Source: Dyella sp. AtDHG13 (GTDB lineage Bacteria > Pseudomonadota > Gammaproteobacteria > Xanthomonadales > Rhodanobacteraceae). From it: DNA of 64,000 bases. The position numbers and the translations under genes are program-made. The stretch spans positions 248,001 through 312,000 of the forward strand of contig NZ_QICJ01000002.1 of the NCBI RefSeq assembly GCF_003201105.1, written 5' to 3'. Under the pieces are notes generated by a model. That model was not told the origin of the DNA. It searched no databases and saw nothing but the letters and a program-made list of their open reading frames with translations. Positions 1 to 64,000 of this stretch are shown here, in pieces (position 1 is the first letter of the stretch; every line of letters starts with the position of its first letter).

Positions 1-61
1 CCGCCAGTGCAGCATGCTGGCGCGCGGCCTGCTGACCGGCTCGACCATCAACAACACCTGA
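1..61 (+). CDS. 3' end of an unidentified protein (partial)
   Basis: An open frame enters from the left edge and ends at a TGA at 59-61, giving about 19 residues that end in LLTGSTINNT. A Gly-Ser-Thr-Ile-Asn ending loosely recalls the C-terminus of short-chain dehydrogenases, but the fragment is too short to assign. It converges with the transporter gene on the opposite strand, with only 15 bp between the two stops. The reading frame is an inference from that compact convergent layout. Confidence 0.35.
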   Translation, partial: RQCSMLARGLLTGSTINNT

Positions 62-76
62 CCGCCGGGCCTCCGC

Positions 77-1396
77 TCAGTCCGCCAGTTCGCCCCTGCC
101 CCGGCCCTTCGCCAGCAGCCATAGCGCCACCAGAACGCTGACCACCGCTGTGATGCACACGTAGTGGGCCGGCGCCATGCGCCCGGCACGCTCCGCCAGG
201 TAACCGATCAGGGTGGCCGTGCTCGCGCCGAACACGGCGTAGGCGACGTTGTAGGCGAAGGAAATGCCGGAATACCGGATGGGCGCCGGAAACGCCGCCA
301 CCATGATGGTCGGCACCACCGCTACCGTGCCGACCAGGAACCCCGTGAGCGCATAAAGCGGCAGGAAGTGCGCGCCGCCGGCCGCCAGATCGCCGAACAG
401 CCCGTAGGTCGCCATCACCAGCGCCACCGAACCCAGCAGCAGCGCCCAGGCCGCGCCGATGCGGTCCACCAGCCAGCCGAAGGCGATGCACCCCACGCCC
501 AGACAGAAAGCCGCGATGCTGTTGCCGAGAAAGGCCACGTCCGGCGCGATGCCGAACGACTTCTGCACCAGGCTCGGCAGCATCAGGATCAGCACCAGGA
601 TCGCCGCGGTGAGCATCCACGTCACCGCCATCGAGAGCGCCACGCTGCCACCATGGCTCGCCATGACGCTGCGCAGGGGCAGCTCGCGGCTGAGCGCCTT
701 GCGCTCGCGCAGCTGGGCGAATACCGGCGTTTCGCTCAGCCAGCGGCGCAGCCACACGGCGATGAAGCCGAACACGCCACCCAGCAGGAACGGCAGTCGC
801 CAGCCCCAGGCCAGTACCTCGGCCGGCGCCAGGTGGTGATTGATCCACGCTGCCGTGAGCGAGCCGATCAGGATGCCCACCGTAAGGCCGGAGGTCAGGC
901 AGGCGCAGGCGAAACCCACGCGGCCGCGAGGCGCGTGCTCGGCCACGAACACCCAGGCTCCCGGCACTTCGCCACCGATGGCCACGCCCTGCACCACGCG
1001 CATGACCAGCAGCAGCAAGGGCGCCAGCAGTCCGATGCTGGCATACACGGGCAACAGGCCGATGGCCAGGGTCGGCAGCGCCATCAGGAACACGCTCAGC
1101 GTGAACATGCGCTTGCGTCCCTGCCGGTCGCCGAAATGCGCCATCACGATGCCGCCGAGCGGACGGGCCAGGTAGCCGGCGGCGAAGATGCCGTAGACCT
1201 GCAGCTGGGCCAGCCAGGGCGCCGTGTCCTGCGGAAAGAACAGATGGCTCAGCGGCAGCGCGAAGAACACGAACACCACGAAGTCATAGAACTCCAGCGC
1301 GCCGCCGAGCGATGCGAGCAACAGCGTCTGGATATCGCGCGCGCCCAGTCGGCGCTCCGGGGCGAGAGCGGCTGCGGACGAAATGGCTTGCGTCAT
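77..1396 (-). CDS. MFS transporter, metabolite:H+ symporter (MHS) type
   Basis: This is a 439-residue inner-membrane protein with about twelve hydrophobic segments. The MHS-type features are a membrane-entry motif EFYDF at about residues 35-39, the loop motif GDRQGRKR at 89-96 between helices 2 and 3, and RVVQGVAIGGE in helix 4. MHS members (ProP, KgtP, citrate and shikimate carriers) import organic acids or osmolytes with protons. The substrate cannot be read from the sequence. The gene is monocistronic and divergent from aqpZ, sharing a 239-bp upstream region. No ligand-specific regulator is adjacent. Confidence 0.9.
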   Translation of the reverse strand: MTQAISSAAALAPERRLGARDIQTLLLASLGGALEFYDFVVFVFFALPLSHLFFPQDTAPWLAQLQVYGIFAAGYLARPLGGIVMAHFGDRQGRKRMFTLSVFLMALPTLAIGLLPVYASIGLLAPLLLLVMRVVQGVAIGGEVPGAWVFVAEHAPRGRVGFACACLTSGLTVGILIGSLTAAWINHHLAPAEVLAWGWRLPFLLGGVFGFIAVWLRRWLSETPVFAQLRERKALSRELPLRSVMASHGGSVALSMAVTWMLTAAILVLILMLPSLVQKSFGIAPDVAFLGNSIAAFCLGVGCIAFGWLVDRIGAAWALLLGSVALVMATYGLFGDLAAGGAHFLPLYALTGFLVGTVAVVPTIMVAAFPAPIRYSGISFAYNVAYAVFGASTATLIGYLAERAGRMAPAHYVCITAVVSVLVALWLLAKGRGRGELAD

Positions 1397-1635
1397 CAGT
1401 AATCCTACGGTTGCGGACAGGGGCGACGGGGCAGCATATAGCCAGACAATTCCGATTCAATGCACCTGCCGTAGTCGTTAGCATGCCCCGCCCACACTAC
1501 CGGGAAGGACAGTTTGCTAGCCTAGGGCCACCTGGGCCAAGCACTAAGCGCCTGTTTCACCTCGGGATCGTTGTGGATTCACGCAGGGACGCCGCCCAGG
1601 CCAACCCCTGAAAAATTCTGGCAAGGAGAGTCCCT

Positions 1636-2337
1636 ATGAGCATGGGCAAGCGTTTGGGAGCAGAGTTCTTCGGTACGTTCTGGTTGGTGTTTGGTGGTTG
1701 CGGCAGCGCGATCTTCGCCGCGGCCTTCCCTGAACTGGGCATCGGCTTTGCCGGCGTCGCCCTCGCCTTCGGCCTTACCGTGGTCACCATGGCTTACGCC
1801 GTGGGCCATATTTCCGGTGCGCACTTCAACCCCGCCGTGACCGCGGGCATGTGGGCCAGCGGGCGCTTCCCGGCCAAGGACGTCGTGCCTTACTGGATCG
1901 CCCAGGTCATCGGCGGTCTTGCGGCGGGCGCCGTGCTTTACCTCATCGCCAGCGGCAAGCTGGGCTTCGACGCCAGCGCCGGTTTCGCGTCCAACGGCTA
2001 CGGCGAGCATTCCCCCGGCGGCTACTCGCTGCTCGCGTGCATCGTGGCCGAGTTCGTGCTCACCGCGTTCTTCCTGATCGTGATCAACGGCACCACCCAC
2101 AAGCTGGCGCCGACGGGCTTCGCCCCGCTGGCCATCGGCCTCACCCTGACGCTTATCCACCTGATCAGCATTCCCATCACCAATACCTCGGTGAATCCCG
2201 CGCGCAGCACGGCCGTCGCGGTGTTCCAGGGCAGCTGGGCGATGGGTCAGCTGTGGATGTTCTGGGTGGTTCCGCTGATTGGCGGCGTGGTGGGCGGGTT
2301 GATCTACCGCCACCTGCTCGACTCGCGCGAAAGCTGA
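1636..2337 (+). CDS. aqpZ: Aquaporin Z
   Basis: The 233-residue major intrinsic protein forms a water channel in the inner membrane. Both pore motifs are present: HFNPAVT (Asn65-Pro-Ala) and SVNPARS (Asn187-Pro-Ala-Arg). The selectivity-filter residues typical of AqpZ are also visible (a Phe near 45, His175, Thr184, Arg190), which argues for a water channel rather than a glycerol facilitator. The C-terminal stretch [17 protein letters not shown] is almost diagnostic of AqpZ. The ATG at 1636 has an AGGAG-type ribosome site at about 1622-1629. A strong terminator follows at 2360-2398. Confidence 0.97.
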
Positions 2338-2359
2338 GCGACGTTCGCTGCACCCATGC

Positions 2360-2398
2360 AAAACCCGGCGCTCGCGAGAGCCGCCGGGTTTTGTTTTT
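2360..2398 (+). terminator. Rho-independent terminator of aqpZ
   Basis: The arm AAAACCCGGCG (2360-2370) pairs with CGCCGGGTTTT (2382-2392) around a loop that can itself fold, and GTTTTT follows. It lies 23 bp after the aqpZ stop. The A-rich 5' side could also act on the converging VOC-gene transcript, but the T-tract favours the + strand. Confidence 0.85.
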
Positions 2399-2416
2399 CC
2401 AGCGCGTGACGAAACC

Positions 2417-2809
2417 TCAGGCCTCGTACAACTCGATCGGCAGGCCGTCCGGATCGGCGAAGAAGGTAAAACGCCGCCCCGTGAATTCGTCCACGCGCAC
2501 CGGTTCGCAGGCCACGCCCCGCTCGTGCAGCGTGGCGATCACCGCATCCACATCGGGCACGGCAAACGCCAGGTGACGCAGGCCCTGCGCCTCGGGCCGC
2601 GACGGGCGCGGCGGCGGCGCGGGAAACGAGAACAGCTCCAGGCTTACGCCAGGGGAAACTTCCAGGTCGAGCTTCCATGAATCGCGCTCCGCCCGGTACA
2701 CCTCGCGGATGATGCGCAAACCCAGCGTCTCGCTGTAGAAGGCTTTCGAGCGCGCGTAGTCCGAGCAGATCAGCGCCACGTGATGGATGGCGGGCAACAA
2801 GGCAGTCAT
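2417..2809 (-). CDS. VOC family protein (glyoxalase I-like, YaeR type)
   Basis: This 130-residue single-domain vicinal-oxygen-chelate protein has the two beta-alpha-beta-beta-beta modules of the family. The N-terminal IHHVALICSD, the central LRHLAFAVPDVD and the C-terminal FFADPDGLPIELYE carry the usual metal-binding His and Glu positions. Its closest style is the YaeR/GloA2 group, whose substrate is poorly defined, so glyoxalase activity is not certain. It starts 4 bp after the epmA stop and is the last gene of a ligA-epmA-VOC operon. Confidence 0.88.
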   Translation of the reverse strand: MTALLPAIHHVALICSDYARSKAFYSETLGLRIIREVYRAERDSWKLDLEVSPGVSLELFSFPAPPPRPSRPEAQGLRHLAFAVPDVDAVIATLHERGVACEPVRVDEFTGRRFTFFADPDGLPIELYEA

Positions 2810-2813
2810 CCGC

Positions 2814-6181
<3,368 letters not shown>

Positions 6182-6211
6182 TTACCGAGTCCCGGCCGAT
6201 TTCGGCCCATG

Positions 6212-6240
6212 GCGTCCGCGCGTGAAGAACGCGTGGACGC
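6212..6240. other. Hairpin between rnk and ligA
   Basis: An 11-bp stem (6212-6222 with 6230-6240, one G-U type mismatch) closes on a 7-nt loop in the 96-bp gap between rnk and ligA. There is no T-tract on either side, so it is not a standard intrinsic terminator. It may slow or process the rnk transcript. Confidence 0.35.
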
Positions 6241-6253
6241 TACGGCGCCATCC

Positions 6254-6664
6254 TCAACGATGCAGGTCGCCGGAGGCTTCGGGCTGGTACTCGATCTCCA
6301 GCACGCGCAGCTGGCGGCGGCGTCCGTCCGGCGTTGGCCATTCGATGTGCTGTCCCACCTTGAGGCCCAGCAGCGCGCTGCCCACGGGCGCCAGGATCGA
6401 CACCGTGCCCGGCACGCCGGCTCCGGAGGGATAGACCAGGCTGATCGTCAGCTCGTCGCCGGAGTCGTCGTCCTTGAACGTGACGACGGAGTTCATGGTC
6501 ACCACATCCGCAGGAATGGCCGCCGGTTCCAGCACGTCCGCCCGGTCCAACTCGCCGCGCAGCGCCTGATACTGCGCGGCCTGCGTGGGCGGCATGCGCT
6601 CCAGCAGCGCTTCGATGCGCTCCAGGTCCAGCGAGGAAATGACGATGGGGGGCTTGCTGCTCAT
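6254..6664 (-). CDS. rnk: Nucleoside diphosphate kinase regulator Rnk
   Basis: Rnk is a GreA/GreB-fold protein that binds RNA polymerase. It was named for its effect on nucleoside diphosphate kinase levels in E. coli and Pseudomonas. The protein has 136 residues, exactly the E. coli length, with a short N-terminal coiled coil and a C-terminal FKBP-like domain (VVTFKDDDSGDELTISLVYP, then PVGSALLGLKVGQHIEWP). The start is the ATG at 6664, preceded by AGGAG. An upstream in-frame ATG would add 17 unconserved residues without a ribosome site. Confidence 0.92.
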   Translation of the reverse strand: MSSKPPIVISSLDLERIEALLERMPPTQAAQYQALRGELDRADVLEPAAIPADVVTMNSVVTFKDDDSGDELTISLVYPSGAGVPGTVSILAPVGSALLGLKVGQHIEWPTPDGRRRQLRVLEIEYQPEASGDLHR

Positions 6665-6904
6665 GGGGACTCCTGTCGTTCGGACGGGTGATGCTTCGAC
6701 CGCGTGTGTTCGCAAAAGACGACGCGCCGGGACGGTGCCGCCCCGGCGCGCTCATTCCTTCGCTGTTTGCCTTTCATCCCTGCCGCTGCCGTTGCCATGC
6801 GGTTGACGCCTTTCGCACGGGCGACCATCAAAGATGAAACGCAGCCGACTTTGGACGCACCCATCCACAAAAGCAAGCTGCCGCAGCAGTTATCATTCAT
6901 AGAG

Positions 6905-8380
6905 ATGCCCGAGAACCTAGCCGCCACCGAGACCCCGCTCCCCGTCGCGCCGCCCGGCGAAGAGCCACCGAATCCCGTACCGCCCGCGGAATCGTCGCGG
7001 GAGCGCTATCGCGGACTCATCTGGCTGGTGGCGGCCGCGTTCTTCATGCAGGCGCTGGACTCGACCATCGTCAACACGGCAGTGCCGGCCATGGCCGACG
7101 CGCTGAACGTCACGCCGCTGGGCATGCGCACCGCGCTCACCAGTTACGTGCTGACCCTGGCCATCTTCATTCCCGCCAGCCCGTGGCTGTGCGATCGCTT
7201 CGGCACGCGGCGCATCTTCGCGGCGGCCATCGCCACCTTCACCATCGGCTCGCTCCTGTGCGGCATCGCGCAGACGCTGCCGCAGCTGGTGGCGGCGCGC
7301 GTGCTGCAGGGCCTGGGCGGCGCGGCGCTGATGCCGGTGGGGCGCTACGTGCTCGTGCGCAGTATCGACAAGCGCGAGTTCGTCCGCGCGATGAGCACGG
7401 TCGCCACCGTGGGCCTGCTCGGTTCCGTGCTGGGACCGCTGCTCGGCGGCGCGCTGGCGCAGTACACCTCGTGGCGACTGATCTTCCTGATCAATGTGCC
7501 GGTGGGCGTGGTGGGCATGTGGATGAACCGCCGCGACATGCCCGATTACCGGCTGGACGATGTCCATCCGTTCGATCTGATGGGTTTCCTGTTGTTCGCC
7601 GCGGCCTCCGCGATGTTGCTGACGGCCTCGGAAGTCGCCAGCGGCGGTGGCGGACAGTGGGTGCGCATCGCCGTCTACGGCGTGCTCGCCATCGTGTTCG
7701 GCACCGTCTATGTGTGGCACAGCCGGCGCACCGATCATCCCGTGGCGGATCTCAACCTGCTGCGCGTGCGCAGCGTGTGGGTGTCGCTCGCCGGCAACCT
7801 GTTCACCCGCCTGGGCGTATCGGGCATGTTCCTGCTGCTGGTGCTGTTCCTGCAGGTGGGCTGCGGCTGGTCGCCGCTCATGGCGGGCCTGATGATGGTG
7901 CCGCAGGCGCTGGGTTCGATCACCGCCAAGTGGGGCATCAACCGCTTGCTGCAGCGCTTCGGCTATCGCCGCCTGCTGTTCGCCAATACGCTGATGGTCG
8001 CGGTGCTGCTGGCATCGTTCGCGCTGCTCGGCAAGGGCTCGCCCATGTGGCTGACCGCGTCCATGGTGTATGTCTACGGCGGCTTCATGGGCATGCAGTA
8101 CACCGCCATGAACACCCTGATCTACAACGACCTGGATGTGAAGTTCGCCTCGCAGGCCTCGTCGATGGCGTCGACCGCGCAGTACCTGTCCATGAGTTTC
8201 GGCATTGCGCTGGCCTCGCTGCTGATGGAAGCGCTACTGCAGGGCCGCGCCCATGACGACTACATCCCCGCGTTCCGCTGGACCGTGCTGCTGCTGGCCA
8301 TCGTGACGGCCACGGCCAGCTGGGTGTTCAGCCGCCTGAAGAACGAGAGCCCCACGCGCGCGGGGCATTCCTCCGACTAG
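6905..8380 (+). CDS. MFS drug exporter, DHA2 (EmrB/QacA) family
   Basis: The 491-residue protein has about fourteen membrane segments. DHA2 motifs include FFMQALDSTIVNTAVPAMA in helix 1 (motif D1), LCDRFGTRRIF (motif A), ARVLQGLGGAALMPVGR (motif B) and GSVLGPLLGGALAQYTSWRLIFLINVPVG (motif C, the antiporter signature). Such proteins export drugs or metabolites with proton import. No EmrA-type membrane fusion gene is adjacent, so it may act alone or with a partner elsewhere. The ATG at 6905 was chosen because the frame upstream of it is Arg-rich and unlike a protein N-terminus. Confidence 0.92.
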   Translation: MPENLAATETPLPVAPPGEEPPNPVPPAESSRERYRGLIWLVAAAFFMQALDSTIVNTAVPAMADALNVTPLGMRTALTSYVLTLAIFIPASPWLCDRFGTRRIFAAAIATFTIGSLLCGIAQTLPQLVAARVLQGLGGAALMPVGRYVLVRSIDKREFVRAMSTVATVGLLGSVLGPLLGGALAQYTSWRLIFLINVPVGVVGMWMNRRDMPDYRLDDVHPFDLMGFLLFAAASAMLLTASEVASGGGGQWVRIAVYGVLAIVFGTVYVWHSRRTDHPVADLNLLRVRSVWVSLAGNLFTRLGVSGMFLLLVLFLQVGCGWSPLMAGLMMVPQALGSITAKWGINRLLQRFGYRRLLFANTLMVAVLLASFALLGKGSPMWLTASMVYVYGGFMGMQYTAMNTLIYNDLDVKFASQASSMASTAQYLSMSFGIALASLLMEALLQGRAHDDYIPAFRWTVLLLAIVTATASWVFSRLKNESPTRAGHSSD

Positions 8381-8442
8381 GCACGCGCTGTGCGCTAAAC
8401 ATGTAGCATGCACCGGACTGGATCACGGGGCCGCTCCTGTTC

Positions 8443-9633
8443 ATGCATCACGCCAGCGACATTCTGCTCACGCTCTTCATCGTCTTCCTTGCTGCGCAGA
8501 TCGGCAGCGAGATCGCGCAACGCCTGAAGCTTCCGGGCGTGGTGGGCGAGATCGCCGCCGGTTGCGTGGTGGGCCCGTCCCTGCTCGGCTGGATCACCCC
8601 GGAGCAGATCGCCTCGGGCACGCCGCTGGATGTGCTCTCGGAAATCGGCGTGGTGCTGCTGCTGTTCTCGGTGGGCCTGGAAACACGCCTGGAGGACCTC
8701 AAGAAAGTCGGCAAGGTGGCCTTCCTCGTTGGCGTGCTGGGCGTGCTGGTGCCGTTCGGCATGGGCGGCGTGTGGGCGCATGCGAACGGCTTCGAATGGA
8801 GCCGGTCGCTGTTCATCGCCGCCGCCTTCGTCGCCACCTCCGCCGGTATCACGGCGCGCGTGCTGCAGGAGCTGGGCGCACTGCAACGCATCGAAAGCAA
8901 GGTGATCCTGGGCGCCGCCGTCATCGATGACATCCTCGCCATGCTCCTGCTCGGCGTGGTCGTGTCGGTGCAAGGCGGCCAGGGCATCGACCTGGTGCAT
9001 CTGATCGCGGTGCTTGCCGGCGCCATCGGCTTCATCGCGATCATCGGCATCGGCGGCGCGCGCGTAATGCGCTGGAATTCCAGCTGGCTGGACCGGCCGC
9101 AGAGCCCGCATTCGGCGCTCGCCATCGTGCTGGCGCTGTGCCTGGGCCTGGCGTATGTGTCCACGCTGTTCGGCCTGGCCGCCATCATCGGCGCCTTCCT
9201 CGCCGGCATGATCGCCTCGGAAACGCGCCAGCAGCACACGCTGGAAAAACAGACCCAGCCCCTGCTCGCCCTGCTCACGCCGTTCTTCTTCGTCATCACC
9301 GGCAGCAAGATCGACCTACGCGAACTCATGAATGCCGACGCGGGCCTGATGCTGCTGGTGGTCACCCTGATCGCCATCGCCTCCAAGCTGATCGGCGGCT
9401 TTCTAGGTTCGCTGTCGCTGGGCGCGCGCGGCGCGACCATGGTGGGCTTCGGCATGGTGCCGCGCGGCGAGGTCGGCGTGGTGATCGCCAGCCTCGGCCT
9501 GACCGCCGGCGTCTTCAGCGACCGCATCTACGCCATCATCGTCGCCATGTCCCTGCTGACCGCGATGGTGACGCCGCCCGTGCTCGCATGGATGCTACGC
9601 CGCAACGGCGCGGCAGCCGGCAAGGCGGAATGA
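8443..9633 (+). CDS. Cation:proton antiporter, CPA2 family
   Basis: This 396-residue membrane protein has about twelve to thirteen hydrophobic segments. It carries the CPA2 ion-binding aspartate pair in ILGAAVIDDILAMLL and the N-terminal LPGVVGEIAAGCVVGPSLLG. It ends after the transport domain and lacks the C-terminal TrkA-N/TrkA-C domains of KefB/KefC, so it resembles NapA/GerN-type Na+(K+)/H+ antiporters. Ion specificity cannot be read from the sequence. It lies 62 bp after the DHA2 exporter on the same strand and converges with phr, whose stop is immediately adjacent. Confidence 0.9.
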   Translation: MHHASDILLTLFIVFLAAQIGSEIAQRLKLPGVVGEIAAGCVVGPSLLGWITPEQIASGTPLDVLSEIGVVLLLFSVGLETRLEDLKKVGKVAFLVGVLGVLVPFGMGGVWAHANGFEWSRSLFIAAAFVATSAGITARVLQELGALQRIESKVILGAAVIDDILAMLLLGVVVSVQGGQGIDLVHLIAVLAGAIGFIAIIGIGGARVMRWNSSWLDRPQSPHSALAIVLALCLGLAYVSTLFGLAAIIGAFLAGMIASETRQQHTLEKQTQPLLALLTPFFFVITGSKIDLRELMNADAGLMLLVVTLIAIASKLIGGFLGSLSLGARGATMVGFGMVPRGEVGVVIASLGLTAGVFSDRIYAIIVAMSLLTAMVTPPVLAWMLRRNGAAAGKAE

Positions 9634-9634
9634 C

Positions 9635-11047
9635 TTAACCCCTCATGCCGCGATAGGCGTCCAGCGCCTGTTGGCGCGTTTCGCCAAGATCGACCATCGG
9701 CGCCGGATAGCCGCTGCGTTTCAACAGCGCGGCGTCCTTCCATGGCTCGTGCAGGAGCGGCAGCGGCGCCGAGGACAGTTCGGGCAGCCAGCGGCGCAAG
9801 TAGTGCCCCTCCGGATCGAACTTCTGCGCCTGCGTCACCGGATTGAACACGCGGAAATACGGCGCGGCATCCGCACCGCTGCCCGCCACCCACTGCCAGC
9901 CGAGCGTGTTGTTGGCGAGATCGGCGTCGACCAGCGTGTCCCAGAACCAGCGCGCGCCATGGTGCCAGTGTTGCCGGAGATTCTTGGTGAGGAAGCTGGC
10001 GACGATCATGCGCACGCGGTTGTGCATCCAGCCGGTGTGCCACAGCTCGCGCATGCCGGCGTCCACCAGCGGAATGCCGGTGCGTCCCTGCTGCCAGCGC
10101 TCTCGCGCGGCGGCATCGTCGACCCAGGCGAAGCGGTCGAACTGCGTGTTGAAGTTTTCCGTGGGCGTGCCGGGAAAGTGGTAGAGCAGATGGTGCGCGA
10201 ACTCGCGCCAGCCCAGTTCGCGCAGATACGGTTCGATGTCCGGTCGCCGCCGCGCATCGGTGGCCGCGACCCGCTCCGCCAGCCGGTGATGAATCTGCCG
10301 CGGCGATATCTCCCCAAAATGCAGGTAGGGCGACAGCCTCGACGTGCCATGCCGGGCGGGCAGATCACGCGCGTTCGCATAGTCGGCCAAAGCGTCGTCC
10401 AGGAAGATGTCCAGCAATTCCTGCGCCCCCGCCTCGCCCGGCTGCCATGTGGCTTTCAGTCCGTCATCCCAGGAAATCAAGGGAAACAGCCCGAGTGCGT
10501 CGAGCGGCAGGCCTTCGTCGATATCCGCCGCACGCAATGACAGGACCGGCGGCAAGGGTTGTGCAGCATCGAGACGCGGCCGCAGGTTCTTCCAGTACGG
10601 CGTAAACACCCGGTAGGGCTCGCCCTGCTTCGTCTCTATCTGCCAGGGCTCGCACCACAGCGAGGCGTTGAAGCTACGCACCTCGATGCCAAGCTCGCGC
10701 AGGGCGGCCTTGATCGTGCTGTCGCGCGCGATGGCGGCCGGCTCGTAGCACCGGTTCCAGTACACGGCGGAGGCGCCGGTGCGCTCGATCAGCCGGCGAA
10801 GCACGTGCAGGCTCTCGCCCTGCGCCAGATGCAAGGCAGCGCCCTGCCCGCGCAACTGCGCATCGAGGCTGGCAAGGGAGTGATGCAGCCACCAGCGGCT
10901 GGCGGCGCCCGCGGGCCATGCGGCCTCTTCGTCGGGCGCGTGGATGTACAGCGGGATGATGCGCTCGAAGGCCTGGCAGGCGGCGCTGAGTGCGGGGTGA
11001 TCCGCCAGGCGAAGGTCGCGGCGGAACCAGACGATGGCGGTGCTCAT
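9635..11047 (-). CDS. phrB: Deoxyribodipyrimidine photolyase (class I CPD photolyase)
   Basis: The enzyme splits UV-induced cyclobutane pyrimidine dimers using blue light and FADH-. The 470-residue protein has the N-terminal antenna-binding Rossmann domain (VWFRRDLRLADHPAL) and a C-terminal FAD-binding helical domain. The FAD-binding region shows TGIPLVDAGMRELWHTGWMHNRVRMIVASFL, and NNTLGWQWVAGSG carries the Asn/Trp residues around the flavin and lesion. The length and motifs fit E. coli PhrB (472 residues). It is a single gene on the - strand; fabV lies 91 bp upstream on the same strand and may be separately transcribed. Confidence 0.96.
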   Translation of the reverse strand: MSTAIVWFRRDLRLADHPALSAACQAFERIIPLYIHAPDEEAAWPAGAASRWWLHHSLASLDAQLRGQGAALHLAQGESLHVLRRLIERTGASAVYWNRCYEPAAIARDSTIKAALRELGIEVRSFNASLWCEPWQIETKQGEPYRVFTPYWKNLRPRLDAAQPLPPVLSLRAADIDEGLPLDALGLFPLISWDDGLKATWQPGEAGAQELLDIFLDDALADYANARDLPARHGTSRLSPYLHFGEISPRQIHHRLAERVAATDARRRPDIEPYLRELGWREFAHHLLYHFPGTPTENFNTQFDRFAWVDDAAARERWQQGRTGIPLVDAGMRELWHTGWMHNRVRMIVASFLTKNLRQHWHHGARWFWDTLVDADLANNTLGWQWVAGSGADAAPYFRVFNPVTQAQKFDPEGHYLRRWLPELSSAPLPLLHEPWKDAALLKRSGYPAPMVDLGETRQQALDAYRGMRG

Positions 11048-11138
11048 CGCGGCAGCTTAGCGGGAGCGCGCCGCCTTGTATGCCTTGCCGCGGAATCGTG
11101 CCGGATGCCGCCGAGCGGGCGGCATCCGGCCATATCGA

Positions 11139-12344
11139 TCAGAGCTCGACGACGTCGAAGCGGCGATCCGGGTTGACGTCTTCCTCGTAGTTCACGTCGC
11201 TGCGGCCGAAGCCGAACAGTTGCAGGAAGTCGCTCTTGTAGCCGGCGTAGTCGGTGAGCTCGTTGAGCGTCTCGGTGGTGACCGTCGGCCACAGCGCCTT
11301 GCACTCCTGCTGCACGTCCTCGCGCAGCTCCCAGTCGTCCAGGCGCAGGCGGCCTTCGCTGTCGGTTTCCGGCGCCTGGTGATCCTTGCGGTACATGCGG
11401 TCGCGGAACAGGCGGTTGATCTGTTCGATGGTGCCTTCGTGGATGCCCTTTTCCTTCATCACGCGGAAGGAGATGGCGATGTACAGCGGCAGCACCGGAA
11501 TGGCCGCGCTGGCCTGCGTCACCACCGACTTCATCACGCCCACGTAGGCGTCCAGATGCTCGGCCTTGTGCTCGGCGACCAGCTGCTTGGCGGTGTTGTC
11601 CAGGTGCTGCTTGGCCTGGCCCAGCGTGCCGTGCCAGTACATCGGCCAGGTGATCTCGGTGCCGATGTAGCTATAGGCCACCGTCTTGGCATGGTCGGCC
11701 AGCACGCCGGCCTTGCTCAGCGCGTCGATCCAGAGCTTCCAGTCCTCACCGCCCATCACGGTGACGGTGTCCTTGATCTCCTGTTCGGTCGCCGGCTCCA
11801 CCGAGGCCTGCACCACGGTGTCGCGGTTGGTGTCGATCGAGTTGGCGGTGAAGGTTTCGCCGATGGTCTTGAGCGACGAGCGCACCACCTCGCCCGTGTC
11901 CGGCAGCTTGCGCACCGGCGAGGCGAGCGAGTAGACCACCAGGTCGATCTTGCCGCCCATCTCGTTCTTGATCATCTCAATGGCGCGCTCGCGGGTTTCG
12001 TTGGCGAACGCATCGCCATTGATGGATCGGCTGTACAGGCCCGCTTCCTTGGCGAACTTGTCGAAGGCGGCGGAGTTGTACCAGCCCGCCGTGCCCGTCT
12101 TGCTGTCGCTGCTGGGCTTCTCGAAGAACACGCCCAGGGTGGCCGCGCCGTAGCCGAAGGCCGCCGTGATGCGCGAAGCCAGGCCGTAGCCAGTGGAGGC
12201 GCCGATCACCAGCACGCGCTTGGGGCCCTCGCCCAGGTCGCCCTGCGCCTTGGTGATGTTGATCTGTTCGAGCACGTTGCGCTCGCACCCGACCGGATGG
12301 GCCGTCACGCAGATAAAACCACGCACCTTGGGGTTGATGATCAC
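11139..12344 (-). CDS. fabV: Trans-2-enoyl-ACP/CoA reductase FabV
   Basis: FabV catalyses the NADH-dependent last step of each fatty-acid elongation cycle and is intrinsically insensitive to triclosan. The 401-residue protein starts [20 protein letters not shown]. It has the dinucleotide-binding region [16 protein letters not shown] and the catalytic Tyr-x8-Lys in [10 protein letters not shown]. The start is a GTG at 12344 with CAGGAG just upstream; a longer upstream reading is not conserved. No fabI homologue is in the window. Confidence 0.97.
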
Positions 12345-12592
12345 TCGAGGACTCCTGGGAAGGGCATTGCAAACCGCCATAGTAACCCGCGGGCCTTGCC
12401 ATGCGCTTCCGTAGGGAGTGGCCAGCCCGACCGTTCCGTCGGCCAAGCCGGGCTCCCATAGGCCAGTAATTTTGCGGTTCGATCCTACAGACCAAAGCTT
12501 TACGATCCCGGCACTATGGACGTGTTCAGCCGCGCTCGGAGCCCCGGCGCGCGGCATCAACGGCAGGATGTGGCGGGAGGTCGTCGGGCACC

Positions 12593-13903
12593 ATGGCTGA
12601 TATCAGGCGCAAGTCGCTGGCTGATCGTGCCGTGGTCTGGCCAGCCCTCGCCCTTGCCTGCGCGGCCGCCACCGGTTGCGTCCATCAACCATCGCGGGCT
12701 TCCGCATCCACCGCAACGGCCGACGCCGCGGCAGTCTCTACGCCACCCGCCACCGCGGCGGGCAGCAGCAATGCTGCGGTGGACACCTTGCGCAAGCTGT
12801 CCCTGCTGCGTCCCTTCGCCGGCGGCATCGACACGCCGTTGATCCACAACCAGATCCACGGCTACGTGATGGCGGACGCCGCCAACTACACCGACCGGAG
12901 CCTGGGCAGCACGCAGTTCTCCATCCGCCGAGCCGACCTCAGCCTGCTGCACGACGTGGGATTGGGCTGGCTGTTCTACGCCGATGCGCAGATCGTCGAT
13001 GGGAGCCTCGAGTTCAAGGACGTCTATTTCCGCAAACAGACCTCCACCTTCGGCGTGGTCACCATCGGCAACCAGCAGGAGCCGTTCGGGCTGGAGCAGT
13101 ACGGCAGTTTCCGCACCACCACCTTCCTGGAGCGCGCCACCACCAATGCGCTCGCCCCCAGCCGAAGCGTGGGCATCACCTCCAGCGATTTTCACGGGCC
13201 ATGGATCTGGAGCTACGGCTTCTTCACCGCCGGCACGCGCGACGAAGACCGCACGCAGCGCGGCGTGGCCCTGACCGGCCGCGTTGCCTACCTGCTGAAA
13301 ACGGACGCAGGGCTCTACCACCTTGCGCTCGATTACTCCACGCGCCGCGCCGGGCCCAGCAATGACCAAAGCTTCAAGTCCGCGCCGGAAGTGGCGCTTT
13401 CATCCGGCGACGACTTCCTCAACACGCACACCATCCCCGACTCGAACAAGGTGCAGCGCTATGGGCTGGAAGCCGCCCACGTGAATGGTCCTTTCTCGTG
13501 GCAGGCCGAATACATGGAAGCGCACCTGCAACGCAACGACGGCCTGCCGCCGCTGCGATTTCGCGGCTGGTACGGCTATGCGAGCTGGATGATCACCGGC
13601 GAAAGCCGCGAGTACCGCGAAAGCAACGCCACCTTCGGCGCGGTGGTGCCGCATGCCTCGTGGAACGGGCACGGCGGCGGTGCGCTGGAAGTGGGCGCGC
13701 GGCTGAGCATGACCGACCTCAACGACCGCGATGTCCTCGGCGGCAAGGAAACCAACCTCACCATCGGCGTGAACTGGTATCTGGACAAGTCCGTCCGCCT
13801 CTCCGCCAACCTCGTGCATACCATCGACCTGAACAAGCCCGGCGATCCCAACAGCGGCAAGCATCCTTCGGCCATTGTCGGCCGCCTTCAGTACCAGTTC
13901 TGA
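12593..13903 (+). CDS. Outer-membrane porin, phosphate-selective OprO/OprP family
   Basis: The 436-residue exported beta-barrel begins with a hydrophobic leader ([16 protein letters not shown]) that may be a signal peptide or a weak lipoprotein signal. A low-complexity Ala/Ser/Thr linker of about 40 residues follows. The barrel region contains [33 protein letters not shown] and [17 protein letters not shown], all typical of OprO/OprP porins, and the protein ends in the outer-membrane signature YQF. Family members pass phosphate or polyphosphate, but a Lys-rich phosphate ladder cannot be confirmed, so the substrate is open. It is divergent from fabV. Confidence 0.85.
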
Positions 13904-13944
13904 GACCAGCATTTGCGCAGACCGCGAGCCGGTCGGGAACGCGG

Positions 13945-13978
13945 TTGACGCTCGACCATCAAATGCGAATAATTCTCA
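13945..13978 (+). promoter_or_regulatory. Promoter with overlapping Fur-box-like operator
   Basis: TTGACG (13945-13950), a 17-bp spacer and AATAAT (13968-13973, 5 of 6 to TATAAT) form a good sigma-70 promoter. TGCGAAT-A-ATTCTCA at 13964-13978 matches 11 of 14 positions of the 7-1-7 Fur consensus (TGATAAT-N-ATTATCA) and covers the -10. Binding of Fe-Fur here would block transcription. The downstream PepSY-type operon is of a kind usually induced by iron limitation. The call rests on sequence match and context only. Confidence 0.65.
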
Positions 13979-14015
13979 ATATTATGAAACCGCGATCCGG
14001 CCTGAAGGTTCCGAA

Positions 14016-14285
14016 GTGATCACCCTGCTTGCCCTGCTGTCGACCCTCTCGGGCGGCGTGCTGATTTACCTCGCCAGTGCGCAGCAGCGGCTACGCGCGT
14101 CCGCCCTGCCGGCGGTGGCCCGACGTGCGGGCTGGCTGCTGGTGATCGGCGGCACGGCCATCTGGTGGTACGACGCCGGCATGGGGCCGGGCATCTCGGC
14201 GGCACTGACCATGCTCATGCTCACCTGGGTGGCCCTGCCGTACGCGGCATGGTGGCGCACCGCCGCCGCGGAAACGGGGGAATGA
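14016..14285 (+). CDS. Small membrane protein of an iron-type PepSY operon (DUF3325-like)
   Basis: The 89-residue protein has about three hydrophobic segments: ITLLALLSTLSGGVLIYLAS, then AGWLLVIGGTAIWWY, then ISAALTMLMLTWVALPY. It resembles the small DUF3325-type membrane proteins that accompany siderophore-linked PepSY genes; this assignment is by general appearance and order. The GTG start at 14016 has GAAGG about 8 nt upstream. A longer in-frame start would read through the promoter and Fur-box region. It overlaps the next gene as ATGA and is the first gene of the operon. Confidence 0.65.
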   Translation: MITLLALLSTLSGGVLIYLASAQQRLRASALPAVARRAGWLLVIGGTAIWWYDAGMGPGISAALTMLMLTWVALPYAAWWRTAAAETGE

Positions 14286-14536
14286 TCGCGCGCTGCCTCG
14301 CGGGAACCCTGCTCGGTTTTCCGCTCGCGGCCCTGGTGCTCGCCCTGCTGCTGCACCTGCTGCCGGGCCATGGCGAGGCCTTCCTGATTCCGGCGCTGAT
14401 CCTGTTCTTCCCGTTGTGGACGGCGCTCATGGCCGGCGCCTACCTGTTCCGCAACGGGCTTCGCGCCTGGCTGGTGCTGGGCGGGGCCAATGTCACGGTG
14501 TTCGCCGTGCTGTGGCTGCTGCGCCTGCACGGCTGA
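14282..14536 (+). CDS. Small membrane protein, DUF3649-like
   Basis: The 84-residue protein has three hydrophobic segments and almost no soluble part (GTLLGFPLAALVLALLLHLL, FLIPALILFFPLWTALMAGAYLF, AWLVLGGANVTVFAVLWLL). It resembles the DUF3649 family of iron-uptake-associated membrane proteins encoded beside PepSY genes. The ATG at 14282 overlaps the previous stop. The PepSY gene starts 16 bp after its stop, so the three genes look cotranscribed. No biochemical role is known for this family. Confidence 0.65.
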   Translation: MIARCLAGTLLGFPLAALVLALLLHLLPGHGEAFLIPALILFFPLWTALMAGAYLFRNGLRAWLVLGGANVTVFAVLWLLRLHG

Positions 14537-14552
14537 TACAGGGACGTTCCCG

Positions 14553-16124
14553 ATGAAAGCGACCACTCTCCGTACGTTCCAGACCGTGCACACCTGGACC
14601 GGCCTGCTCGCCGGCTTCGCGCTGTTCGTCGCGTTCTATGCGGGCGCGCTGACGGTATTCCACGACGACATCGCGGCATGGCAAAACCCGCCGTGGCGCG
14701 CCGTCGCCGATGCCGACGTTCCGATGGACACGCTGATCGAGCGGCTGCTCGCGCATCATCCGGATGCACGCGACGACTTCGGCATCGTGTTGCCGCGCGA
14801 CAGCTCCCACGCCGCCTACGCCTACTGGCAGGCCAAGGATGGCAGCCGCTTCGCCACCGCCAGCGAGGTGGAGGCGCCACGCGCGGACGCCGGCGAGAAC
14901 GAGCTCGCCGATTTCGTCTACGCGCTGCACGACTCGCTCGGCTTGCCGGTGGTCGGGCTGTATCTGATGGGCATCGTCAGCGTGCTGTACGGGCTGGCCT
15001 TGCTGTCGGGCCTCCTGATCCATCTGCCGCAGCTGGTGAAGGATCTCTTCGCCATGCGCGTGGGCCGCAACATCAAGCGGCTCTGGCAGGATGCGCACAA
15101 CGCCATCGGCGTCATCAGCCTGCCCTTCCATGTGATCTTCGCGGTCACCGGCGCGCTGTTCTGCCTGTTCACGCTGACGCTCGCCGCGCTCAACACGGTC
15201 GCCTTCGACGGCAAGCTGTTCGAGGCCTTTGCCAGGGCGACGCAAACCACGCCAACGGTCACCGCCAGCGGCACGCCGGCCACCATGCTTTCCACCGATG
15301 CCCTGATCGAACGCGCGCGCACCGAAGCCCTGAAGAACGGCGTGACCACCTTCGAGCCCGACTACATGCACTTCGTGCACTACGGCGACCGCAACGCCGT
15401 GGCCGAGGTACGCGGCCTGTCGCAGCACACGCTGGGCTCCTACGGCACGGTGGCCATGTCCGCGCACGATGGCACCGTGCTCGCCACGTACGTCGGCGAC
15501 CGCTACAGCCTCAACGGCATCAGCTACGCCTCGCTGTTCGGCCTGCATTTCGGCAGCTTCGGCGGCCGCACGGTGCAGTGGCTGTATTTCATCCTTGGCC
15601 TGGCCGGCGCCTTCCTGTTCTATTCCGGCAACCTCCTGTGGATCGAATCGCGCCGCAAGCGACGGCATCTCGACCAGCCGTTCAAGACACAGGTGATGGC
15701 GCGGGCCACTGTGGGCGTGTGCATTGGCACCTGCCTGGCCATCACCGGCGCCTTCGTGGCGACATGGATCGCCGTGCGCCTGGGCATCGATGCGGGTGTG
15801 CCGCAACGCGCCGCCTGCTACGGGCTCTTTCTCGCCGCGTGCGCCTATGCCTGCCTGCGTCCTGTCGCCAGGGCCACCATCGAACTGCTCTGGGCAACGT
15901 CCGCGCTGACCATGGCGATGGCCATGGTGGATCTGGCGACCAACGCATCGTCCATGGCGCAGGCGTGGTCGCCGCTTGCATGGCGAGTGCTGGGTGTGGA
16001 CCTGACCGGCCTGGCGCTGGGCGTCGTGTTCGCGCTGTTTGCGCGCGCCGCCGACCGGCGCGCACGCAGCGGCGACGCCAACAGCGTGTGGGCGCTGCGG
16101 GATGCGGCGCACGCCCAGCCGTAA
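14553..16124 (+). CDS. PepSY-associated TM protein (iron-regulated membrane protein)
   Basis: The 523-residue inner-membrane protein begins with FQTVHTWTGLLAGFALFVAFYAGALTVF, the HxW-type first helix of PepSY_TM proteins. A periplasmic segment of about 110 residues, a second helix pair, a larger periplasmic domain with PepSY-like sequence (YGDRNAVAEVRG), and four to five C-terminal helices follow. Relatives reduce or handle ferric siderophores at the inner membrane, and some bind heme through the conserved histidines. It is the third gene after the Fur-box-like promoter. No TonB-dependent receptor is adjacent, so any siderophore partner must be elsewhere. Confidence 0.87.
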   Translation: MKATTLRTFQTVHTWTGLLAGFALFVAFYAGALTVFHDDIAAWQNPPWRAVADADVPMDTLIERLLAHHPDARDDFGIVLPRDSSHAAYAYWQAKDGSRFATASEVEAPRADAGENELADFVYALHDSLGLPVVGLYLMGIVSVLYGLALLSGLLIHLPQLVKDLFAMRVGRNIKRLWQDAHNAIGVISLPFHVIFAVTGALFCLFTLTLAALNTVAFDGKLFEAFARATQTTPTVTASGTPATMLSTDALIERARTEALKNGVTTFEPDYMHFVHYGDRNAVAEVRGLSQHTLGSYGTVAMSAHDGTVLATYVGDRYSLNGISYASLFGLHFGSFGGRTVQWLYFILGLAGAFLFYSGNLLWIESRRKRRHLDQPFKTQVMARATVGVCIGTCLAITGAFVATWIAVRLGIDAGVPQRAACYGLFLAACAYACLRPVARATIELLWATSALTMAMAMVDLATNASSMAQAWSPLAWRVLGVDLTGLALGVVFALFARAADRRARSGDANSVWALRDAAHAQP

Positions 16125-16143
16125 AGGCACGGGCCGCGCGGGC

Positions 16144-16461
16144 TCAGTAAGCCATGCGCGCCGAGTTCATCCGGGCCGACACGGGGGCGTCGCCCAGCAA
16201 TGAAATCTCGTCCCAGACGGCATCCTCCTCGCCATCGGCCAGCAACTCATAGGCGGTGCGTCCGCCGAAGGCATTTTGGTGCCGGCACATCCAGCGCACC
16301 GCGCGCTGACGTTCGCCCAGGCTCTGCACCAGCATCGACGCCAGCGTGGCGTGTCGCTGCTCGAGCACCACGAACGCGCGCTCCATCACGTCGTCGCGCA
16401 ACGCGTTGATCTGGGCCAGCTCGGTGGCGACATCCTGAAACCTGATCGTAACCTTGCGCAT
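16144..16461 (-). CDS. MbcA/ParS/Xre-type (DUF2384-like) small protein
   Basis: The 105-residue protein has a C-terminal stretch AVRWMCRHQNAFGGRTAYELLADGEEDAVWDEI. This follows the pattern of the MbcA/ParS/Xre antitoxin toxin-binding domain: W, a short gap, an asparagine, GGR.P/A-x-ELL, a Gly, then a hydrophobic end. No helix-turn-helix domain precedes it, and no RES-type toxin gene is adjacent. The ATG at 16461 has GGGAG about 8 nt upstream. It converges with the PepSY gene. The domain call is moderate; the function is unknown. Confidence 0.6.
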   Translation of the reverse strand: MRKVTIRFQDVATELAQINALRDDVMERAFVVLEQRHATLASMLVQSLGERQRAVRWMCRHQNAFGGRTAYELLADGEEDAVWDEISLLGDAPVSARMNSARMAY

Positions 16462-16733
16462 GCGTTCACTCCCTCTCCCCACGCCGACGGCTCACGTCGC
16501 CCAGTCGCCACTCCGTTTGCGCTGAAGCAACGCCTGGGCTCCTATCGCTCTTCCCTGAGCCTCGCAGTGCTCGATGCACGGCAACCACCCACCCCCGCGA
16601 ACGGTCGCCTTGCGGCCCGATCATGCTCAAGCAAATGCTGAATTCGCGTGAATTCGAGCGCCCATGCATCTACGACTTTTGGAGTGTGGCCGGAAGGCCG
16701 TAGCCGGTCACCGTAATCTTTCGTATTCCACGT

Positions 16734-18395
16734 TCAGGGCTGACGGAGGATGTCGGCGATCTTCTGCAGCACCTCGTCGTTGAGGTAGAGCTGGTGGCCG
16801 TCCTTGACCACGGTCGTGGATACGGCCCCGGGAATGGTCGCGCTCGCCAGCGGCACGAAGCCGTCGCCCGGCGGATGCGTGCCCGGCAGGTGGCCGGCGA
16901 ACGTGTAGTAGCGCACGCCCGGCACGGGCATCAGCGATTGGGCCGCCCGGCTCACCGGCTGCGTGGCGCGCAGCGTGCTGATGCTGCTCAGCCCGTAGCG
17001 TTCGTAGTCCTGCGCCAGGGCCGGGTTTTCGTGGGCGCGGTTCTCCGCCACCACGCGCAGCAAGGCATCGAGCTCCGGCGTATGCGCATGGATGACGCGC
17101 TGCGCGATCCACCCGACGAAGCTGTCGACGTAAGGACTGCCCAGGTGCGGCGCGGCCAGGAAGAACGCCCGCGTCACTCCGGGATAGGCCTGGAAGCGCA
17201 CGACCGATTCCAGCGTGGCGATATCCTCCCGCGCGCCGTGCAATTGCTCGGGTGGAATATCGAACACCGCGTTCCACACCACGTCGTTGCTGTTGGACAC
17301 CAGCAGGCGCGAGATCACGCCGCCCATGCTGTGGCCAATCAACACCATGTCCCGGTGCGCCGGCGCGGTGCCATCGGGATCGAGGATGTGCCACGCCTGG
17401 TCCATCATGCGCTGCACGTACAGGCGATCGAGCAGCACGGGCGTATTGGTCGGATAGACGATGTGCCAGATCTGATACCGGCTGCGCAGTTCGGGCGAAC
17501 CGTCGATAAGGTTGGTCAGCTTGGCCCAGATCATCGGGCTGCGCCCGAGGCCGTGCACCATGATCACCGGTGTCTTGGCCGGGTCGTAGTCCTCCAGCAG
17601 ATAGAGCCCCTGGCGCTGCGCCAGCTCGCGGCCGCCGATCAGGCTCCACACCGCCGCGCGATTGATGTGCGAACGATCGAACAACGCGGCGTAGGCCGCC
17701 GAGAAATCCGTCGCCAGCGGCACGCTGCGCTGGCCGACGGTGATGGCCGGATGCTTGCGCGTGCCGGTAACCACCAGCTGCGCCATGCCGTCGTCGCCCG
17801 GCTCCACCCACGCCGTGAGCGCGCGCGTGATGCCGTCGGGCGGATCCAGCCTGCAGATGGGACGGTCGTGGCACGGCGCCTGCCAGCCCACCAGCGGAAC
17901 GCCGTAACCCGGCGAGGTGTAGCGTTGGCCCATGACGGTGGGAACCGTCACTTCGTCCGCACGCGCCAGGGCCACGGGGCCGTCGTCCAGGCTCTGCGGC
18001 AGATCACGAAACACCACGCGCACCGGCACATCCAGCACGCGAATGGTATGGGGACGCCAGGCGCCGGGTTCCTGGTCCAGCAGATAGCCCAGCAGTTCAT
18101 GGGTGCAGCCATCGGCGATGGATTGGGCTTCGGCCTGGCGCGCCGCGTCGTCGGTGTCCGAGGCGCGATAGGCTGCCACGGCGCAGCGGATCCAGTCGCG
18201 CGCGGCCACGTCCTTGCGCTGCGCGCCGGCCGTGCCCAGCCACAGGTGGCGGGCGACCATCAAGGGATCTTCTTTCGGCGGGGCGCCCGGCTTGAGCGCG
18301 CTGGTGCAGGCCGCCAGCAAGGCCATGCAGGCCAGCCATCCCAGCCGCCATCGACGGTGCGCATGCGCTTTGACGGTGTCACGCAAACCACGCAT
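16734..18395 (-). CDS. Alpha/beta-hydrolase lipoprotein
   Basis: This 553-residue predicted lipoprotein has a basic N-terminus, a hydrophobic core and the lipobox LLAAC, so the mature protein would start at a lipidated cysteine. The C-terminal half is an alpha/beta hydrolase: PVIMVHGLGRSPMIW (oxyanion region), the nucleophile elbow IGHSMGG, and a late GDGFVPLAS and DGHQ that may supply Asp and His. The first 250 residues match no domain I recognise. Lipase or esterase activity is plausible but the substrate is unknown. The start at 18395 was chosen for the signal sequence; a longer reading adds a low-quality N-terminus. Confidence 0.8.
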   Translation of the reverse strand: MRGLRDTVKAHAHRRWRLGWLACMALLAACTSALKPGAPPKEDPLMVARHLWLGTAGAQRKDVAARDWIRCAVAAYRASDTDDAARQAEAQSIADGCTHELLGYLLDQEPGAWRPHTIRVLDVPVRVVFRDLPQSLDDGPVALARADEVTVPTVMGQRYTSPGYGVPLVGWQAPCHDRPICRLDPPDGITRALTAWVEPGDDGMAQLVVTGTRKHPAITVGQRSVPLATDFSAAYAALFDRSHINRAAVWSLIGGRELAQRQGLYLLEDYDPAKTPVIMVHGLGRSPMIWAKLTNLIDGSPELRSRYQIWHIVYPTNTPVLLDRLYVQRMMDQAWHILDPDGTAPAHRDMVLIGHSMGGVISRLLVSNSNDVVWNAVFDIPPEQLHGAREDIATLESVVRFQAYPGVTRAFFLAAPHLGSPYVDSFVGWIAQRVIHAHTPELDALLRVVAENRAHENPALAQDYERYGLSSISTLRATQPVSRAAQSLMPVPGVRYYTFAGHLPGTHPPGDGFVPLASATIPGAVSTTVVKDGHQLYLNDEVLQKIADILRQP

Positions 18396-18517
18396 GCAGG
18401 CGCTCGCTGTCGTCCAGATGACTGACCCCGCGGAGCCGGCTACGTCGGTCCGCCGCCGATGAAACGCGCCACACGCTACGCCATTCGCACGCGCCGTGCA
18501 CCTGCCGCGGCGCTTCG

Positions 18518-20086
18518 TCAGAGCAGGCTTTCGATGGGCAGCAGGCCGCCCATGTTCACCTTGAAACGCCGCCACCAGCTGGTGTCCGGCGCATGGTCGT
18601 AGCGGACCACCGGCTGCTTCGGCTCCTTGCCTTCCCACACCACCCGCCCCTTGTCGTCCAGCAAGACCCGATAGCTGTGGATGGGTTTGGTGGCGTCGGC
18701 AAAGATGGCCAGCAACGCGCGGGCGAGTGCCGGGGAATCGACGATCACGCCGTCCTCGGTGTTCAGATGCGCGGAACGCGGATCGAGATTCATCGAACCG
18801 ACGAACGCATGCTGCTCGTCCACCACCATGGCCTTGGCATGCAGGCTGTTGCTGCCCGTGGAGGAGCCGAAGAAATGGCTGCTGTGCCGGCCGCGCCGCG
18901 CATCGGGCTTGAGCTCGTACAGCTCAATGCCCGCCTTGAGCATGGGCACCCGGTAGGACGCATAGGCCTGATACACGTCACCGGCATCGGTGGACGCCAG
19001 CGAGTTGGTCAGCACCTCCACCGCCACGCCGCGCTCGCGCACGCCCTGCAGATAGGCCACGCCCTTGGTGCCGGGAATGAAGTACGGCGAGATCAGGGTG
19101 AGCCGATGCTGCGCACCGTCCAGCCATCCGCGCAGCTGCGGCGCCATGTGCAGGTCCTTGCTGTCCGCCGCCGGGTTGCCCTTGTCCGGGTCGTCGGCAA
19201 GGTAGGTCGCGGGACCCCAGGCCCAATCGGTTCCCGGCACCTCGTGCGCCAGGTCGCCCACGCGCGCCACCAGGCTCTGCGCATAACTGCTCTGGTTGAA
19301 CTGCCGCGCATGGGCCGCCATGGTCTTGCGCAGGTCGGCCAGTTCCTCCGGGCCGGGCGTGCGGCGATGGAAGGCGCCGATCGGGTACGCCTGGTCGCTG
19401 TTCCAGTAACGGTCGAACATCTGCCCCACGTCCGCGACGACCGGGCCGACGGCGAGCACGTCCAGATCGCGGAAATTGATCGTGTCGTTGGCATCGAAAT
19501 ACTCGTCGCCGATATTCCTTCCGCCGACGATGGCCATGGCCTCGTCCGCAATGAAGGCCTTGTTGTGCATGCGGCGATTGAGCCGCGAGAAGTCGCCGGC
19601 GAACTGCTTGCCCATGCCCCACCACGACGAGTTCCGCTCCAGGAAGGGATTGAACAGGCGGATCTGGATATTTGGATGTCCATCCAGGATGCGCAGCACC
19701 TTGTCGTCGCCGGCCACGTGCAGGTCGTCCAGCAGCAGGCGCACGCGCACGCCGCGATCCGCCGCCGCCAGTAGACGCTGCGCCAGCAGGCCGCCGGTCG
19801 CGTCGCTATGGAACATGTAGTACTGCAGGTCCAGCGAATGCACCGCGCGGTCGGCGAGCGCGATGCGCGCCAGCAGGGCGTCGTTGGAATCGCTGATCAG
19901 GCGCAGGCCGCTGTCGCCGCCGTGGCCCGCGCTGATGCGCGAGGCGTAGGCCACCAGCGGCGCATCCGGTTTGGCCGGCAGGACGGTGCTGGGTACGCGT
20001 GGATAATCGGGGCGCAGATCCGAATGGGTGCAGCCGGCCAACGCCAGCAACCAGAGACAGGCAAGGCGACGCAAGGTGCAGGCCAT
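18518..20086 (-). CDS. Phospholipase D-family lipoprotein, cardiolipin synthase C-like
   Basis: The 522-residue protein has a lipoprotein signal (LWLLALAGC) and two HKD motifs, HNKAFIADEAMAIVGGRN near residue 170 and HAKAMVVDEQHAFVGSMN near 400. Together these form one phosphatidyl-transfer site. The layout fits ClsC/YmdC-type cardiolipin synthases, which join phosphatidylglycerol with another phospholipid. ClsC needs a YmdB-like partner in E. coli and none is adjacent. A secreted phospholipase D-like hydrolase is the alternative. It lies downstream of zipA on the same strand, after a repeat-containing gap. Confidence 0.85.
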   Translation of the reverse strand: MACTLRRLACLWLLALAGCTHSDLRPDYPRVPSTVLPAKPDAPLVAYASRISAGHGGDSGLRLISDSNDALLARIALADRAVHSLDLQYYMFHSDATGGLLAQRLLAAADRGVRVRLLLDDLHVAGDDKVLRILDGHPNIQIRLFNPFLERNSSWWGMGKQFAGDFSRLNRRMHNKAFIADEAMAIVGGRNIGDEYFDANDTINFRDLDVLAVGPVVADVGQMFDRYWNSDQAYPIGAFHRRTPGPEELADLRKTMAAHARQFNQSSYAQSLVARVGDLAHEVPGTDWAWGPATYLADDPDKGNPAADSKDLHMAPQLRGWLDGAQHRLTLISPYFIPGTKGVAYLQGVRERGVAVEVLTNSLASTDAGDVYQAYASYRVPMLKAGIELYELKPDARRGRHSSHFFGSSTGSNSLHAKAMVVDEQHAFVGSMNLDPRSAHLNTEDGVIVDSPALARALLAIFADATKPIHSYRVLLDDKGRVVWEGKEPKQPVVRYDHAPDTSWWRRFKVNMGGLLPIESLL

Positions 20087-20175
20087 GTTCCCTCCTTGGA
20101 ATCGACTCTGTCGGAGGTGCGAGTCGGACGCAAGAGTGGCCGGGCTACGGAGGCCACCAGACGAGCAGCAACCTC

Positions 20176-20344
20176 ACCCGCTCGTCATTCCGGCGCAGGC
20201 CGGAGGCGCCTTTCAACAGCGAAGCTGGTCATCCAGTAGCGATAGTGCTGGGTTGTCGGGACACCGCTCGGGCTTGTTTTACAGTCGCGAAAACCTGTCG
20301 TTCCCGCCACTGGATTCCGGCCTGCGCCGGAATGACGAGCGGGT
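20176..20344. repeat. Inverted-repeat pair, REP-like intergenic element
   Basis: A 29-nt sequence at 20176-20204 (starting ACCCGCTCGTCATTCCGGCG) recurs perfectly as its reverse complement at 20316-20344. Each copy contains its own small palindrome around CCGG..GC..CCGG. About 111 bp separate the arms. The CGTCATTCCGGCGCAGGCCGG core is of the kind found as dispersed intergenic palindromes in many proteobacteria. The element fills most of the 294-bp gap between cls and zipA. I see no gene inside it. Confidence 0.8.
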
Positions 20345-20380
20345 AAAACCGAGGCGCTTTGCAAGCGACCGGCCGGAAAC

Positions 20381-21409
20381 TCACCGCCCGAACGTGATTT
20401 CCTTGCCTTCGTGGTCGCGGTCCCAGCCGCGCAGTTCGTCGCGGATATGCGCCACGCGCTGGCGGCCCAGGGCGTTGCGTTCCTCGTCCAGCACCTGGCC
20501 GTCCAGCAGTTCCGCGAGGCGCTGGGCCGTGGGCAGCATGGCGTCCCACGCGTCCAGCGCCGGGATGGGCGCAGGCAGCGTCATGAAGAAGCTCAGGCCC
20601 GGGGTGCGCATGGCATCCACGCGGGTCACATCGAAATTGCCGGGCTTGACCATGTTGGCCACGCTGAACACCGGCCCCAGTTCGCGCTTGCCATCCACCA
20701 GGCGGTGATAGATACCCATGTCGCCGAACTCCAGGCCCGCCTTCTCGGCGGCGACGATCAGGTCGGCACCGTTGAAGACGTTGCCTTCGCGAGCGACCAC
20801 GAACAACGTGACGATGCGTTCCACCGGCACGCGCTCCGGGCGGCGACCGACCTCGGAACGCGGCGGCACACGCGGCGCTTCCGGTGCGGGCGCGGGAGCC
20901 GGTGCCGCGACAGGTGCCGGCGCGGGCGCGGCGACCGGCTCGGGTTCCGGCGCACGCGACACGTGATCCGCCCCCGTGGCCTGCGCCAGGCTTTGCTCGA
21001 ACTGCTCCGGCGGCGCGCGCAGGGCGTCGACGATGGAGGCGGCAATGCCGTGCGGCTTGCTGATCGGCGCCGGTTCCACGCGCCCCTTGTCGCCGGCGAG
21101 CGTGGCGCCGAGGCGCTCCAGCTCCTCGCGCAGGCCGACGTCCAGCTCGCCCTGGTGCGGCTGGTCGAACGGGTCGGCATGGAAATCGTCGCGCGCGTTG
21201 AAGGACGGCTCATCGAGCACCTCGCCATCCGCGCCGAAGGTCGGCTCGCGGCGGTCGCCCGTCGTGCTGGGCGCCACGCGTCGCTTGCCCTGCTCCTTCT
21301 TCGGCTGGCCGAACAACCACATCGCCGCCAGGACGATCAGGCCAACGATGAGCATGGGAACGCCAACGGCGGCATTCCAGGCGAAAGCGAGTACGGGTTG
21401 CGCGGTCAT
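20381..21409 (-). CDS. zipA: Cell division protein ZipA
   Basis: ZipA anchors FtsZ to the inner membrane at the septum. The 342-residue protein has an N-terminal membrane segment (about residues 8-33), a charged region, a Pro/Ala-rich linker with repeated APAPAP near residues 155-180, and a C-terminal FtsZ-binding domain from about 200 (IVTLFVVAREGNVFNGADLI, then LGPVFSVANMVKPGNFD). It lies 9 bp after the smc stop, so the two are probably one transcript. The usual next gene, ligA, is not here but about 14 kb downstream. Confidence 0.93.
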   Translation of the reverse strand: MTAQPVLAFAWNAAVGVPMLIVGLIVLAAMWLFGQPKKEQGKRRVAPSTTGDRREPTFGADGEVLDEPSFNARDDFHADPFDQPHQGELDVGLREELERLGATLAGDKGRVEPAPISKPHGIAASIVDALRAPPEQFEQSLAQATGADHVSRAPEPEPVAAPAPAPVAAPAPAPAPEAPRVPPRSEVGRRPERVPVERIVTLFVVAREGNVFNGADLIVAAEKAGLEFGDMGIYHRLVDGKRELGPVFSVANMVKPGNFDVTRVDAMRTPGLSFFMTLPAPIPALDAWDAMLPTAQRLAELLDGQVLDEERNALGRQRVAHIRDELRGWDRDHEGKEITFGR

Positions 21410-21418
21410 ATCAAGTCC

Positions 21419-24400
21419 TCAAGCTGCGCCCGCAAGTTTAGCTGCTTCGGCAAGATCCACCTGCACCAGTCGCGATACGCCCGGCTCGCGCATGGTCACG
21501 CCGCACAGCTGAGAGGCCGCTTCCATGGTGGCCTTGTTGTGGCTGACGAAAATGAACTGCACCTTCTCGCTCATCTCCTTCACCATATTGGAGAAGCGGC
21601 CCACGTTGGCCTCGTCCAGCGGCGCGTCCACCTCGTCCAGCAGGCAGAACGGCGCGGGATTGAGGCCGAAGATGGCGAACACCAGCGACACCGCGGTGAG
21701 CGCCTTCTCGCCGCCCGAGAGCAGCGTGATGTTGGACACGCGCTTGCCCGGCGGACGCGCCATGATCGCCACGCCGGTGTCGAGCAGGTCGTCGCCGGTC
21801 AGTTCCAGGTACGCATGGCCGCCGCCGAACAGGCGCGGGAACAGTTCCTGCACGCCGGCGTTGACGCGGTCGAAGGTTTCCTTGAAGCGCTGGCGCGTTT
21901 CGCGGTCGATCTTCTTGATCGCCGACTCCAGCGTTTCCATGGCATTGGCCAAGTCGGTGAGCTGGTTGTCGAGATAGGTCTTGCGCTCGCTCTGCTCGGC
22001 ATGTTCCTGGATCGCGGCAAGGTTCACCGGCTCCAGGCGGACGATCTTCTGGCCGATATCGGCCAGCTGCGTGCGCCACTGGCTGGCGTCGGCATCCTCG
22101 GCCAGTTCAGCCAGCAGCGGTTCCAGTTCGAGACCGGAAGCGGCGATGGCTTCGGCAAGCTGCTCCGCGCGCAACTGCAGTGCCTGCGCGGCAAGGCGCT
22201 TCTGCGAAAGGTTTTCGCGCAGCCCATTGAGCAAGTGCTCGATGCGCTGGCGTTCCTGCTCCAGGCGTCGGAACTCGCCGTCGCAGTCTTCCAGCGCGCG
22301 GCGCGCCTCCACCAGTTGCTTGTCGACCAGCAGGCGCTGGTCGAGATAGGTCTGGCGCTCGGCTTCCAGTTCGGCGATGGGGTCGGAACCGGCGGCAAGC
22401 TGCTCGGCGATTTCGGTGCGGCGCGCCTCGATCTGGCGCAGCTGCGTTTCCATGCGCGCCAGCGACTGCTCCAGCGAGGTGAGCGAGGAGCGCTTGGACT
22501 CCATCGACAGCGCCAGCGCGTGCGCCTGGTCGGCGGCCTCGCGCGCGTTCATGCGCGCTTCCTCACGTGCCTCGAGCAAGGCTCGGCGTTCGTTTTCCAG
22601 CTCGCGGCGCTGGTCTTCCAGATCGCCCATGTAGCCGACGGACTCTTCCAGGCGCGCACGCGCTTCGCCCGTCTGCGTCTGCAGTTCATCCAGCTGGGTG
22701 ATCAGGTCGCTGATTTCGCCGGCCACCTTTTCGGCGCGGGCGCGGGCGGTTTCCATCTTGCCGCGATGGCTCTGCACCTGGCCGGCCAGTTCCGACTGGC
22801 GGCGGTGCGCGTTGTACAGCTCGCGCTGCGCGTCGTCGCGCGCACGCTCGGCCTCGAACTTTCGCGTACGCAGGTCGTCCAGCGTGTGGGTGGCTTCTTC
22901 GATGCGATCTTCCAGCGCGAGGATCTGCTCGGCCAGCGTGCGCATCTCGCGCTCGCGCGCCAGCACGCCCACCTGGTTGCCCTGCGCGCGGCGCACGCGC
23001 GCCCAGCCCGGCCCCAGCCATTCGCCGTTGCGCGTCATCACCGACTGGTACGGCGCCAGCGCGGAAAGCCCGGCGACGATCTGGTGCGCGTGCTCGATGG
23101 AATCGGCCGTGAGCACGTGATTGAGTATCGACAGCGCCGCCGCCGGGCCGCGCACGTGCGCGGCCAGCGTGCCTGCCGTGTTGGCGCCGCCTTCCGCCCC
23201 GTTGACCAGGGCCACGTCGGCGTTTTCCAGCGCGCCGAATTCCGCGGCGAGCGTATGCGATTCATCGACCAGCACGGCATCCAGGAAGCCGGCCAGTGCG
23301 GTTTCGACGGCTGTTTCCCAGCCCGCTTCCACCTGCAGCGATTCGCCGAGACGGCGTGACTTGTCCAGGCCTAGACGCGCAAGCCAGCCGCTAGCGGCGC
23401 TCTCTTCCTGGCCCAGGGCCGCGTGCTGCAAGGCTTCCAGCGAGGCCTGGCGGCCGCGCGCGGTCTGCAGCTGCTGGCGCGCCTCGTTGAGCGCGGACTG
23501 CACCTGGCGCTCTTCGTCCAGCACCTTTTCGTGCGCCAGCTTGTGCTGATCGAGCAGGCTGCCCAGCGATTCCACGCGCTCGCGCTGCGTGTCGTGCTCG
23601 GTGTGCAGCTGTTCGGCGGCGGCATCGAGCGCGGCGATGTCGGTCGCCTTCTGCTCGGCTTCCAGCGTTTCGCGGCGACGCGACAGGTCCATCGCCTGGC
23701 GGTCGAGGTAGTTGAGCTTGGTGCGTTCCACTTCCGCGGCGCGGCTGGATTCGCCGGCGGTGCGCGTGTGCGCATCCCAGCGTTGCTGCCAGTCGGCGAG
23801 CTTGGCTTCGGTGTCGCGCAGCGATTCGGCGGTGTCGTCCTGCATCTGCTGCAGGGCTTCGAGCTTGGGTTCGCCCTCGGCCAGTGCCATGCGCAGCGTT
23901 TCCACCTGTGCGCGGTCGTTGGCGATGTGCTCGGCGAGCTCGGCGTGTTCGCGCTCGGTCTCGCCCTGCGCGCGCTGCAGGCGCTCCGCCGTTTCGCGGT
24001 TGAAGCGCACCTGCTGCTCCACGCGCGCGATCTCGGCGCCGACCTTGTACACCTCGGCCTGCACCTTGTTCAGATGCTCGGTGGCTTCGGTGTGGCGCTC
24101 GCGCACCGTCTCCATCTGCGCCTCATGATGGCGCTGCTGGGCGATGTGCTTCTCGATCTCCACCTCGGCCGCGTTGAGGCCCGAGCCTTCCTGGTCGTGC
24201 TGGCTCTTGAGACCGCGGTATTCGAGCGCGCGCAGCTCGGCTTCCTTGCGCGTCTGCTCCTCCTTCAGCGCCTTCCAGCGCTCGGCGGCGCGGGCCTGGC
24301 GGTTGAGGTGCTCGAGCTGCTTGTCCACTTCGTCGCGCACGTCGCGCACGCGGTCGAGGTTTTCGCGGGTGGACTTGATGCGGCTCTCGGTTTCCTTGCG

Positions 24401-24928
24401 GCGCTCCTTGTACTTGGAGATGCCGGCGGCTTCTTCCAGATGCGTGCGCAGCTCGTCGGGCGCGGCCTCGACGATCTGGCTGATCATGCCCTGCTCGATG
24501 ATCGAGTAGCTGCGCGGCCCCAGGCCCGTGCCCAGGAACAGGTCGGTGATGTCGCGGCGGCGGCAGCGCGCGCCATTGAGGAAATACGCGGACTGGCCGT
24601 CGCGCGTCACCTGGCGCTTCACCGAAATCTCGGCGTACTGGCCGTACTCGCCCTGGATGGTGCCGTCGGCGTTGTCGAAGATCAGCTCCACCGTCGCCTG
24701 CCCCACCGGCTTGCGCGCGTTGGAACCAGAAAAGATCACGTCGGTGAGCGAATCGCCGCGCAGGCGGCTGGCCGCGCTCTCGCCCATCACCCAGCGGATG
24801 GCGTCGATGATGTTGGACTTGCCGCAGCCATTGGGCCCCACCACGCCGGTCATGTTGGTCGGCAGGTGGAGCGTGGTCGGGTCCACGAAGGACTTGAAAC
24901 CGGCGAGTTTGATCGTGGTCAGGCGCAT
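21419..24928 (-). CDS. smc: Chromosome segregation protein SMC
   Basis: SMC is the ATPase of the bacterial condensin that organises the origin region with ScpA and ScpB. The 1169-residue protein has Walker A GPNGCGKSN at residues 31-39, two long coiled-coil arms, a central hinge (about 500-650), the ABC signature LSGGEKALTAVSL and Walker B FCLLDEVDAPLDEANV near the C-terminus. The start is the ATG at 24928 (MRLTTIKLAGFKSF), the usual SMC N-terminus; a longer frame adds 27 unlikely residues. It is cotranscribed with zipA. Confidence 0.97.
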   Translation of the reverse strand: MRLTTIKLAGFKSFVDPTTLHLPTNMTGVVGPNGCGKSNIIDAIRWVMGESAASRLRGDSLTDVIFSGSNARKPVGQATVELIFDNADGTIQGEYGQYAEISVKRQVTRDGQSAYFLNGARCRRRDITDLFLGTGLGPRSYSIIEQGMISQIVEAAPDELRTHLEEAAGISKYKERRKETESRIKSTRENLDRVRDVRDEVDKQLEHLNRQARAAERWKALKEEQTRKEAELRALEYRGLKSQHDQEGSGLNAAEVEIEKHIAQQRHHEAQMETVRERHTEATEHLNKVQAEVYKVGAEIARVEQQVRFNRETAERLQRAQGETEREHAELAEHIANDRAQVETLRMALAEGEPKLEALQQMQDDTAESLRDTEAKLADWQQRWDAHTRTAGESSRAAEVERTKLNYLDRQAMDLSRRRETLEAEQKATDIAALDAAAEQLHTEHDTQRERVESLGSLLDQHKLAHEKVLDEERQVQSALNEARQQLQTARGRQASLEALQHAALGQEESAASGWLARLGLDKSRRLGESLQVEAGWETAVETALAGFLDAVLVDESHTLAAEFGALENADVALVNGAEGGANTAGTLAAHVRGPAAALSILNHVLTADSIEHAHQIVAGLSALAPYQSVMTRNGEWLGPGWARVRRAQGNQVGVLAREREMRTLAEQILALEDRIEEATHTLDDLRTRKFEAERARDDAQRELYNAHRRQSELAGQVQSHRGKMETARARAEKVAGEISDLITQLDELQTQTGEARARLEESVGYMGDLEDQRRELENERRALLEAREEARMNAREAADQAHALALSMESKRSSLTSLEQSLARMETQLRQIEARRTEIAEQLAAGSDPIAELEAERQTYLDQRLLVDKQLVEARRALEDCDGEFRRLEQERQRIEHLLNGLRENLSQKRLAAQALQLRAEQLAEAIAASGLELEPLLAELAEDADASQWRTQLADIGQKIVRLEPVNLAAIQEHAEQSERKTYLDNQLTDLANAMETLESAIKKIDRETRQRFKETFDRVNAGVQELFPRLFGGGHAYLELTGDDLLDTGVAIMARPPGKRVSNITLLSGGEKALTAVSLVFAIFGLNPAPFCLLDEVDAPLDEANVGRFSNMVKEMSEKVQFIFVSHNKATMEAASQLCGVTMREPGVSRLVQVDLAEAAKLAGAA

Positions 24929-25183
24929 GCGGGCGTCAGCAGCCAAATAGGTGAAGCCCGGGAACGCCGGGCGATGGGTCACTGTGCCAAACGCAGGCCC
25001 CTGCCGCAATGCGTTCGGCGACTATGTTTCACTTTAACACTGGCGTGTAAACCAATGTTATGGAAGCGTTTCTCGGGAAGCGTTTCCCGACCGGCGCGGC
25101 AGGAGCAGCGAATCACCGGCCCTGGCACCATCCTCTGGTCAGGAAATAACCAGCCAGATCGCCTAAGGCGGCGGCCGGGACGC

Positions 25184-25447
25184 TTATTCGCCCGGCGCCT
25201 TCGCGTCGATGGAAAGCGCGTGGATGCCGTTGTCCATCAGCCCCTGCAGGGCCGCATATACCAGGCGGTGCCGCTTGATCGATAGCTGGCCGGCGAAGGC
25301 CGCGCTGACGATGTGCACGTGGAAATGCCCCTTCCCCTCGTTGGCATGCCCGGCGTGCTTGTGGCCCTCGTCCAGCACCTCGAGAACCACGGGATCGAGC
25401 GCCTGCTGCAGGCGCTCGCGGATCTGTTCGACCATGGCCGCGCTCAT
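25184..25447 (-). CDS. BolA family protein
   Basis: The 87-residue BolA/IbaG-like protein has the class II KH-like fold. The conserved histidines in [12 protein letters not shown], plus HKHAGH in the loop, can coordinate a [2Fe-2S] cluster with a monothiol glutaredoxin. [11 protein letters not shown] is the typical C-terminal helix. The role is probably iron-sulfur delivery or stress regulation. The ATG overlaps the upstream yciI stop as ATGA, so the two are translationally coupled. Confidence 0.93.
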
Positions 25448-25749
25448 GCCGGCGGCAACGCCTTGCGGAACGGCTTGACGCTGACGCTGGCGTAGACGCC
25501 GGCGGCGACGTACGGATCGTCCTTGGCCCAGGCTTCCGCCTCGGCCTGCGATGGGAACTGCGCCAGGATCAGGCTGCCGGTGAAACCCGCCGGGCCCGGG
25601 TCTTCCGACTCGATGGCCGGAAACGCGCCGGCCACGAACAGGCGCCCTTCGTCCAGCAGCTTCTGCAGGCGCTCGATATGGGCCGGACGCGCACCTTTGC
25701 GCTTTTCCAGCGAATCAGGGACGTCGGTGCCGACGATGGCAAACCACAT
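25444..25749 (-). CDS. YciI family protein
   Basis: The 101-residue dimeric ferredoxin-like alpha+beta protein of the YciI/YCII family has the family signatures [52 protein letters not shown] and a C-terminal VKPFRK. The conserved His and Asp of the putative active site are present. The biochemical function of YciI is not established. It forms an operon with the downstream bolA-like gene. Confidence 0.92.
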
Positions 25750-25841
25750 GGCGAAGCTCCCGCGAAGGTCGAAACCGGCAAGTTTAGCGGAGTGGACGCA
25801 CGATCACGCGATCCGGCGCGAAGGACGGCAGCCGGCGTGGC

Positions 25842-26309
25842 TTACTGGATGGGCTGGAAATCGCCGTCCGCCAGGTCCAGCGCGTCGGTGGTCAGCTGGC
25901 CGCTGGCGCGATCGAGCTTGAACGAGAACAGGCGCGGCGAGGTGTTCGGGTCGCCACCGCACTTGGCGTCGTGCTTCTCATGCACGTCGATGTCGATGGT
26001 GGCGCCGTCGGAGTCATCGACCATGTAATCGAGGCACTCGTCGCTCAGCGAGGTGAGCTTGTGCTTGCGGATCACCGCGCTGACCTTTTCGATCACCGCG
26101 TCGTCGGCATCGGCATCCGCATCCGTTCCCGCGGTGGAGGCAGGCGCCGGCGCGGCCACCGTGGCGGCGGGCGCGGGCGCTGCCGCGCCCGCGGCATGTT
26201 CGTCCTGCGACTGCGAGGACGACGGCGAACACGCCCCCAGCACCAGAATGGCCAGCCCGGCGGCGAACAGGCCGGGCATCGTGTTCTGTCGCAGGGAACG
26301 GTTCTGCAT
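25842..26309 (-). CDS. Putative lipoprotein of unknown function
   Basis: The 155-residue protein has a hydrophobic leader ending in the lipobox LVLGAC. An Ala/Pro/Thr-rich linker of about 45 residues and an acidic stretch (DADADADDA) follow. The C-terminal domain has two cysteines (DECLDYM and DAKCGGDPN) that could form a disulfide, then SPRLFSFKLDRASGQLTTDALD. I do not recognise the domain. It starts 4 bp downstream of the lysS stop and may be cotranscribed. Confidence 0.75.
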   Translation of the reverse strand: MQNRSLRQNTMPGLFAAGLAILVLGACSPSSSQSQDEHAAGAAAPAPAATVAAPAPASTAGTDADADADDAVIEKVSAVIRKHKLTSLSDECLDYMVDDSDGATIDIDVHEKHDAKCGGDPNTSPRLFSFKLDRASGQLTTDALDLADGDFQPIQ

Positions 26310-26313
26310 CGGC

Positions 26314-27834
<1,521 letters not shown>

Positions 27835-27931
27835 GGGGTTTCCGTAGCTTCCGGCGCCCGCGCCGTATGGCGGACGCATCTCTTGTTGGTCATCGCATCG
27901 TCGGGGCGGCGGCTTTGCGCGCCCTCGACGC

Positions 27932-28261
27932 TCAATCGTCCTTGCCGAACGCGTGTTTTACCGCGTGCCTGGTGGCATTCCATCCGTCGCGCGCGCCGTG
28001 GCCCACGGTCACGGCGGCATCCCGCGTGCCATGCCCCACCGCCACGCCCATATCGCGTGCGCCGTGCCCCACGGACACGGCAGCATCCCGCGTGGCATGC
28101 CCGACATCGCGCCCGGCATCGCCCACCTTCTGGCCGGCGGTGCGTGCATCTTGCTTGATGCCCTGGCTGGCAGAACCGTTGTCCTGCGCATGGGCCACGC
28201 CGTGGCATGCCGCCAGGGCAGCCCACACGACCAGAATCGGGAACGTCTTCCTGCTGTTCAT
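27932..28261 (-). CDS. Secreted small protein with 11-residue repeats
   Basis: The 109-residue protein has a Sec signal peptide (hydrophobic [13 protein letters not shown], cleavage after AHA near residue 25). Four imperfect 11-residue repeats follow: [33 protein letters not shown] and [11 protein letters not shown], preceded by a related GDAGRDV unit. The periodicity suggests a long amphipathic helix with Arg-Asp pairs and regularly spaced His, similar in form to LEA or apolipoprotein-like proteins. The function is unknown. It lies between prfB and lysS on the same strand. Confidence 0.7.
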
Positions 28262-28300
28262 GTGGGCAACGCCTCCGTCGGCATATCCAGTGGCTCGCGA

Positions 28301-29426
28301 TCAGGCATCCACGCGCTTGGCGCCCGCGTCCAGGCCGGATTTCAGGCTGGCCTCGACGAATTCGTCCAGGTCGCCGTCCAGCACCTTCTGCGTGTCCGAG
28401 CGCTCGATGCCGGTGCGCAGGTCCTTGATGCGGCTCTGGTCCAGCACGTAGTTGCGGATCTGGCTGCCCCAGCCGATGTCGGACTTGGAGGCTTCCAGGG
28501 CGTCCTTCTCGGCGTTGCGCTTCTGGATCTCCAGCTCATAGAGCTTGGCGGCCAGCATCTTCATGGCGCGATCGCGGTTGGCGTGTTGGCTGCGCTCGGT
28601 CTGGCAGGCCACCACCACGCCGCTCGGGATGTGCGTGATGCGCACGGCCGATTCGGTCTTGTTCACGTGCTGGCCACCGGCGCCCGACGAACGGTACACG
28701 TCGGTCTTGAGGTCGGCCGGGTTGATGTCGATGTCGATGTCGTCATCCACTTCCGGCGACACGAACACCGAGGTGAAGCTGGTGTGGCGGCGGTTGTCCG
28801 AATCGAACGGGCTCTTGCGCACCAGGCGATGCACGCCGATCTCGGTCTTGAGCCAGCCGTAGGCGTAATCGCCTTCCACGCGGAAGGTGGCGGACTTGAT
28901 GCCGGCCACTTCGCCGCCGGAAACTTCCAGCAGCTCGGTCTTCCAGCCGCGCGACTCGGCCCAGCGCAGGTACATGCGCAGCAGGATTTCGGCCCAGTCC
29001 TGCGCCTCGGTGCCGCCGGCGCCGGCCTGGATATCCACGAAGGCGTTGTTGGCGTCCATCTTGCCGGAGAACATGCGCTGGAATTCCAGCTTGCCCACCT
29101 TGGCTTCCAGACCCTTCAGGTCGTCGACCACGGATTGCACCGTGCCCTCGTCGTTGTCGGCGGCGGCCATCTCCAGCAGTTCGCCGGCGTCGGCAAGGCC
29201 GGAAGTCAGCGCGTCGATGCCGCTGACGATGGTGTCCAGGCGGGCGCGTTCGCGGCCCAGTTCCTGCGCGCGCGGCGGGTCGTCCCACACGGTGGGGCTT
29301 TCCAGTTCGCGGCTTACTTCTTCCAGACGCTCACGCTTGGTGGCGTAGTCAAAGATACCCCCTAAGCGACTCGACGCGGCCCTTGAGGTCCGCGATCTGC
29401 GCAAGGATCGGATTGGTTTCGATCAT
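28301..29426 (-). CDS. prfB: Peptide chain release factor 2 (programmed +1 frameshift)
   Basis: RF2 ends translation at UGA and UAA. The gene begins at the ATG at 29426, reads 25 codons, and meets an in-frame TGA at 29351-29349 in the context AGG GGG TAT CTT TGA C. This is the classical autoregulatory frameshift site: a Shine-Dalgarno-like AGGGGG just before CTT-TGA. After slipping +1 it continues GAC TAC GCC ACC to 28301, giving 374 residues. The stop-recognition SPF motif ([12 protein letters not shown]) and the catalytic GGQ ([17 protein letters not shown]) are present. lysS follows downstream on the same strand. Confidence 0.97.
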
Positions 29427-29578
29427 GGATGGGAAATCATGGGAAAACGGTCGTCTATGGTAGCAGAGGCCACGCGGCTCGGGACCGGCCGACCGTGGCC
29501 TGCGCCGCACCTTCGAGCATCATCGGCCAACGGAAACCAACGGAGCGGCAGCCTGCTGCCGCCGCGCCCGAAGCCGCC

Positions 29579-31252
29579 CTACGCCAACGCCTGCTGGTGC
29601 ACATCGCGCACGGCCCGGCCCGAGGGGTCGGCCGCCGCCGCGAACGCCGGATCCCACGCCAGCGCCGCAGGCGACGAGCAGGCGATGGATTTGCCGCCCG
29701 GCACCGTTTCCGCACAGGCCTGCCCCGGATAGAAGCGCTCGAAGATACGCCGGTACAGGTACGCCTCCTTGGTGGCCGGCGTGTTGTGCGGAAAACGTGC
29801 CGCCGCTGCGGCGAATTCGCGGTCGCTCACCGCCTGCTCGGCATGCGCCTTGAGGCCATCGATCCAGCCGTAGCCCACGCCATCGCTGAACTGCTCCTTC
29901 TGCCGCCACAGGATCGCGTCGGGCAAGGCGCCCTGGAAGGCCTCGCGCAGCACGGCTTTTTCGATCCGCCCGCCACCGGCCATCTTGTGGCGCGCATCCA
30001 TGCCCATCGCAACGTCGAGGAAGTCCAGGTCCAGGAACGGCACGCGCGCTTCCACGCCCCAGGCCATCATCGACTTGTTGGCGCGCAGGCAGTCGTAGCT
30101 GTGCAACGCATCGAGCTTGCGCACGGTTTCCTCATGGAAGGCTTGCGCCGAAGGCGCCTTGTGGAAGTACAGGTAGCCGCCGAAGATCTCGTCCGAGCCC
30201 TCGCCCGACAGCACCATCTTCACGCCCATGGCCTTGATGCGCCGCGCGAGCAGGTACATCGGCGTCGACGCGCGGATGGTGGTCACGTCATAGGTTTCGA
30301 TATGGCGGATCACTTCGGGCAAGGCGTCCAGGCCTTCCCAGAAGGTGTAGACGAAGCCGTGGTGCACCGTGCCGAGCGCATCCGCCGCCACCTGTGCGGC
30401 GGCCAGGTCGGGCGAACCCTCCAGGCCGATCGCGAACGAATGCAGGCGTGGCCACCAGGCTTCCGCGCGGTCGTCGTCCTCCACGCGATGGCGCGCGAAA
30501 CGCGCGGCGCACGCCGCCACCAGCGAGGAATCCAGCCCGCCGGACAGCAGCACGCCATACGGCACGTCGGTCATCAGTTGCCGGTGCACCGCCTGCTCGA
30601 AAGCGGCACGCAGCTGCGCGGGAGCAACCTCATGCCCTTGCGTCACCGCGTAGTCGCGCCAGGGCTTGTGGTAATAGCGGCGCAATTCGCCGTCGGCGCT
30701 GTCGTAGACATGTCCCGGCGGGAACGACGCGACGTCATGGCATAGGCCGACCAGCGATTTCATCTCGGACGCGACGCACAGGCGTCCCTCGCCATCGTGT
30801 CCCCAGTACAGCGGGCACACGCCGATGGGATCGCGCGCGATCACGTAACGCGATTCGGCGCTGTCCCACAACGCAAACGCAAAAATGCCATTGAGCCGGG
30901 ATACCCACTCGGCGGGTGTCGCGCCTTCGCGATGCAAGGCGTTGATGACCTCGCAATCGGAACCCGTGGTGAAGTCGTAACCACTGGCGGCGCGTAGTTC
31001 GCGGTGGTTGTAGATCTCGCCGTTGACCGCCAGCGCCAGCGCACCGTCGCGCGAACGCAGCGGCTGCGCACCACTGGCCGGATCGACGATGGCAAGGCGC
31101 TCGTGCACGAGGATCACCCCCGCATCCACGAACACGCCGCTCCAATCCGGGCCGCGATGGCGCTGCCGTTGGGACAGTTCCAGCGCCTGCTGGCGCAAGC
31201 CCGCCAGATCATCGCCGGGTTGCAGGTCGAACATGCCGAAGATCGAACACAT
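29579..31252 (-). CDS. asnB: Asparagine synthase B (glutamine-hydrolysing)
   Basis: AsnB makes asparagine from aspartate, ATP and glutamine. The 557-residue protein has the N-terminal glutaminase domain (catalytic Cys2 in MCSIFGMF, RHRGPDWSG, NGEIYNHRELR) and the C-terminal synthetase domain (PPi-loop LLSGGLDSSLVAA, LSGEGSDEIFGGYLYFHKAP, EARVPFLDLDFL). The length and motifs match E. coli AsnB (554). The gene lies behind an apparent transcription attenuator with an Asn-rich leader peptide, which would make expression respond to Asn-tRNA charging. A weak AGGA site precedes the ATG. A second, divergent paralogue is in the polysaccharide locus. Confidence 0.97.
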   Translation of the reverse strand: MCSIFGMFDLQPGDDLAGLRQQALELSQRQRHRGPDWSGVFVDAGVILVHERLAIVDPASGAQPLRSRDGALALAVNGEIYNHRELRAASGYDFTTGSDCEVINALHREGATPAEWVSRLNGIFAFALWDSAESRYVIARDPIGVCPLYWGHDGEGRLCVASEMKSLVGLCHDVASFPPGHVYDSADGELRRYYHKPWRDYAVTQGHEVAPAQLRAAFEQAVHRQLMTDVPYGVLLSGGLDSSLVAACAARFARHRVEDDDRAEAWWPRLHSFAIGLEGSPDLAAAQVAADALGTVHHGFVYTFWEGLDALPEVIRHIETYDVTTIRASTPMYLLARRIKAMGVKMVLSGEGSDEIFGGYLYFHKAPSAQAFHEETVRKLDALHSYDCLRANKSMMAWGVEARVPFLDLDFLDVAMGMDARHKMAGGGRIEKAVLREAFQGALPDAILWRQKEQFSDGVGYGWIDGLKAHAEQAVSDREFAAAAARFPHNTPATKEAYLYRRIFERFYPGQACAETVPGGKSIACSSPAALAWDPAFAAAADPSGRAVRDVHQQALA

Positions 31253-31285
31253 GACTGGGTTTCCTGATGGTTTTTCGCGTGGCGT

Positions 31286-31320
31286 AAAAACAAAAAGGCC
31301 CGCTGGGAGCGGGCCTTTTT
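31286..31320 (-). terminator. Attenuator terminator in the asnB leader
   Basis: On the - strand AAAAAGGCCCGCT (31320-31308), a CCC loop and AGCGGGCCTTTTT (31304-31292) form a perfect 13-bp stem, followed by GTTTTT to 31286. It sits 24 nt after the leader-peptide stop and 33 nt before the asnB start, so full termination would silence asnB. Its 5' arm can instead pair with 31361-31353 inside the leader coding region, which would prevent it from forming. Confidence 0.9.
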
Positions 31321-31343
31321 GCGTGTGTATGTGTTTCCCTTGC

Positions 31344-31472
31344 TTACACGCCGGCCCACCCGTCGATGCGGGTATTGTTATTGGCGTTGTTATTGTTCAG
31401 CGCGCGCAGGCAAGCAGCCGCCGACGCGGAAGCGACGGTCATGGCGACGAGTTGGGCGTGGATGCTGGACAT
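31344..31472 (-). CDS. Asn-rich leader peptide of the asnB attenuator
   Basis: A 42-codon frame begins at the ATG at 31472 and stops with TAA at 31346-31344. Codons 26-33 read Asn-Asn-Asn-Asn-Ala-Asn-Asn-Asn (31397-31374). Immediately after the Asn run, ACCCG (31373-31369) can pair with CGGGT (31362-31358). GGGTGGGCC (31361-31353) can pair over nine bases, two of them G-U, with the 5' arm of the terminator. A ribosome stalled on Asn codons would cover the first segment and favour the antiterminator; one that reaches the stop would cover the second and favour termination. The ribosome site is weak (GAAG), and a second in-frame ATG at codon 11 is an alternative start. Confidence 0.82.
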   Translation of the reverse strand: MSSIHAQLVAMTVASASAAACLRALNNNNANNNTRIDGWAGV

Positions 31473-31523
31473 GGCGTGGACTTCACCACATGTCTGGACG
31501 GCTGACAAGCGCCGCCAAAAGTT

Positions 31524-31916
31524 TCATTTGTTCCCATCGTCCTCGGCCGGCCGCGGCTCGCTGATCCAGGCGAACGCCTCGTCGTACTGGGCGTTGTGGA
31601 ACAGCCGAAATTCCGCCGGCACCGCAAACCCCATCGCCGACGCGGTAAGGCGCAGCCAGTTAACGTCGGTCACCAGCGCCACGCGATCCCAGCCGCTGAA
31701 ATGGCGAAAGCCCAGTTGCGCGTCTTCCCACATGGCGCCCGCGTCGAAACCGGTGAACTCGGGGCCGATGTGATAGAGCAGGCGCAGCTTGCGGTTCACC
31801 GCAAAGGCCGCCTCGATGTCCGGCACCAGCACGTTGGAATAATCGGTGGCCGAGACCTGCCCGCTCGCGCGAAAGCCCAGTGCGCCGGCCGGCAATCCGG
31901 GGATCTGTTCGATCAT
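31524..31916 (-). CDS. STAS/SEC14-like protein (SpoIIAA-like family)
   Basis: The 130-residue cytosolic protein starts MIEQIPGLPAGALGFRASGQVSATDY. This matches the SpoIIAA-like/SEC14 group, which typically begins MIE...LP..V.GF.A.G.VT..DY. The central LLYHIGPEFTGFDAGAMWEDAQLGFRHFSGWDRVALVTD and the end FRLFHNAQYDEAFAWI fit the family. The role is not known; relatives may bind lipids or act in signalling. The ATG at 31916 is preferred over one nine bases upstream by similarity. It lies upstream of the asnB leader on the same strand. Confidence 0.82.
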   Translation of the reverse strand: MIEQIPGLPAGALGFRASGQVSATDYSNVLVPDIEAAFAVNRKLRLLYHIGPEFTGFDAGAMWEDAQLGFRHFSGWDRVALVTDVNWLRLTASAMGFAVPAEFRLFHNAQYDEAFAWISEPRPAEDDGNK

Positions 31917-31998
31917 GGTCAACATCCCGTTGGCTTTGGACGTCTGTATCGCAAAACGCCTGTTATCGGGGTGTCATGGCGACAGCAAGGGGCGCCGT

Positions 31999-32937
31999 TC
32001 AGTGCGGCGCTTTCGCGTGCGCCTCCAGCCACGGCGTCAGTGGAATCTGCCAGATGTTGTACTTGCCGTTGTCCCAGTCCGCCCGCACCGTGCCGGGCTC
32101 GATGCCCGCTAGGCGATCGCTGGCGAAATACAGCGTCTGGTGGTCGGGACTCAGGCGCGCCTCGGCATCGGAGCCGGCGCTGTTCACGCCGTTGCCCAGG
32201 TGAATGGGCGTGCCCCACTCGCCCTGGTCGCGGAACACGATGAACAGATCGATCTGCCGCGCCGGCGAACGGCTGGAGCCGAACACCACGAAGGATTCGT
32301 CCGGAGCCACCGCCGGGTCGACGTCGGTGACGTGCCCGTCGCTGAAAGGCACCGCTTGCGGTTCTTCATAGCCACCGCGATGCCAGCCCGCCCGAAACAG
32401 CTGGAAATGCCTGGGATCCGCGGCAGGCCGCATGAAATACAGGCTGCCGTCGCCCGCCACCGCAGGCGCGAAGGTCGAATCGCTGCGGTTGACCACGTCC
32501 GGCAGTCGCACGGGCTCGCCCCACTTGCCGTTCTCCCAGGCGACCTTCCACAGGTTGCCGCCATGCCCGGGAAAACTGCGCCCCATGAAGAAGCCATCCA
32601 GCGGCTTGCCGCCCACGCTGCGAGGGCGATTGGACACGAACACGAGGAAGCGGCCGTCCGGCGACATGGCCGGCTCCATGTCGCTCCATTGTCCCGAGAA
32701 TGGCGCGGTGACCGGCGCGGACCAGTGGCCGTTGTCGAGATGGCTGACCAGGATGCGGGAATCGGGGCCATCGCTGCGCGTGAAATACACGGTGCGCCCA
32801 TCCGGCGTGAAGGCCGGCGCGCTGTCGTGCAATGGCCCTGAAATCACGCCCGGCGCAAACACCGTGGGCACGGCCTCCTGCGCCCGCGCATCGACGCACA
32901 TCAGGGCAACCATGGCAACGAACGCGCGACGCAACAT
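31999..32937 (-). CDS. Exported TolB-like (PD40) beta-propeller protein
   Basis: The 312-residue protein has a signal peptide (RAFVAMVALMCVDARAQ). It carries several TolB/WD40-like PD40 units: SAPAFTPDGRTVYFTRSDG, EPAMSPDGRFLVFVSNR, FAPAVAGDGSLYFMRPA, DPAVAPDESFVVFGSSR and EARLSPDHQTLYFASDR. These predict a five- or six-bladed propeller in the periplasm or outside the cell. There is no catalytic domain, so a binding or scaffolding role is likely. It is a single gene, and a MITE-like element begins 34 bp upstream of its start. Confidence 0.8.
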   Translation of the reverse strand: MLRRAFVAMVALMCVDARAQEAVPTVFAPGVISGPLHDSAPAFTPDGRTVYFTRSDGPDSRILVSHLDNGHWSAPVTAPFSGQWSDMEPAMSPDGRFLVFVSNRPRSVGGKPLDGFFMGRSFPGHGGNLWKVAWENGKWGEPVRLPDVVNRSDSTFAPAVAGDGSLYFMRPAADPRHFQLFRAGWHRGGYEEPQAVPFSDGHVTDVDPAVAPDESFVVFGSSRSPARQIDLFIVFRDQGEWGTPIHLGNGVNSAGSDAEARLSPDHQTLYFASDRLAGIEPGTVRADWDNGKYNIWQIPLTPWLEAHAKAPH

Positions 32938-32970
32938 CCGGGCACCATCTTCGCTGGGGATGGCGGATGT

Positions 32971-33284
32971 TAGGGCCTGTTAGCACTATTTGCGTAGCCC
33001 GCGTTGCTTGTCCGTGGCCAGCTGGTGGTGGTGCGTGGCGCTGACCTGGCTGGCTGCCAGGTCAAGCCGCGCGCTGCCGCCGGGTGGCCACGGACAAGCA
33101 ACCCTTCGGGCTGGGTCTTTTTGCCCACCATACCGCGTCATCACTCAGTCGTGTACGGACGTACACTCCTCGCTCCTCAACACCGTGGCCATCCATGGCC
33201 ACTCCCCGCGTGCCCTCGTTCTTCCTTGTCTGGCGGGCAAAAAGATCTCAGCGCGGGCCACGCAAATAGTGCTAACAGGCCCTA
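32971..33284. mobile_element. 314-bp MITE-like element with 25-bp terminal inverted repeats
   Basis: TAGGGCCTGTTAGCACTATTTGCGT-type ends at 32971-32995 recur perfectly inverted at 33260-33284, and the match extends 8 bp further with one mismatch. If the outer TA is host DNA, the element begins GGGCCTGTTAGC and is flanked by a TA duplication, as for IS630 or some IS5-family elements. No transposase fits inside. The interior folds into hairpins: 33003-33020 with 33085-33102 (18 bp, perfect) enclosing 33043-33050 with 33056-33063, then 33151-33156 with 33161-33166, and 33185-33191 with 33196-33202. Confidence 0.7.
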
Positions 33285-33313
33285 GCGTTCCCGCCGCCGT
33301 CGGCAAAGTGCGC

Positions 33314-33595
33314 TCAGTCGCCCTGCTCCGCCTTGCGGCTGACGCGGCGCTTGCGCGGCGGCTTGTCGGACGACGCCGCGATCAGGCCCTGCAGATAGGT
33401 GATGCCTTCCTCTTCGGGAAAAAACGCCACGACGTCGGCAACGCTCAGGTGGTAGCGCTCGCGCAATGCGAGGAACTCGCTACGCGCGCGCTCCATCGGC
33501 GTTTTACCGGCGTCCTGGCGGCGCTTTTCCTTCTCCTTGTCGAGTGCGGCCAGTTCTTCCTGAAACTGCCGGTAAGCATCTTTGTTGATAGCCAT
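33314..33595 (-). CDS. Small basic protein, weakly H-NS-like
   Basis: The 93-residue protein has a Lys/Glu/Arg-rich N-terminal helix likely to form a coiled coil (YRQFQEELAALDKEKEKRRQ), a middle with RERYHLSVADVVAFFPEEEG, and a very basic tail (KPPRKRRVSRKAEQ). The charged helix and basic end recall H-NS-family proteins, but the core DNA-binding motif of H-NS is not evident, so a nucleoid role is only a possibility. The ATG at 33595 was preferred because MAINKDAYRQF is a typical start. It lies next to the MITE-like element. Confidence 0.6.
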   Translation of the reverse strand: MAINKDAYRQFQEELAALDKEKEKRRQDAGKTPMERARSEFLALRERYHLSVADVVAFFPEEEGITYLQGLIAASSDKPPRKRRVSRKAEQGD

Positions 33596-33852
33596 CGAAA
33601 CAGGCGTCGCGACGCGGAGGGACGACCATTCTCGCACGCCTCGGCATCACCGGAAAAACGCGTGGATACCGCACGCGCCCGCGCTACCGCAGCATGCTTT
33701 GCCATCGCACGGTCATCGGATCGTCAAAAACCGCTGGATTCCTAGGAATTTCATAAGAAATGCGTTCGCGGAAACGGCCGCGCAGCTTAACCGCCGGCCA
33801 ACGATCGGCTCGCTAGGCTGAACTTCCCACGCGACAACCACCAGGAGTGCAT

Positions 33853-34026
33853 ATGGATCCGACGACCCTTGATGCGCCGATTGCCAGCGCGGAACACCCC
33901 CACGCCCGGCGCGTTTCACCCGACCCGGCCGAGGGCTATGTGCTGGATCCGTGGTCCGGCCTCTATCGGGAAACGGATACGGCCTACCAGAGTCGCCTCC
34001 AGTCGCTGGCCGGCCTGACCGCCTGA
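33853..34026 (+). CDS. Small orphan protein of 57 residues
   Basis: The frame from the ATG at 33853 to the TGA at 34026 encodes MDPTTLDAPIASAEHP... ending QSRLQSLAGLTA. A strong ribosome site, CCAGGAG, lies 5-7 nt upstream, and an intrinsic terminator begins 4 bp after the stop. Together these support a real, separately transcribed small gene. The protein is soluble, has no signal peptide, and contains DPAEGYVLDPWSGLYRETD in the middle. I do not recognise a family. Confidence 0.65.
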   Translation: MDPTTLDAPIASAEHPHARRVSPDPAEGYVLDPWSGLYRETDTAYQSRLQSLAGLTA

Positions 34027-34030
34027 TACG

Positions 34031-34056
34031 AAAACCCCGCATGATGCGGGGTTTTT
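34031..34056 (+). terminator. Rho-independent terminator after the 57-residue ORF
   Basis: AAAACCCCGC (34031-34040) pairs with GCGGGGTTTT (34046-34055) around a five-base loop, and another T follows. The near-perfect symmetry and A/T flanks mean it may also end transcription of the converging GFA gene, whose stop is at 34061. Confidence 0.85.
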
Positions 34057-34060
34057 CATG

Positions 34061-34477
34061 TCAGTCGGGAAATTCAGGGTACTGCGGAAGCCCGTCCGTG
34101 ATCTCGAACCAGGGTGCCTTCGAGGCGACGAAGATGTGCTTGTCCGGGCGGATGGACGGCGCATCCACCAGCGTTCCCAGCGCGACGTGGACATACGCGC
34201 CTTCGCGCACCACCGAATAGAGCAGCGAGCCGCAGCGCGCGCAATGCGCGTCGTGCCCGTTGTCCTCACCCACGATGAGCAGCTTTCCCGCATCCTCCCG
34301 CAAGCGCAGTTTCGACCGCTCGATGCCGGCGAATGGCTTGAAGGCCGAGCCGGTGGTGCGCCTGCATTGCGAGCAATGGCAATAGGCCGCGTAGAGAAAC
34401 GCATCCTCGACCTGATAGCCCACGTCGCCGCAGTAGCACTTTCCTTCCAGCACCTTGCGGCTCGCTGAAGTCGCCAC
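34061..34477 (-). CDS. GFA (glutathione-dependent formaldehyde-activating) family protein
   Basis: This is a zinc-binding Mss4-like fold protein of about 138 residues. Three cysteine clusters are visible: GKCYCGDVGYQV, YCHCSQCRRTTGSAF and HCARCGSLLYS, which in GFA/CENP-V proteins bind one or two zinc ions. Some relatives speed S-hydroxymethylglutathione formation; most have no known substrate. An ATG at 34495 is possible, but AGGAG lies inside that extension and is properly spaced from the GTG at 34477, so the shorter start is preferred. Confidence 0.85.
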   Translation of the reverse strand: MATSASRKVLEGKCYCGDVGYQVEDAFLYAAYCHCSQCRRTTGSAFKPFAGIERSKLRLREDAGKLLIVGEDNGHDAHCARCGSLLYSVVREGAYVHVALGTLVDAPSIRPDKHIFVASKAPWFEITDGLPQYPEFPD

Positions 34478-34552
34478 CCTGCTTCTCCTGACCATGCGAA
34501 GCCTCGATCATAGCCAGATCGAGCCTCCACGGCGGCCGAGGCGAAGGGTCAG

Positions 34553-34783
34553 TTAGTGCCCCTGAGGGTCAGCATGTGCGCGGATGCCGCGCAGCATGAT
34601 CTCTGCCTGGATCTGTCCCGCGATGACCGTATCGTCGGGCGCGTGGCCGTCCAGGGTTTCCAGCAAGGTGGCGAATCCGTAGAGCCAGGCGCGCCAATAC
34701 ACCGATTCTCCGCGCTCGAATACCTCGCAGAACACCTCGATAGGCTGGCCGAATTCATCGACTAGGGTGAAATTCATTTCCAT
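34553..34783 (-). CDS. Hypothetical small protein
   Basis: The frame encodes 76 residues (MEMNFTLVDEFGQPIEVFCEVFERG...). It is acidic, soluble, has no signal peptide, and contains YWRAWLYGFATLLETL in the middle. I do not recognise a family. No clear ribosome site precedes the ATG at 34783; a GTG 12 nt upstream and an ATG 6 nt downstream are alternatives. Protein-like composition and the lack of a better frame support it. Confidence 0.5.
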   Translation of the reverse strand: MEMNFTLVDEFGQPIEVFCEVFERGESVYWRAWLYGFATLLETLDGHAPDDTVIAGQIQAEIMLRGIRAHADPQGH

Positions 34784-34987
34784 CGCAGCAACCACGATTC
34801 AGGCACAGCCGCCCCATCACCGCCGGGAATGGCGGCATCCGGTGCGTGGAGACTCCATGCGGGGGATGTTGTTGTTCTCTGCGATAGGGAGAATCAAGGA
34901 TCGTGCCAGCGGGCGCCGGTAACCTGAGCACCCGCTGGCCTTGCACTCGGCGCGGCTGTCAGCCGCAACGCGGATCGAGCAGGAGCA

Positions 34988-35797
34988 CTACGGCTTGACG
35001 AACTTCAGCGTCATCCGGTCGGACTCACCCACCGCCTTCATCTTGGCGTGCTCGCTTTCCGGCCCCGACAGGTCGGGCGGCAAACGATGCACGTTGATGT
35101 CCTCCGGATCGTTCGGGTTGGCATTGACCTGCGATACATCGGCCAGGCGAAAGCCCGCCTTGGTGGCCTGCGCGATCATGTAGTCCTCGGAAATGCGATG
35201 CAGCGCCGCGGCCACGGCCTGCCCATCGGAGAAAGGCCTGGCGCGATGCTCCTCGATGCCCAGCACGCCGCCGGGCTTGAGCACGTCGTAGGCCGACTTG
35301 AACACCGCGGCGAGCGTGTCGGGGCTGTTGATCAACCAGTCGTGCGTATTGCGGAACGTCAGCACCATGTCCGCCGACTGGCTGGGCCCGAGCTTCACCT
35401 CGTCGGGCGGCGCAAACGGAATGACCTTGGCGATATGGCCGAATACCGCCGGATTGCCCTTGAGCTTGGCATGGAACTTCTCGGCCTTCGGCGGCGCCGC
35501 TTCGATCAGCTGCCCGTGCGCGGCAAGATACGGCGCCAGTATCTCGGTGTACCAGCCGCCGCCCGGCGACAGTTCGATCACGGTCATGTCCGGGCGGATG
35601 CCGAAAAACTGCAGCGTCTCCACGGGATGCCGATAGACGTCGCGCGCCCGGTTGGCCTCCGAACGCCAGCTGCCATTGACCGCCTGCTGCAACGACACGT
35701 CGCTAGAGGGTGGCGTGGTATCCGCCGCTTTAGCCATCACGGCGAACGAGAGCAAGGCGAAGAAGCACACGAACGGTCTACAGGTACGACGAAGCAT
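34988..35797 (-). CDS. Exported class I SAM-dependent methyltransferase-like protein
   Basis: The 269-residue protein has a clear signal peptide (RPFVCFFALLSFAVMAKA) followed by a Rossmann methyltransferase fold. SAM-binding motif I appears as VIELSPGGGWYTEILAPYL and motif III-type sequence as LKPGGVLGIEEHRA. A SAM enzyme in the periplasm is unexpected because SAM is cytosolic, yet exported members of this group occur in proteobacteria. The substrate is unknown. It is divergent from the GH89 gene, with a 127-bp shared promoter region. Confidence 0.82.
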   Translation of the reverse strand: MLRRTCRPFVCFFALLSFAVMAKAADTTPPSSDVSLQQAVNGSWRSEANRARDVYRHPVETLQFFGIRPDMTVIELSPGGGWYTEILAPYLAAHGQLIEAAPPKAEKFHAKLKGNPAVFGHIAKVIPFAPPDEVKLGPSQSADMVLTFRNTHDWLINSPDTLAAVFKSAYDVLKPGGVLGIEEHRARPFSDGQAVAAALHRISEDYMIAQATKAGFRLADVSQVNANPNDPEDINVHRLPPDLSGPESEHAKMKAVGESDRMTLKFVKP

Positions 35798-35924
35798 TGC
35801 TCGACCCTCCTGACGGTGAGGCTCACAAGCCTACGCCGAATGGCAGGCACCTTGTTGGTGTGCTGCATCGCTGGCGTTCGCGACGGTATACGATGCGGCC
35901 GTCCGCACACACACGGAATAGCCC

Positions 35925-38123
35925 ATGCGCCTGCATGCCTTATGGACCGGCATGGTCCTCGCCGGATGTCTTTGCTGGAACGCCGCTGCCCCCGCATCGG
36001 ATCGGCCAGGCTTCGATACCGCGCCGGAACAGGCGGTACTCCAGCGGCTTCTTCCGCGGCAGGCCGCGCAGTTCGAGCTCAGCGCCCTGCCCGCCGATGG
36101 AGATGACGAACACTTCCGCATCAACGCCGCGAATGGCCACATCAAGGTGGAAGGAAGCACGCCCAGCGCATTGCTGTTCGGCGTGAACTGGTACCTGAAG
36201 TACGTGGCGCACGTGCAGATCTCGCCCAATGAAGACCGCATCGGCTCCGCTGCCTTCCCCTTGCCCGACAAGCCCATCGAGGGCAAGGCGGTCTACGCGC
36301 AGCGCTATGCGCTGAACGAAAACGTGGACGGCTATACCACGCCCTACTGGGACTGGCCGCGCTGGGAACGCGAGATCGATGTGCTCGCACTGTCGGGCGT
36401 CAACGCCATCCTGATCGAACGCGGGATGGACAGCGTGCTGTACCAGACGTTTCGTGACGCGGGCTATGCGGATGAGGACATCCGCCGCTGGATCACACTC
36501 CCGGCCCACCAGAACTGGCAGCTCATGGGCAACCTCTGCTGCTTCAATGGCCCCATCAGCCAGAGCCTGATGCAGAAGCGCGCGGCGTCGGCGCAGCAAA
36601 TCATCGCGCGCCTGCGCGAACTGGGCATCACGCCCGTCATGCCTGGCTTCTACGGCATCGTGCCCGCCGACTTCGCGAAGAAATTCCCGCAGGCGCACGT
36701 GGTGCCCCAGGGCGAATGGGCGGGTTTCACCCGGCCAGGTTGGCTGGATCCACGCGATCCGATGTTCGCCAGGCTGGCCGCCTCGTTCTACAAGCATCAG
36801 CGCGAACTGTTTGGCGACAGCGGCATCTACGACATGGAGGTATTCCAGGAAGGCGGCGAATCCGGCGACGTACCGGTGGCGGATGCCGCCCGTGCCGTGC
36901 AGCGTGCACTGCTCGACGCGCACCCCGATGCACGCTGGATGATGCTGGCCTGGCAAGGCAACCCGCGCCAGGAGTTGCTGTCCGGTGTTGACCGGCGACA
37001 CCTGCTGATCATCGACATCGATCACGACCGCGTGCCGCGCGACGATCGCCAGAAGGATTTCCAGGATGCGCCCTTTCTCTTCGGCGGCATCTGGGAGTTC
37101 GGCGGCCGCACCACGCTGGGCGCCAACACCCGCAACATCACCGAACGCCTGCAGCGCATGGGTCGCGCCAACGCCAACATGGCCGGCACCGCCATCTTCA
37201 CCGAGGGCATGGACACCAATTCCTTCGCCTTCGACCTGTTCACGGAAATGGCCTGGCGTAGCGAGCCGGTCGAGACCAGCGCATGGACCGCCGATTACGT
37301 GCGACGTCGCTACGGCGCGGCCGATCCCCACGCGCTCGCTGCGTGGAAGGTTCTGCTTTCCACGGCCTATGACATCCGCATCGACCAGGTGCCGTTCAAC
37401 AGCGAGCGCGATGCCGCGCAGGAGTCGCTGTTCAACGCACAGCCAAGCTTGGCGGCCAATCGCGCGTCCAACTGGTCGCCGGAGGCCATGCGTTATGACG
37501 CGGGTGCGTTCAGGCGTGCCTTGCCCGAGATGCTGAAGGTCGCGCCCGCGCTTCGCGGCAGCGCCACCTACACCTACGATCTGGTGGATATCGCCCGCCA
37601 GACGCTCGCCAACGAAAGCCGCGCGCTGCTGCCGAAGATCAGGGACGCCTACGAGCGCAAGGACAGGGAGCGATTTCATCAACTCACGCAACGGTGGCTG
37701 CACTGGATGGATCTGCAGGACGAGCTGCTCTCCACCCAGCGCTTCTTCCTGGTGGGCGGCTGGTTGTCGCGTGCCGATGGCTGGGCCTCGTCGCCGGAGG
37801 AAGGCGCGCGCCTTCGCTACGATGCCCGCTCCCTGCTCACCACCTGGGGTGACCGCAAGGCCAGCGAAGGAGCCAGTCTGCATGACTACGGCAACAAGGA
37901 TTGGGCCGGGCTGACGCGCGATTACTACCGCGTACGCTGGGCCACCTATTTCAGCAAGCTCGAACAGGAACTCCGCACCGGCACACCGGTAACGCCCACC
38001 GATTGGTTTTCCCTTGGTGACACCTGGAACCGCGGTGTCCAGCATTACCCGGACCAGCCTTCCGGCGATGCCTACGCCGTGGCACAACGCATAGAACAGG
38101 CGCTGCGCGACGAAACGCCGTGA
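35925..38123 (+). CDS. Alpha-N-acetylglucosaminidase (GH89)
   Basis: This 732-residue exported glycosidase is related to human NAGLU and Clostridium AgnC; the family removes alpha-linked terminal GlcNAc. It has a signal peptide (MVLAGCLCWNAAAPAS), an N-terminal alpha/beta domain (ALLFGVNWYLKYVAH), the catalytic barrel with YALNENVDGYTTPYWDWPRWEREIDVLALSGVN and MGNLCCFNGPISQSL, and a helical C-terminal domain. Candidate acidic catalytic residues lie around MEVFQEGGE and EGMDTNSFAFDLF. It lies upstream of the polysaccharide locus and converges with galE. It may act on host or environmental glycans or on the cell's own polymer. Confidence 0.9.
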   Translation: MRLHALWTGMVLAGCLCWNAAAPASDRPGFDTAPEQAVLQRLLPRQAAQFELSALPADGDDEHFRINAANGHIKVEGSTPSALLFGVNWYLKYVAHVQISPNEDRIGSAAFPLPDKPIEGKAVYAQRYALNENVDGYTTPYWDWPRWEREIDVLALSGVNAILIERGMDSVLYQTFRDAGYADEDIRRWITLPAHQNWQLMGNLCCFNGPISQSLMQKRAASAQQIIARLRELGITPVMPGFYGIVPADFAKKFPQAHVVPQGEWAGFTRPGWLDPRDPMFARLAASFYKHQRELFGDSGIYDMEVFQEGGESGDVPVADAARAVQRALLDAHPDARWMMLAWQGNPRQELLSGVDRRHLLIIDIDHDRVPRDDRQKDFQDAPFLFGGIWEFGGRTTLGANTRNITERLQRMGRANANMAGTAIFTEGMDTNSFAFDLFTEMAWRSEPVETSAWTADYVRRRYGAADPHALAAWKVLLSTAYDIRIDQVPFNSERDAAQESLFNAQPSLAANRASNWSPEAMRYDAGAFRRALPEMLKVAPALRGSATYTYDLVDIARQTLANESRALLPKIRDAYERKDRERFHQLTQRWLHWMDLQDELLSTQRFFLVGGWLSRADGWASSPEEGARLRYDARSLLTTWGDRKASEGASLHDYGNKDWAGLTRDYYRVRWATYFSKLEQELRTGTPVTPTDWFSLGDTWNRGVQHYPDQPSGDAYAVAQRIEQALRDETP

Positions 38124-38135
38124 TCGGACTTGTCG

Positions 38136-39185
38136 CTACGGTGCGGAAAGCCGACGGAGAGACAGCCGCCGCGCTTCCTCGCGACGAAAGCCGTGAGGAT
38201 GCTTGATCTGCCACCGCCACGCGTCCTCGCACATGCGGCGCAAGCCGTAACGGGCACGCCAGCCTAGCGTCCTTTCGGCCAGCGAGGGATCGGCCCATAC
38301 CTCGGCCACATCGCCCGGGCGGCGATCCTCGAATACGTAAGGCACCGGCCTCCCACACACGCGCTCGAACGCGGCGACCACGTCGAGCACGCTGTAACCC
38401 CGTCCGGCACCCAGGTTCATGACGATGCAACCGCCGCCATCCAACCTGTCAAGTGCTTTCATGTGTGCGTCCGCCAGATCCATCACGTGGATGTAGTCGC
38501 GCACGCCGGTGCCGTCGTGCGTGGGATAGTCGTTGCCGAAGATGCTCAAGTGAGCATGCAGCCCCGCCGCCACTTGCGCCACGTAAGGCACGAGATTGCT
38601 GGGACTGCCTGATGGGTCCTCACCCAGCTGGCCGCTGGGATGCGCACCGGCCGGATTGAAATAGCGCAGCAGGATGGCGCTGAACCGCGGATCGGCCAGG
38701 CAGAACTCGCCGATCAGTTGCTCCATCACCAGCTTGGATCGTCCGTATGGGTTGATCACCCGCAAGGGCGCGTTCTCGCTGATCGGCACCCGGTCGGGCT
38801 GCCCGTAGACGGATGCGGAAGAGCTGAACACAAGATTCCTCACGCCCGTCGCCTGCATCGCCTGAAGCAGGGTCAGCGTGCCGACGATGTTGTTGTCGAA
38901 ATAGACCAGCGGCTTTTCCAGGCTCTCGCAGGCCACCTTCAGGCCCGCGAAGTGAATCACCGCGTCAAAACCCTCGGCCAGCACCGCCTCCAGCGCGTCA
39001 CGGTCGCGAACATCGCCCAGCACAAAGCGCGCGCTGGATTTGCCGAGGATATTGATGTTCTCCACGGCGAACGGGGAACTGTTCACCAGGCTGTCGAAGA
39101 TCACGACCTCATGGCCGTGCTGAAGCAGCGCCACGCAGGTGTGGCTTCCGATATAACCCGCACCACCGCAGACAAGTACCTTCAT
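38136..39185 (-). CDS. galE: UDP-glucose 4-epimerase
   Basis: GalE interconverts UDP-glucose and UDP-galactose (and in some bacteria the N-acetyl sugars). The 349-residue short-chain dehydrogenase-like protein has the NAD motif GGAGYIGSH near the start, the catalytic Ser/Tyr/Lys in SSSASVYG and NPYGRSK, and substrate loops (RYFNPAGAHPSG, GTGVRDYIHVMDLADAH). The ATG at 39185 follows GGGAG. Its place beside the polysaccharide locus suggests supply of galactose-type precursors. Confidence 0.96.
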   Translation of the reverse strand: MKVLVCGGAGYIGSHTCVALLQHGHEVVIFDSLVNSSPFAVENINILGKSSARFVLGDVRDRDALEAVLAEGFDAVIHFAGLKVACESLEKPLVYFDNNIVGTLTLLQAMQATGVRNLVFSSSASVYGQPDRVPISENAPLRVINPYGRSKLVMEQLIGEFCLADPRFSAILLRYFNPAGAHPSGQLGEDPSGSPSNLVPYVAQVAAGLHAHLSIFGNDYPTHDGTGVRDYIHVMDLADAHMKALDRLDGGGCIVMNLGAGRGYSVLDVVAAFERVCGRPVPYVFEDRRPGDVAEVWADPSLAERTLGWRARYGLRRMCEDAWRWQIKHPHGFRREEARRLSLRRLSAP

Positions 39186-39867
39186 GCTCCCTCCCCGCTT
39201 GGGATGACGCGATGGCCCAGGCGCATGCGTGTCATCACGGGCAGCCTTTGCGTGCCTCTCCGTGCATCGCAGTGGCAGCGGTCTTTCTCCAGGCGGCGCA
39301 TCGGCGTCGCCCCACCGAACTTCCGGCTTGCTTTCGCATAACTTGCGCGGCGCGCCTGGCGCATGACTGCGAACAACCGCAGCCGACAACCGAAACCACG
39401 CAACCTTCACTTGCCGGCCCGCCCAAGGCGGAGGCCTGTCAACGGGCGGTCAAAAGCGACTTGAGTCTAGGAAATCGTCGAAGCAAAAAGACGTCCAAAC
39501 AAAAACGCAGTTTTGTTCGTGTTCATTGGTGCGGCGCACTTACCGATGTGAATGAACGAAGTTCGTCCGCGCATCTCGCGCGTGCAGGCCATATTCAGTT
39601 TTATCAATTCATGGTAACTGCCTGTTCACGATAGCTGTGTCATTTCTCAACACCCACTTACCACGCCACTCACGCAGTGACGTACGGCGCAAGCAGCATC
39701 GGAAGCAGGCGATCACGAGAGTGACGAAACCGTTCTTCATCGATGTCCACAGCCATCTCTCTGGCCGCTGCAAGGGAACAACGGATATGTGACGACCCTG
39801 TCGACCACGTGCCGTCCGAGGGATCGATCGCCAAGCGGCTTACTTTTCAAAGAGGAGTTCGCAGACC
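39186..39867. other. 682-bp gene-free region upstream of the polysaccharide locus
   Basis: No convincing coding frame was found. The + frame that crosses it is rich in His, Arg and Ser with no family resemblance. The part from about 39470 to 39660 is noticeably more A/T-rich than the surroundings, as expected for a regulatory region. It probably holds the promoters for galE (left) and the wza-like gene (right). I could not pick a confident -35/-10 pair or a JUMPstart-like motif. Confidence 0.5.
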
Positions 39868-40974
39868 GTGAAAACCAAATACGCCTTGCTCATTCTTGCG
39901 AATGTGTTGCTTGTGAACGGATGCGTGTGGGCCCCGGGGCAACAGATGTCCAGCAACGGAGTGGTTCGCGGAACACCCAAGGACAGCAGCGAGATCGAAC
40001 TGGTGGACATCACGCCACAGCTGCTGCAGGCCAATCACGCGGCGGCATTGAACGCCGCGATACCGCAGGCGCTGCTGGACTACAAGCCCGAGCCCTACCG
40101 CATCGGCCCCGGCGATTCGCTCTACATCACGGTCTGGGATCATCCCGAACTCACCTCGCCGGCAGGCGTGCAGCAGCAGACCGCCGCCAATGGTCGACTG
40201 GTGCGCTCCGACGGAACCTTGTTCTATCCCTATATCGGCAGCATCAAGGTTGCCGGCATGACCATCGAGGAACTGCGCCAGGCGCTCACCTCGAAACTCG
40301 CGAAATATGTCGAGCGTCCGCAGGTCGACGTCAACGTCGTCGGCTACAACAGCCAGCACGTGACTTTCATCGGGGCATTCATGAAGACGGATCCCCAGAG
40401 CATTACCGCCGTACCGCTCACGCTTGGCCAGGCTATCGGCTATGCAACCATCAACCCCGACCAGGCGAATATCTCCAACCTCATCGTGAGCCGCGACGGG
40501 CACGATTACCACGTCGACCTCACCGGCTTCGGCGACACGCAGAGCATCACCAAGGATATCTACCTGAAGCCCGGCGACCGCATCTTCATGCCGTACAACG
40601 ATACCCGCGAGGTCTACGTGATGGGCGAGGTCATGCGCCCTGCCCAGGTCGGTTTCCGCACGGTGGCCAGCCTTTCGCTCACGCAGGCCATTGGCCGCGT
40701 CGGCGGACTCAATCCGACCACGTCCAATGGCAAGGAGGTCTACGTCATTCGCGGCGCCAACAATTTCGAGAACACGCCGCCCAAGGTGTTTCAGCTCGAC
40801 GCGCGTTCGCCCACGGCCTTCGCGCTCGCCGATCAGTTCATGGTCAAGCCTGGCGACGTCGTCTTCGTCGGTGCGGCCGGCATCACCCGTTGGAACCGCG
40901 TGATCAGCCAGATCCTGCCCTCGGCGAGCCTGATCACCAGCGCCGCTGCCGCCAACTACAGCGCAACGCACTGA
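39868..40974 (+). CDS. Outer-membrane polysaccharide export lipoprotein (Wza/GumB-like)
   Basis: The 368-residue protein forms the outer-membrane channel for exopolysaccharide. It has a lipoprotein signal (LLILANVLLVNGC), the poly_export domain (YRIGPGDSLYITVWDHPEL, then GTLFYPYIGSIKVAGMTIEEL), and two SLBB-type domains (VTFIGAFMKTDPQSITAVPLTLGQAIG, and VYVMGEVMRPAQVGFRTVASLSLTQAIGRVGG). The start is a GTG at 39868 with AGAGGAG about 10 nt upstream. The partner Wzc is at the far end of the locus on the other strand, which is an unusual split. Confidence 0.92.
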   Translation: MKTKYALLILANVLLVNGCVWAPGQQMSSNGVVRGTPKDSSEIELVDITPQLLQANHAAALNAAIPQALLDYKPEPYRIGPGDSLYITVWDHPELTSPAGVQQQTAANGRLVRSDGTLFYPYIGSIKVAGMTIEELRQALTSKLAKYVERPQVDVNVVGYNSQHVTFIGAFMKTDPQSITAVPLTLGQAIGYATINPDQANISNLIVSRDGHDYHVDLTGFGDTQSITKDIYLKPGDRIFMPYNDTREVYVMGEVMRPAQVGFRTVASLSLTQAIGRVGGLNPTTSNGKEVYVIRGANNFENTPPKVFQLDARSPTAFALADQFMVKPGDVVFVGAAGITRWNRVISQILPSASLITSAAAANYSATH

Positions 40975-40985
40975 GGAGTTCGTTC

Positions 40986-41099
40986 ATGAAAGCCATGCAC
41001 GACTCTTCGAAACACTCGCCCTTTCGCGGCATGCGTTTGCATGAACACCGGCGACGGCGAATGCCGTGCAAGCCGGCGATTAACGAAAAAACGACCTGA
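40986..41099 (+). CDS. Possible small ORF (37 residues) after wza
   Basis: An ATG at 40986 lies 8 nt after GAGGAG and 11 bp after the wza-like stop. The frame encodes 37 residues that are rich in Arg, His and Lys and ends at a TGA at 41099. The strong ribosome site is the main support. The protein has no recognisable domain and may be a decayed gene start rather than a functional peptide. Confidence 0.35.
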   Translation: MKAMHDSSKHSPFRGMRLHEHRRRRMPCKPAINEKTT

Positions 41100-41341
41100 A
41101 CGACAATGGCCTGAATGAACGCAACCCACGAAACAAAGACTTCATCAAATCATGTTACGTTCGTTGCCGGTAGGAAGAAAAAACGCCTTCTTCGCCACCG
41201 CCCAATCCCAGTCATACGTTCACCTCACGGCGCCGCCGTGACCTGAAGCATCCATTGGAACCCGTTCCCTGGTTGAACGAGTTCAGGCAAGGCCGTACAA
41301 AAAATCAGGGGGCTCATGCAAACCCGCGGGAGGGATCTGCC

Positions 41342-42502
41342 GTGCAGGAGCCTAGCATCCTCGTTGATTGCCTTGTTGCCACGTGCACCACGGCAATCGC
41401 CATGGTGATATTGCGACGTTACGCGATACTGTTCGGACTGGTCGATCATCCGAGCACGCGCAAGCAGCACGTCGGCGACGTTCCGCTGGTGGGCGGCCTC
41501 GCCATCTTCATGGGCGTCACGGTGGGAGCGGCCTGCTACGGGCAGTTTCACTGGTTCGAGAAGTCCATCATCATCACGTCGTTCCTGCTCACATTGATCG
41601 GCGCGCTGGATGATCGCTTCGACCTCAGCGTGCGCGGACGCCTGCTGATCCAGACAGCATCGGTGATCGGCGTCATCGCCATCTCCGGCGTGTACATCCA
41701 CACGCTGGGCAATCTGTTCGGGCACGAAATCAACCTCGACTGGCTGGGCCCGCCGGTGACCATCATCGCCATCATCGGCCTGGTCAACGCGTTCAATATG
41801 ATGGACGGCATCGACGGCCTGGCCGGAAGCCTCGCCCTGGTTTCCATCGCATCCATCGCGCTGTTCTCCGGCACTGGTACCTTGCGCAGCACGCTGATCC
41901 TGCTGATCCTGCTCGGCACCGCGTCCATCCCTTACCTGATGGCCAATCTCGGCATCGTGGGAAACAAGATCTTCCTTGGCGATGCCGGCAGCATGCTCAT
42001 TGGCTATCTGCTTGCGTGGGCGCTGATCCACATGAGCCAATCGCCTCAGGCGCGGTTGACGCCGGTCGACGTGCTCTGGTGCGTCGGGTTGCCGGTGTGC
42101 GACACGCTATCGGTGATGTGCCGCCGCATGAGCCAGGGCAAGTCGCCGTTCAAGCCCGACCGCGGCCACATACATCACATTCTCCTGCGTGCCGGACTCG
42201 GCCCTCGGACCACCCTGATGGTCCTTGTCCTCATGGCGGCGTCCATCGCCGCCACGGGAGCGATCCTCAAGCAGCTGACGCCCTCTTCCGGCGTTCACCT
42301 GACGGCCTTCGTCATCATCATGTTCGCTTATGGCCTGATCGTGACGCGCGTGTGGTTCCGGCAGGAAGCCGTTGCGCAGCGTAAGAACGCGGCCCAGGCG
42401 AAAGCAGCGATCAAGATCCGGCCAAAGACGGTCCACGTCGCGCCGCGCCGCTCGCTGGACGATGGCCGGGCTACATCGTCCATGATGTCCGGCAGGCAGT
42501 AG
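41342..42502 (+). CDS. Polyprenyl-phosphate sugar-1-phosphate transferase (WecA/MraY family)
   Basis: This 386-residue membrane enzyme starts polymer assembly by moving a sugar-1-phosphate, typically GlcNAc-1-P, from UDP to undecaprenyl phosphate. It has about eleven helices and the family's cytoplasmic motifs: LIGALDDRFDL (Mg2+-binding Asp pair), NAFNMMDGIDGLAG, FLGDAGSML and the HIHH box in PDRGHIHHILL. The start is a GTG at 41342 with GGAGGG upstream; an earlier in-frame ATG adds a non-hydrophobic 29 residues. It is the likely initiating transferase of this locus, rather than a GumD-type enzyme. Confidence 0.93.
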   Translation: MQEPSILVDCLVATCTTAIAMVILRRYAILFGLVDHPSTRKQHVGDVPLVGGLAIFMGVTVGAACYGQFHWFEKSIIITSFLLTLIGALDDRFDLSVRGRLLIQTASVIGVIAISGVYIHTLGNLFGHEINLDWLGPPVTIIAIIGLVNAFNMMDGIDGLAGSLALVSIASIALFSGTGTLRSTLILLILLGTASIPYLMANLGIVGNKIFLGDAGSMLIGYLLAWALIHMSQSPQARLTPVDVLWCVGLPVCDTLSVMCRRMSQGKSPFKPDRGHIHHILLRAGLGPRTTLMVLVLMAASIAATGAILKQLTPSSGVHLTAFVIIMFAYGLIVTRVWFRQEAVAQRKNAAQAKAAIKIRPKTVHVAPRRSLDDGRATSSMMSGRQ

Positions 42503-42560
42503 CTCTCCCGTACTGCGGCGTGCAGCAAGACGCGGGGCGTATTCCGCCCCGCCGCCGGAA

Positions 42561-44003
42561 TCACGACGACGGCATGGTTCCGAGGAACTTGATCTCCGCC
42601 GCGTTGGCCACCTTGCGCACACCCGCATCCACGCTGTTGTCGTACTCGAAGGACTGATCCAGCGCCAGCTTCCCTCGCGTGATGCGCATCTGCGCGCTCG
42701 TGCTCAGGAAGGACATCGGCACGGCCTTGGCCAGCGCCGCCGAGCTCAGGCGCGCGACATTGCCGGAGATCACCACCTGATCGATCTTGCGCTTGTCATC
42801 CGGTGATTCGTCTTCGGAGAAATTGATGCAGGAGCCGTAGATGTCCACGAAGACATTGCCGGCGCACACCAGGCCCGTGGCGCCCAGAACGCCGATGGCG
42901 CCCATCTGCGGTTTGATGCCGGTGAACTGATTGCCCGTGATCACGGATTTGATGGCGTTGCGGCTGGTCTTGGAGGCGATGGCGCCCAGGCGTATCGCGT
43001 CGCCGCCGGGGCCCGATCCCGGCGCCCGCTCGAAGATGCACGCACTGACCTGCACGTTGCTCAGCCCGCCCACGGAGATGTCCCAGCGCACGGAGTTGGT
43101 GAAGCGGCAGTTGAGCACCGTGAGGTTGTCCGGTTCGCTGTCGAGCGTCTTCGGCTTGGCGGAGGTGTCGATGCCCCAGTAGCAGTTCTCGAACTGGCAG
43201 TCCCTGACCACCCAGTTATGGATGTTGCCGTTCTTCTGGTGGCCGTTGAAGAACGTGATGCCGGCGGTATTGGTGGAACTGATGTCAATGAACTTGCAGC
43301 GGATGATGAGGATGTCGCGATACACGCTCCAGTCGTGGTCCGGCTCGAAATCGATGCCGCCCACCGAGTGCGAAAGCTGGGCATTGCCGATGTTCCTGAA
43401 GACACAGCTGTCGACGATGAGGTGATCGCAATCGATGATGGACAGCCCGTTGCGGTTGTCCTTCACCACGCCGTCGAACGTGCAGCCGCGCACCAGGACG
43501 CGCTGGTTGTGCCGCTCGGTGCCCCTGAGCGTCCCGGAGCCCACGTACATGCCGTCGCCGCGAAAGCCGCGGAACAGCACACGCTCGACGGTAAGGTCCG
43601 ATGTCGCATTGACGGCCAGCAGGTAGTAGTACTGCGAATAGCCGAACTCATCGACACGGCCATTGAGCTTGAAGTCGTGCAGGTGGATATGGCGCATGTT
43701 GTCCGCCGGGTTGCTGGTGCCGCCGTCCTTGACATAGGTGGCGACCATGAACTCGCAGGCCAGCGAATCATCCAGCGCCTTGAGCTCGCTGGATTCGCCG
43801 TCGCCATACATTTCTAGGTTCGACTTCAGGTTCAGCTGCGTCACCGGATAGACACCGGATGGAATGTAGACGCGCGAACCGGCATCGATGGCCGACTGGA
43901 TGTTCCGCGTGCAGTCGTAACTGCTGTTGCCTTTCTTGATGGCGGCATGCTCGGGCTTCGGGATGAAGTCCAGCACGTTCACGACCTGGGAGGTTGACGA
44001 CAT
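42561..44003 (-). CDS. Right-handed beta-helix protein (pectate lyase/GH28-like superfamily)
   Basis: The 480-residue protein starts with the pectate-lyase-superfamily pattern VVNVLDFIPKPEHAAIKKGNSSYDCTRNIQSAID...RVYIPSGVYPV. A series of beta-helix rungs rich in Asn and Val follows (CTFDGVVKDNRNGLSIIDCDHLIVDSCVFRNIG and similar). This form is common in polysaccharide lyases, hydrolases and phage tailspike depolymerases. No signal peptide is visible. It lies at the downstream end of the polysaccharide operon and converges with the WecA-like gene. A role in trimming or modifying the polymer is likely but not shown. Confidence 0.83.
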   Translation of the reverse strand: MSSTSQVVNVLDFIPKPEHAAIKKGNSSYDCTRNIQSAIDAGSRVYIPSGVYPVTQLNLKSNLEMYGDGESSELKALDDSLACEFMVATYVKDGGTSNPADNMRHIHLHDFKLNGRVDEFGYSQYYYLLAVNATSDLTVERVLFRGFRGDGMYVGSGTLRGTERHNQRVLVRGCTFDGVVKDNRNGLSIIDCDHLIVDSCVFRNIGNAQLSHSVGGIDFEPDHDWSVYRDILIIRCKFIDISSTNTAGITFFNGHQKNGNIHNWVVRDCQFENCYWGIDTSAKPKTLDSEPDNLTVLNCRFTNSVRWDISVGGLSNVQVSACIFERAPGSGPGGDAIRLGAIASKTSRNAIKSVITGNQFTGIKPQMGAIGVLGATGLVCAGNVFVDIYGSCINFSEDESPDDKRKIDQVVISGNVARLSSAALAKAVPMSFLSTSAQMRITRGKLALDQSFEYDNSVDAGVRKVANAAEIKFLGTMPSS

Positions 44004-44075
44004 GGCAGACGCTCCAAGAGGGGCTGATTGGAAATTCGGTGCGGATCTGGAATCGATGGGGCGACTGGTGCGGCG

Positions 44076-45236
44076 TCAGCCATAGCGCCTGACGCGCTCC
44101 GTCTCGCCATGCCCGCATAGCTCCGTGTAGACCGCCAATGTCCGCTCGATCACGATGCGTTCGTCGAAGTAGGTGCGCGCCTTGGCCCGCGCCGCCTCGC
44201 CCAGCCGGCGCGCCAGCGCCGGGTTGTCCACGAGCGTGCGTATGGCCTCAGCGATGGCGTCGCTGTCCCGCACCGGCACGAGCAGGCCGTCGACACCGTC
44301 CGCCACCACTTCGCGGCAACCTGGCACGTCGGTGGTGATCAGCGGCAGGCCACACGCGGCCGCCTCGACCAGGCTTCTCGGCAAGCCCTCGCGATAGCTG
44401 GGCAACACCACGATGTCCACGGCGCTGAACAGCGCCACCATGTCGTCCACGTGGCCAAGCCAGGTCACCAGACCCTCTTCCACCCAGCCGAGAATGGTTT
44501 CTTCGGGAATGGTGGCGGGGTTACCCGGATCGGGCGTGCCCGCGAGGATGGCGTGCACCGCATAGCCTTGCGCGCGCAACTGGCGCAGCGCGGCGATGTA
44601 TTCGCCGATGCCCTTGTCCCACAGCATGCGGCTGGCCAGCAGCACGTGCGTGCTGCCATCACGCAATTTTCGCGGCGACGCCGCGGCATATTTCGCGCAA
44701 TCCACGCCCGATCCACGGATCAGGCGGATATGCGCCGTATCGATGAGATCCGCCTTGCGGAACAGCTTGACGTCATCGGAGTTCTGCAGGATGAGCCGCG
44801 CCTGCTCGCCGCCCAGCGCCAGGCGAAGCAGGCCGCGCACCACCGGGCGCAGCAGCCGGGCCTTGAGCTGGTCGCTGGTGAATACATAGCCCATGCCCGC
44901 CACCGCGTTGATGCGCGCGGCGACGCCCGCCATCTTCGCGGCCAGCGAGCCATACACCGCGCACTTGATGGTGAAGCCGTGCACGACCGTCGGCTGCTCG
45001 CGCCGCAGCAGGCGCACCAGGTACAGCAGGAACGCCGACTCGCGCACCACGTTAAGGCTGCGCCGCTGCATGGGCAGCGGCTCCCAGCGCAAGCCGAGTG
45101 CGCGCAGCTTGGCGCCGTAAGGGCCGGCGGGCGAAATCAGCAGGACGTCATAGCCGGCCCTGCGCAGCGACAACGCCAGCGTCCGACGGAAGTTGTAGAG
45201 ATACCAGTCGGTGTTGGCGAAAAGAATGGCTTTCAT
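44076..45236 (-). CDS. Glycosyltransferase family 4
   Basis: The 386-residue cytoplasmic or membrane-associated GT-B enzyme has an N-terminal acceptor domain (FANTDWYLYNFRRTLALSLRRAGYDVLLISP), VHGFTIKCAVYGSLAAK in the middle, and a C-terminal donor domain with the retaining E-x7-E pattern (LPSYREGLPRSLVEAAACGLPLITTDVPGCREVV). The N-terminal sequence is of the PglA/WbpT-like type that adds N-acetylhexosamines. Donor and linkage are unknown. It is one of four GTs in the operon. Confidence 0.9.
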   Translation of the reverse strand: MKAILFANTDWYLYNFRRTLALSLRRAGYDVLLISPAGPYGAKLRALGLRWEPLPMQRRSLNVVRESAFLLYLVRLLRREQPTVVHGFTIKCAVYGSLAAKMAGVAARINAVAGMGYVFTSDQLKARLLRPVVRGLLRLALGGEQARLILQNSDDVKLFRKADLIDTAHIRLIRGSGVDCAKYAAASPRKLRDGSTHVLLASRMLWDKGIGEYIAALRQLRAQGYAVHAILAGTPDPGNPATIPEETILGWVEEGLVTWLGHVDDMVALFSAVDIVVLPSYREGLPRSLVEAAACGLPLITTDVPGCREVVADGVDGLLVPVRDSDAIAEAIRTLVDNPALARRLGEAARAKARTYFDERIVIERTLAVYTELCGHGETERVRRYG

Positions 45237-45320
45237 GGGCGCACCTCGTGCCCGCCTCCCGGCGTGCAGTTGAAGGCGGCGACCAGCCACGAGTAACGCG
45301 TTGAACGTGGCTTGCCGCCG

Positions 45321-47285
45321 TCACGATGCCCCCTGGTTTTCCTCCAGCCATCCCTGGAACATGAGCACGGTCCACAACTGTCGCTGCCAGTTCCGGCGGC
45401 CGCTCAGGTGCTCTTTCCACTTTTCGCGGATGGGCGCGGGCTCGAAGTAGCCCTCGCGACGCAGCCGCGATTCGTCCAGCAATGCTTCGGCCCAGTCGCG
45501 CAAGGGCCCGCGCAGCCAATCGTCCATCGGCAGGGCAAAGCCCATCTTGGGTCGCTCCACCAGCTCCTTGGGAACGTAGCGATGCAACACCTGCCGGAGG
45601 ATCCACTTGCCCTGGCCTTCGCGAATCTTCAGGTGCAGCGGCATGCGCAAGGCGAACTCGACCACGCGGTGATCGAGCATGGGCACGCGCGTCTCCAGGC
45701 TGTTGGCCATCGCCGAGCGATCCACCTTCACGAGAATGTCGTCCGGCAGATAGCTTTGCGCGTCCATCGCCATCATCCACTGCGCCAGGTCCCCGGTGCG
45801 CGGCCACGCCGCCGGATTGGTCAGCACCGTCGCCGGCTCATGCGCGCCCGCGACGACGCTCGCCGGATCCTGCCAGCAGCTGGCGAGACGCAGCAGATAG
45901 TCCTCGCCGGAGGACAAGGTGAGCACCTCGGACAGCTTGTGCGCCTTGTCGCCCGCCGAAGCGAGATGCCACCGCTGGGGAATGAGCGGCTTGGCGCGCG
46001 CCATCAGGCGATCCCACGCATCGGGCGGCACCGCGCGCAGCACGCCAGCCAGCGCGCGCCGCGAGGACAGCGGCAGTCGCTGCACCTTGCCCCAGGTGGT
46101 GCGGGCCGCGAGATAGCGGTTGTAGCCGCCGAATAATTCGTCGCCGCCATCGCCGCTGAGCGCCACCGTGACGGTTCTGCGCGCCAGCTGGCTGATCAGG
46201 AAGGTAGGTATCTGGGAGCTGTCCGCGAAGGGCTCACAGAAGATCGAGGGCAGCGCAGGGATGACCGCCAGCGCGTCCTCCGGGCGCACGTACAACTCAG
46301 TGTGATCTGTACCCAGATGAGCCGCCACGGCGCGTGCATGGGCCGCCTCGTCGTAGCCGTCTTCGGCGAAACCGATGGTGAACGTCTTGACCGGCCTGCG
46401 ACTGCGCGCCTGCATCAGGGCAACCACCGTGCTGCTGTCGATGCCGCCGCTGAGAAAGGCCCCGAGCGGCACGTCCGAAAGCAGCTGCGTGCCGATGCTC
46501 TCGCTGAGGCGTTGCTCCAGTGCGTCGGTGGCTTCCGCGTCGGACCCATCGAACGGAGCGGCGCCGCCGGAAACCACTGCGTCGTTGTAGCGCCAGTACG
46601 GTCGTTGCTGCGCGTCGCGCCCGTTCCGCAGGCCGATGCGCAGCATGTGTCCCGCACGCAGCTTGAAGAATCCGCTGTAGATGGTATGCGGCGCCGGCAC
46701 GCAGTCGTGGCGAAGGAACAAGGCCAGGGCATTGCGATCGATGGATGCCTTGAACGCAGGATGCGCCCGCAGCGCCTTGAGCTCGGAGCCGAACAACAAG
46801 GTGCCGCCTTGCCAGCCGTAATACAGCGGCTTCTCGCCCATGCGGTCGCGCGCCAGGATCAACTCCCGCCGTTTGCGATCCCACAGTGCGAACGCAAACA
46901 TGCCCACGCAGGAACGCAGGGTTTCCTCGATGCCCCAGGCCACGATGCACGCCACTAGGGTTTCGGTGTCGGAGTGGCCGCGCCATGCCACCGGCACGCC
47001 TTGGGCGGCCAGGCGCTCGCGCAACTCAAGATGGTTGTAGATCTCGCCATTGAACACGGCGACGTAACGTCCGCAGGCGGAATGCATGGGCTGGTGCCCG
47101 GCCTCGGAGAGATCCTGCACGGCCAGGCGACGCTGGGCCAGCGCGATGCCGGCGAACGCATCGTGCCAGCTGCCGCCATCGTCGGGGCCGCGATGCGTCA
47201 GGCGCGCCGACATCGCCTCGACGCGCTCGCGCAGGCCGCCACCGCCGTCGCCACCCAATCGCCAGAAGCCTGCAATGCCGCACAT
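45321..47285 (-). CDS. Asparagine-synthase-like amidotransferase of the polysaccharide locus
   Basis: The 654-residue protein has an N-terminal glutaminase domain (MCGIAGFW, LTHRGPDDGGSW, NGEIYNHLELR) and a C-terminal synthetase domain (FLSGGIDSSTVVALM, SGDGGDELFGGYNRY, ETRVPMLDHRVVEFA). It is about 100 residues longer than the housekeeping AsnB in this window. Relatives in O-antigen loci (WbpS in Pseudomonas aeruginosa) amidate uronic acids, and others occur in exopolysaccharide clusters. Given the neighbouring amino-uronic-acid enzymes, amidation of a sugar carboxylate is the best guess. Its start overlaps the upstream GT stop by one base. Confidence 0.88.
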   Translation of the reverse strand: MCGIAGFWRLGGDGGGGLRERVEAMSARLTHRGPDDGGSWHDAFAGIALAQRRLAVQDLSEAGHQPMHSACGRYVAVFNGEIYNHLELRERLAAQGVPVAWRGHSDTETLVACIVAWGIEETLRSCVGMFAFALWDRKRRELILARDRMGEKPLYYGWQGGTLLFGSELKALRAHPAFKASIDRNALALFLRHDCVPAPHTIYSGFFKLRAGHMLRIGLRNGRDAQQRPYWRYNDAVVSGGAAPFDGSDAEATDALEQRLSESIGTQLLSDVPLGAFLSGGIDSSTVVALMQARSRRPVKTFTIGFAEDGYDEAAHARAVAAHLGTDHTELYVRPEDALAVIPALPSIFCEPFADSSQIPTFLISQLARRTVTVALSGDGGDELFGGYNRYLAARTTWGKVQRLPLSSRRALAGVLRAVPPDAWDRLMARAKPLIPQRWHLASAGDKAHKLSEVLTLSSGEDYLLRLASCWQDPASVVAGAHEPATVLTNPAAWPRTGDLAQWMMAMDAQSYLPDDILVKVDRSAMANSLETRVPMLDHRVVEFALRMPLHLKIREGQGKWILRQVLHRYVPKELVERPKMGFALPMDDWLRGPLRDWAEALLDESRLRREGYFEPAPIREKWKEHLSGRRNWQRQLWTVLMFQGWLEENQGAS

Positions 47286-48370
47286 CAGACACCCCCTGCG
47301 TCGCGAAGCAAGGCCGCCAGCCGGGGCGCCTGCGTTTTGATGCTGTAGTGGTCTTCCACGCACTGCCGCCCTGCCCGCCCCATGCGGCGACGCAGGCGCG
47401 GGTCATCGATCAACCGCTGCAGGCTGCCGCGCCACTCGCTGTCATTGGAGGCCAGGAAGCCGTTCTCGCCATGATTGACGATGTCGATATTGGCGCCCAC
47501 CGAGGAAGCGACCACGGGCAAACCACACGCCATGTACTGCACGATCTTGTAGCCGCATTTGCCGCGCTCCCACGGGCTGTCGCGCAACGGCATGATGCCT
47601 ATGTCCATGCGGGCGATCGCCTCGGCTTCGGTGTCCTCGGACCACGGAACCACTTCGGGCTTGACCTTATCGAAGCCTTCTGCCGCCGCCGGCTGTGCGC
47701 CCACCAGCATCAGGCGGGCGTTGTTCTCCACGCACACCTTTTCAAGCAGCGCGCGATAGTCGAGCACGTAGTTCTCCGTGGCAGGCGAGCCGATCCAGCC
47801 GATCACCGGCCGCTGGTCGCCAGCGTGATCCGTTACGTCGTACCGGCCGTCGTCCACCGCGGTGGGGATGATCTCGATACGTCTTGCGCCCGCACTCGAT
47901 GCGCGCTCGGCCAGGTAGCCATTGCCGACCGTGACGCAATGCGCGCCGCGCATCACCTGGTCGATCTTCCGGCCAAGCAGGCGGCGCACCAACGCGTTCG
48001 AGGAAAGGTCGTAGCGGTGGAAGAGCGCGTCGTCGTAATCCACCACGTAAGGGCGCTTCGTGCTCAGCAGGGCCGACTCGATCCACATCGGCAGATAGGG
48101 AAACAGCTCGCCCTCGATCCAGGTCAGGTCGAACGCCTCGCTTTTCAGCAGCTCGAGCATGCGCCTCCCGCCGTACCACAGGCCGCTGTAGCGGGCGGCC
48201 CTGGCATGGCCGTGGTACAGCGACTCCAGGTACGCATCCGGAAACAAGGAACGCACCTGCACGTCGATGCCGTGCTCCTTCAGCAGCGGAAGGTACTGCA
48301 GGCTCCGCAGCCGCGAGCTGGGCCCGCGCCGCGAATACTTGGAGAACAGCAGTACCTTGATGCGCTTCAT
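47285..48370 (-). CDS. Glycosyltransferase family 4-like
   Basis: The 361-residue protein starts VLLFSKYSRRGPSSRLRSLQYLPLL and has a GT-B C-terminal domain (PVIGWIGSPATENYVLDYRALLEK, then GIMPLRDSPWERGKCGYKIVQYMACGLPVVASSVGAN). The nucleotide-sugar-binding acidic residues are less canonical than in classical GT4, so activity is an inference. The ATG at 48370 overlaps the wzy stop as ATGA, and the stop overlaps the amidotransferase start. A longer reading of the frame overlaps wzy and is rejected. Confidence 0.87.
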   Translation of the reverse strand: MKRIKVLLFSKYSRRGPSSRLRSLQYLPLLKEHGIDVQVRSLFPDAYLESLYHGHARAARYSGLWYGGRRMLELLKSEAFDLTWIEGELFPYLPMWIESALLSTKRPYVVDYDDALFHRYDLSSNALVRRLLGRKIDQVMRGAHCVTVGNGYLAERASSAGARRIEIIPTAVDDGRYDVTDHAGDQRPVIGWIGSPATENYVLDYRALLEKVCVENNARLMLVGAQPAAAEGFDKVKPEVVPWSEDTEAEAIARMDIGIMPLRDSPWERGKCGYKIVQYMACGLPVVASSVGANIDIVNHGENGFLASNDSEWRGSLQRLIDDPRLRRRMGRAGRQCVEDHYSIKTQAPRLAALLRDAGGV

Positions 48371-49686
48371 TTCGGCATCCGTTTCAGGATCATCGGATAG
48401 TCGACGAACATGGCCACCAGCGGAATCACGTACATCCACTGCAGGGAAAAGGCCTCGATGTACGGGTTGGTGTTGGTTCCCAGGAAGGCACACACGAAGC
48501 CGCAGAACATGAACTTGTGCTGCGAGGTCAGCCGGCAGGAAATGGCCAGCTTGATCACCCACGCCGTGTACAGGAAGAAGGGCAACACGTAGATGATGGT
48601 GCCGAGCAAGCCCACCCGATACAGCGTGGCCAGCCATACCAGCTCGTAGCGCCAGGGATGGATCGGGTCGCTGACGTAGTCCACGCCCACGCCATGACCG
48701 GAACCCAGGCCACCGTTGTCGAGTATGCCCGCGTACAGCGACCTGGCCATCTGCGACCGCTCGAAACCGCCGCCGGAGGCGAGCTTGTTGGTGACGGTGT
48801 TGAGGACCACCGACAGGCTGATCTTGGTGTACGACTGCAGGATGAACAGCACCGCCACGATCGCAATGGCCACCGGGATGCCATAGCGCACCGTGCGCGT
48901 CATCACGGACGTCTTCGCGTGACCCACCGTGCGCGACGAGAACAGCCAGCCAAGCACGAAGCCGGACGGTACCGACAGGATCAGCGCGGAGCGGCCGGAG
49001 GTCAGCGCGCAGATGAGCAGCATGGCCAGCAGGCTGAAACGCAGGGATCGATGCTTGATCACTTCCGGCGAGCTGAAGAAGCCGCCGCAGAGAAAGATCA
49101 TGGAGCCGTAGACGTGCATCGTCGCGCCGGAGAAGCCCTCGGCGAGATTGACGTTGGCTCCCTCGAAGAAGAACGAGACAGCAGCCGCGCCGCGCGTCAG
49201 GAACAGATAGAAGAATACCGCCACGCTGGCGCAGCATAGGATGCTCAGGCCAATGAACCAGTCAATCAGCCGCTCCACGCCAAGGTATCGGCAAAGGCCA
49301 TCGGCGATGAAAACCCACGCCAGGGGCGAAAGAATATAGACGGCCGCCACCTGGGCCTGAGCCACCATCGTGGCATGATGCAGTCCGCCGACGACCATGT
49401 AGATGATCGTCACGATGACGCTGTACAGGTACAGCGTCAGCAGGTTCCTGAGCCCCTGCCCCATGCGCATGGCCGGGAACGACAGCAGGCAGCTCAGTCC
49501 GATCATGGCCGCCGTGGGCACGGGCAACGAGTTGGGAATGACCACGGCCAGCAGCAGCAGCACGAAGGCCGAGCCGAGAAAAAGATGCCTTACCGTCAGC
49601 CGATACATGTTCACCATCGGCAGCTGCGACGGCGGTGCGGGCTGCATCGTGTGACGCGTCGTCACGGGGCCTTCTCCGGTGCTCAT
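48367..49686 (-). CDS. Wzy-like O-antigen/exopolysaccharide polymerase
   Basis: This 439-residue inner-membrane protein has about eleven to twelve helices and a large periplasmic loop near residues 320-360 (SGGGFERSQMARSLYAGILDNGGLGSGHGVGVDYV), typical of Wzy/WaaL-fold polymerases. The fragment GLGSGHG resembles the conserved G-x-G-x-G of O-antigen ligase/polymerase proteins. Wzy proteins share little sequence, so the call rests on topology, that loop and the Wzx/Wzc neighbours. It is translationally coupled to genes on both sides. Confidence 0.82.
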   Translation of the reverse strand: MSTGEGPVTTRHTMQPAPPSQLPMVNMYRLTVRHLFLGSAFVLLLLAVVIPNSLPVPTAAMIGLSCLLSFPAMRMGQGLRNLLTLYLYSVIVTIIYMVVGGLHHATMVAQAQVAAVYILSPLAWVFIADGLCRYLGVERLIDWFIGLSILCCASVAVFFYLFLTRGAAAVSFFFEGANVNLAEGFSGATMHVYGSMIFLCGGFFSSPEVIKHRSLRFSLLAMLLICALTSGRSALILSVPSGFVLGWLFSSRTVGHAKTSVMTRTVRYGIPVAIAIVAVLFILQSYTKISLSVVLNTVTNKLASGGGFERSQMARSLYAGILDNGGLGSGHGVGVDYVSDPIHPWRYELVWLATLYRVGLLGTIIYVLPFFLYTAWVIKLAISCRLTSQHKFMFCGFVCAFLGTNTNPYIEAFSLQWMYVIPLVAMFVDYPMILKRMPK

Positions 49687-50957
49687 ACCGTCACCGCCCG
49701 GGAAAGCCAGTGGTCCAGCGTGCGCGCCTGCTCGACCTTGCTGTAGGCGCCGATGTCGCGGTGATCGATGCTGCCGGGCGACGCAAAGGCCCCGCGCAGG
49801 CTCAAGGCGCCCTGCGAACCCTGGCTCGTCAGCACGGTCTGCCCTGCCCGCGTCTCCGCGAGTATCGCCGTGGCCGCGTTGTGGATGCCCGAAACACAGA
49901 CCACGTCCGCACCGGCCGCAAGGTACTCAAATATCTTGCCGGTAGCGCAGCTGGCGCGGGAGCCGGTGAGCAACAGCAGCTTCTGGCAACGCTTCATCAA
50001 CTGCAGCGCCAGGCGGCGGTCGACCTGCCCAAGCACGGCCACCGGGAAGCGCGCCCGCTCGAGCAGCGCACGCTCGTCCTGCGTCAGTTCGCCCACGAAC
50101 ATCACGCATCGCTGGCTCGACGCTGCCGCATCATCGCCGTTCATCGCATCGATGAAATACGCCAGGCTCGTTGATGCGGAACTGTCGCTGGCGCCGATGC
50201 GGCCAAAGTGTCCGATCAACATCGCTCCCGCCGGGACCGTCGACGCCAGCAAGGCCTCGGCTTCGCGCCCGCGTTCGGCGTCGTGATCCAGTGCCGAGAA
50301 ATCGGCGGGATCGTAGCCGTTGGGAATCACCGCCACCGGCTTGTCGGGATAGCGCCGCTTGAAGTCGTCCACCAGCGGCCGGCTCACCGAGGTGATCAGG
50401 CCGCGCGTGCCCACCACCCTTCGCTCGATGATTTCCCGCACCAGCCGGGGAAGCCAGCCGGGCCTGCCGAGCGACTCGAAAACCAGTCCGTCCCTGAAAT
50501 CCTGCACACAGGCGATGTCATGCCGCGCGGAAAGGCTCGCCGCCGCAATCAACGAATCGACCGGCGAATACGTTCCAATGGCCACGGAATGCTCTCCCGC
50601 CTCCAGCCGCTCCCGGCACAACCGGTCGGCCTCGGACAGTGCCGTCACCAGCCACTGGCGCGATGGCTTTGAGTCGTTCGCCAGTGCGAAAGGCAGTGAG
50701 CGGATAAAGGCCGCCGCGAGTATTGGAATTGACGCCATGGCCGGCGATTCGCTCCCTACGCAATGCCCTGGCAGCGCGTAGACGCGGATGCCATCCCTGT
50801 CGCTCACCTCGGGCGGGTCTTGCTGCCCTGCGCGCGCGAAGACGAACACCCGGTACTTACCCTGGTCGAGATACTTCAGCAGCCCCTTGAAGCGCTGGGA
50901 CGCAATATTGTTGGATAAGTGATGTGCTGCAAAAACAAACAGGTTGATCTTGCTCAC
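49683..50957 (-). CDS. Glycosyltransferase (GT-B fold, group 1-like)
   Basis: The 424-residue protein has an N-terminal domain (FVFAAHHLSNNIASQRFKGLLKYL) and a C-terminal domain with VAVIPNGYDPADF, LIGHFGRIG and TGKIFEYLAAGADVVCVSG, which contains the donor-binding region of GT4-like enzymes. The start is a GTG at 50957 with GAGGG seven bases upstream; an upstream GTG at 50978 is possible. It overlaps wzy by ATGA. Donor and acceptor are unknown. Confidence 0.85.
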   Translation of the reverse strand: MSKINLFVFAAHHLSNNIASQRFKGLLKYLDQGKYRVFVFARAGQQDPPEVSDRDGIRVYALPGHCVGSESPAMASIPILAAAFIRSLPFALANDSKPSRQWLVTALSEADRLCRERLEAGEHSVAIGTYSPVDSLIAAASLSARHDIACVQDFRDGLVFESLGRPGWLPRLVREIIERRVVGTRGLITSVSRPLVDDFKRRYPDKPVAVIPNGYDPADFSALDHDAERGREAEALLASTVPAGAMLIGHFGRIGASDSSASTSLAYFIDAMNGDDAAASSQRCVMFVGELTQDERALLERARFPVAVLGQVDRRLALQLMKRCQKLLLLTGSRASCATGKIFEYLAAGADVVCVSGIHNAATAILAETRAGQTVLTSQGSQGALSLRGAFASPGSIDHRDIGAYSKVEQARTLDHWLSRAVTV

Positions 50958-51060
50958 ATGCTTGCCCTCGATCTGCACGAAGCGTCACGGCGGAGTGACG
51001 CTTCGTCCTTATGCGGCGCGTCGCTAGCACCGCACGATTGGGTTAGGCCAGCCATGGCAG

Positions 51061-52521
51061 TCATGAAACGGTCCCCGATCCCTTCCCGGGTTCGGCGGAT
51101 AGGAATTCGGACTTGATGGCGCCATGCAGCGAGCGGTACATGCCCATCCACTCCGCGCGGAAGCACCACATGACGACAGGCAACAAGGCGAGCCAGATCA
51201 GGCCGACATGCAATCGGCTATCCGGACCAAACGCCAGCGTTGCGATGGAAAGCAGCACGGCCAGAGTGACGAACACGTACAGCCGCGCGCGCGGAAAGGG
51301 ACGCCAGACGTGCGCGGAGGCTTCCGTCCTCGCCACGAAGAACGCAAGGAAGGCGACGGTATTGGCTGCCACCGCGCCAGCGGCACCATGCGCGGGCACG
51401 AGCCAAAGGCTACCGGCGACGTTCACCGCCAGCGCGGCGATGGTCGACCACATCGACAGCATGGATCGCCGCGTGATGCCGATGCCCACGCATGTGATTT
51501 CGGAAAGCGTATACAGCAGTGGCTGGCCGATGCTGCACAACATCATGTACTTCACCTGCGCGTAGTGCGCGGGCAGCACGAAATCCGTCAACCACGACAG
51601 GCAGCCCGTCAGCGTCCAGAGCGTGCACACCACGGCCAGCGCCTGGCGCGCGATGTCGTCCACGCGCCGCATGTCCACGCCGCCGGCCACCCATTTGTAG
51701 ACCATGGGCGCCCAGAGCACGGTAAAGATGGTCTGGAACACCACGCCCACGCCAGCAAAGCTCATGGACACCGAATAGATGGCCAACTCCGGAAGCGTGG
51801 ACAGGCTACGCAATGCCACCGAGCTGGTTGCATCCAGCCCCCAGTAGGCAACGCCGGCGAAGATGAGCGGCACGCCATAGCTCAGCAAGTGATTGACCTG
51901 TTCACGCGACACCGACGCGGACACTGCGGGAACCCAATGGCGCCACGTGTTCCAGCTATAGATGAACAGCACCGAGAGCAGCGACAGCAGGTACGCCACC
52001 TCGAGCCCACCAAATGACCGTTCGAATATCGGCAAGAGGAACACGCCCATCACCACCAGAAGAATGACCTTTGGCAAGATCTGGCTCAGGGAGAAGGCGA
52101 TGCCACGATCTTGCATGCGCAAAATGAGCGACAGGAATCGCGAGACGAAGCTTACGATCACGCAAGCGACGAGTATCCAGTAGTACGCCACGTGGCCCAC
52201 GCCGAACAGCCACTCGGCAATGCGCTCATCGAATGGAATGCTGATCAGCACGACCAGCATCATCAACAGAAAACCCGGCGTGAAACATGCCTTGAGCAGT
52301 GCGCCGCGGTCGCGCCATTCGTGATACTCGCGCACATAAGCGCGATCAAGACCGAGGTTGAATAGTAGTACGCCGAACGACACCGACACCTGAACCATGT
52401 TCAGTCGACCCACGTCTCTCGGCGGAAAAATCCATGCGATCGCGGGCACCGTCATCAACCCGAGCGCAGCACTCGCGATGGGCCCCATGGCGAACGCCAG
52501 GATGGTCTTGATGTTCACCAT
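51061..52521 (-). CDS. Wzx-type polysaccharide flippase
   Basis: The 486-residue protein of the MOP superfamily has about twelve to fourteen helices. It starts VNIKTILAFAMGPIASAALGLMTVPAIAWIFPPRDVGRLNMVQV, the usual Wzx N-terminal pattern, and continues with long hydrophobic stretches and short loops. It moves lipid-linked repeat units across the inner membrane. The ATG at 52521 gives a proper membrane start; the longer frame upstream is Arg-rich and overlaps the neighbouring gene. It pairs functionally with the Wzy-like gene. Confidence 0.9.
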   Translation of the reverse strand: MVNIKTILAFAMGPIASAALGLMTVPAIAWIFPPRDVGRLNMVQVSVSFGVLLFNLGLDRAYVREYHEWRDRGALLKACFTPGFLLMMLVVLISIPFDERIAEWLFGVGHVAYYWILVACVIVSFVSRFLSLILRMQDRGIAFSLSQILPKVILLVVMGVFLLPIFERSFGGLEVAYLLSLLSVLFIYSWNTWRHWVPAVSASVSREQVNHLLSYGVPLIFAGVAYWGLDATSSVALRSLSTLPELAIYSVSMSFAGVGVVFQTIFTVLWAPMVYKWVAGGVDMRRVDDIARQALAVVCTLWTLTGCLSWLTDFVLPAHYAQVKYMMLCSIGQPLLYTLSEITCVGIGITRRSMLSMWSTIAALAVNVAGSLWLVPAHGAAGAVAANTVAFLAFFVARTEASAHVWRPFPRARLYVFVTLAVLLSIATLAFGPDSRLHVGLIWLALLPVVMWCFRAEWMGMYRSLHGAIKSEFLSAEPGKGSGTVS

Positions 52522-52586
52522 GCGATGGCTCCAGTCGCGCCGGGTGACCACGCATCGGTATGTATTGGCGGCTCGAACGCGATCAT

Positions 52587-53828
52587 TCAGTTCGCTCCGA
52601 CGCTGAGTACATTGGCGACGAAGTCGCGGTAGTTTCTCGACGCATCGAATCGGCGTTCGATCACGCGTCGCGCGTTGGAGCGCAGGACCTGCCTGTCCTC
52701 TCCCAGAGCGACCCGCGCGATGGCCCGCGATATCTCGCGATCGTCCGGACTGCCGCTCATCAAGGCGCCACACTCATCGGATACAACATAGGAGATGCCG
52801 CCCACGTCGGGCGCCACCACGGGCACACCCGTGCTCATGGCCTCCATCATGGACACCGGCGTACCCTCGGACTCGCTGGTGTTGACGAGTACATCCACCG
52901 GAGCCTCCAGGAAGACGTTCTTGACGTCCTCATGCGGCACATAGCCGAGAAACTCGAAGGAGATGTTGGACAGGGGCCCGAGCCTGTTCGCTGCCAGCGC
53001 CTTGATCTCCTCGAGCAAGGGACCTCCGCCGACATGCGTCCATTTCGCCTGCACCTGCGGGTTCTCCCGGGCGAACATGGCCAGCCCGTCGACGATCCGC
53101 TCGAGATGCTTGACCGGCAGACAGAACGACACGGACACGATGTGGATGCGCCCCTCGGGACTCGGGCGCGAAAGCGCCTGTTCGAGCGGAACGCCGAGCG
53201 GAATCAGCTGCATCTTCTCCGCGGGTGCACCGTAGGTTGCCGCCATGTACGACGCCGCATGCGACGACAAGACGTAGATGCGGTCATAGGACTGGATGAA
53301 CTGCCGTTTGAGCGGCATGTACTCCCGGTATCGGCGGGGTTCGTACAAGTCCACGCCGTGCACGCGGGTCACTACTCGGCGCACGCGCCCCCTGGCCTTG
53401 GCCAGGATGGCCGCGTAGGACTGCGTGTCGTTCCAATAGCAGTAAGCCACGTCGATATCGCCGTTCCTGTCGGCGTATCGCGTCAACTGCCTGGCCTGTT
53501 GCAGCACCTTCGAGCTGTGAAGCAAGGCGCGCAAGGCGGTGCGCCAGCCCAGCTTCCCTTCCCTGCGCAAATGCCGCCACTCGCTGTGGAAGATGTCGTT
53601 GAACAGGGCTTCGATCACGGCGACCAGCCGTCCGAGCCATCGCCCGGACGTGAAGGCCGTATCGATGCTCATGCCGGGCGGCAGCGGGCGCGGCTCGCCG
53701 TTCGCCACGGCGGGCATCAGGGTGACGTGTGCATCCTTGTGCTCGGCCCAGTAGACGATTTCATCATCGATGAACTGCTCACCCGGCAAGTAGGGATAGG
53801 CATTGGTAAGGATCACTACCCTCATCAT
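52587..53828 (-). CDS. Glycosyltransferase family 4
   Basis: The 413-residue GT-B protein has VVILTNAYPYLPGEQFIDDEI at the N-terminus, TRVHGVDLYE in the middle, and the donor site IVSVSFCLPVKHLERIVDGLA...NTSESEGTPVSMMEAMSTGVPVVAPDVGGISYVV near the C-terminus. The E-x7-E pattern (ESEGTPVSMMEAMS) fits a retaining enzyme. The N-terminal PYLPGEQFIDDEI is seen in transferases of capsule loci. The ATG at 53828 overlaps the previous stop. Confidence 0.9.
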   Translation of the reverse strand: MMRVVILTNAYPYLPGEQFIDDEIVYWAEHKDAHVTLMPAVANGEPRPLPPGMSIDTAFTSGRWLGRLVAVIEALFNDIFHSEWRHLRREGKLGWRTALRALLHSSKVLQQARQLTRYADRNGDIDVAYCYWNDTQSYAAILAKARGRVRRVVTRVHGVDLYEPRRYREYMPLKRQFIQSYDRIYVLSSHAASYMAATYGAPAEKMQLIPLGVPLEQALSRPSPEGRIHIVSVSFCLPVKHLERIVDGLAMFARENPQVQAKWTHVGGGPLLEEIKALAANRLGPLSNISFEFLGYVPHEDVKNVFLEAPVDVLVNTSESEGTPVSMMEAMSTGVPVVAPDVGGISYVVSDECGALMSGSPDDREISRAIARVALGEDRQVLRSNARRVIERRFDASRNYRDFVANVLSVGAN

Positions 53829-54937
53829 GGGACGGCCACCTCCCCCATGAGGATGTCGACCATGCGACGCCGGTACGTGGCGTGGTCCAGGTCGAACGGG
53901 ACGCTCAGCTTGTAGCAATCCACCGAGGCAAGGCAGTTGGCCAGCACGGTGCGCCAGTTGGTCACCACGCTGTCCATGGTGAGCATGGCGCGGCGTCCCG
54001 TTGCCAGCGCGTTGTATTTTTCCCAGTACAGGTGGTCGTGAAATATGCTGTATTCGGCGCCCACCACGGCAACCGTCATCTCCACGGCGCTGCTCACATC
54101 GAGCGCCGACATGCGTATATCGGGTATACCCTCGCGCACCACGTAGTACAGCCGCGACGCTGGCGCCGCCAGCGGCTCGATTTCGCGATACAGGTGATCG
54201 GGCCGGATCTTCCTGCGTACGATCGCCGGATCGATCCAGTTTTTGACGCGGAAATGGGTCCGGTCGACCCAGCCGCGACCCTCCAAAATCAGGTCGCCGA
54301 GCTCGTTGCCGAAGCAGTCGTAACCGTAGATCTTCGGCCACGCCATGTTGGCGTAGACCATCGAACGCGACGACGGGGCGATCGACATGACGGCGATGTC
54401 GTCGCAGACGAAACCCACGCGTTCGTGACGGCGCATGGCGAGCATCGCCGCCGACTTGCCGGCGCCGCCCGTGCCGGCCAGCAGGAACGCCGCGCCATCC
54501 ACCGTCATGCACGATGCGTGGACAGGCGCGAGATCGTCGAAGAAATACGTGGATGGAACCAGCACGAACTCGTGCAGCAGCTGCTCGAAGTACTCCACGT
54601 CGGTTGCGTATTCCATGGACAGCAGCTTCTTGACGCGGTGCTTGATGCCGTCCCTCATCTTGAACACCGCATCGACCATCAGGCACCCGCTGGTCGACCA
54701 GCGCCAGGTCACGTCCACGGCCGGAAAGGAGGTCAGCATCCCGTCCTGCAGCGTTCGATGGAATCGGGGATTCACAGCCAGCGGCGTGTCCGACGAGACA
54801 TCGCGAGAGATGCAGATCTCGACCTGCGTCTCCAGGTCACCGGCGTCGGCATACAGCGCCAGGCACTCGGCCAGCCAGACCAGATGGTCCGCTTCCCCAC
54901 AAAAGGCATAGCACTTTCCGAAGATGAGCTTTTTCAT
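53825..54937 (-). CDS. HPr-kinase-like P-loop protein in the polysaccharide operon
   Basis: The 370-residue protein has Walker A AGTGGAGKS at residues 154-162 and a following CDDIAVMSI like the HprK region after the P-loop. HPr kinase/phosphatase relatives phosphorylate serine residues. The rest of the sequence (N-terminal 140 and C-terminal 200 residues) has no domain I recognise. Similar HprK-related proteins occur in exopolysaccharide and peptide-maturation loci, where their substrates are mostly unknown. It is overlapped by the downstream GT and lies 22 bp after the aminotransferase gene. Confidence 0.78.
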   Translation of the reverse strand: MKKLIFGKCYAFCGEADHLVWLAECLALYADAGDLETQVEICISRDVSSDTPLAVNPRFHRTLQDGMLTSFPAVDVTWRWSTSGCLMVDAVFKMRDGIKHRVKKLLSMEYATDVEYFEQLLHEFVLVPSTYFFDDLAPVHASCMTVDGAAFLLAGTGGAGKSAAMLAMRRHERVGFVCDDIAVMSIAPSSRSMVYANMAWPKIYGYDCFGNELGDLILEGRGWVDRTHFRVKNWIDPAIVRRKIRPDHLYREIEPLAAPASRLYYVVREGIPDIRMSALDVSSAVEMTVAVVGAEYSIFHDHLYWEKYNALATGRRAMLTMDSVVTNWRTVLANCLASVDCYKLSVPFDLDHATYRRRMVDILMGEVAVP

Positions 54938-54959
54938 ACGTCCGTCTCCGAACGCGGCG

Positions 54960-56050
54960 TCATCTTGAAACGCTCGATATCAGCGCATCAGCAATAAAGT
55001 CCTGCTGCGAGCGCTCGAGGTAGGGCGACATGGGCAGGCTGAGCACCTCGGCAGCCGCTTCGTCGCAACGGGGAAGCGGATCGTCGCCGTTCAACAGTGC
55101 GGGCTGCCTGTTCAACGGAATCGGATAGTGGACAGCCGTCGGCACGCCCGAGGCTTCCAGATGCTTGCGCACGGCATCCCGGTCGGAAACACGCACGGTG
55201 TACTGCGCCCATGCACTGACGTTGTGATCGTCGATGCTTGGCAGAACGACGCCTTCCACGTCTGCCAGGCGCTCCGCATACCGTTGCGCCACCTGCGAGC
55301 GCAGCTCCATCTCGCTGTCGAGAATGTCGAGCTTGTGCAGGAGAATCGCGGCCTGCATGGTATCCAGGCGGCTGTTCACGCCGATGCGCGCGTGGTGGTA
55401 ACGGCGATCCTGGCCGTGGCGCGCGATCTGCCTGGCCACTTTTTCGAGATCGGGATCGCTGGTGAATATCGCGCCGCCATCGCCATAGCATCCCAGGGGC
55501 TTGCTCGGGAAGAAGCTGGTACACGCGATGACGCTCAGGTTGCAGCTTTTCCTGCCCTTGTAGCTCGCGCCAAAGCTCTGCGCCGCGTCCTCGATGACGG
55601 CGATGCCATGCCGGCCGGCCACCTCATGGATCGCATCGAAGTCGGCGCACTGGCCATACAGCGATACGGCGATGATGGCCCTGGTGCGCGGAGTCACCAG
55701 GGATTCCAGCAAGCTCGCATCGAGGTTGTAGGTCCGCGGGTCTATATCCACGTAGACCGGCTTGGCGCCCAGCAGCACCACGACTTCCGCCGTGGAGATG
55801 TGCGTGAACCCGGGCACGATGACTTCATCGCCCGGCCCCACGCCGAGCGTCATCAGGGCCACCTGCAAGGCATCGGTGCCGTTGGCTACCGAAACGCAGA
55901 ACGTGGCCCCGCAGTAATCAGCCAGCCGCTTCTCAAGCTCGTCCACTTCCGGACCCAGGATGTACTGGCCGTGGGCCAGCACGCGGGCGATGCCGGCGTC
56001 GATGCGGTCCTTGATGCGCGCCTGCTGCTGCTTCAGATCGATGAAGTCGA

Positions 56051-56054
<4 letters not shown>
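54960..56054 (-). CDS. UDP-3-keto-GlcNAcA aminotransferase (WbpE/WlbC type)
   Basis: This 364-residue PLP enzyme of the DegT/DnrJ/EryC1/StrS family has [30 protein letters not shown], the cofactor Asp/Gln in [14 protein letters not shown], and the PLP lysine in [16 protein letters not shown]. In the Wbp/Wlb pathway this enzyme converts the 3-keto uronic acid made by WbpB to the 3-amino form, using glutamate. Its place directly after WbpB- and WbpD-like genes supports that step over other aminosugar transaminases. The ATG overlaps the wbpD-like stop. Confidence 0.9.
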
Positions 56055-57669
<1,615 letters not shown>

Positions 57670-57756
57670 CTACACGACTCCCTCGTCCGCGACACCTTCC
57701 ATCCATCGCATTCGAGGAAAGTCCCGCACGAGTCATTCGATGGATGGAAGTCACGT

Positions 57757-59967
57757 TCATGTACCCGTATCGCTCAGTTCGTAGTACGCATACGAGTAGT
57801 AGCCAGTACTGCGCTTCTCGACCGCGTTGAAGATGGCGCCCTTGATCACGACGCCGTCGTGCTCGAAACGCTGCTTGGCCACGGCGACCTCGCGTACCTG
57901 GTTGACGCCAAAACGAACCACCAGCAGGCCGGTGCCGCAGTGATGTCCGATGACGGAGGCATCCGTCGCCACCAGGATGGGCGGCGTATCGATGATCACG
58001 AGGTCATAGCGTGTCTTGAGGTGATTCACCAGCTCCGAGAACCGCGCATTCATCAGCAGCTCGGAAGGATTGGGGGGCACCTTGCCGCGCGGAAGGAAAT
58101 GCAGGTTCTCCAGCGACGGCACCGAGCGCACGGCGTCGGCCAGCTGCGCCTGCCCCGATATGACTTCGGAAAGTCCCACTTCAGGCCTGCCGCCAAGCAC
58201 CTTGTGCAGCGATCCCATGCGCATGTCGCCATCGATCAGCAGCACGCGCTGGCCGCTCTGCGTGATCACCGCCGCGAGGTTGGCCGCGACGAAGGTCTTG
58301 CCGGCATTCGGGCTCGCGCCGGAAATCATGAGCACGTTGTTCTTTGCTTCCAGGCGGGCGAAATGCAGGCTCGTCCGCAGGCTGCGCAAGGCTTCCGCCG
58401 CGAGATCCTTCGGTGCATCCACCACCAGCATGTGCTGCCTGCCGTCCCCGCGCGCGCGCCTGATCTGGAGCGAGCGCTCCCGGACACTGACGGGGATAGT
58501 GGCGTACACCGGCAATCCGATGCGTTCGATCACGGCTGGATCTTCGATGCCGCGATTCAGCGCCTCGCGCATGAACACGTAGAGCAGCGCCACCAGGCCG
58601 CCCAGCAAGGTTCCGCCCAGCAATACGAGCGTTCCCTTGGGCCAGATGGGGTCGGTCACGTCGACCGCGGCCTTGTCGATGATGCGGACATTACCCACCG
58701 TACCGGCGCGGGCGATATCCAGCTGCTGCGCCTGGTTGAGCAGGCCCGTGTAGGTATCGTTGGTCACCTGCACGTCGCGGTTGAGCTTCAGCAGTTCCTG
58801 CTGTGTGTCGGGGAGCCCGTTGACCTTCTTCTCGATGGCGGCCTTCTGCGCCTGCAGCTGGCCGATCTGCTGCATCAGCGACTTGTAGGCGGGATGCTGT
58901 GGCGTGAACTGACGTTGTATCTGCGCTTGCTGAAGTTGCAGCTGCTGCAGGTTCGTGTCGATCGAGACCGACTGATCCAGCAGGCTTTGCGTCTGCATGC
59001 TGACGTCCACCGAGTGCGCCTGGTTCTGGAACGCATTGAGTGCAGCGGTCGCCTTTTCCAGGTCACGGCGCACATTGGGCAGCTGCTCCCTGACGAACTT
59101 CAGGCTGCTCGCTGCCTCGGCGGAGTTCCGGTCAATGTCCTGGCGCACATAGAGCTCGCCCACCTGCTGCAGGAACTCCGCCGCCAGCGCTGCATTGGTA
59201 TTGCTGTAGGTCAGCTGTATGATGCCGGAGTCCTTGCCAAGCTCCGTCGTGGTGATGGCTTTCTGCAGCTTGTTGACGACGGTAAGTTCGCGGTGGCGAA
59301 TGACCTTGAAGCGCGTGCCCGGATTGGCCACCAGCGACCAAACCTGCGCGGATATGCCATGCGCCTGCGAGAACTGGCCCACCTTGCCCACCAGCAGGAC
59401 GTTATCGTCCTTGTCCTGGAGGATATAGACGCCGTTCTCCCCAGCCGTCAGCCGAAGCGGCTTGTCCAGCAACGCGTCGGGCACATCGAGCTGGAATATC
59501 TCCAGCTTCGATCCGCCCCAGTCGTAGCGCGACATGCCGAGCAATGGCGAAGCGAGCTTGCCTGGATTCTTGGACGCGAAATGACGCGCAAAGAATCCGC
59601 CGATCAACGGGAAGCGCGCCGGCGACGACTCGATCTTCAGGTTGAGCTTGTCGACGGCCGCACCCACGACCATGCGCGACGTGATGAGCGCCGATTCGGT
59701 GGTCGCCTGGGAGTCCGCCGCGCCCAGCGTCTGCGTCAACGCGCTCAGCCCGGGCAGGCTGGGCACCTTCTGCTCCACCTGCACTATCGATGTCGCTTGA
59801 TAGATGGGCGTGACGAGCATCACGTAGACGACGCTCAAGGCGATGAAGGCGAGGACGATGAAGGCGATTCGCCACCGGTAATCGCGCAGCGTCCCGAGCA
59901 CTTCGCGAAGATCGATTTCGTCTTCGCGCGACAATGGATCTTGGATGGTGGCCAGTTGTACGGTCAT
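57757..59967 (-). CDS. Wzc-like tyrosine autokinase and chain-length regulator
   Basis: The 736-residue inner-membrane protein controls polymer length and export with the Wza channel. It has a cytoplasmic N-terminus, TM1 at about 33-52, a periplasmic Wzz domain with coiled coil (about 260-400), TM2 at about 445-465, and a bacterial tyrosine kinase domain with Walker A SGASPNAGKT (549-558), A' VLLIDGDM (575-582) and Walker B LVIIDTPP (656-663). The Tyr-rich tail (TGYYSYAYYEL) is the autophosphorylation cluster. It lies next to the phosphatase gene wzb. Confidence 0.94.
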   Translation of the reverse strand: MTVQLATIQDPLSREDEIDLREVLGTLRDYRWRIAFIVLAFIALSVVYVMLVTPIYQATSIVQVEQKVPSLPGLSALTQTLGAADSQATTESALITSRMVVGAAVDKLNLKIESSPARFPLIGGFFARHFASKNPGKLASPLLGMSRYDWGGSKLEIFQLDVPDALLDKPLRLTAGENGVYILQDKDDNVLLVGKVGQFSQAHGISAQVWSLVANPGTRFKVIRHRELTVVNKLQKAITTTELGKDSGIIQLTYSNTNAALAAEFLQQVGELYVRQDIDRNSAEAASSLKFVREQLPNVRRDLEKATAALNAFQNQAHSVDVSMQTQSLLDQSVSIDTNLQQLQLQQAQIQRQFTPQHPAYKSLMQQIGQLQAQKAAIEKKVNGLPDTQQELLKLNRDVQVTNDTYTGLLNQAQQLDIARAGTVGNVRIIDKAAVDVTDPIWPKGTLVLLGGTLLGGLVALLYVFMREALNRGIEDPAVIERIGLPVYATIPVSVRERSLQIRRARGDGRQHMLVVDAPKDLAAEALRSLRTSLHFARLEAKNNVLMISGASPNAGKTFVAANLAAVITQSGQRVLLIDGDMRMGSLHKVLGGRPEVGLSEVISGQAQLADAVRSVPSLENLHFLPRGKVPPNPSELLMNARFSELVNHLKTRYDLVIIDTPPILVATDASVIGHHCGTGLLVVRFGVNQVREVAVAKQRFEHDGVVIKGAIFNAVEKRSTGYYSYAYYELSDTGT

Positions 59968-60003
59968 TTCGTTGCCTGGATTCTCACCAATGAAGGAAAG
60001 GGG

Positions 60004-60546
60004 TCATAGATAGCGCATCCAGCTTTCGACGCCACGGACGATCATCTCGTGGGTACGCTCGAATACTGGCCGCCTCCTGCGATATGGATCAGGAATGTCG
60101 CGCCCGTCAGTCCATTTGCCGAGCAGGTGAATCTTTCCGCGCGCCTCGGGAGCGAACTCCGTCATCTCATCGATGTGATTCTTCTCCATGCATATCACCA
60201 GGTCCGCTCCCAACAACATCGAGGTAACAAGCTGGTGGGCGCGATGAGTCGATCCATCGACGCCGTCTTTTTCGCTGAGAAGTTGCATCGCCGTCGCATC
60301 CATAGGGCTCCCGACGACAGCGTTGAGTCCGGCGCTGCTCACCTCGAGGCCACGCATATTCGTGCGACGCTGGAACAGGTATTGGGCCGTAGGGCTGCGG
60401 CAAATATTGCCTCTGCACACGATCAATATCCGTCTAAACACAGTTTTTTTGGGCTCCCGTTCAAGGTCGACCGACACCAACGATGCCAGCCATAAGCCCC
60501 CCTGTTTTGATGTGGGACGTTCCGACTTGCGGAGCCCCTGAAGCAT
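60004..60546 (-). CDS. Low-molecular-weight protein-tyrosine phosphatase (Wzb-like)
   Basis: This 180-residue phosphatase is expected to dephosphorylate the Wzc tail. The active-site loop is CRGNICRS (Cys44, Arg50), and the general-acid aspartate is in IPDPYRRRRP. It has an unusual N-terminal extension of about 35 residues compared with Wzb of E. coli, where the catalytic loop starts near residue 9. The ATG at 60546 is supported by AGG five bases upstream; an internal GTG just before the domain lacks a ribosome site. It is the first gene of the - strand operon. Confidence 0.9.
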   Translation of the reverse strand: MLQGLRKSERPTSKQGGLWLASLVSVDLEREPKKTVFRRILIVCRGNICRSPTAQYLFQRRTNMRGLEVSSAGLNAVVGSPMDATAMQLLSEKDGVDGSTHRAHQLVTSMLLGADLVICMEKNHIDEMTEFAPEARGKIHLLGKWTDGRDIPDPYRRRRPVFERTHEMIVRGVESWMRYL

Positions 60547-61293
60547 AGCCACCTGTTGTTGCGATCGGATGATCAGCAGGCGGAACAGCGTGTCGAGCAG
60601 AGATACTTAACTACGATTTCAACCTTGAACCGAGGCGGAACGGATCAGGGAAGATTCGCGTGGATAGCTGCCGCTCGATGCGTGATACGCGTTTGCGCTG
60701 ATGCCTTGTTCATGCTGAATTTCAGGCTTTTCTTCGCAAAGGCTGACGTGATGCGAAGAACCAAGCACATTCATCGCGAACGTGAACAACGAGGATTAGT
60801 CGACTACCGCTACTCTCGTTCATTCTTCCTGATGGGATCACAGAAGGCGCACCAACCTTGGCTTATGGATTGCCGGCCATTCGCCGAAACTTGCACGAAC
60901 CGTTCTCCATGACTTCGCTTCGTCATGGAGCCTCGACATTTCCATAAGGTTGTATCGACGCGTTCACCACGCCTGATGGTCGAGGCGCGCTAATGAGTTC
61001 GTCAGAACGGTTGGCGAAACCGGTTAATAGGCCACCAATGGGCCAGAAATGCCCGGGTTTCCAACACACAAATGAGAGAACGAGGCGATTCCATCGAATA
61101 TGAATGGACGTCCATACGTTCGCGCAACGCCGCATATGGTGAATGCAGCATGAGCCGTTCATTTGCCATCGCGATCATGGCCAGGCATGAAGCTTACGGC
61201 GACCTGCACAAACGTGAACGAGGAAGTCCTGCCGATGGTGGTTCGTCACGAAGCGACGCCCACTCAGCGGCCGCAGGCGCTTAGGTGAAGGGT
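60547..61293. other. Gene-free region upstream of the wzb-wzc operon
   Basis: I found no convincing gene in this 747-bp stretch. Frames present are short and have no family resemblance, and the base composition is lower in GC than the genes. It separates the formyltransferase operon from the wzb operon, both on the - strand, so it should hold the wzb promoter and any operator sites. A 9-bp perfect stem at 60905-60913 with 60922-60930 has an 8-nt loop but no T-tract. Confidence 0.5.
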
Positions 61294-62064
61294 CTACTTG
61301 ATCCCTTTCAACAGCCGCTGCTTCAGGTAGAAGGTCAGCGTCGGGTGATACCACTGGCGCGAATCACCACTGCGCTCGACTGGCGCAAGGCGATGCTCCG
61401 CGGCATCGACCAGCGCCGCCTGCATCAGCGGGATGGCCTTGGCCATTTGATGAATGGGATAGGTGGAGAAGTTGTCGTCGTTTTCAACGTCGATCGTTGA
61501 CTGATAGAGGACGCCACCGGTATCCACGCCCTCGTCCACCAGATGCACGGTGACGCCGCAGCGCTCGCGATCATCCGTGGCCAGCGCCCAATAGCCGCCA
61601 TGCACGCCGCGATACGCAGGCGTGATCCCCATATGCGTATTGATGAAGGGTGCCTTCACCGACCCGAGCAACTTGCTCGAAAGAATGCGTGTGCCGTTGA
61701 CGACGACGGCATCAGGCGCCAACGTGGTGAGCAGACGGATGACCTCGCGCCGGTTGGCGCTGGCCACATGCGTAACCAGCTCCGAAGGGATCGGCGCGTC
61801 ATCGAGGCCATACCGCCGCATCAGTTCGTCTATACGCGCCTTCGATGCCCTGGCCAGCCATCGGCTATAGGCGATGAAGGCCACCTGCCCCAGGGTTGCC
61901 AGTACGCCCAGCTTCTTCATCCGGTATCGGATCATCGCGGACGACGAGGGTTTCTCCTCGATCACCACGGCACAGACATCACAACTGGCACGCAAGGCGT
62001 TGTACATGAGCCGCGTGGAGGTTCCCTCCCCCGCGAGCATCACAACGCGCGGCCTAACCGGCAT
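61294..62064 (-). CDS. Sugar N-formyltransferase-like protein
   Basis: The 256-residue protein has the formyltransferase core: FINTHMGITPAYRGVHGGYWAL carries the Asn and His of the Asn-His-Asp catalytic triad, and DEGVDTGGVLYQ supplies the Asp. This motif is shared with Met-tRNA formyltransferase and with sugar formylases such as ArnA and VioF. The position in a polysaccharide locus points to formylation of an amino sugar. The acceptor is unknown. It overlaps the upstream deacetylase gene by 11 bp. Confidence 0.85.
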   Translation of the reverse strand: MPVRPRVVMLAGEGTSTRLMYNALRASCDVCAVVIEEKPSSSAMIRYRMKKLGVLATLGQVAFIAYSRWLARASKARIDELMRRYGLDDAPIPSELVTHVASANRREVIRLLTTLAPDAVVVNGTRILSSKLLGSVKAPFINTHMGITPAYRGVHGGYWALATDDRERCGVTVHLVDEGVDTGGVLYQSTIDVENDDNFSTYPIHQMAKAIPLMQAALVDAAEHRLAPVERSGDSRQWYHPTLTFYLKQRLLKGIK

Positions 62065-63034
62065 GCATGCGTTCCAACAGGTTGGATATCTCCCCCATGT
62101 TCAGCGACTGCATGCCATAGCGCTGCCGCAGTTGCTCGTAGTACTCAAGAATCCGAGTGAGGAACCGCTGGTTTTCCGCCACGTGCGCGCCGAAGTTGTG
62201 CGGATGCCACCACAGATGGAACAGTCGATGATTGATCGCCGCGTGGCGCATGGCGCGCTTGATGCGATGCAATCGCAGATCGTCCATCCACGCGAAAGAC
62301 GGCGAATAGGGCCGCAGGAAACGACTGGATGGAATGTTGAACGGCCGGCTCTGCGCGCACTCTTCAAAACTATAGGTGTTGTGCCCGGTCACGTTGACGT
62401 AGGCGTCGAGCAGTCGCAGGCCGCGAACCAGTGCGTTCTGCTGCTCCTGGTTTCTCGCCGTGTAGAACGGCGCCACTTCGTTGCCGCGATAGCAGCGAAT
62501 ACCTAGTTCCTGCAGCAGTGACAGATACTGCGGGTTGCCCTGGTTCCTTGGGAAAACAAGGCTCTGAATCTCGATGCCGCGCGCCCTCGCCGTTTCGATC
62601 GCGGCCGCCATGTCGGCGCGGAACGCTTCCGCCGTCTGCCCCGGCTCCAGGCAGTAGTAGTGCGAAAAGGTGTGCGTGCCGATCTCTTGTCCCGGATAGC
62701 TGCGGATAAGATCGATCACTTCCGGCGCAAAGTGATACTGGTCATCCACGCCCCACTCGTGCGTTTCGATATAGGGGTACGGCGAAAGCTCGCTGTTGTG
62801 ATAGGTCGGCGTGGCGTGTGGCAGCCGCGTGCGCAGTTCCGATACGTCGGCAAAGAAAAGAAAGCCCAACGTCGCCCAGGTGGCATGAACCCCGTAGGCA
62901 TCGAAGGTGACCAGCATCTCCTGAATCGCCTGACGTTCGCCACGCAGATTCGCTTCGTAATCCTGGATGCTGCGCTTGTCACGCACGCCCCAATACAACT
63001 CAAGATCAAGTGAGACAGTAAATATGCCTGGCAT
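62054..63034 (-). CDS. Polysaccharide deacetylase (NodB-type) family protein
   Basis: The 326-residue NodB-homology protein has the metal-site motif EIGTHTFSHYYC, an early Asp motif FTVSLDLELYWG in place of the usual TFDD, and WWHPHNFGAH near the C-terminus. No signal peptide is visible. Family members remove acetyl or formyl groups from amino sugars. The gene is first of a two-gene operon with the formyltransferase. The ATG at 63034 lacks a strong ribosome site but gives the expected start. Confidence 0.85.
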   Translation of the reverse strand: MPGIFTVSLDLELYWGVRDKRSIQDYEANLRGERQAIQEMLVTFDAYGVHATWATLGFLFFADVSELRTRLPHATPTYHNSELSPYPYIETHEWGVDDQYHFAPEVIDLIRSYPGQEIGTHTFSHYYCLEPGQTAEAFRADMAAAIETARARGIEIQSLVFPRNQGNPQYLSLLQELGIRCYRGNEVAPFYTARNQEQQNALVRGLRLLDAYVNVTGHNTYSFEECAQSRPFNIPSSRFLRPYSPSFAWMDDLRLHRIKRAMRHAAINHRLFHLWWHPHNFGAHVAENQRFLTRILEYYEQLRQRYGMQSLNMGEISNLLERMHAG

Positions 63035-63270
63035 GAGGTTGCACCCATCCGGTCGATCGGATGCCAGCCGTCTTCCGGATATCCCGCCGGACAAGAGGCA
63101 CCGAGTTCTGTCTTAGCGAATCCTTCGCTTGCGACTAAGCGAAGCGATTGTTCTTGCGGAATCGTGAAGGGAGGCTGACGCCGTTGATGCGCACCGCAGC
63201 AATCGGGTTTCTTTATGCCACGGCCGTCCAAACCAAAGGGCGTGAGACTCGCCATTGCGGCAAGACACCA

Positions 63271-63924
63271 TCAGCCGGCTTGGGGTTGACCGGTATTGAA
63301 CGCCCATTGGGCAGCGAATGCCCGCTGATATGCGGGGCGCGCTTCGCCGCGGGCGACATAGGCGGCCAAGTTGGGAAATTCATTCAGGATGCCCGATGGC
63401 CTCGTCCTGAGCAGCACCGACACCATGGTCAGGTCGGCCGCGCTGAACGCGCCATCCAGCCACTCGGCGTCTCCCAGCCGTGCGGAAAGCTGACTCAGCC
63501 GATGACGGACGCGATCGGCAACCAGAGGAAGCCGCTCCTCGGCCCAGGGCTTGTCTGCCTCCATGATCCTGGCGGTGGAAAGATCGAGGATCGGCGGCTC
63601 CACCGTATTGAGCGCGGCAAACATCCAGGTGATCACCCGCGCCCTGGCGTTCGGTTCTTCCGGCAACAATCCTGCATGACGCGAAGCGATATGGAAGATG
63701 ATCGCGCCCGACTCAAACAGCACAAGGTCGCCTTCCTCATAGGTGGGAATCTGCCCGAAGGGATGAAGAGCCATATGCGCAGGCTCCTTCATCGCGGCGA
63801 ACGACACAGGGCGAACCCGATACGGCTGGCCCGCCTCCTCCAGCGCCCAGCGCACACGCGTATCGCGCGCCAGCCCCTTGCCACCATCGGGCGAGCGTTC
63901 AAAGGCGGTGATGGTGGGAATCAT
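63271..63924 (-). CDS. Glutathione S-transferase family protein
   Basis: The 217-residue cytosolic protein has an N-terminal thioredoxin-like domain with the glutathione-binding FGQIPTYEEGDLVLFESGAII. The all-helical C-terminal domain contains WLDGAFSAADLTMVSVLLR, the GST N-capping box. The substrate is unknown. The ATG at 63924 has AGGAG upstream; a longer reading adds 16 unlikely residues. The gene is not clearly part of the polysaccharide locus. The 76 bp after its start to the window edge show no gene. Confidence 0.92.
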   Translation of the reverse strand: MIPTITAFERSPDGGKGLARDTRVRWALEEAGQPYRVRPVSFAAMKEPAHMALHPFGQIPTYEEGDLVLFESGAIIFHIASRHAGLLPEEPNARARVITWMFAALNTVEPPILDLSTARIMEADKPWAEERLPLVADRVRHRLSQLSARLGDAEWLDGAFSAADLTMVSVLLRTRPSGILNEFPNLAAYVARGEARPAYQRAFAAQWAFNTGQPQAG

Positions 63925-64000
63925 CGTGATCTCCTGGTGATTGCAGAGCGCTGTGATCGGAAGCCATATCATCGATGAACAGCATCATTGGGAAGCCGTT

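What the first reader, a model, noticed from the sequence alone, without database searches (positions are those of the whole stretch)
31253..31523. A complete asparagine-sensing transcription attenuator upstream of asnB
Seen directly: a 42-codon leader frame (31472-31344) with seven Asn codons out of eight at 31397-31374; a 1:2 hairpin (UACCCG 31374-31369 with CGGGUG 31362-31357); an antiterminator (GGGUGGGCC 31361-31353 with GGCCCGCUC 31315-31307, nine pairs, two G-U); and a perfect 13-bp terminator at 31320-31286 ending 33 nt before asnB. Segment 1 starts at the first base after the last Asn codon, and segment 2 lies 7-15 nt before the leader stop. This is the geometry of the classical his and trp attenuators. 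Leader attenuators are established for his, trp, thr, leu, ilv and phe operons; I do not know of a described one for asparagine synthetase in this group, so it may be new.
Basis: partly seen in the sequence, partly recalled or inferred. Interest (0 to 1): 0.92.

Follow-up and report, generated by a model that had tools for sequence, protein, structure and literature searches.

The report
Asparagine-sensing attenuator before asparagine synthetase
A short asparagine-rich leader gene in front of an asparagine-making enzyme gene appears to switch that gene on when the cell runs short of asparagine; the mechanism is a textbook one, but the amino acid sensed and the way the leader seems to be translated look new for this bacterial group.

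Summary
asnB is preceded by a 42-codon ORF with 7 Asn in 8 codons, a segment 2 inside the ORF's end, and a terminator whose 5' arm (segment 3) can pair with segment 2 or segment 4. An Asn-rich leader lies upstream of orthologous asnB in 194 of 196 anchored loci (150 distinct sequences; both misses are contig ends) from three families; of 54 distant asnB loci only one has one. Pairings 2:3 and 3:4 covary, and the terminator keeps a fixed distance to the leader but not to asnB. The genome has AsnRS and no GatB or AsnA.

New here: a conserved promoter ends 6 or 7 nt before the leader ATG in 100 of 115 representatives, and leaders lack Shine-Dalgarno sites while asnB has one. The leader is predicted to be leaderless (AUG at the RNA 5' end).

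Verdict: a strongly supported, probably undescribed Asn-specific member of the classical ribosome-mediated attenuators. The 1:2 hairpin is only moderately supported and in the window does not fully exclude 2:3. No transcript or starvation data were available.

The parts
31503..31508 (-). -35 element TTGTCA of the predicted leader promoter
   Evidence: 17-nt spacer to the -10; conserved CTTG(C/T).. in relatives; sequence evidence only
31480..31488 (-). extended -10 element TGG-TGAAGT; ends 7 nt before the leader ATG
   Evidence: TGnTnnAGT-like in most f1 representatives; 6 or 7 nt to ATG in 100 of 115
31344..31472 (-). leader ORF, 42 codons + TAA: MSSIHAQLVAMTVASASAAACLRALNNNNANNNTRIDGWAGV; predicted leaderless
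   Evidence: leader ORFs in relatives
31374..31397 (-). regulatory Asn codons, 7 of 8 (codons 26-33)
31369..31374 (-). segment 1 (5' arm of the 1:2 hairpin)
   Evidence: moderate support in relatives
31353..31361 (-). segment 2, GGGUGGGCC, inside the leader ORF (Gly-Trp-Ala codons)
31307..31315 (-). segment 3, GGCCCGCUC: pairs with segment 2 (antiterminator) or segment 4 (terminator)
31297..31303 (-). segment 4 core, GCGGGCC
31286..31320 (-). intrinsic terminator: 13-bp stem, 3-nt loop, U-rich tail
   Evidence: 112 of 115 representatives by script
31262..31265 (-). Shine-Dalgarno-like AGGA of asnB
   Evidence: -4.3 kcal/mol in the window
29579..31252 (-). asnB, glutamine-hydrolysing asparagine synthetase (NF006949)
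   Evidence: E 4e-255, 847.6 bits, cut-off 499

Best explanation
This is a ribosome-mediated transcription attenuator that ties asnB expression to the charging of tRNA-Asn. Transcription starts at, or one base before, the leader AUG; a ribosome initiates on this 5'-terminal AUG and follows RNA polymerase. When asparagine is plentiful the ribosome runs through the Asn codons to the stop codon and covers segment 2, segment 3 pairs with segment 4, and transcription ends before asnB. When Asn-tRNA is short the ribosome stalls in the Asn run and leaves segment 2 free; segment 2 captures segment 3 before segment 4 is made, and polymerase reads into asnB. Shown here: the anatomy, its conservation, covariation, and part of the metabolic context. 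Inferred: translation of the leader, the start site, stalling, termination, and the response to asparagine. I give the attenuator about 0.92 whatever the start site; the figure below is for the full statement with a leaderless start.
For: (1) 194 of 196 anchored loci (own included) with orthologous asnB have a leader ORF with 3 or more Asn per 10 codons. In 151 distinct upstream regions (up to 400 nt) 143 reach 4 or more, 7 reach 3, one 2; shuffled copies: none reaches 4, 6 of 151 reach 3; 30 distant asnB loci reach at most 2. (2) 2:3 pairs in 89.8% of 384 cells (0 of 500 shuffles as high; slid versions 31-52%); 3:4 in 98.5% of 480 cells (0 of 500). All three segments change together: GGCGGGCC-type in f1, ATGCGGGT/ACCCGCAT/ATGCGGGT in 9 of 16 f2 representatives; L212 has a single G-C to A-U change in 2:3 with G-U left in 3:4. 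(3) RNA from segment 2 to segment 3 pairs the two in 115 of 115 representatives and in the window. (4) Leader stop to terminator loop: median 40 nt, sd 6; terminator loop to asnB ATG: 42-404 nt, sd 50 (n = 112). (5) 677 of 729 Asn codons leave segment 2 free when in the A site, taking 13 nt (recalled) as the ribosome's reach. (6) Leader Asn codons vary in the third base: AAT 349 of 764, against 73 of 519 in the asnB genes of those representatives whose locus holds the gene. (7) Own genome: AsnRS over cut-off, no GatB, no AsnA. (8) Promoter-like boxes at the leader ATG; SD at asnB but not at leaders.
Against: No RNA or protein data. Folded from 31376, the window forms 1:2 together with a 5-bp 2:3, so 1:2 does not fully block 2:3. 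In the 2:3 helix U31358-G31310 has no standard pair in 14 of 48 sequences, and three other pairs fail in 6-9; two of the five covariation measures were weak there (15 and 95 of 500 shuffles as high), and related sequences can beat shuffles without structure. L099 and L110 have an A-C mismatch. Some leaders have only 3 Asn per 10 codons (L111, L113, L114, L120, L154, L156, L213). U tracts are weak in part of the relatives. Two other genes of the genome pass the general asparagine-synthase model, so asnB may not be the only maker of asparagine. The window's own leader has a GGUGA that could act as an SD (-5.8 kcal/mol), and promoter boxes are poorer in f2.
Confidence: 0.8

Rival explanations
1. 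The same stalling attenuator, but the leader is translated from a normal 5' UTR with a Shine-Dalgarno site rather than from a leaderless mRNA.
For: GGTGA lies upstream of the ATG in 9 of 22 Dyella-like rows, the window included; anti-SD energy -5.8 in the window. In the outlying relative L222 the -35/-10-like boxes lie 25 nt or more before the ATG (by eye). f2 promoter boxes are poor.
Against: The GGTGA is part of the -10 region and missing in other genera; anti-SD energy of -4.5 or better in 18 of 115 leaders (28 of 115 shuffled) but 106 of 115 asnB starts; 6-7 nt from the -10 to the ATG in 100 of 115, 5 of 115 when shuffled.
Confidence: 0.12
2. The hairpin is only the terminator of the upstream SpoIIAA-like gene (31925-31524), and asnB has its own promoter after it; the Asn-rich ORF is incidental.
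For: The upstream gene lies on the same strand and ends 51 nt before the leader ATG. Some relatives have long terminator-to-asnB spacers.
Against: 33 nt separate terminator and asnB in the window, too few for a promoter plus SD; promoter-like boxes sit at the leader ATG; the terminator keeps its distance to the leader; segment 2 covaries with segment 3.
Confidence: 0.03
3. A metabolite-binding riboswitch, T-box or other aptamer controls the terminator.
For: T-boxes control asparagine genes in some Firmicutes (recalled, no call).
Against: No Rfam family at its gathering score in the window or in seven relatives; the best sub-threshold match is Thr_leader, 27.9 of 55 bits. The leader carries a coding Asn run with varying third bases.
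Confidence: 0.02
4. The peptide itself is a functional small protein and the terminator is secondary.
For: A leader peptide can act in trans (S. meliloti peTrpL, passages of PMC7298713).
Against: Outside the Asn run and the segment-2 codons the peptide varies in sequence and in length (about 20 to 46 aa).
Confidence: 0.02

Closest known systems
his/trp/thr/leu/ilv/phe leader-peptide attenuators of Proteobacteria
   Same: Leader ORF rich in codons of the end product, alternative 2:3 and 3:4 stems, terminator before the gene, regulatory codons placed so that stalling frees segment 2. Mechanism as in PMC1183508 (passages); segment layout recalled.
   Different: Amino acid (Asn) and gene (asnB); 39-43 codons in most Dyella and Rhodanobacter leaders; predicted leaderless start; 1:2 hairpin weak and lineage-variable.
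Leaderless attenuators: S. meliloti trpL/rnTrpL and S. lividans leuL2 (before leuS)
   Same: RNA 5' end at the leader start (passages of PMC7298713; PMC8079986); leader followed by a terminator.
   Different: Other amino acid, other class or phylum, other sequence; the start here is predicted, not mapped.
Rfam Thr_leader (RF00506), Trp_leader (RF00513), Phe_leader (RF01859)
   Same: Weak matches over the terminator region (27.9, 21.3 and 21.7 bits).
   Different: All far below the gathering scores (55, 41, 55).
Branched-chain leaders of the same order (L275, L285, L289)
   Same: Leu/Ile/Val-rich leader, GC-rich segment near its end, terminator, then ORFs that by eye read like ilvD or ilvC; a TTGACA box shortly before the leader start.
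   Different: Amino acids sensed and downstream gene; found only as weak matches of the Asn model.

Membership tests
Ribosome-mediated transcription attenuators (leader-peptide type) | Short ORF upstream with a run of codons for the amino acid that the gene makes | tested here: met
   7 of 8 Asn in the window; 194 of 196 loci with at least 3 Asn per 10 codons. Translation itself not tested.
Ribosome-mediated transcription attenuators (leader-peptide type) | Intrinsic terminator between the ORF and the structural gene | tested here: met
   112 of 115 by script; the other 3 show the hairpin (L101 as its duplicate L113). Termination itself not tested.
Ribosome-mediated transcription attenuators (leader-peptide type) | Antiterminator (2:3) that excludes the terminator (3:4), with segment 2 near the leader stop | tested here: met
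Ribosome-mediated transcription attenuators (leader-peptide type) | 1:2 protector or pause hairpin that excludes 2:3 | tested here: inconclusive
   Present in the window and, with other sequence, in Rhodanobacter; mean z -0.82 over 115; 56% paired in one register; coexists with a 5-bp 2:3 in the window fold
Ribosome-mediated transcription attenuators (leader-peptide type) | Promoter upstream of the leader ORF | tested here: met
   Conserved -35/-10 boxes; sequence evidence only; the stricter scan reported none
Ribosome-mediated transcription attenuators (leader-peptide type) | Read-through rises when the cognate aminoacyl-tRNA is scarce | not testable with these tools
   Needs RNA or reporter data
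Enterobacterial sub-type of leader-peptide attenuator | Leader ORF with 5' UTR and Shine-Dalgarno site | tested here: not met
   Leader SD in 18 of 115, shuffled 28 of 115; promoter abuts the ATG. The window itself has a possible SD.
Rfam amino-acid leader families | Score at or above the gathering threshold | tested here: not met

The most novel reading that the evidence does not exclude
In this order of Gammaproteobacteria, attenuation of amino-acid genes (asnB, perhaps also ilv) runs on leaderless leader ORFs: an extended -10 promoter starts RNA at the leader AUG, so a 70S ribosome can load as soon as the 5' end leaves polymerase. Attenuation would then respond to Asn-tRNA and also to conditions that favour leaderless initiation, and would be the first asparagine-specific example that I know of.
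Probability: 0.7. Interest if true: 0.72.

Novelty: new member of a known kind. Interest (0 to 1): 0.62.

Why it matters
Eight full-text searches of the held open-access library aimed at such a thing listed no paper whose title or the shown start of the abstract names an asparagine-specific leader-peptide attenuator; most listed papers were not opened, and the 2004 survey of proteobacterial attenuators by Vitreschak et al. was seen only as a reference. If the reading is right, it adds asparagine to the amino acids sensed this way, suggests how asnB is controlled in a large bacterial group, and gives over a hundred natural variants in which segments 2, 3 and 4 have changed together. Because the leader appears leaderless, it also offers a simple system to ask how leaderless initiation couples to transcription.

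Tried and rejected

The 1:2 hairpin as a general feature: only moderate support.

Class-wide search for asnB: 4 of 274 genomes matched at E 1e-150 or better, one of them outside the order (G500), whose upstream region (L235) has no Asn leader.

The same element at other genes, model R1 over 200 genomes of the order: 196 genomes have some match at E 0.1, mostly terminators among those listed, and the list was cut. Of the 60 listed matches with E below 1e-7, 59 are full-length and lie just upstream of asnB (coordinates compared by eye); one (G303:C9) is terminator only. Many of these genomes supplied the model's own sequences. Of the weaker matches 17 were read: three are Leu/Ile/Val leaders (L275, L285, L289), none is a clear Asn attenuator; L276 has a frame with NNN that I did not follow.

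hisG, ilvB and aspartokinase (500 nt) and ilvC (330 nt) of the own genome: no leader over my thresholds upstream.

A claim withdrawn on checking: that the genome's two other asparagine-synthase-family genes are EPS amidotransferases. Both pass TIGR01536 and stay under the cut-offs of TIGR03108 and NF006949.

Errors and drops: L148 is the wrong end of its gene (my coordinates) and was not counted. L079 and L094 (123 and 60 nt upstream) were dropped. L223 was not anchored. L222 was left out of the 30 distant loci. The 115 representatives were chosen from 150 distinct sequences by k-mer distance; 48 of them went into A1. In one search the script picked a farther hairpin for L118.

Full report
What is there. 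On the minus strand, between a SpoIIAA-like gene (31925-31524; PF11964) and asnB (31252-29579; NF006949, E 4e-255), lies a 271-nt intergenic region with a 42-codon ORF (31472-31344), seven Asn codons of eight (31397-31374) and a 13-bp intrinsic terminator (31320-31286) 33 nt before asnB. Segment 2 (31361-31353), in the ORF, is complementary to segment 3 (31315-31307), the 5' arm of the terminator.

Chance. The Asn run is the only place in the window, in six frames, with 5 or more Asn in 8 codons; 100 dinucleotide shuffles give maxima of 3 (74), 4 (25) and 5 (1).

Relatives. asnB homologues were sought in 197 genomes of the family (151 matched), 200 of the order (128; the two sets overlap), 274 of the class (4) and in genome contigs (best 80 of 553 kept: records named Dyella, Rhodanobacter, Frateuria, Fulvimonas, Dokdonella and MAGs). 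Not all matches were fetched: I read 30 loci and 60 further places, the loci and 40 further places, and 20 later ones. The window's genus handle g1 corresponds to records named Dyella, judged by shared contig lengths. Of 232 loci, 196 were anchored on an orthologous asnB start; 194 of these have at least 300 nt upstream and all 194 have an ORF with 3 or more Asn in 10 codons, followed by a GC-rich terminator-like hairpin as seen by script or by eye (duplicates are not shown). Loci fetched twice reduce to 150 distinct sequences. In 151 distinct regions of up to 400 nt the densest 10 codons hold 2 (1 region), 3 (7), 4 (16), 5 (26), 6 (42), 7 (55) or 8 (4) Asn; shuffled copies never exceed 3 (6 of 151) and 30 distant loci never exceed 2. 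The one region with 2 is probably L075, whose leader lies 441-564 nt upstream. Of 54 distant asnB loci that could be anchored one, L222 in family f8, has an Asn-containing leader (MFAIYNTINTTNNRLLRSAGSF, 4 Asn per 10 codons) with a GCCCGC/GCGGGC terminator and a GCGGG near its stop; the model found it too, at 1.4e-6. L236 and L214 reach 3 Asn per 10 codons in long frames without this layout. So the element goes with orthologous asnB in f1, f2 and f3 and occurs at least once outside.

Alternative structures. In an alignment made without structure (A1, 48 sequences) the 2:3 helix pairs in 89.8% of 384 cells against a shuffled mean of 85.6% (0 of 500 as high), with 13 doubly changed cells (shuffled 3.6, 0 of 500) and a covariation score of 0.196 (shuffled 0.123, 0 of 500); pairs with a double change (4; 15 of 500) and further pair types (9; 95 of 500) are weaker. 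Slid versions pair in 31-52%. The 3:4 helix pairs in 98.5% of 480 cells with 41 doubly changed cells (shuffled 4.8). The tool warns that related sequences can beat shuffles without structure, and the structure was taken from the window. With 115 representatives the figures are 85.7% of 1034 cells (shuffled 83.3%) and 98.6% of 1150. In 9 of 16 f2 representatives the triple reads ATGCGGGT, ACCCGCAT, ATGCGGGT or close to it, instead of the f1 type GGCGGGCC, GGCCCGCC, GCGGGCC; L212 shows one compensatory step. Not all is clean: pair U31358-G31310 has no standard pair in 14 of 48, three others fail in 6-9, and L099 and L110 carry an A-C mismatch. RNA begun at segment 2 and ended after segment 3 folds 2 with 3 in 115 of 115; in the window -23.1 kcal/mol, while with segment 4 the terminator wins at -32.7, so antitermination must be a kinetic outcome. 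Begun at 31376 the window folds 1:2 beside a 5-bp 2:3 (-23.5), so 1:2 alone may not block 2:3.

The 1:2 hairpin. In Dyella it is UACCCG..CGGGUG, in Rhodanobacter CGCCAA..UUGGCG at the same place. Over 115 sequences the region folds only slightly better than shuffles (mean z -0.82, mean rank 0.25): likely in these lineages, unproven elsewhere.

Geometry. Stop codon to terminator loop is nearly constant (median 40 nt, sd 6, 35-99 with one script outlier), terminator loop to asnB ranges from 42 to 404 nt (sd 50; n = 112): the terminator goes with the leader. With an Asn codon in the A site, segment 2 is free for 677 of 729 Asn codons. Leader Asn codons are AAT in 349 of 764, against 73 of 519 in the asnB genes of representatives whose locus holds the gene.

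Leaderless start. Before the leader ATG lies a promoter-like pair, CTTGC.. or TTGTCA, 17 nt, TGnTnnAGT in most f1 sequences and poorer boxes in f2. The -10 ends 6 nt (53) or 7 nt (47) before the ATG in 115 representatives; in shuffled sequences 5 of 115 fall there. Given the usual distance from -10 to +1 (recalled), RNA starts at the A of the ATG or one base before. Anti-SD energy of -4.5 kcal/mol or better: 18 of 115 leaders, 28 of 115 shuffled, 106 of 115 asnB starts. The window is a partial exception: its GGUGA, inside the -10 region, scores -5.8 (asnB -4.3). L222 does not look leaderless. Leaderless attenuator ORFs are known in S. meliloti (PMC7298713, passages) and S. lividans (PMC8079986, passages).

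Metabolic fit. The genome has asparaginyl-tRNA synthetase over the family's cut-off and no match for GatB or AsnA, so tRNA-Asn should be charged with free asparagine only. Besides asnB two genes (window 47282-45537 and G000:C6) pass the general asparagine-synthase model TIGR01536 but not the AsnB model NF006949 (257 bits each, cut-off 499); no Asn-run leader was seen before them. Whether they make free asparagine is open.

What is known. Rfam has no family here at its threshold. The main texts of PMC2965389, PMC1183508 and PMC1262725 do not contain the word asparagine (find searches; supplements not seen). Eight library searches listed no such attenuator; Vitreschak et al. 2004 was seen only as a reference. 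So 'undescribed' is probable, not certain.

Verdict. A well-supported classical attenuator with a new specificity and a predicted leaderless start; function still to be tested. On checking, the confidence field was set to 0.8 because its statement includes the leaderless start; the attenuator itself stays at about 0.92.

Noticed in passing
window 29426-28301 (-): prfB (RF2) reads [25 protein letters not shown] then CTT TGA after AGGGGG, the usual layout of the programmed +1 frameshift of RF2 genes (recalled); the rest is in the next frame.
   Followed up: partly
window 29563-29544 (-): Terminator-like hairpin (8 pairs) just after asnB, which may mean asnB is transcribed alone; the scan found 3 such sites where shuffles give 2.2, so this is weak.
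   Followed up: no
L285, L289 and L275: Leu/Ile/Val-rich leaders (LLVLVLIT..) with a terminator, before ORFs that by eye read like ilvC or ilvD; TTGACA boxes place the RNA start close to the leader ATG, so these may be leaderless too.
   Followed up: partly
L222 (family f8, G268): An Asn-containing leader with terminator before a distant asnB, apparently with a 5' UTR: an independent or older instance.
   Followed up: partly
L276 (family f9, G253:C24): Weak model match with a frame that contains NNN before a terminator; downstream gene unclear.
   Followed up: no
window 47282-45537 (-): A second asparagine-synthase-family gene, highest score to the XrtA/EPS amidotransferase model but under its cut-off, over the cut-off of TIGR01536.
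   Followed up: partly
L255 (own genome, upstream of hisG): hisG directly follows a short ORF that looks like a TrpR/YerC-type regulator (by eye); no His-rich leader over my threshold in the 500 nt examined.
   Followed up: no
23 of 200 genomes of the order: No AsnRS match over the curated cut-off in these; whether absence of the Asn leader goes with loss of AsnRS was not tested.
   Followed up: no
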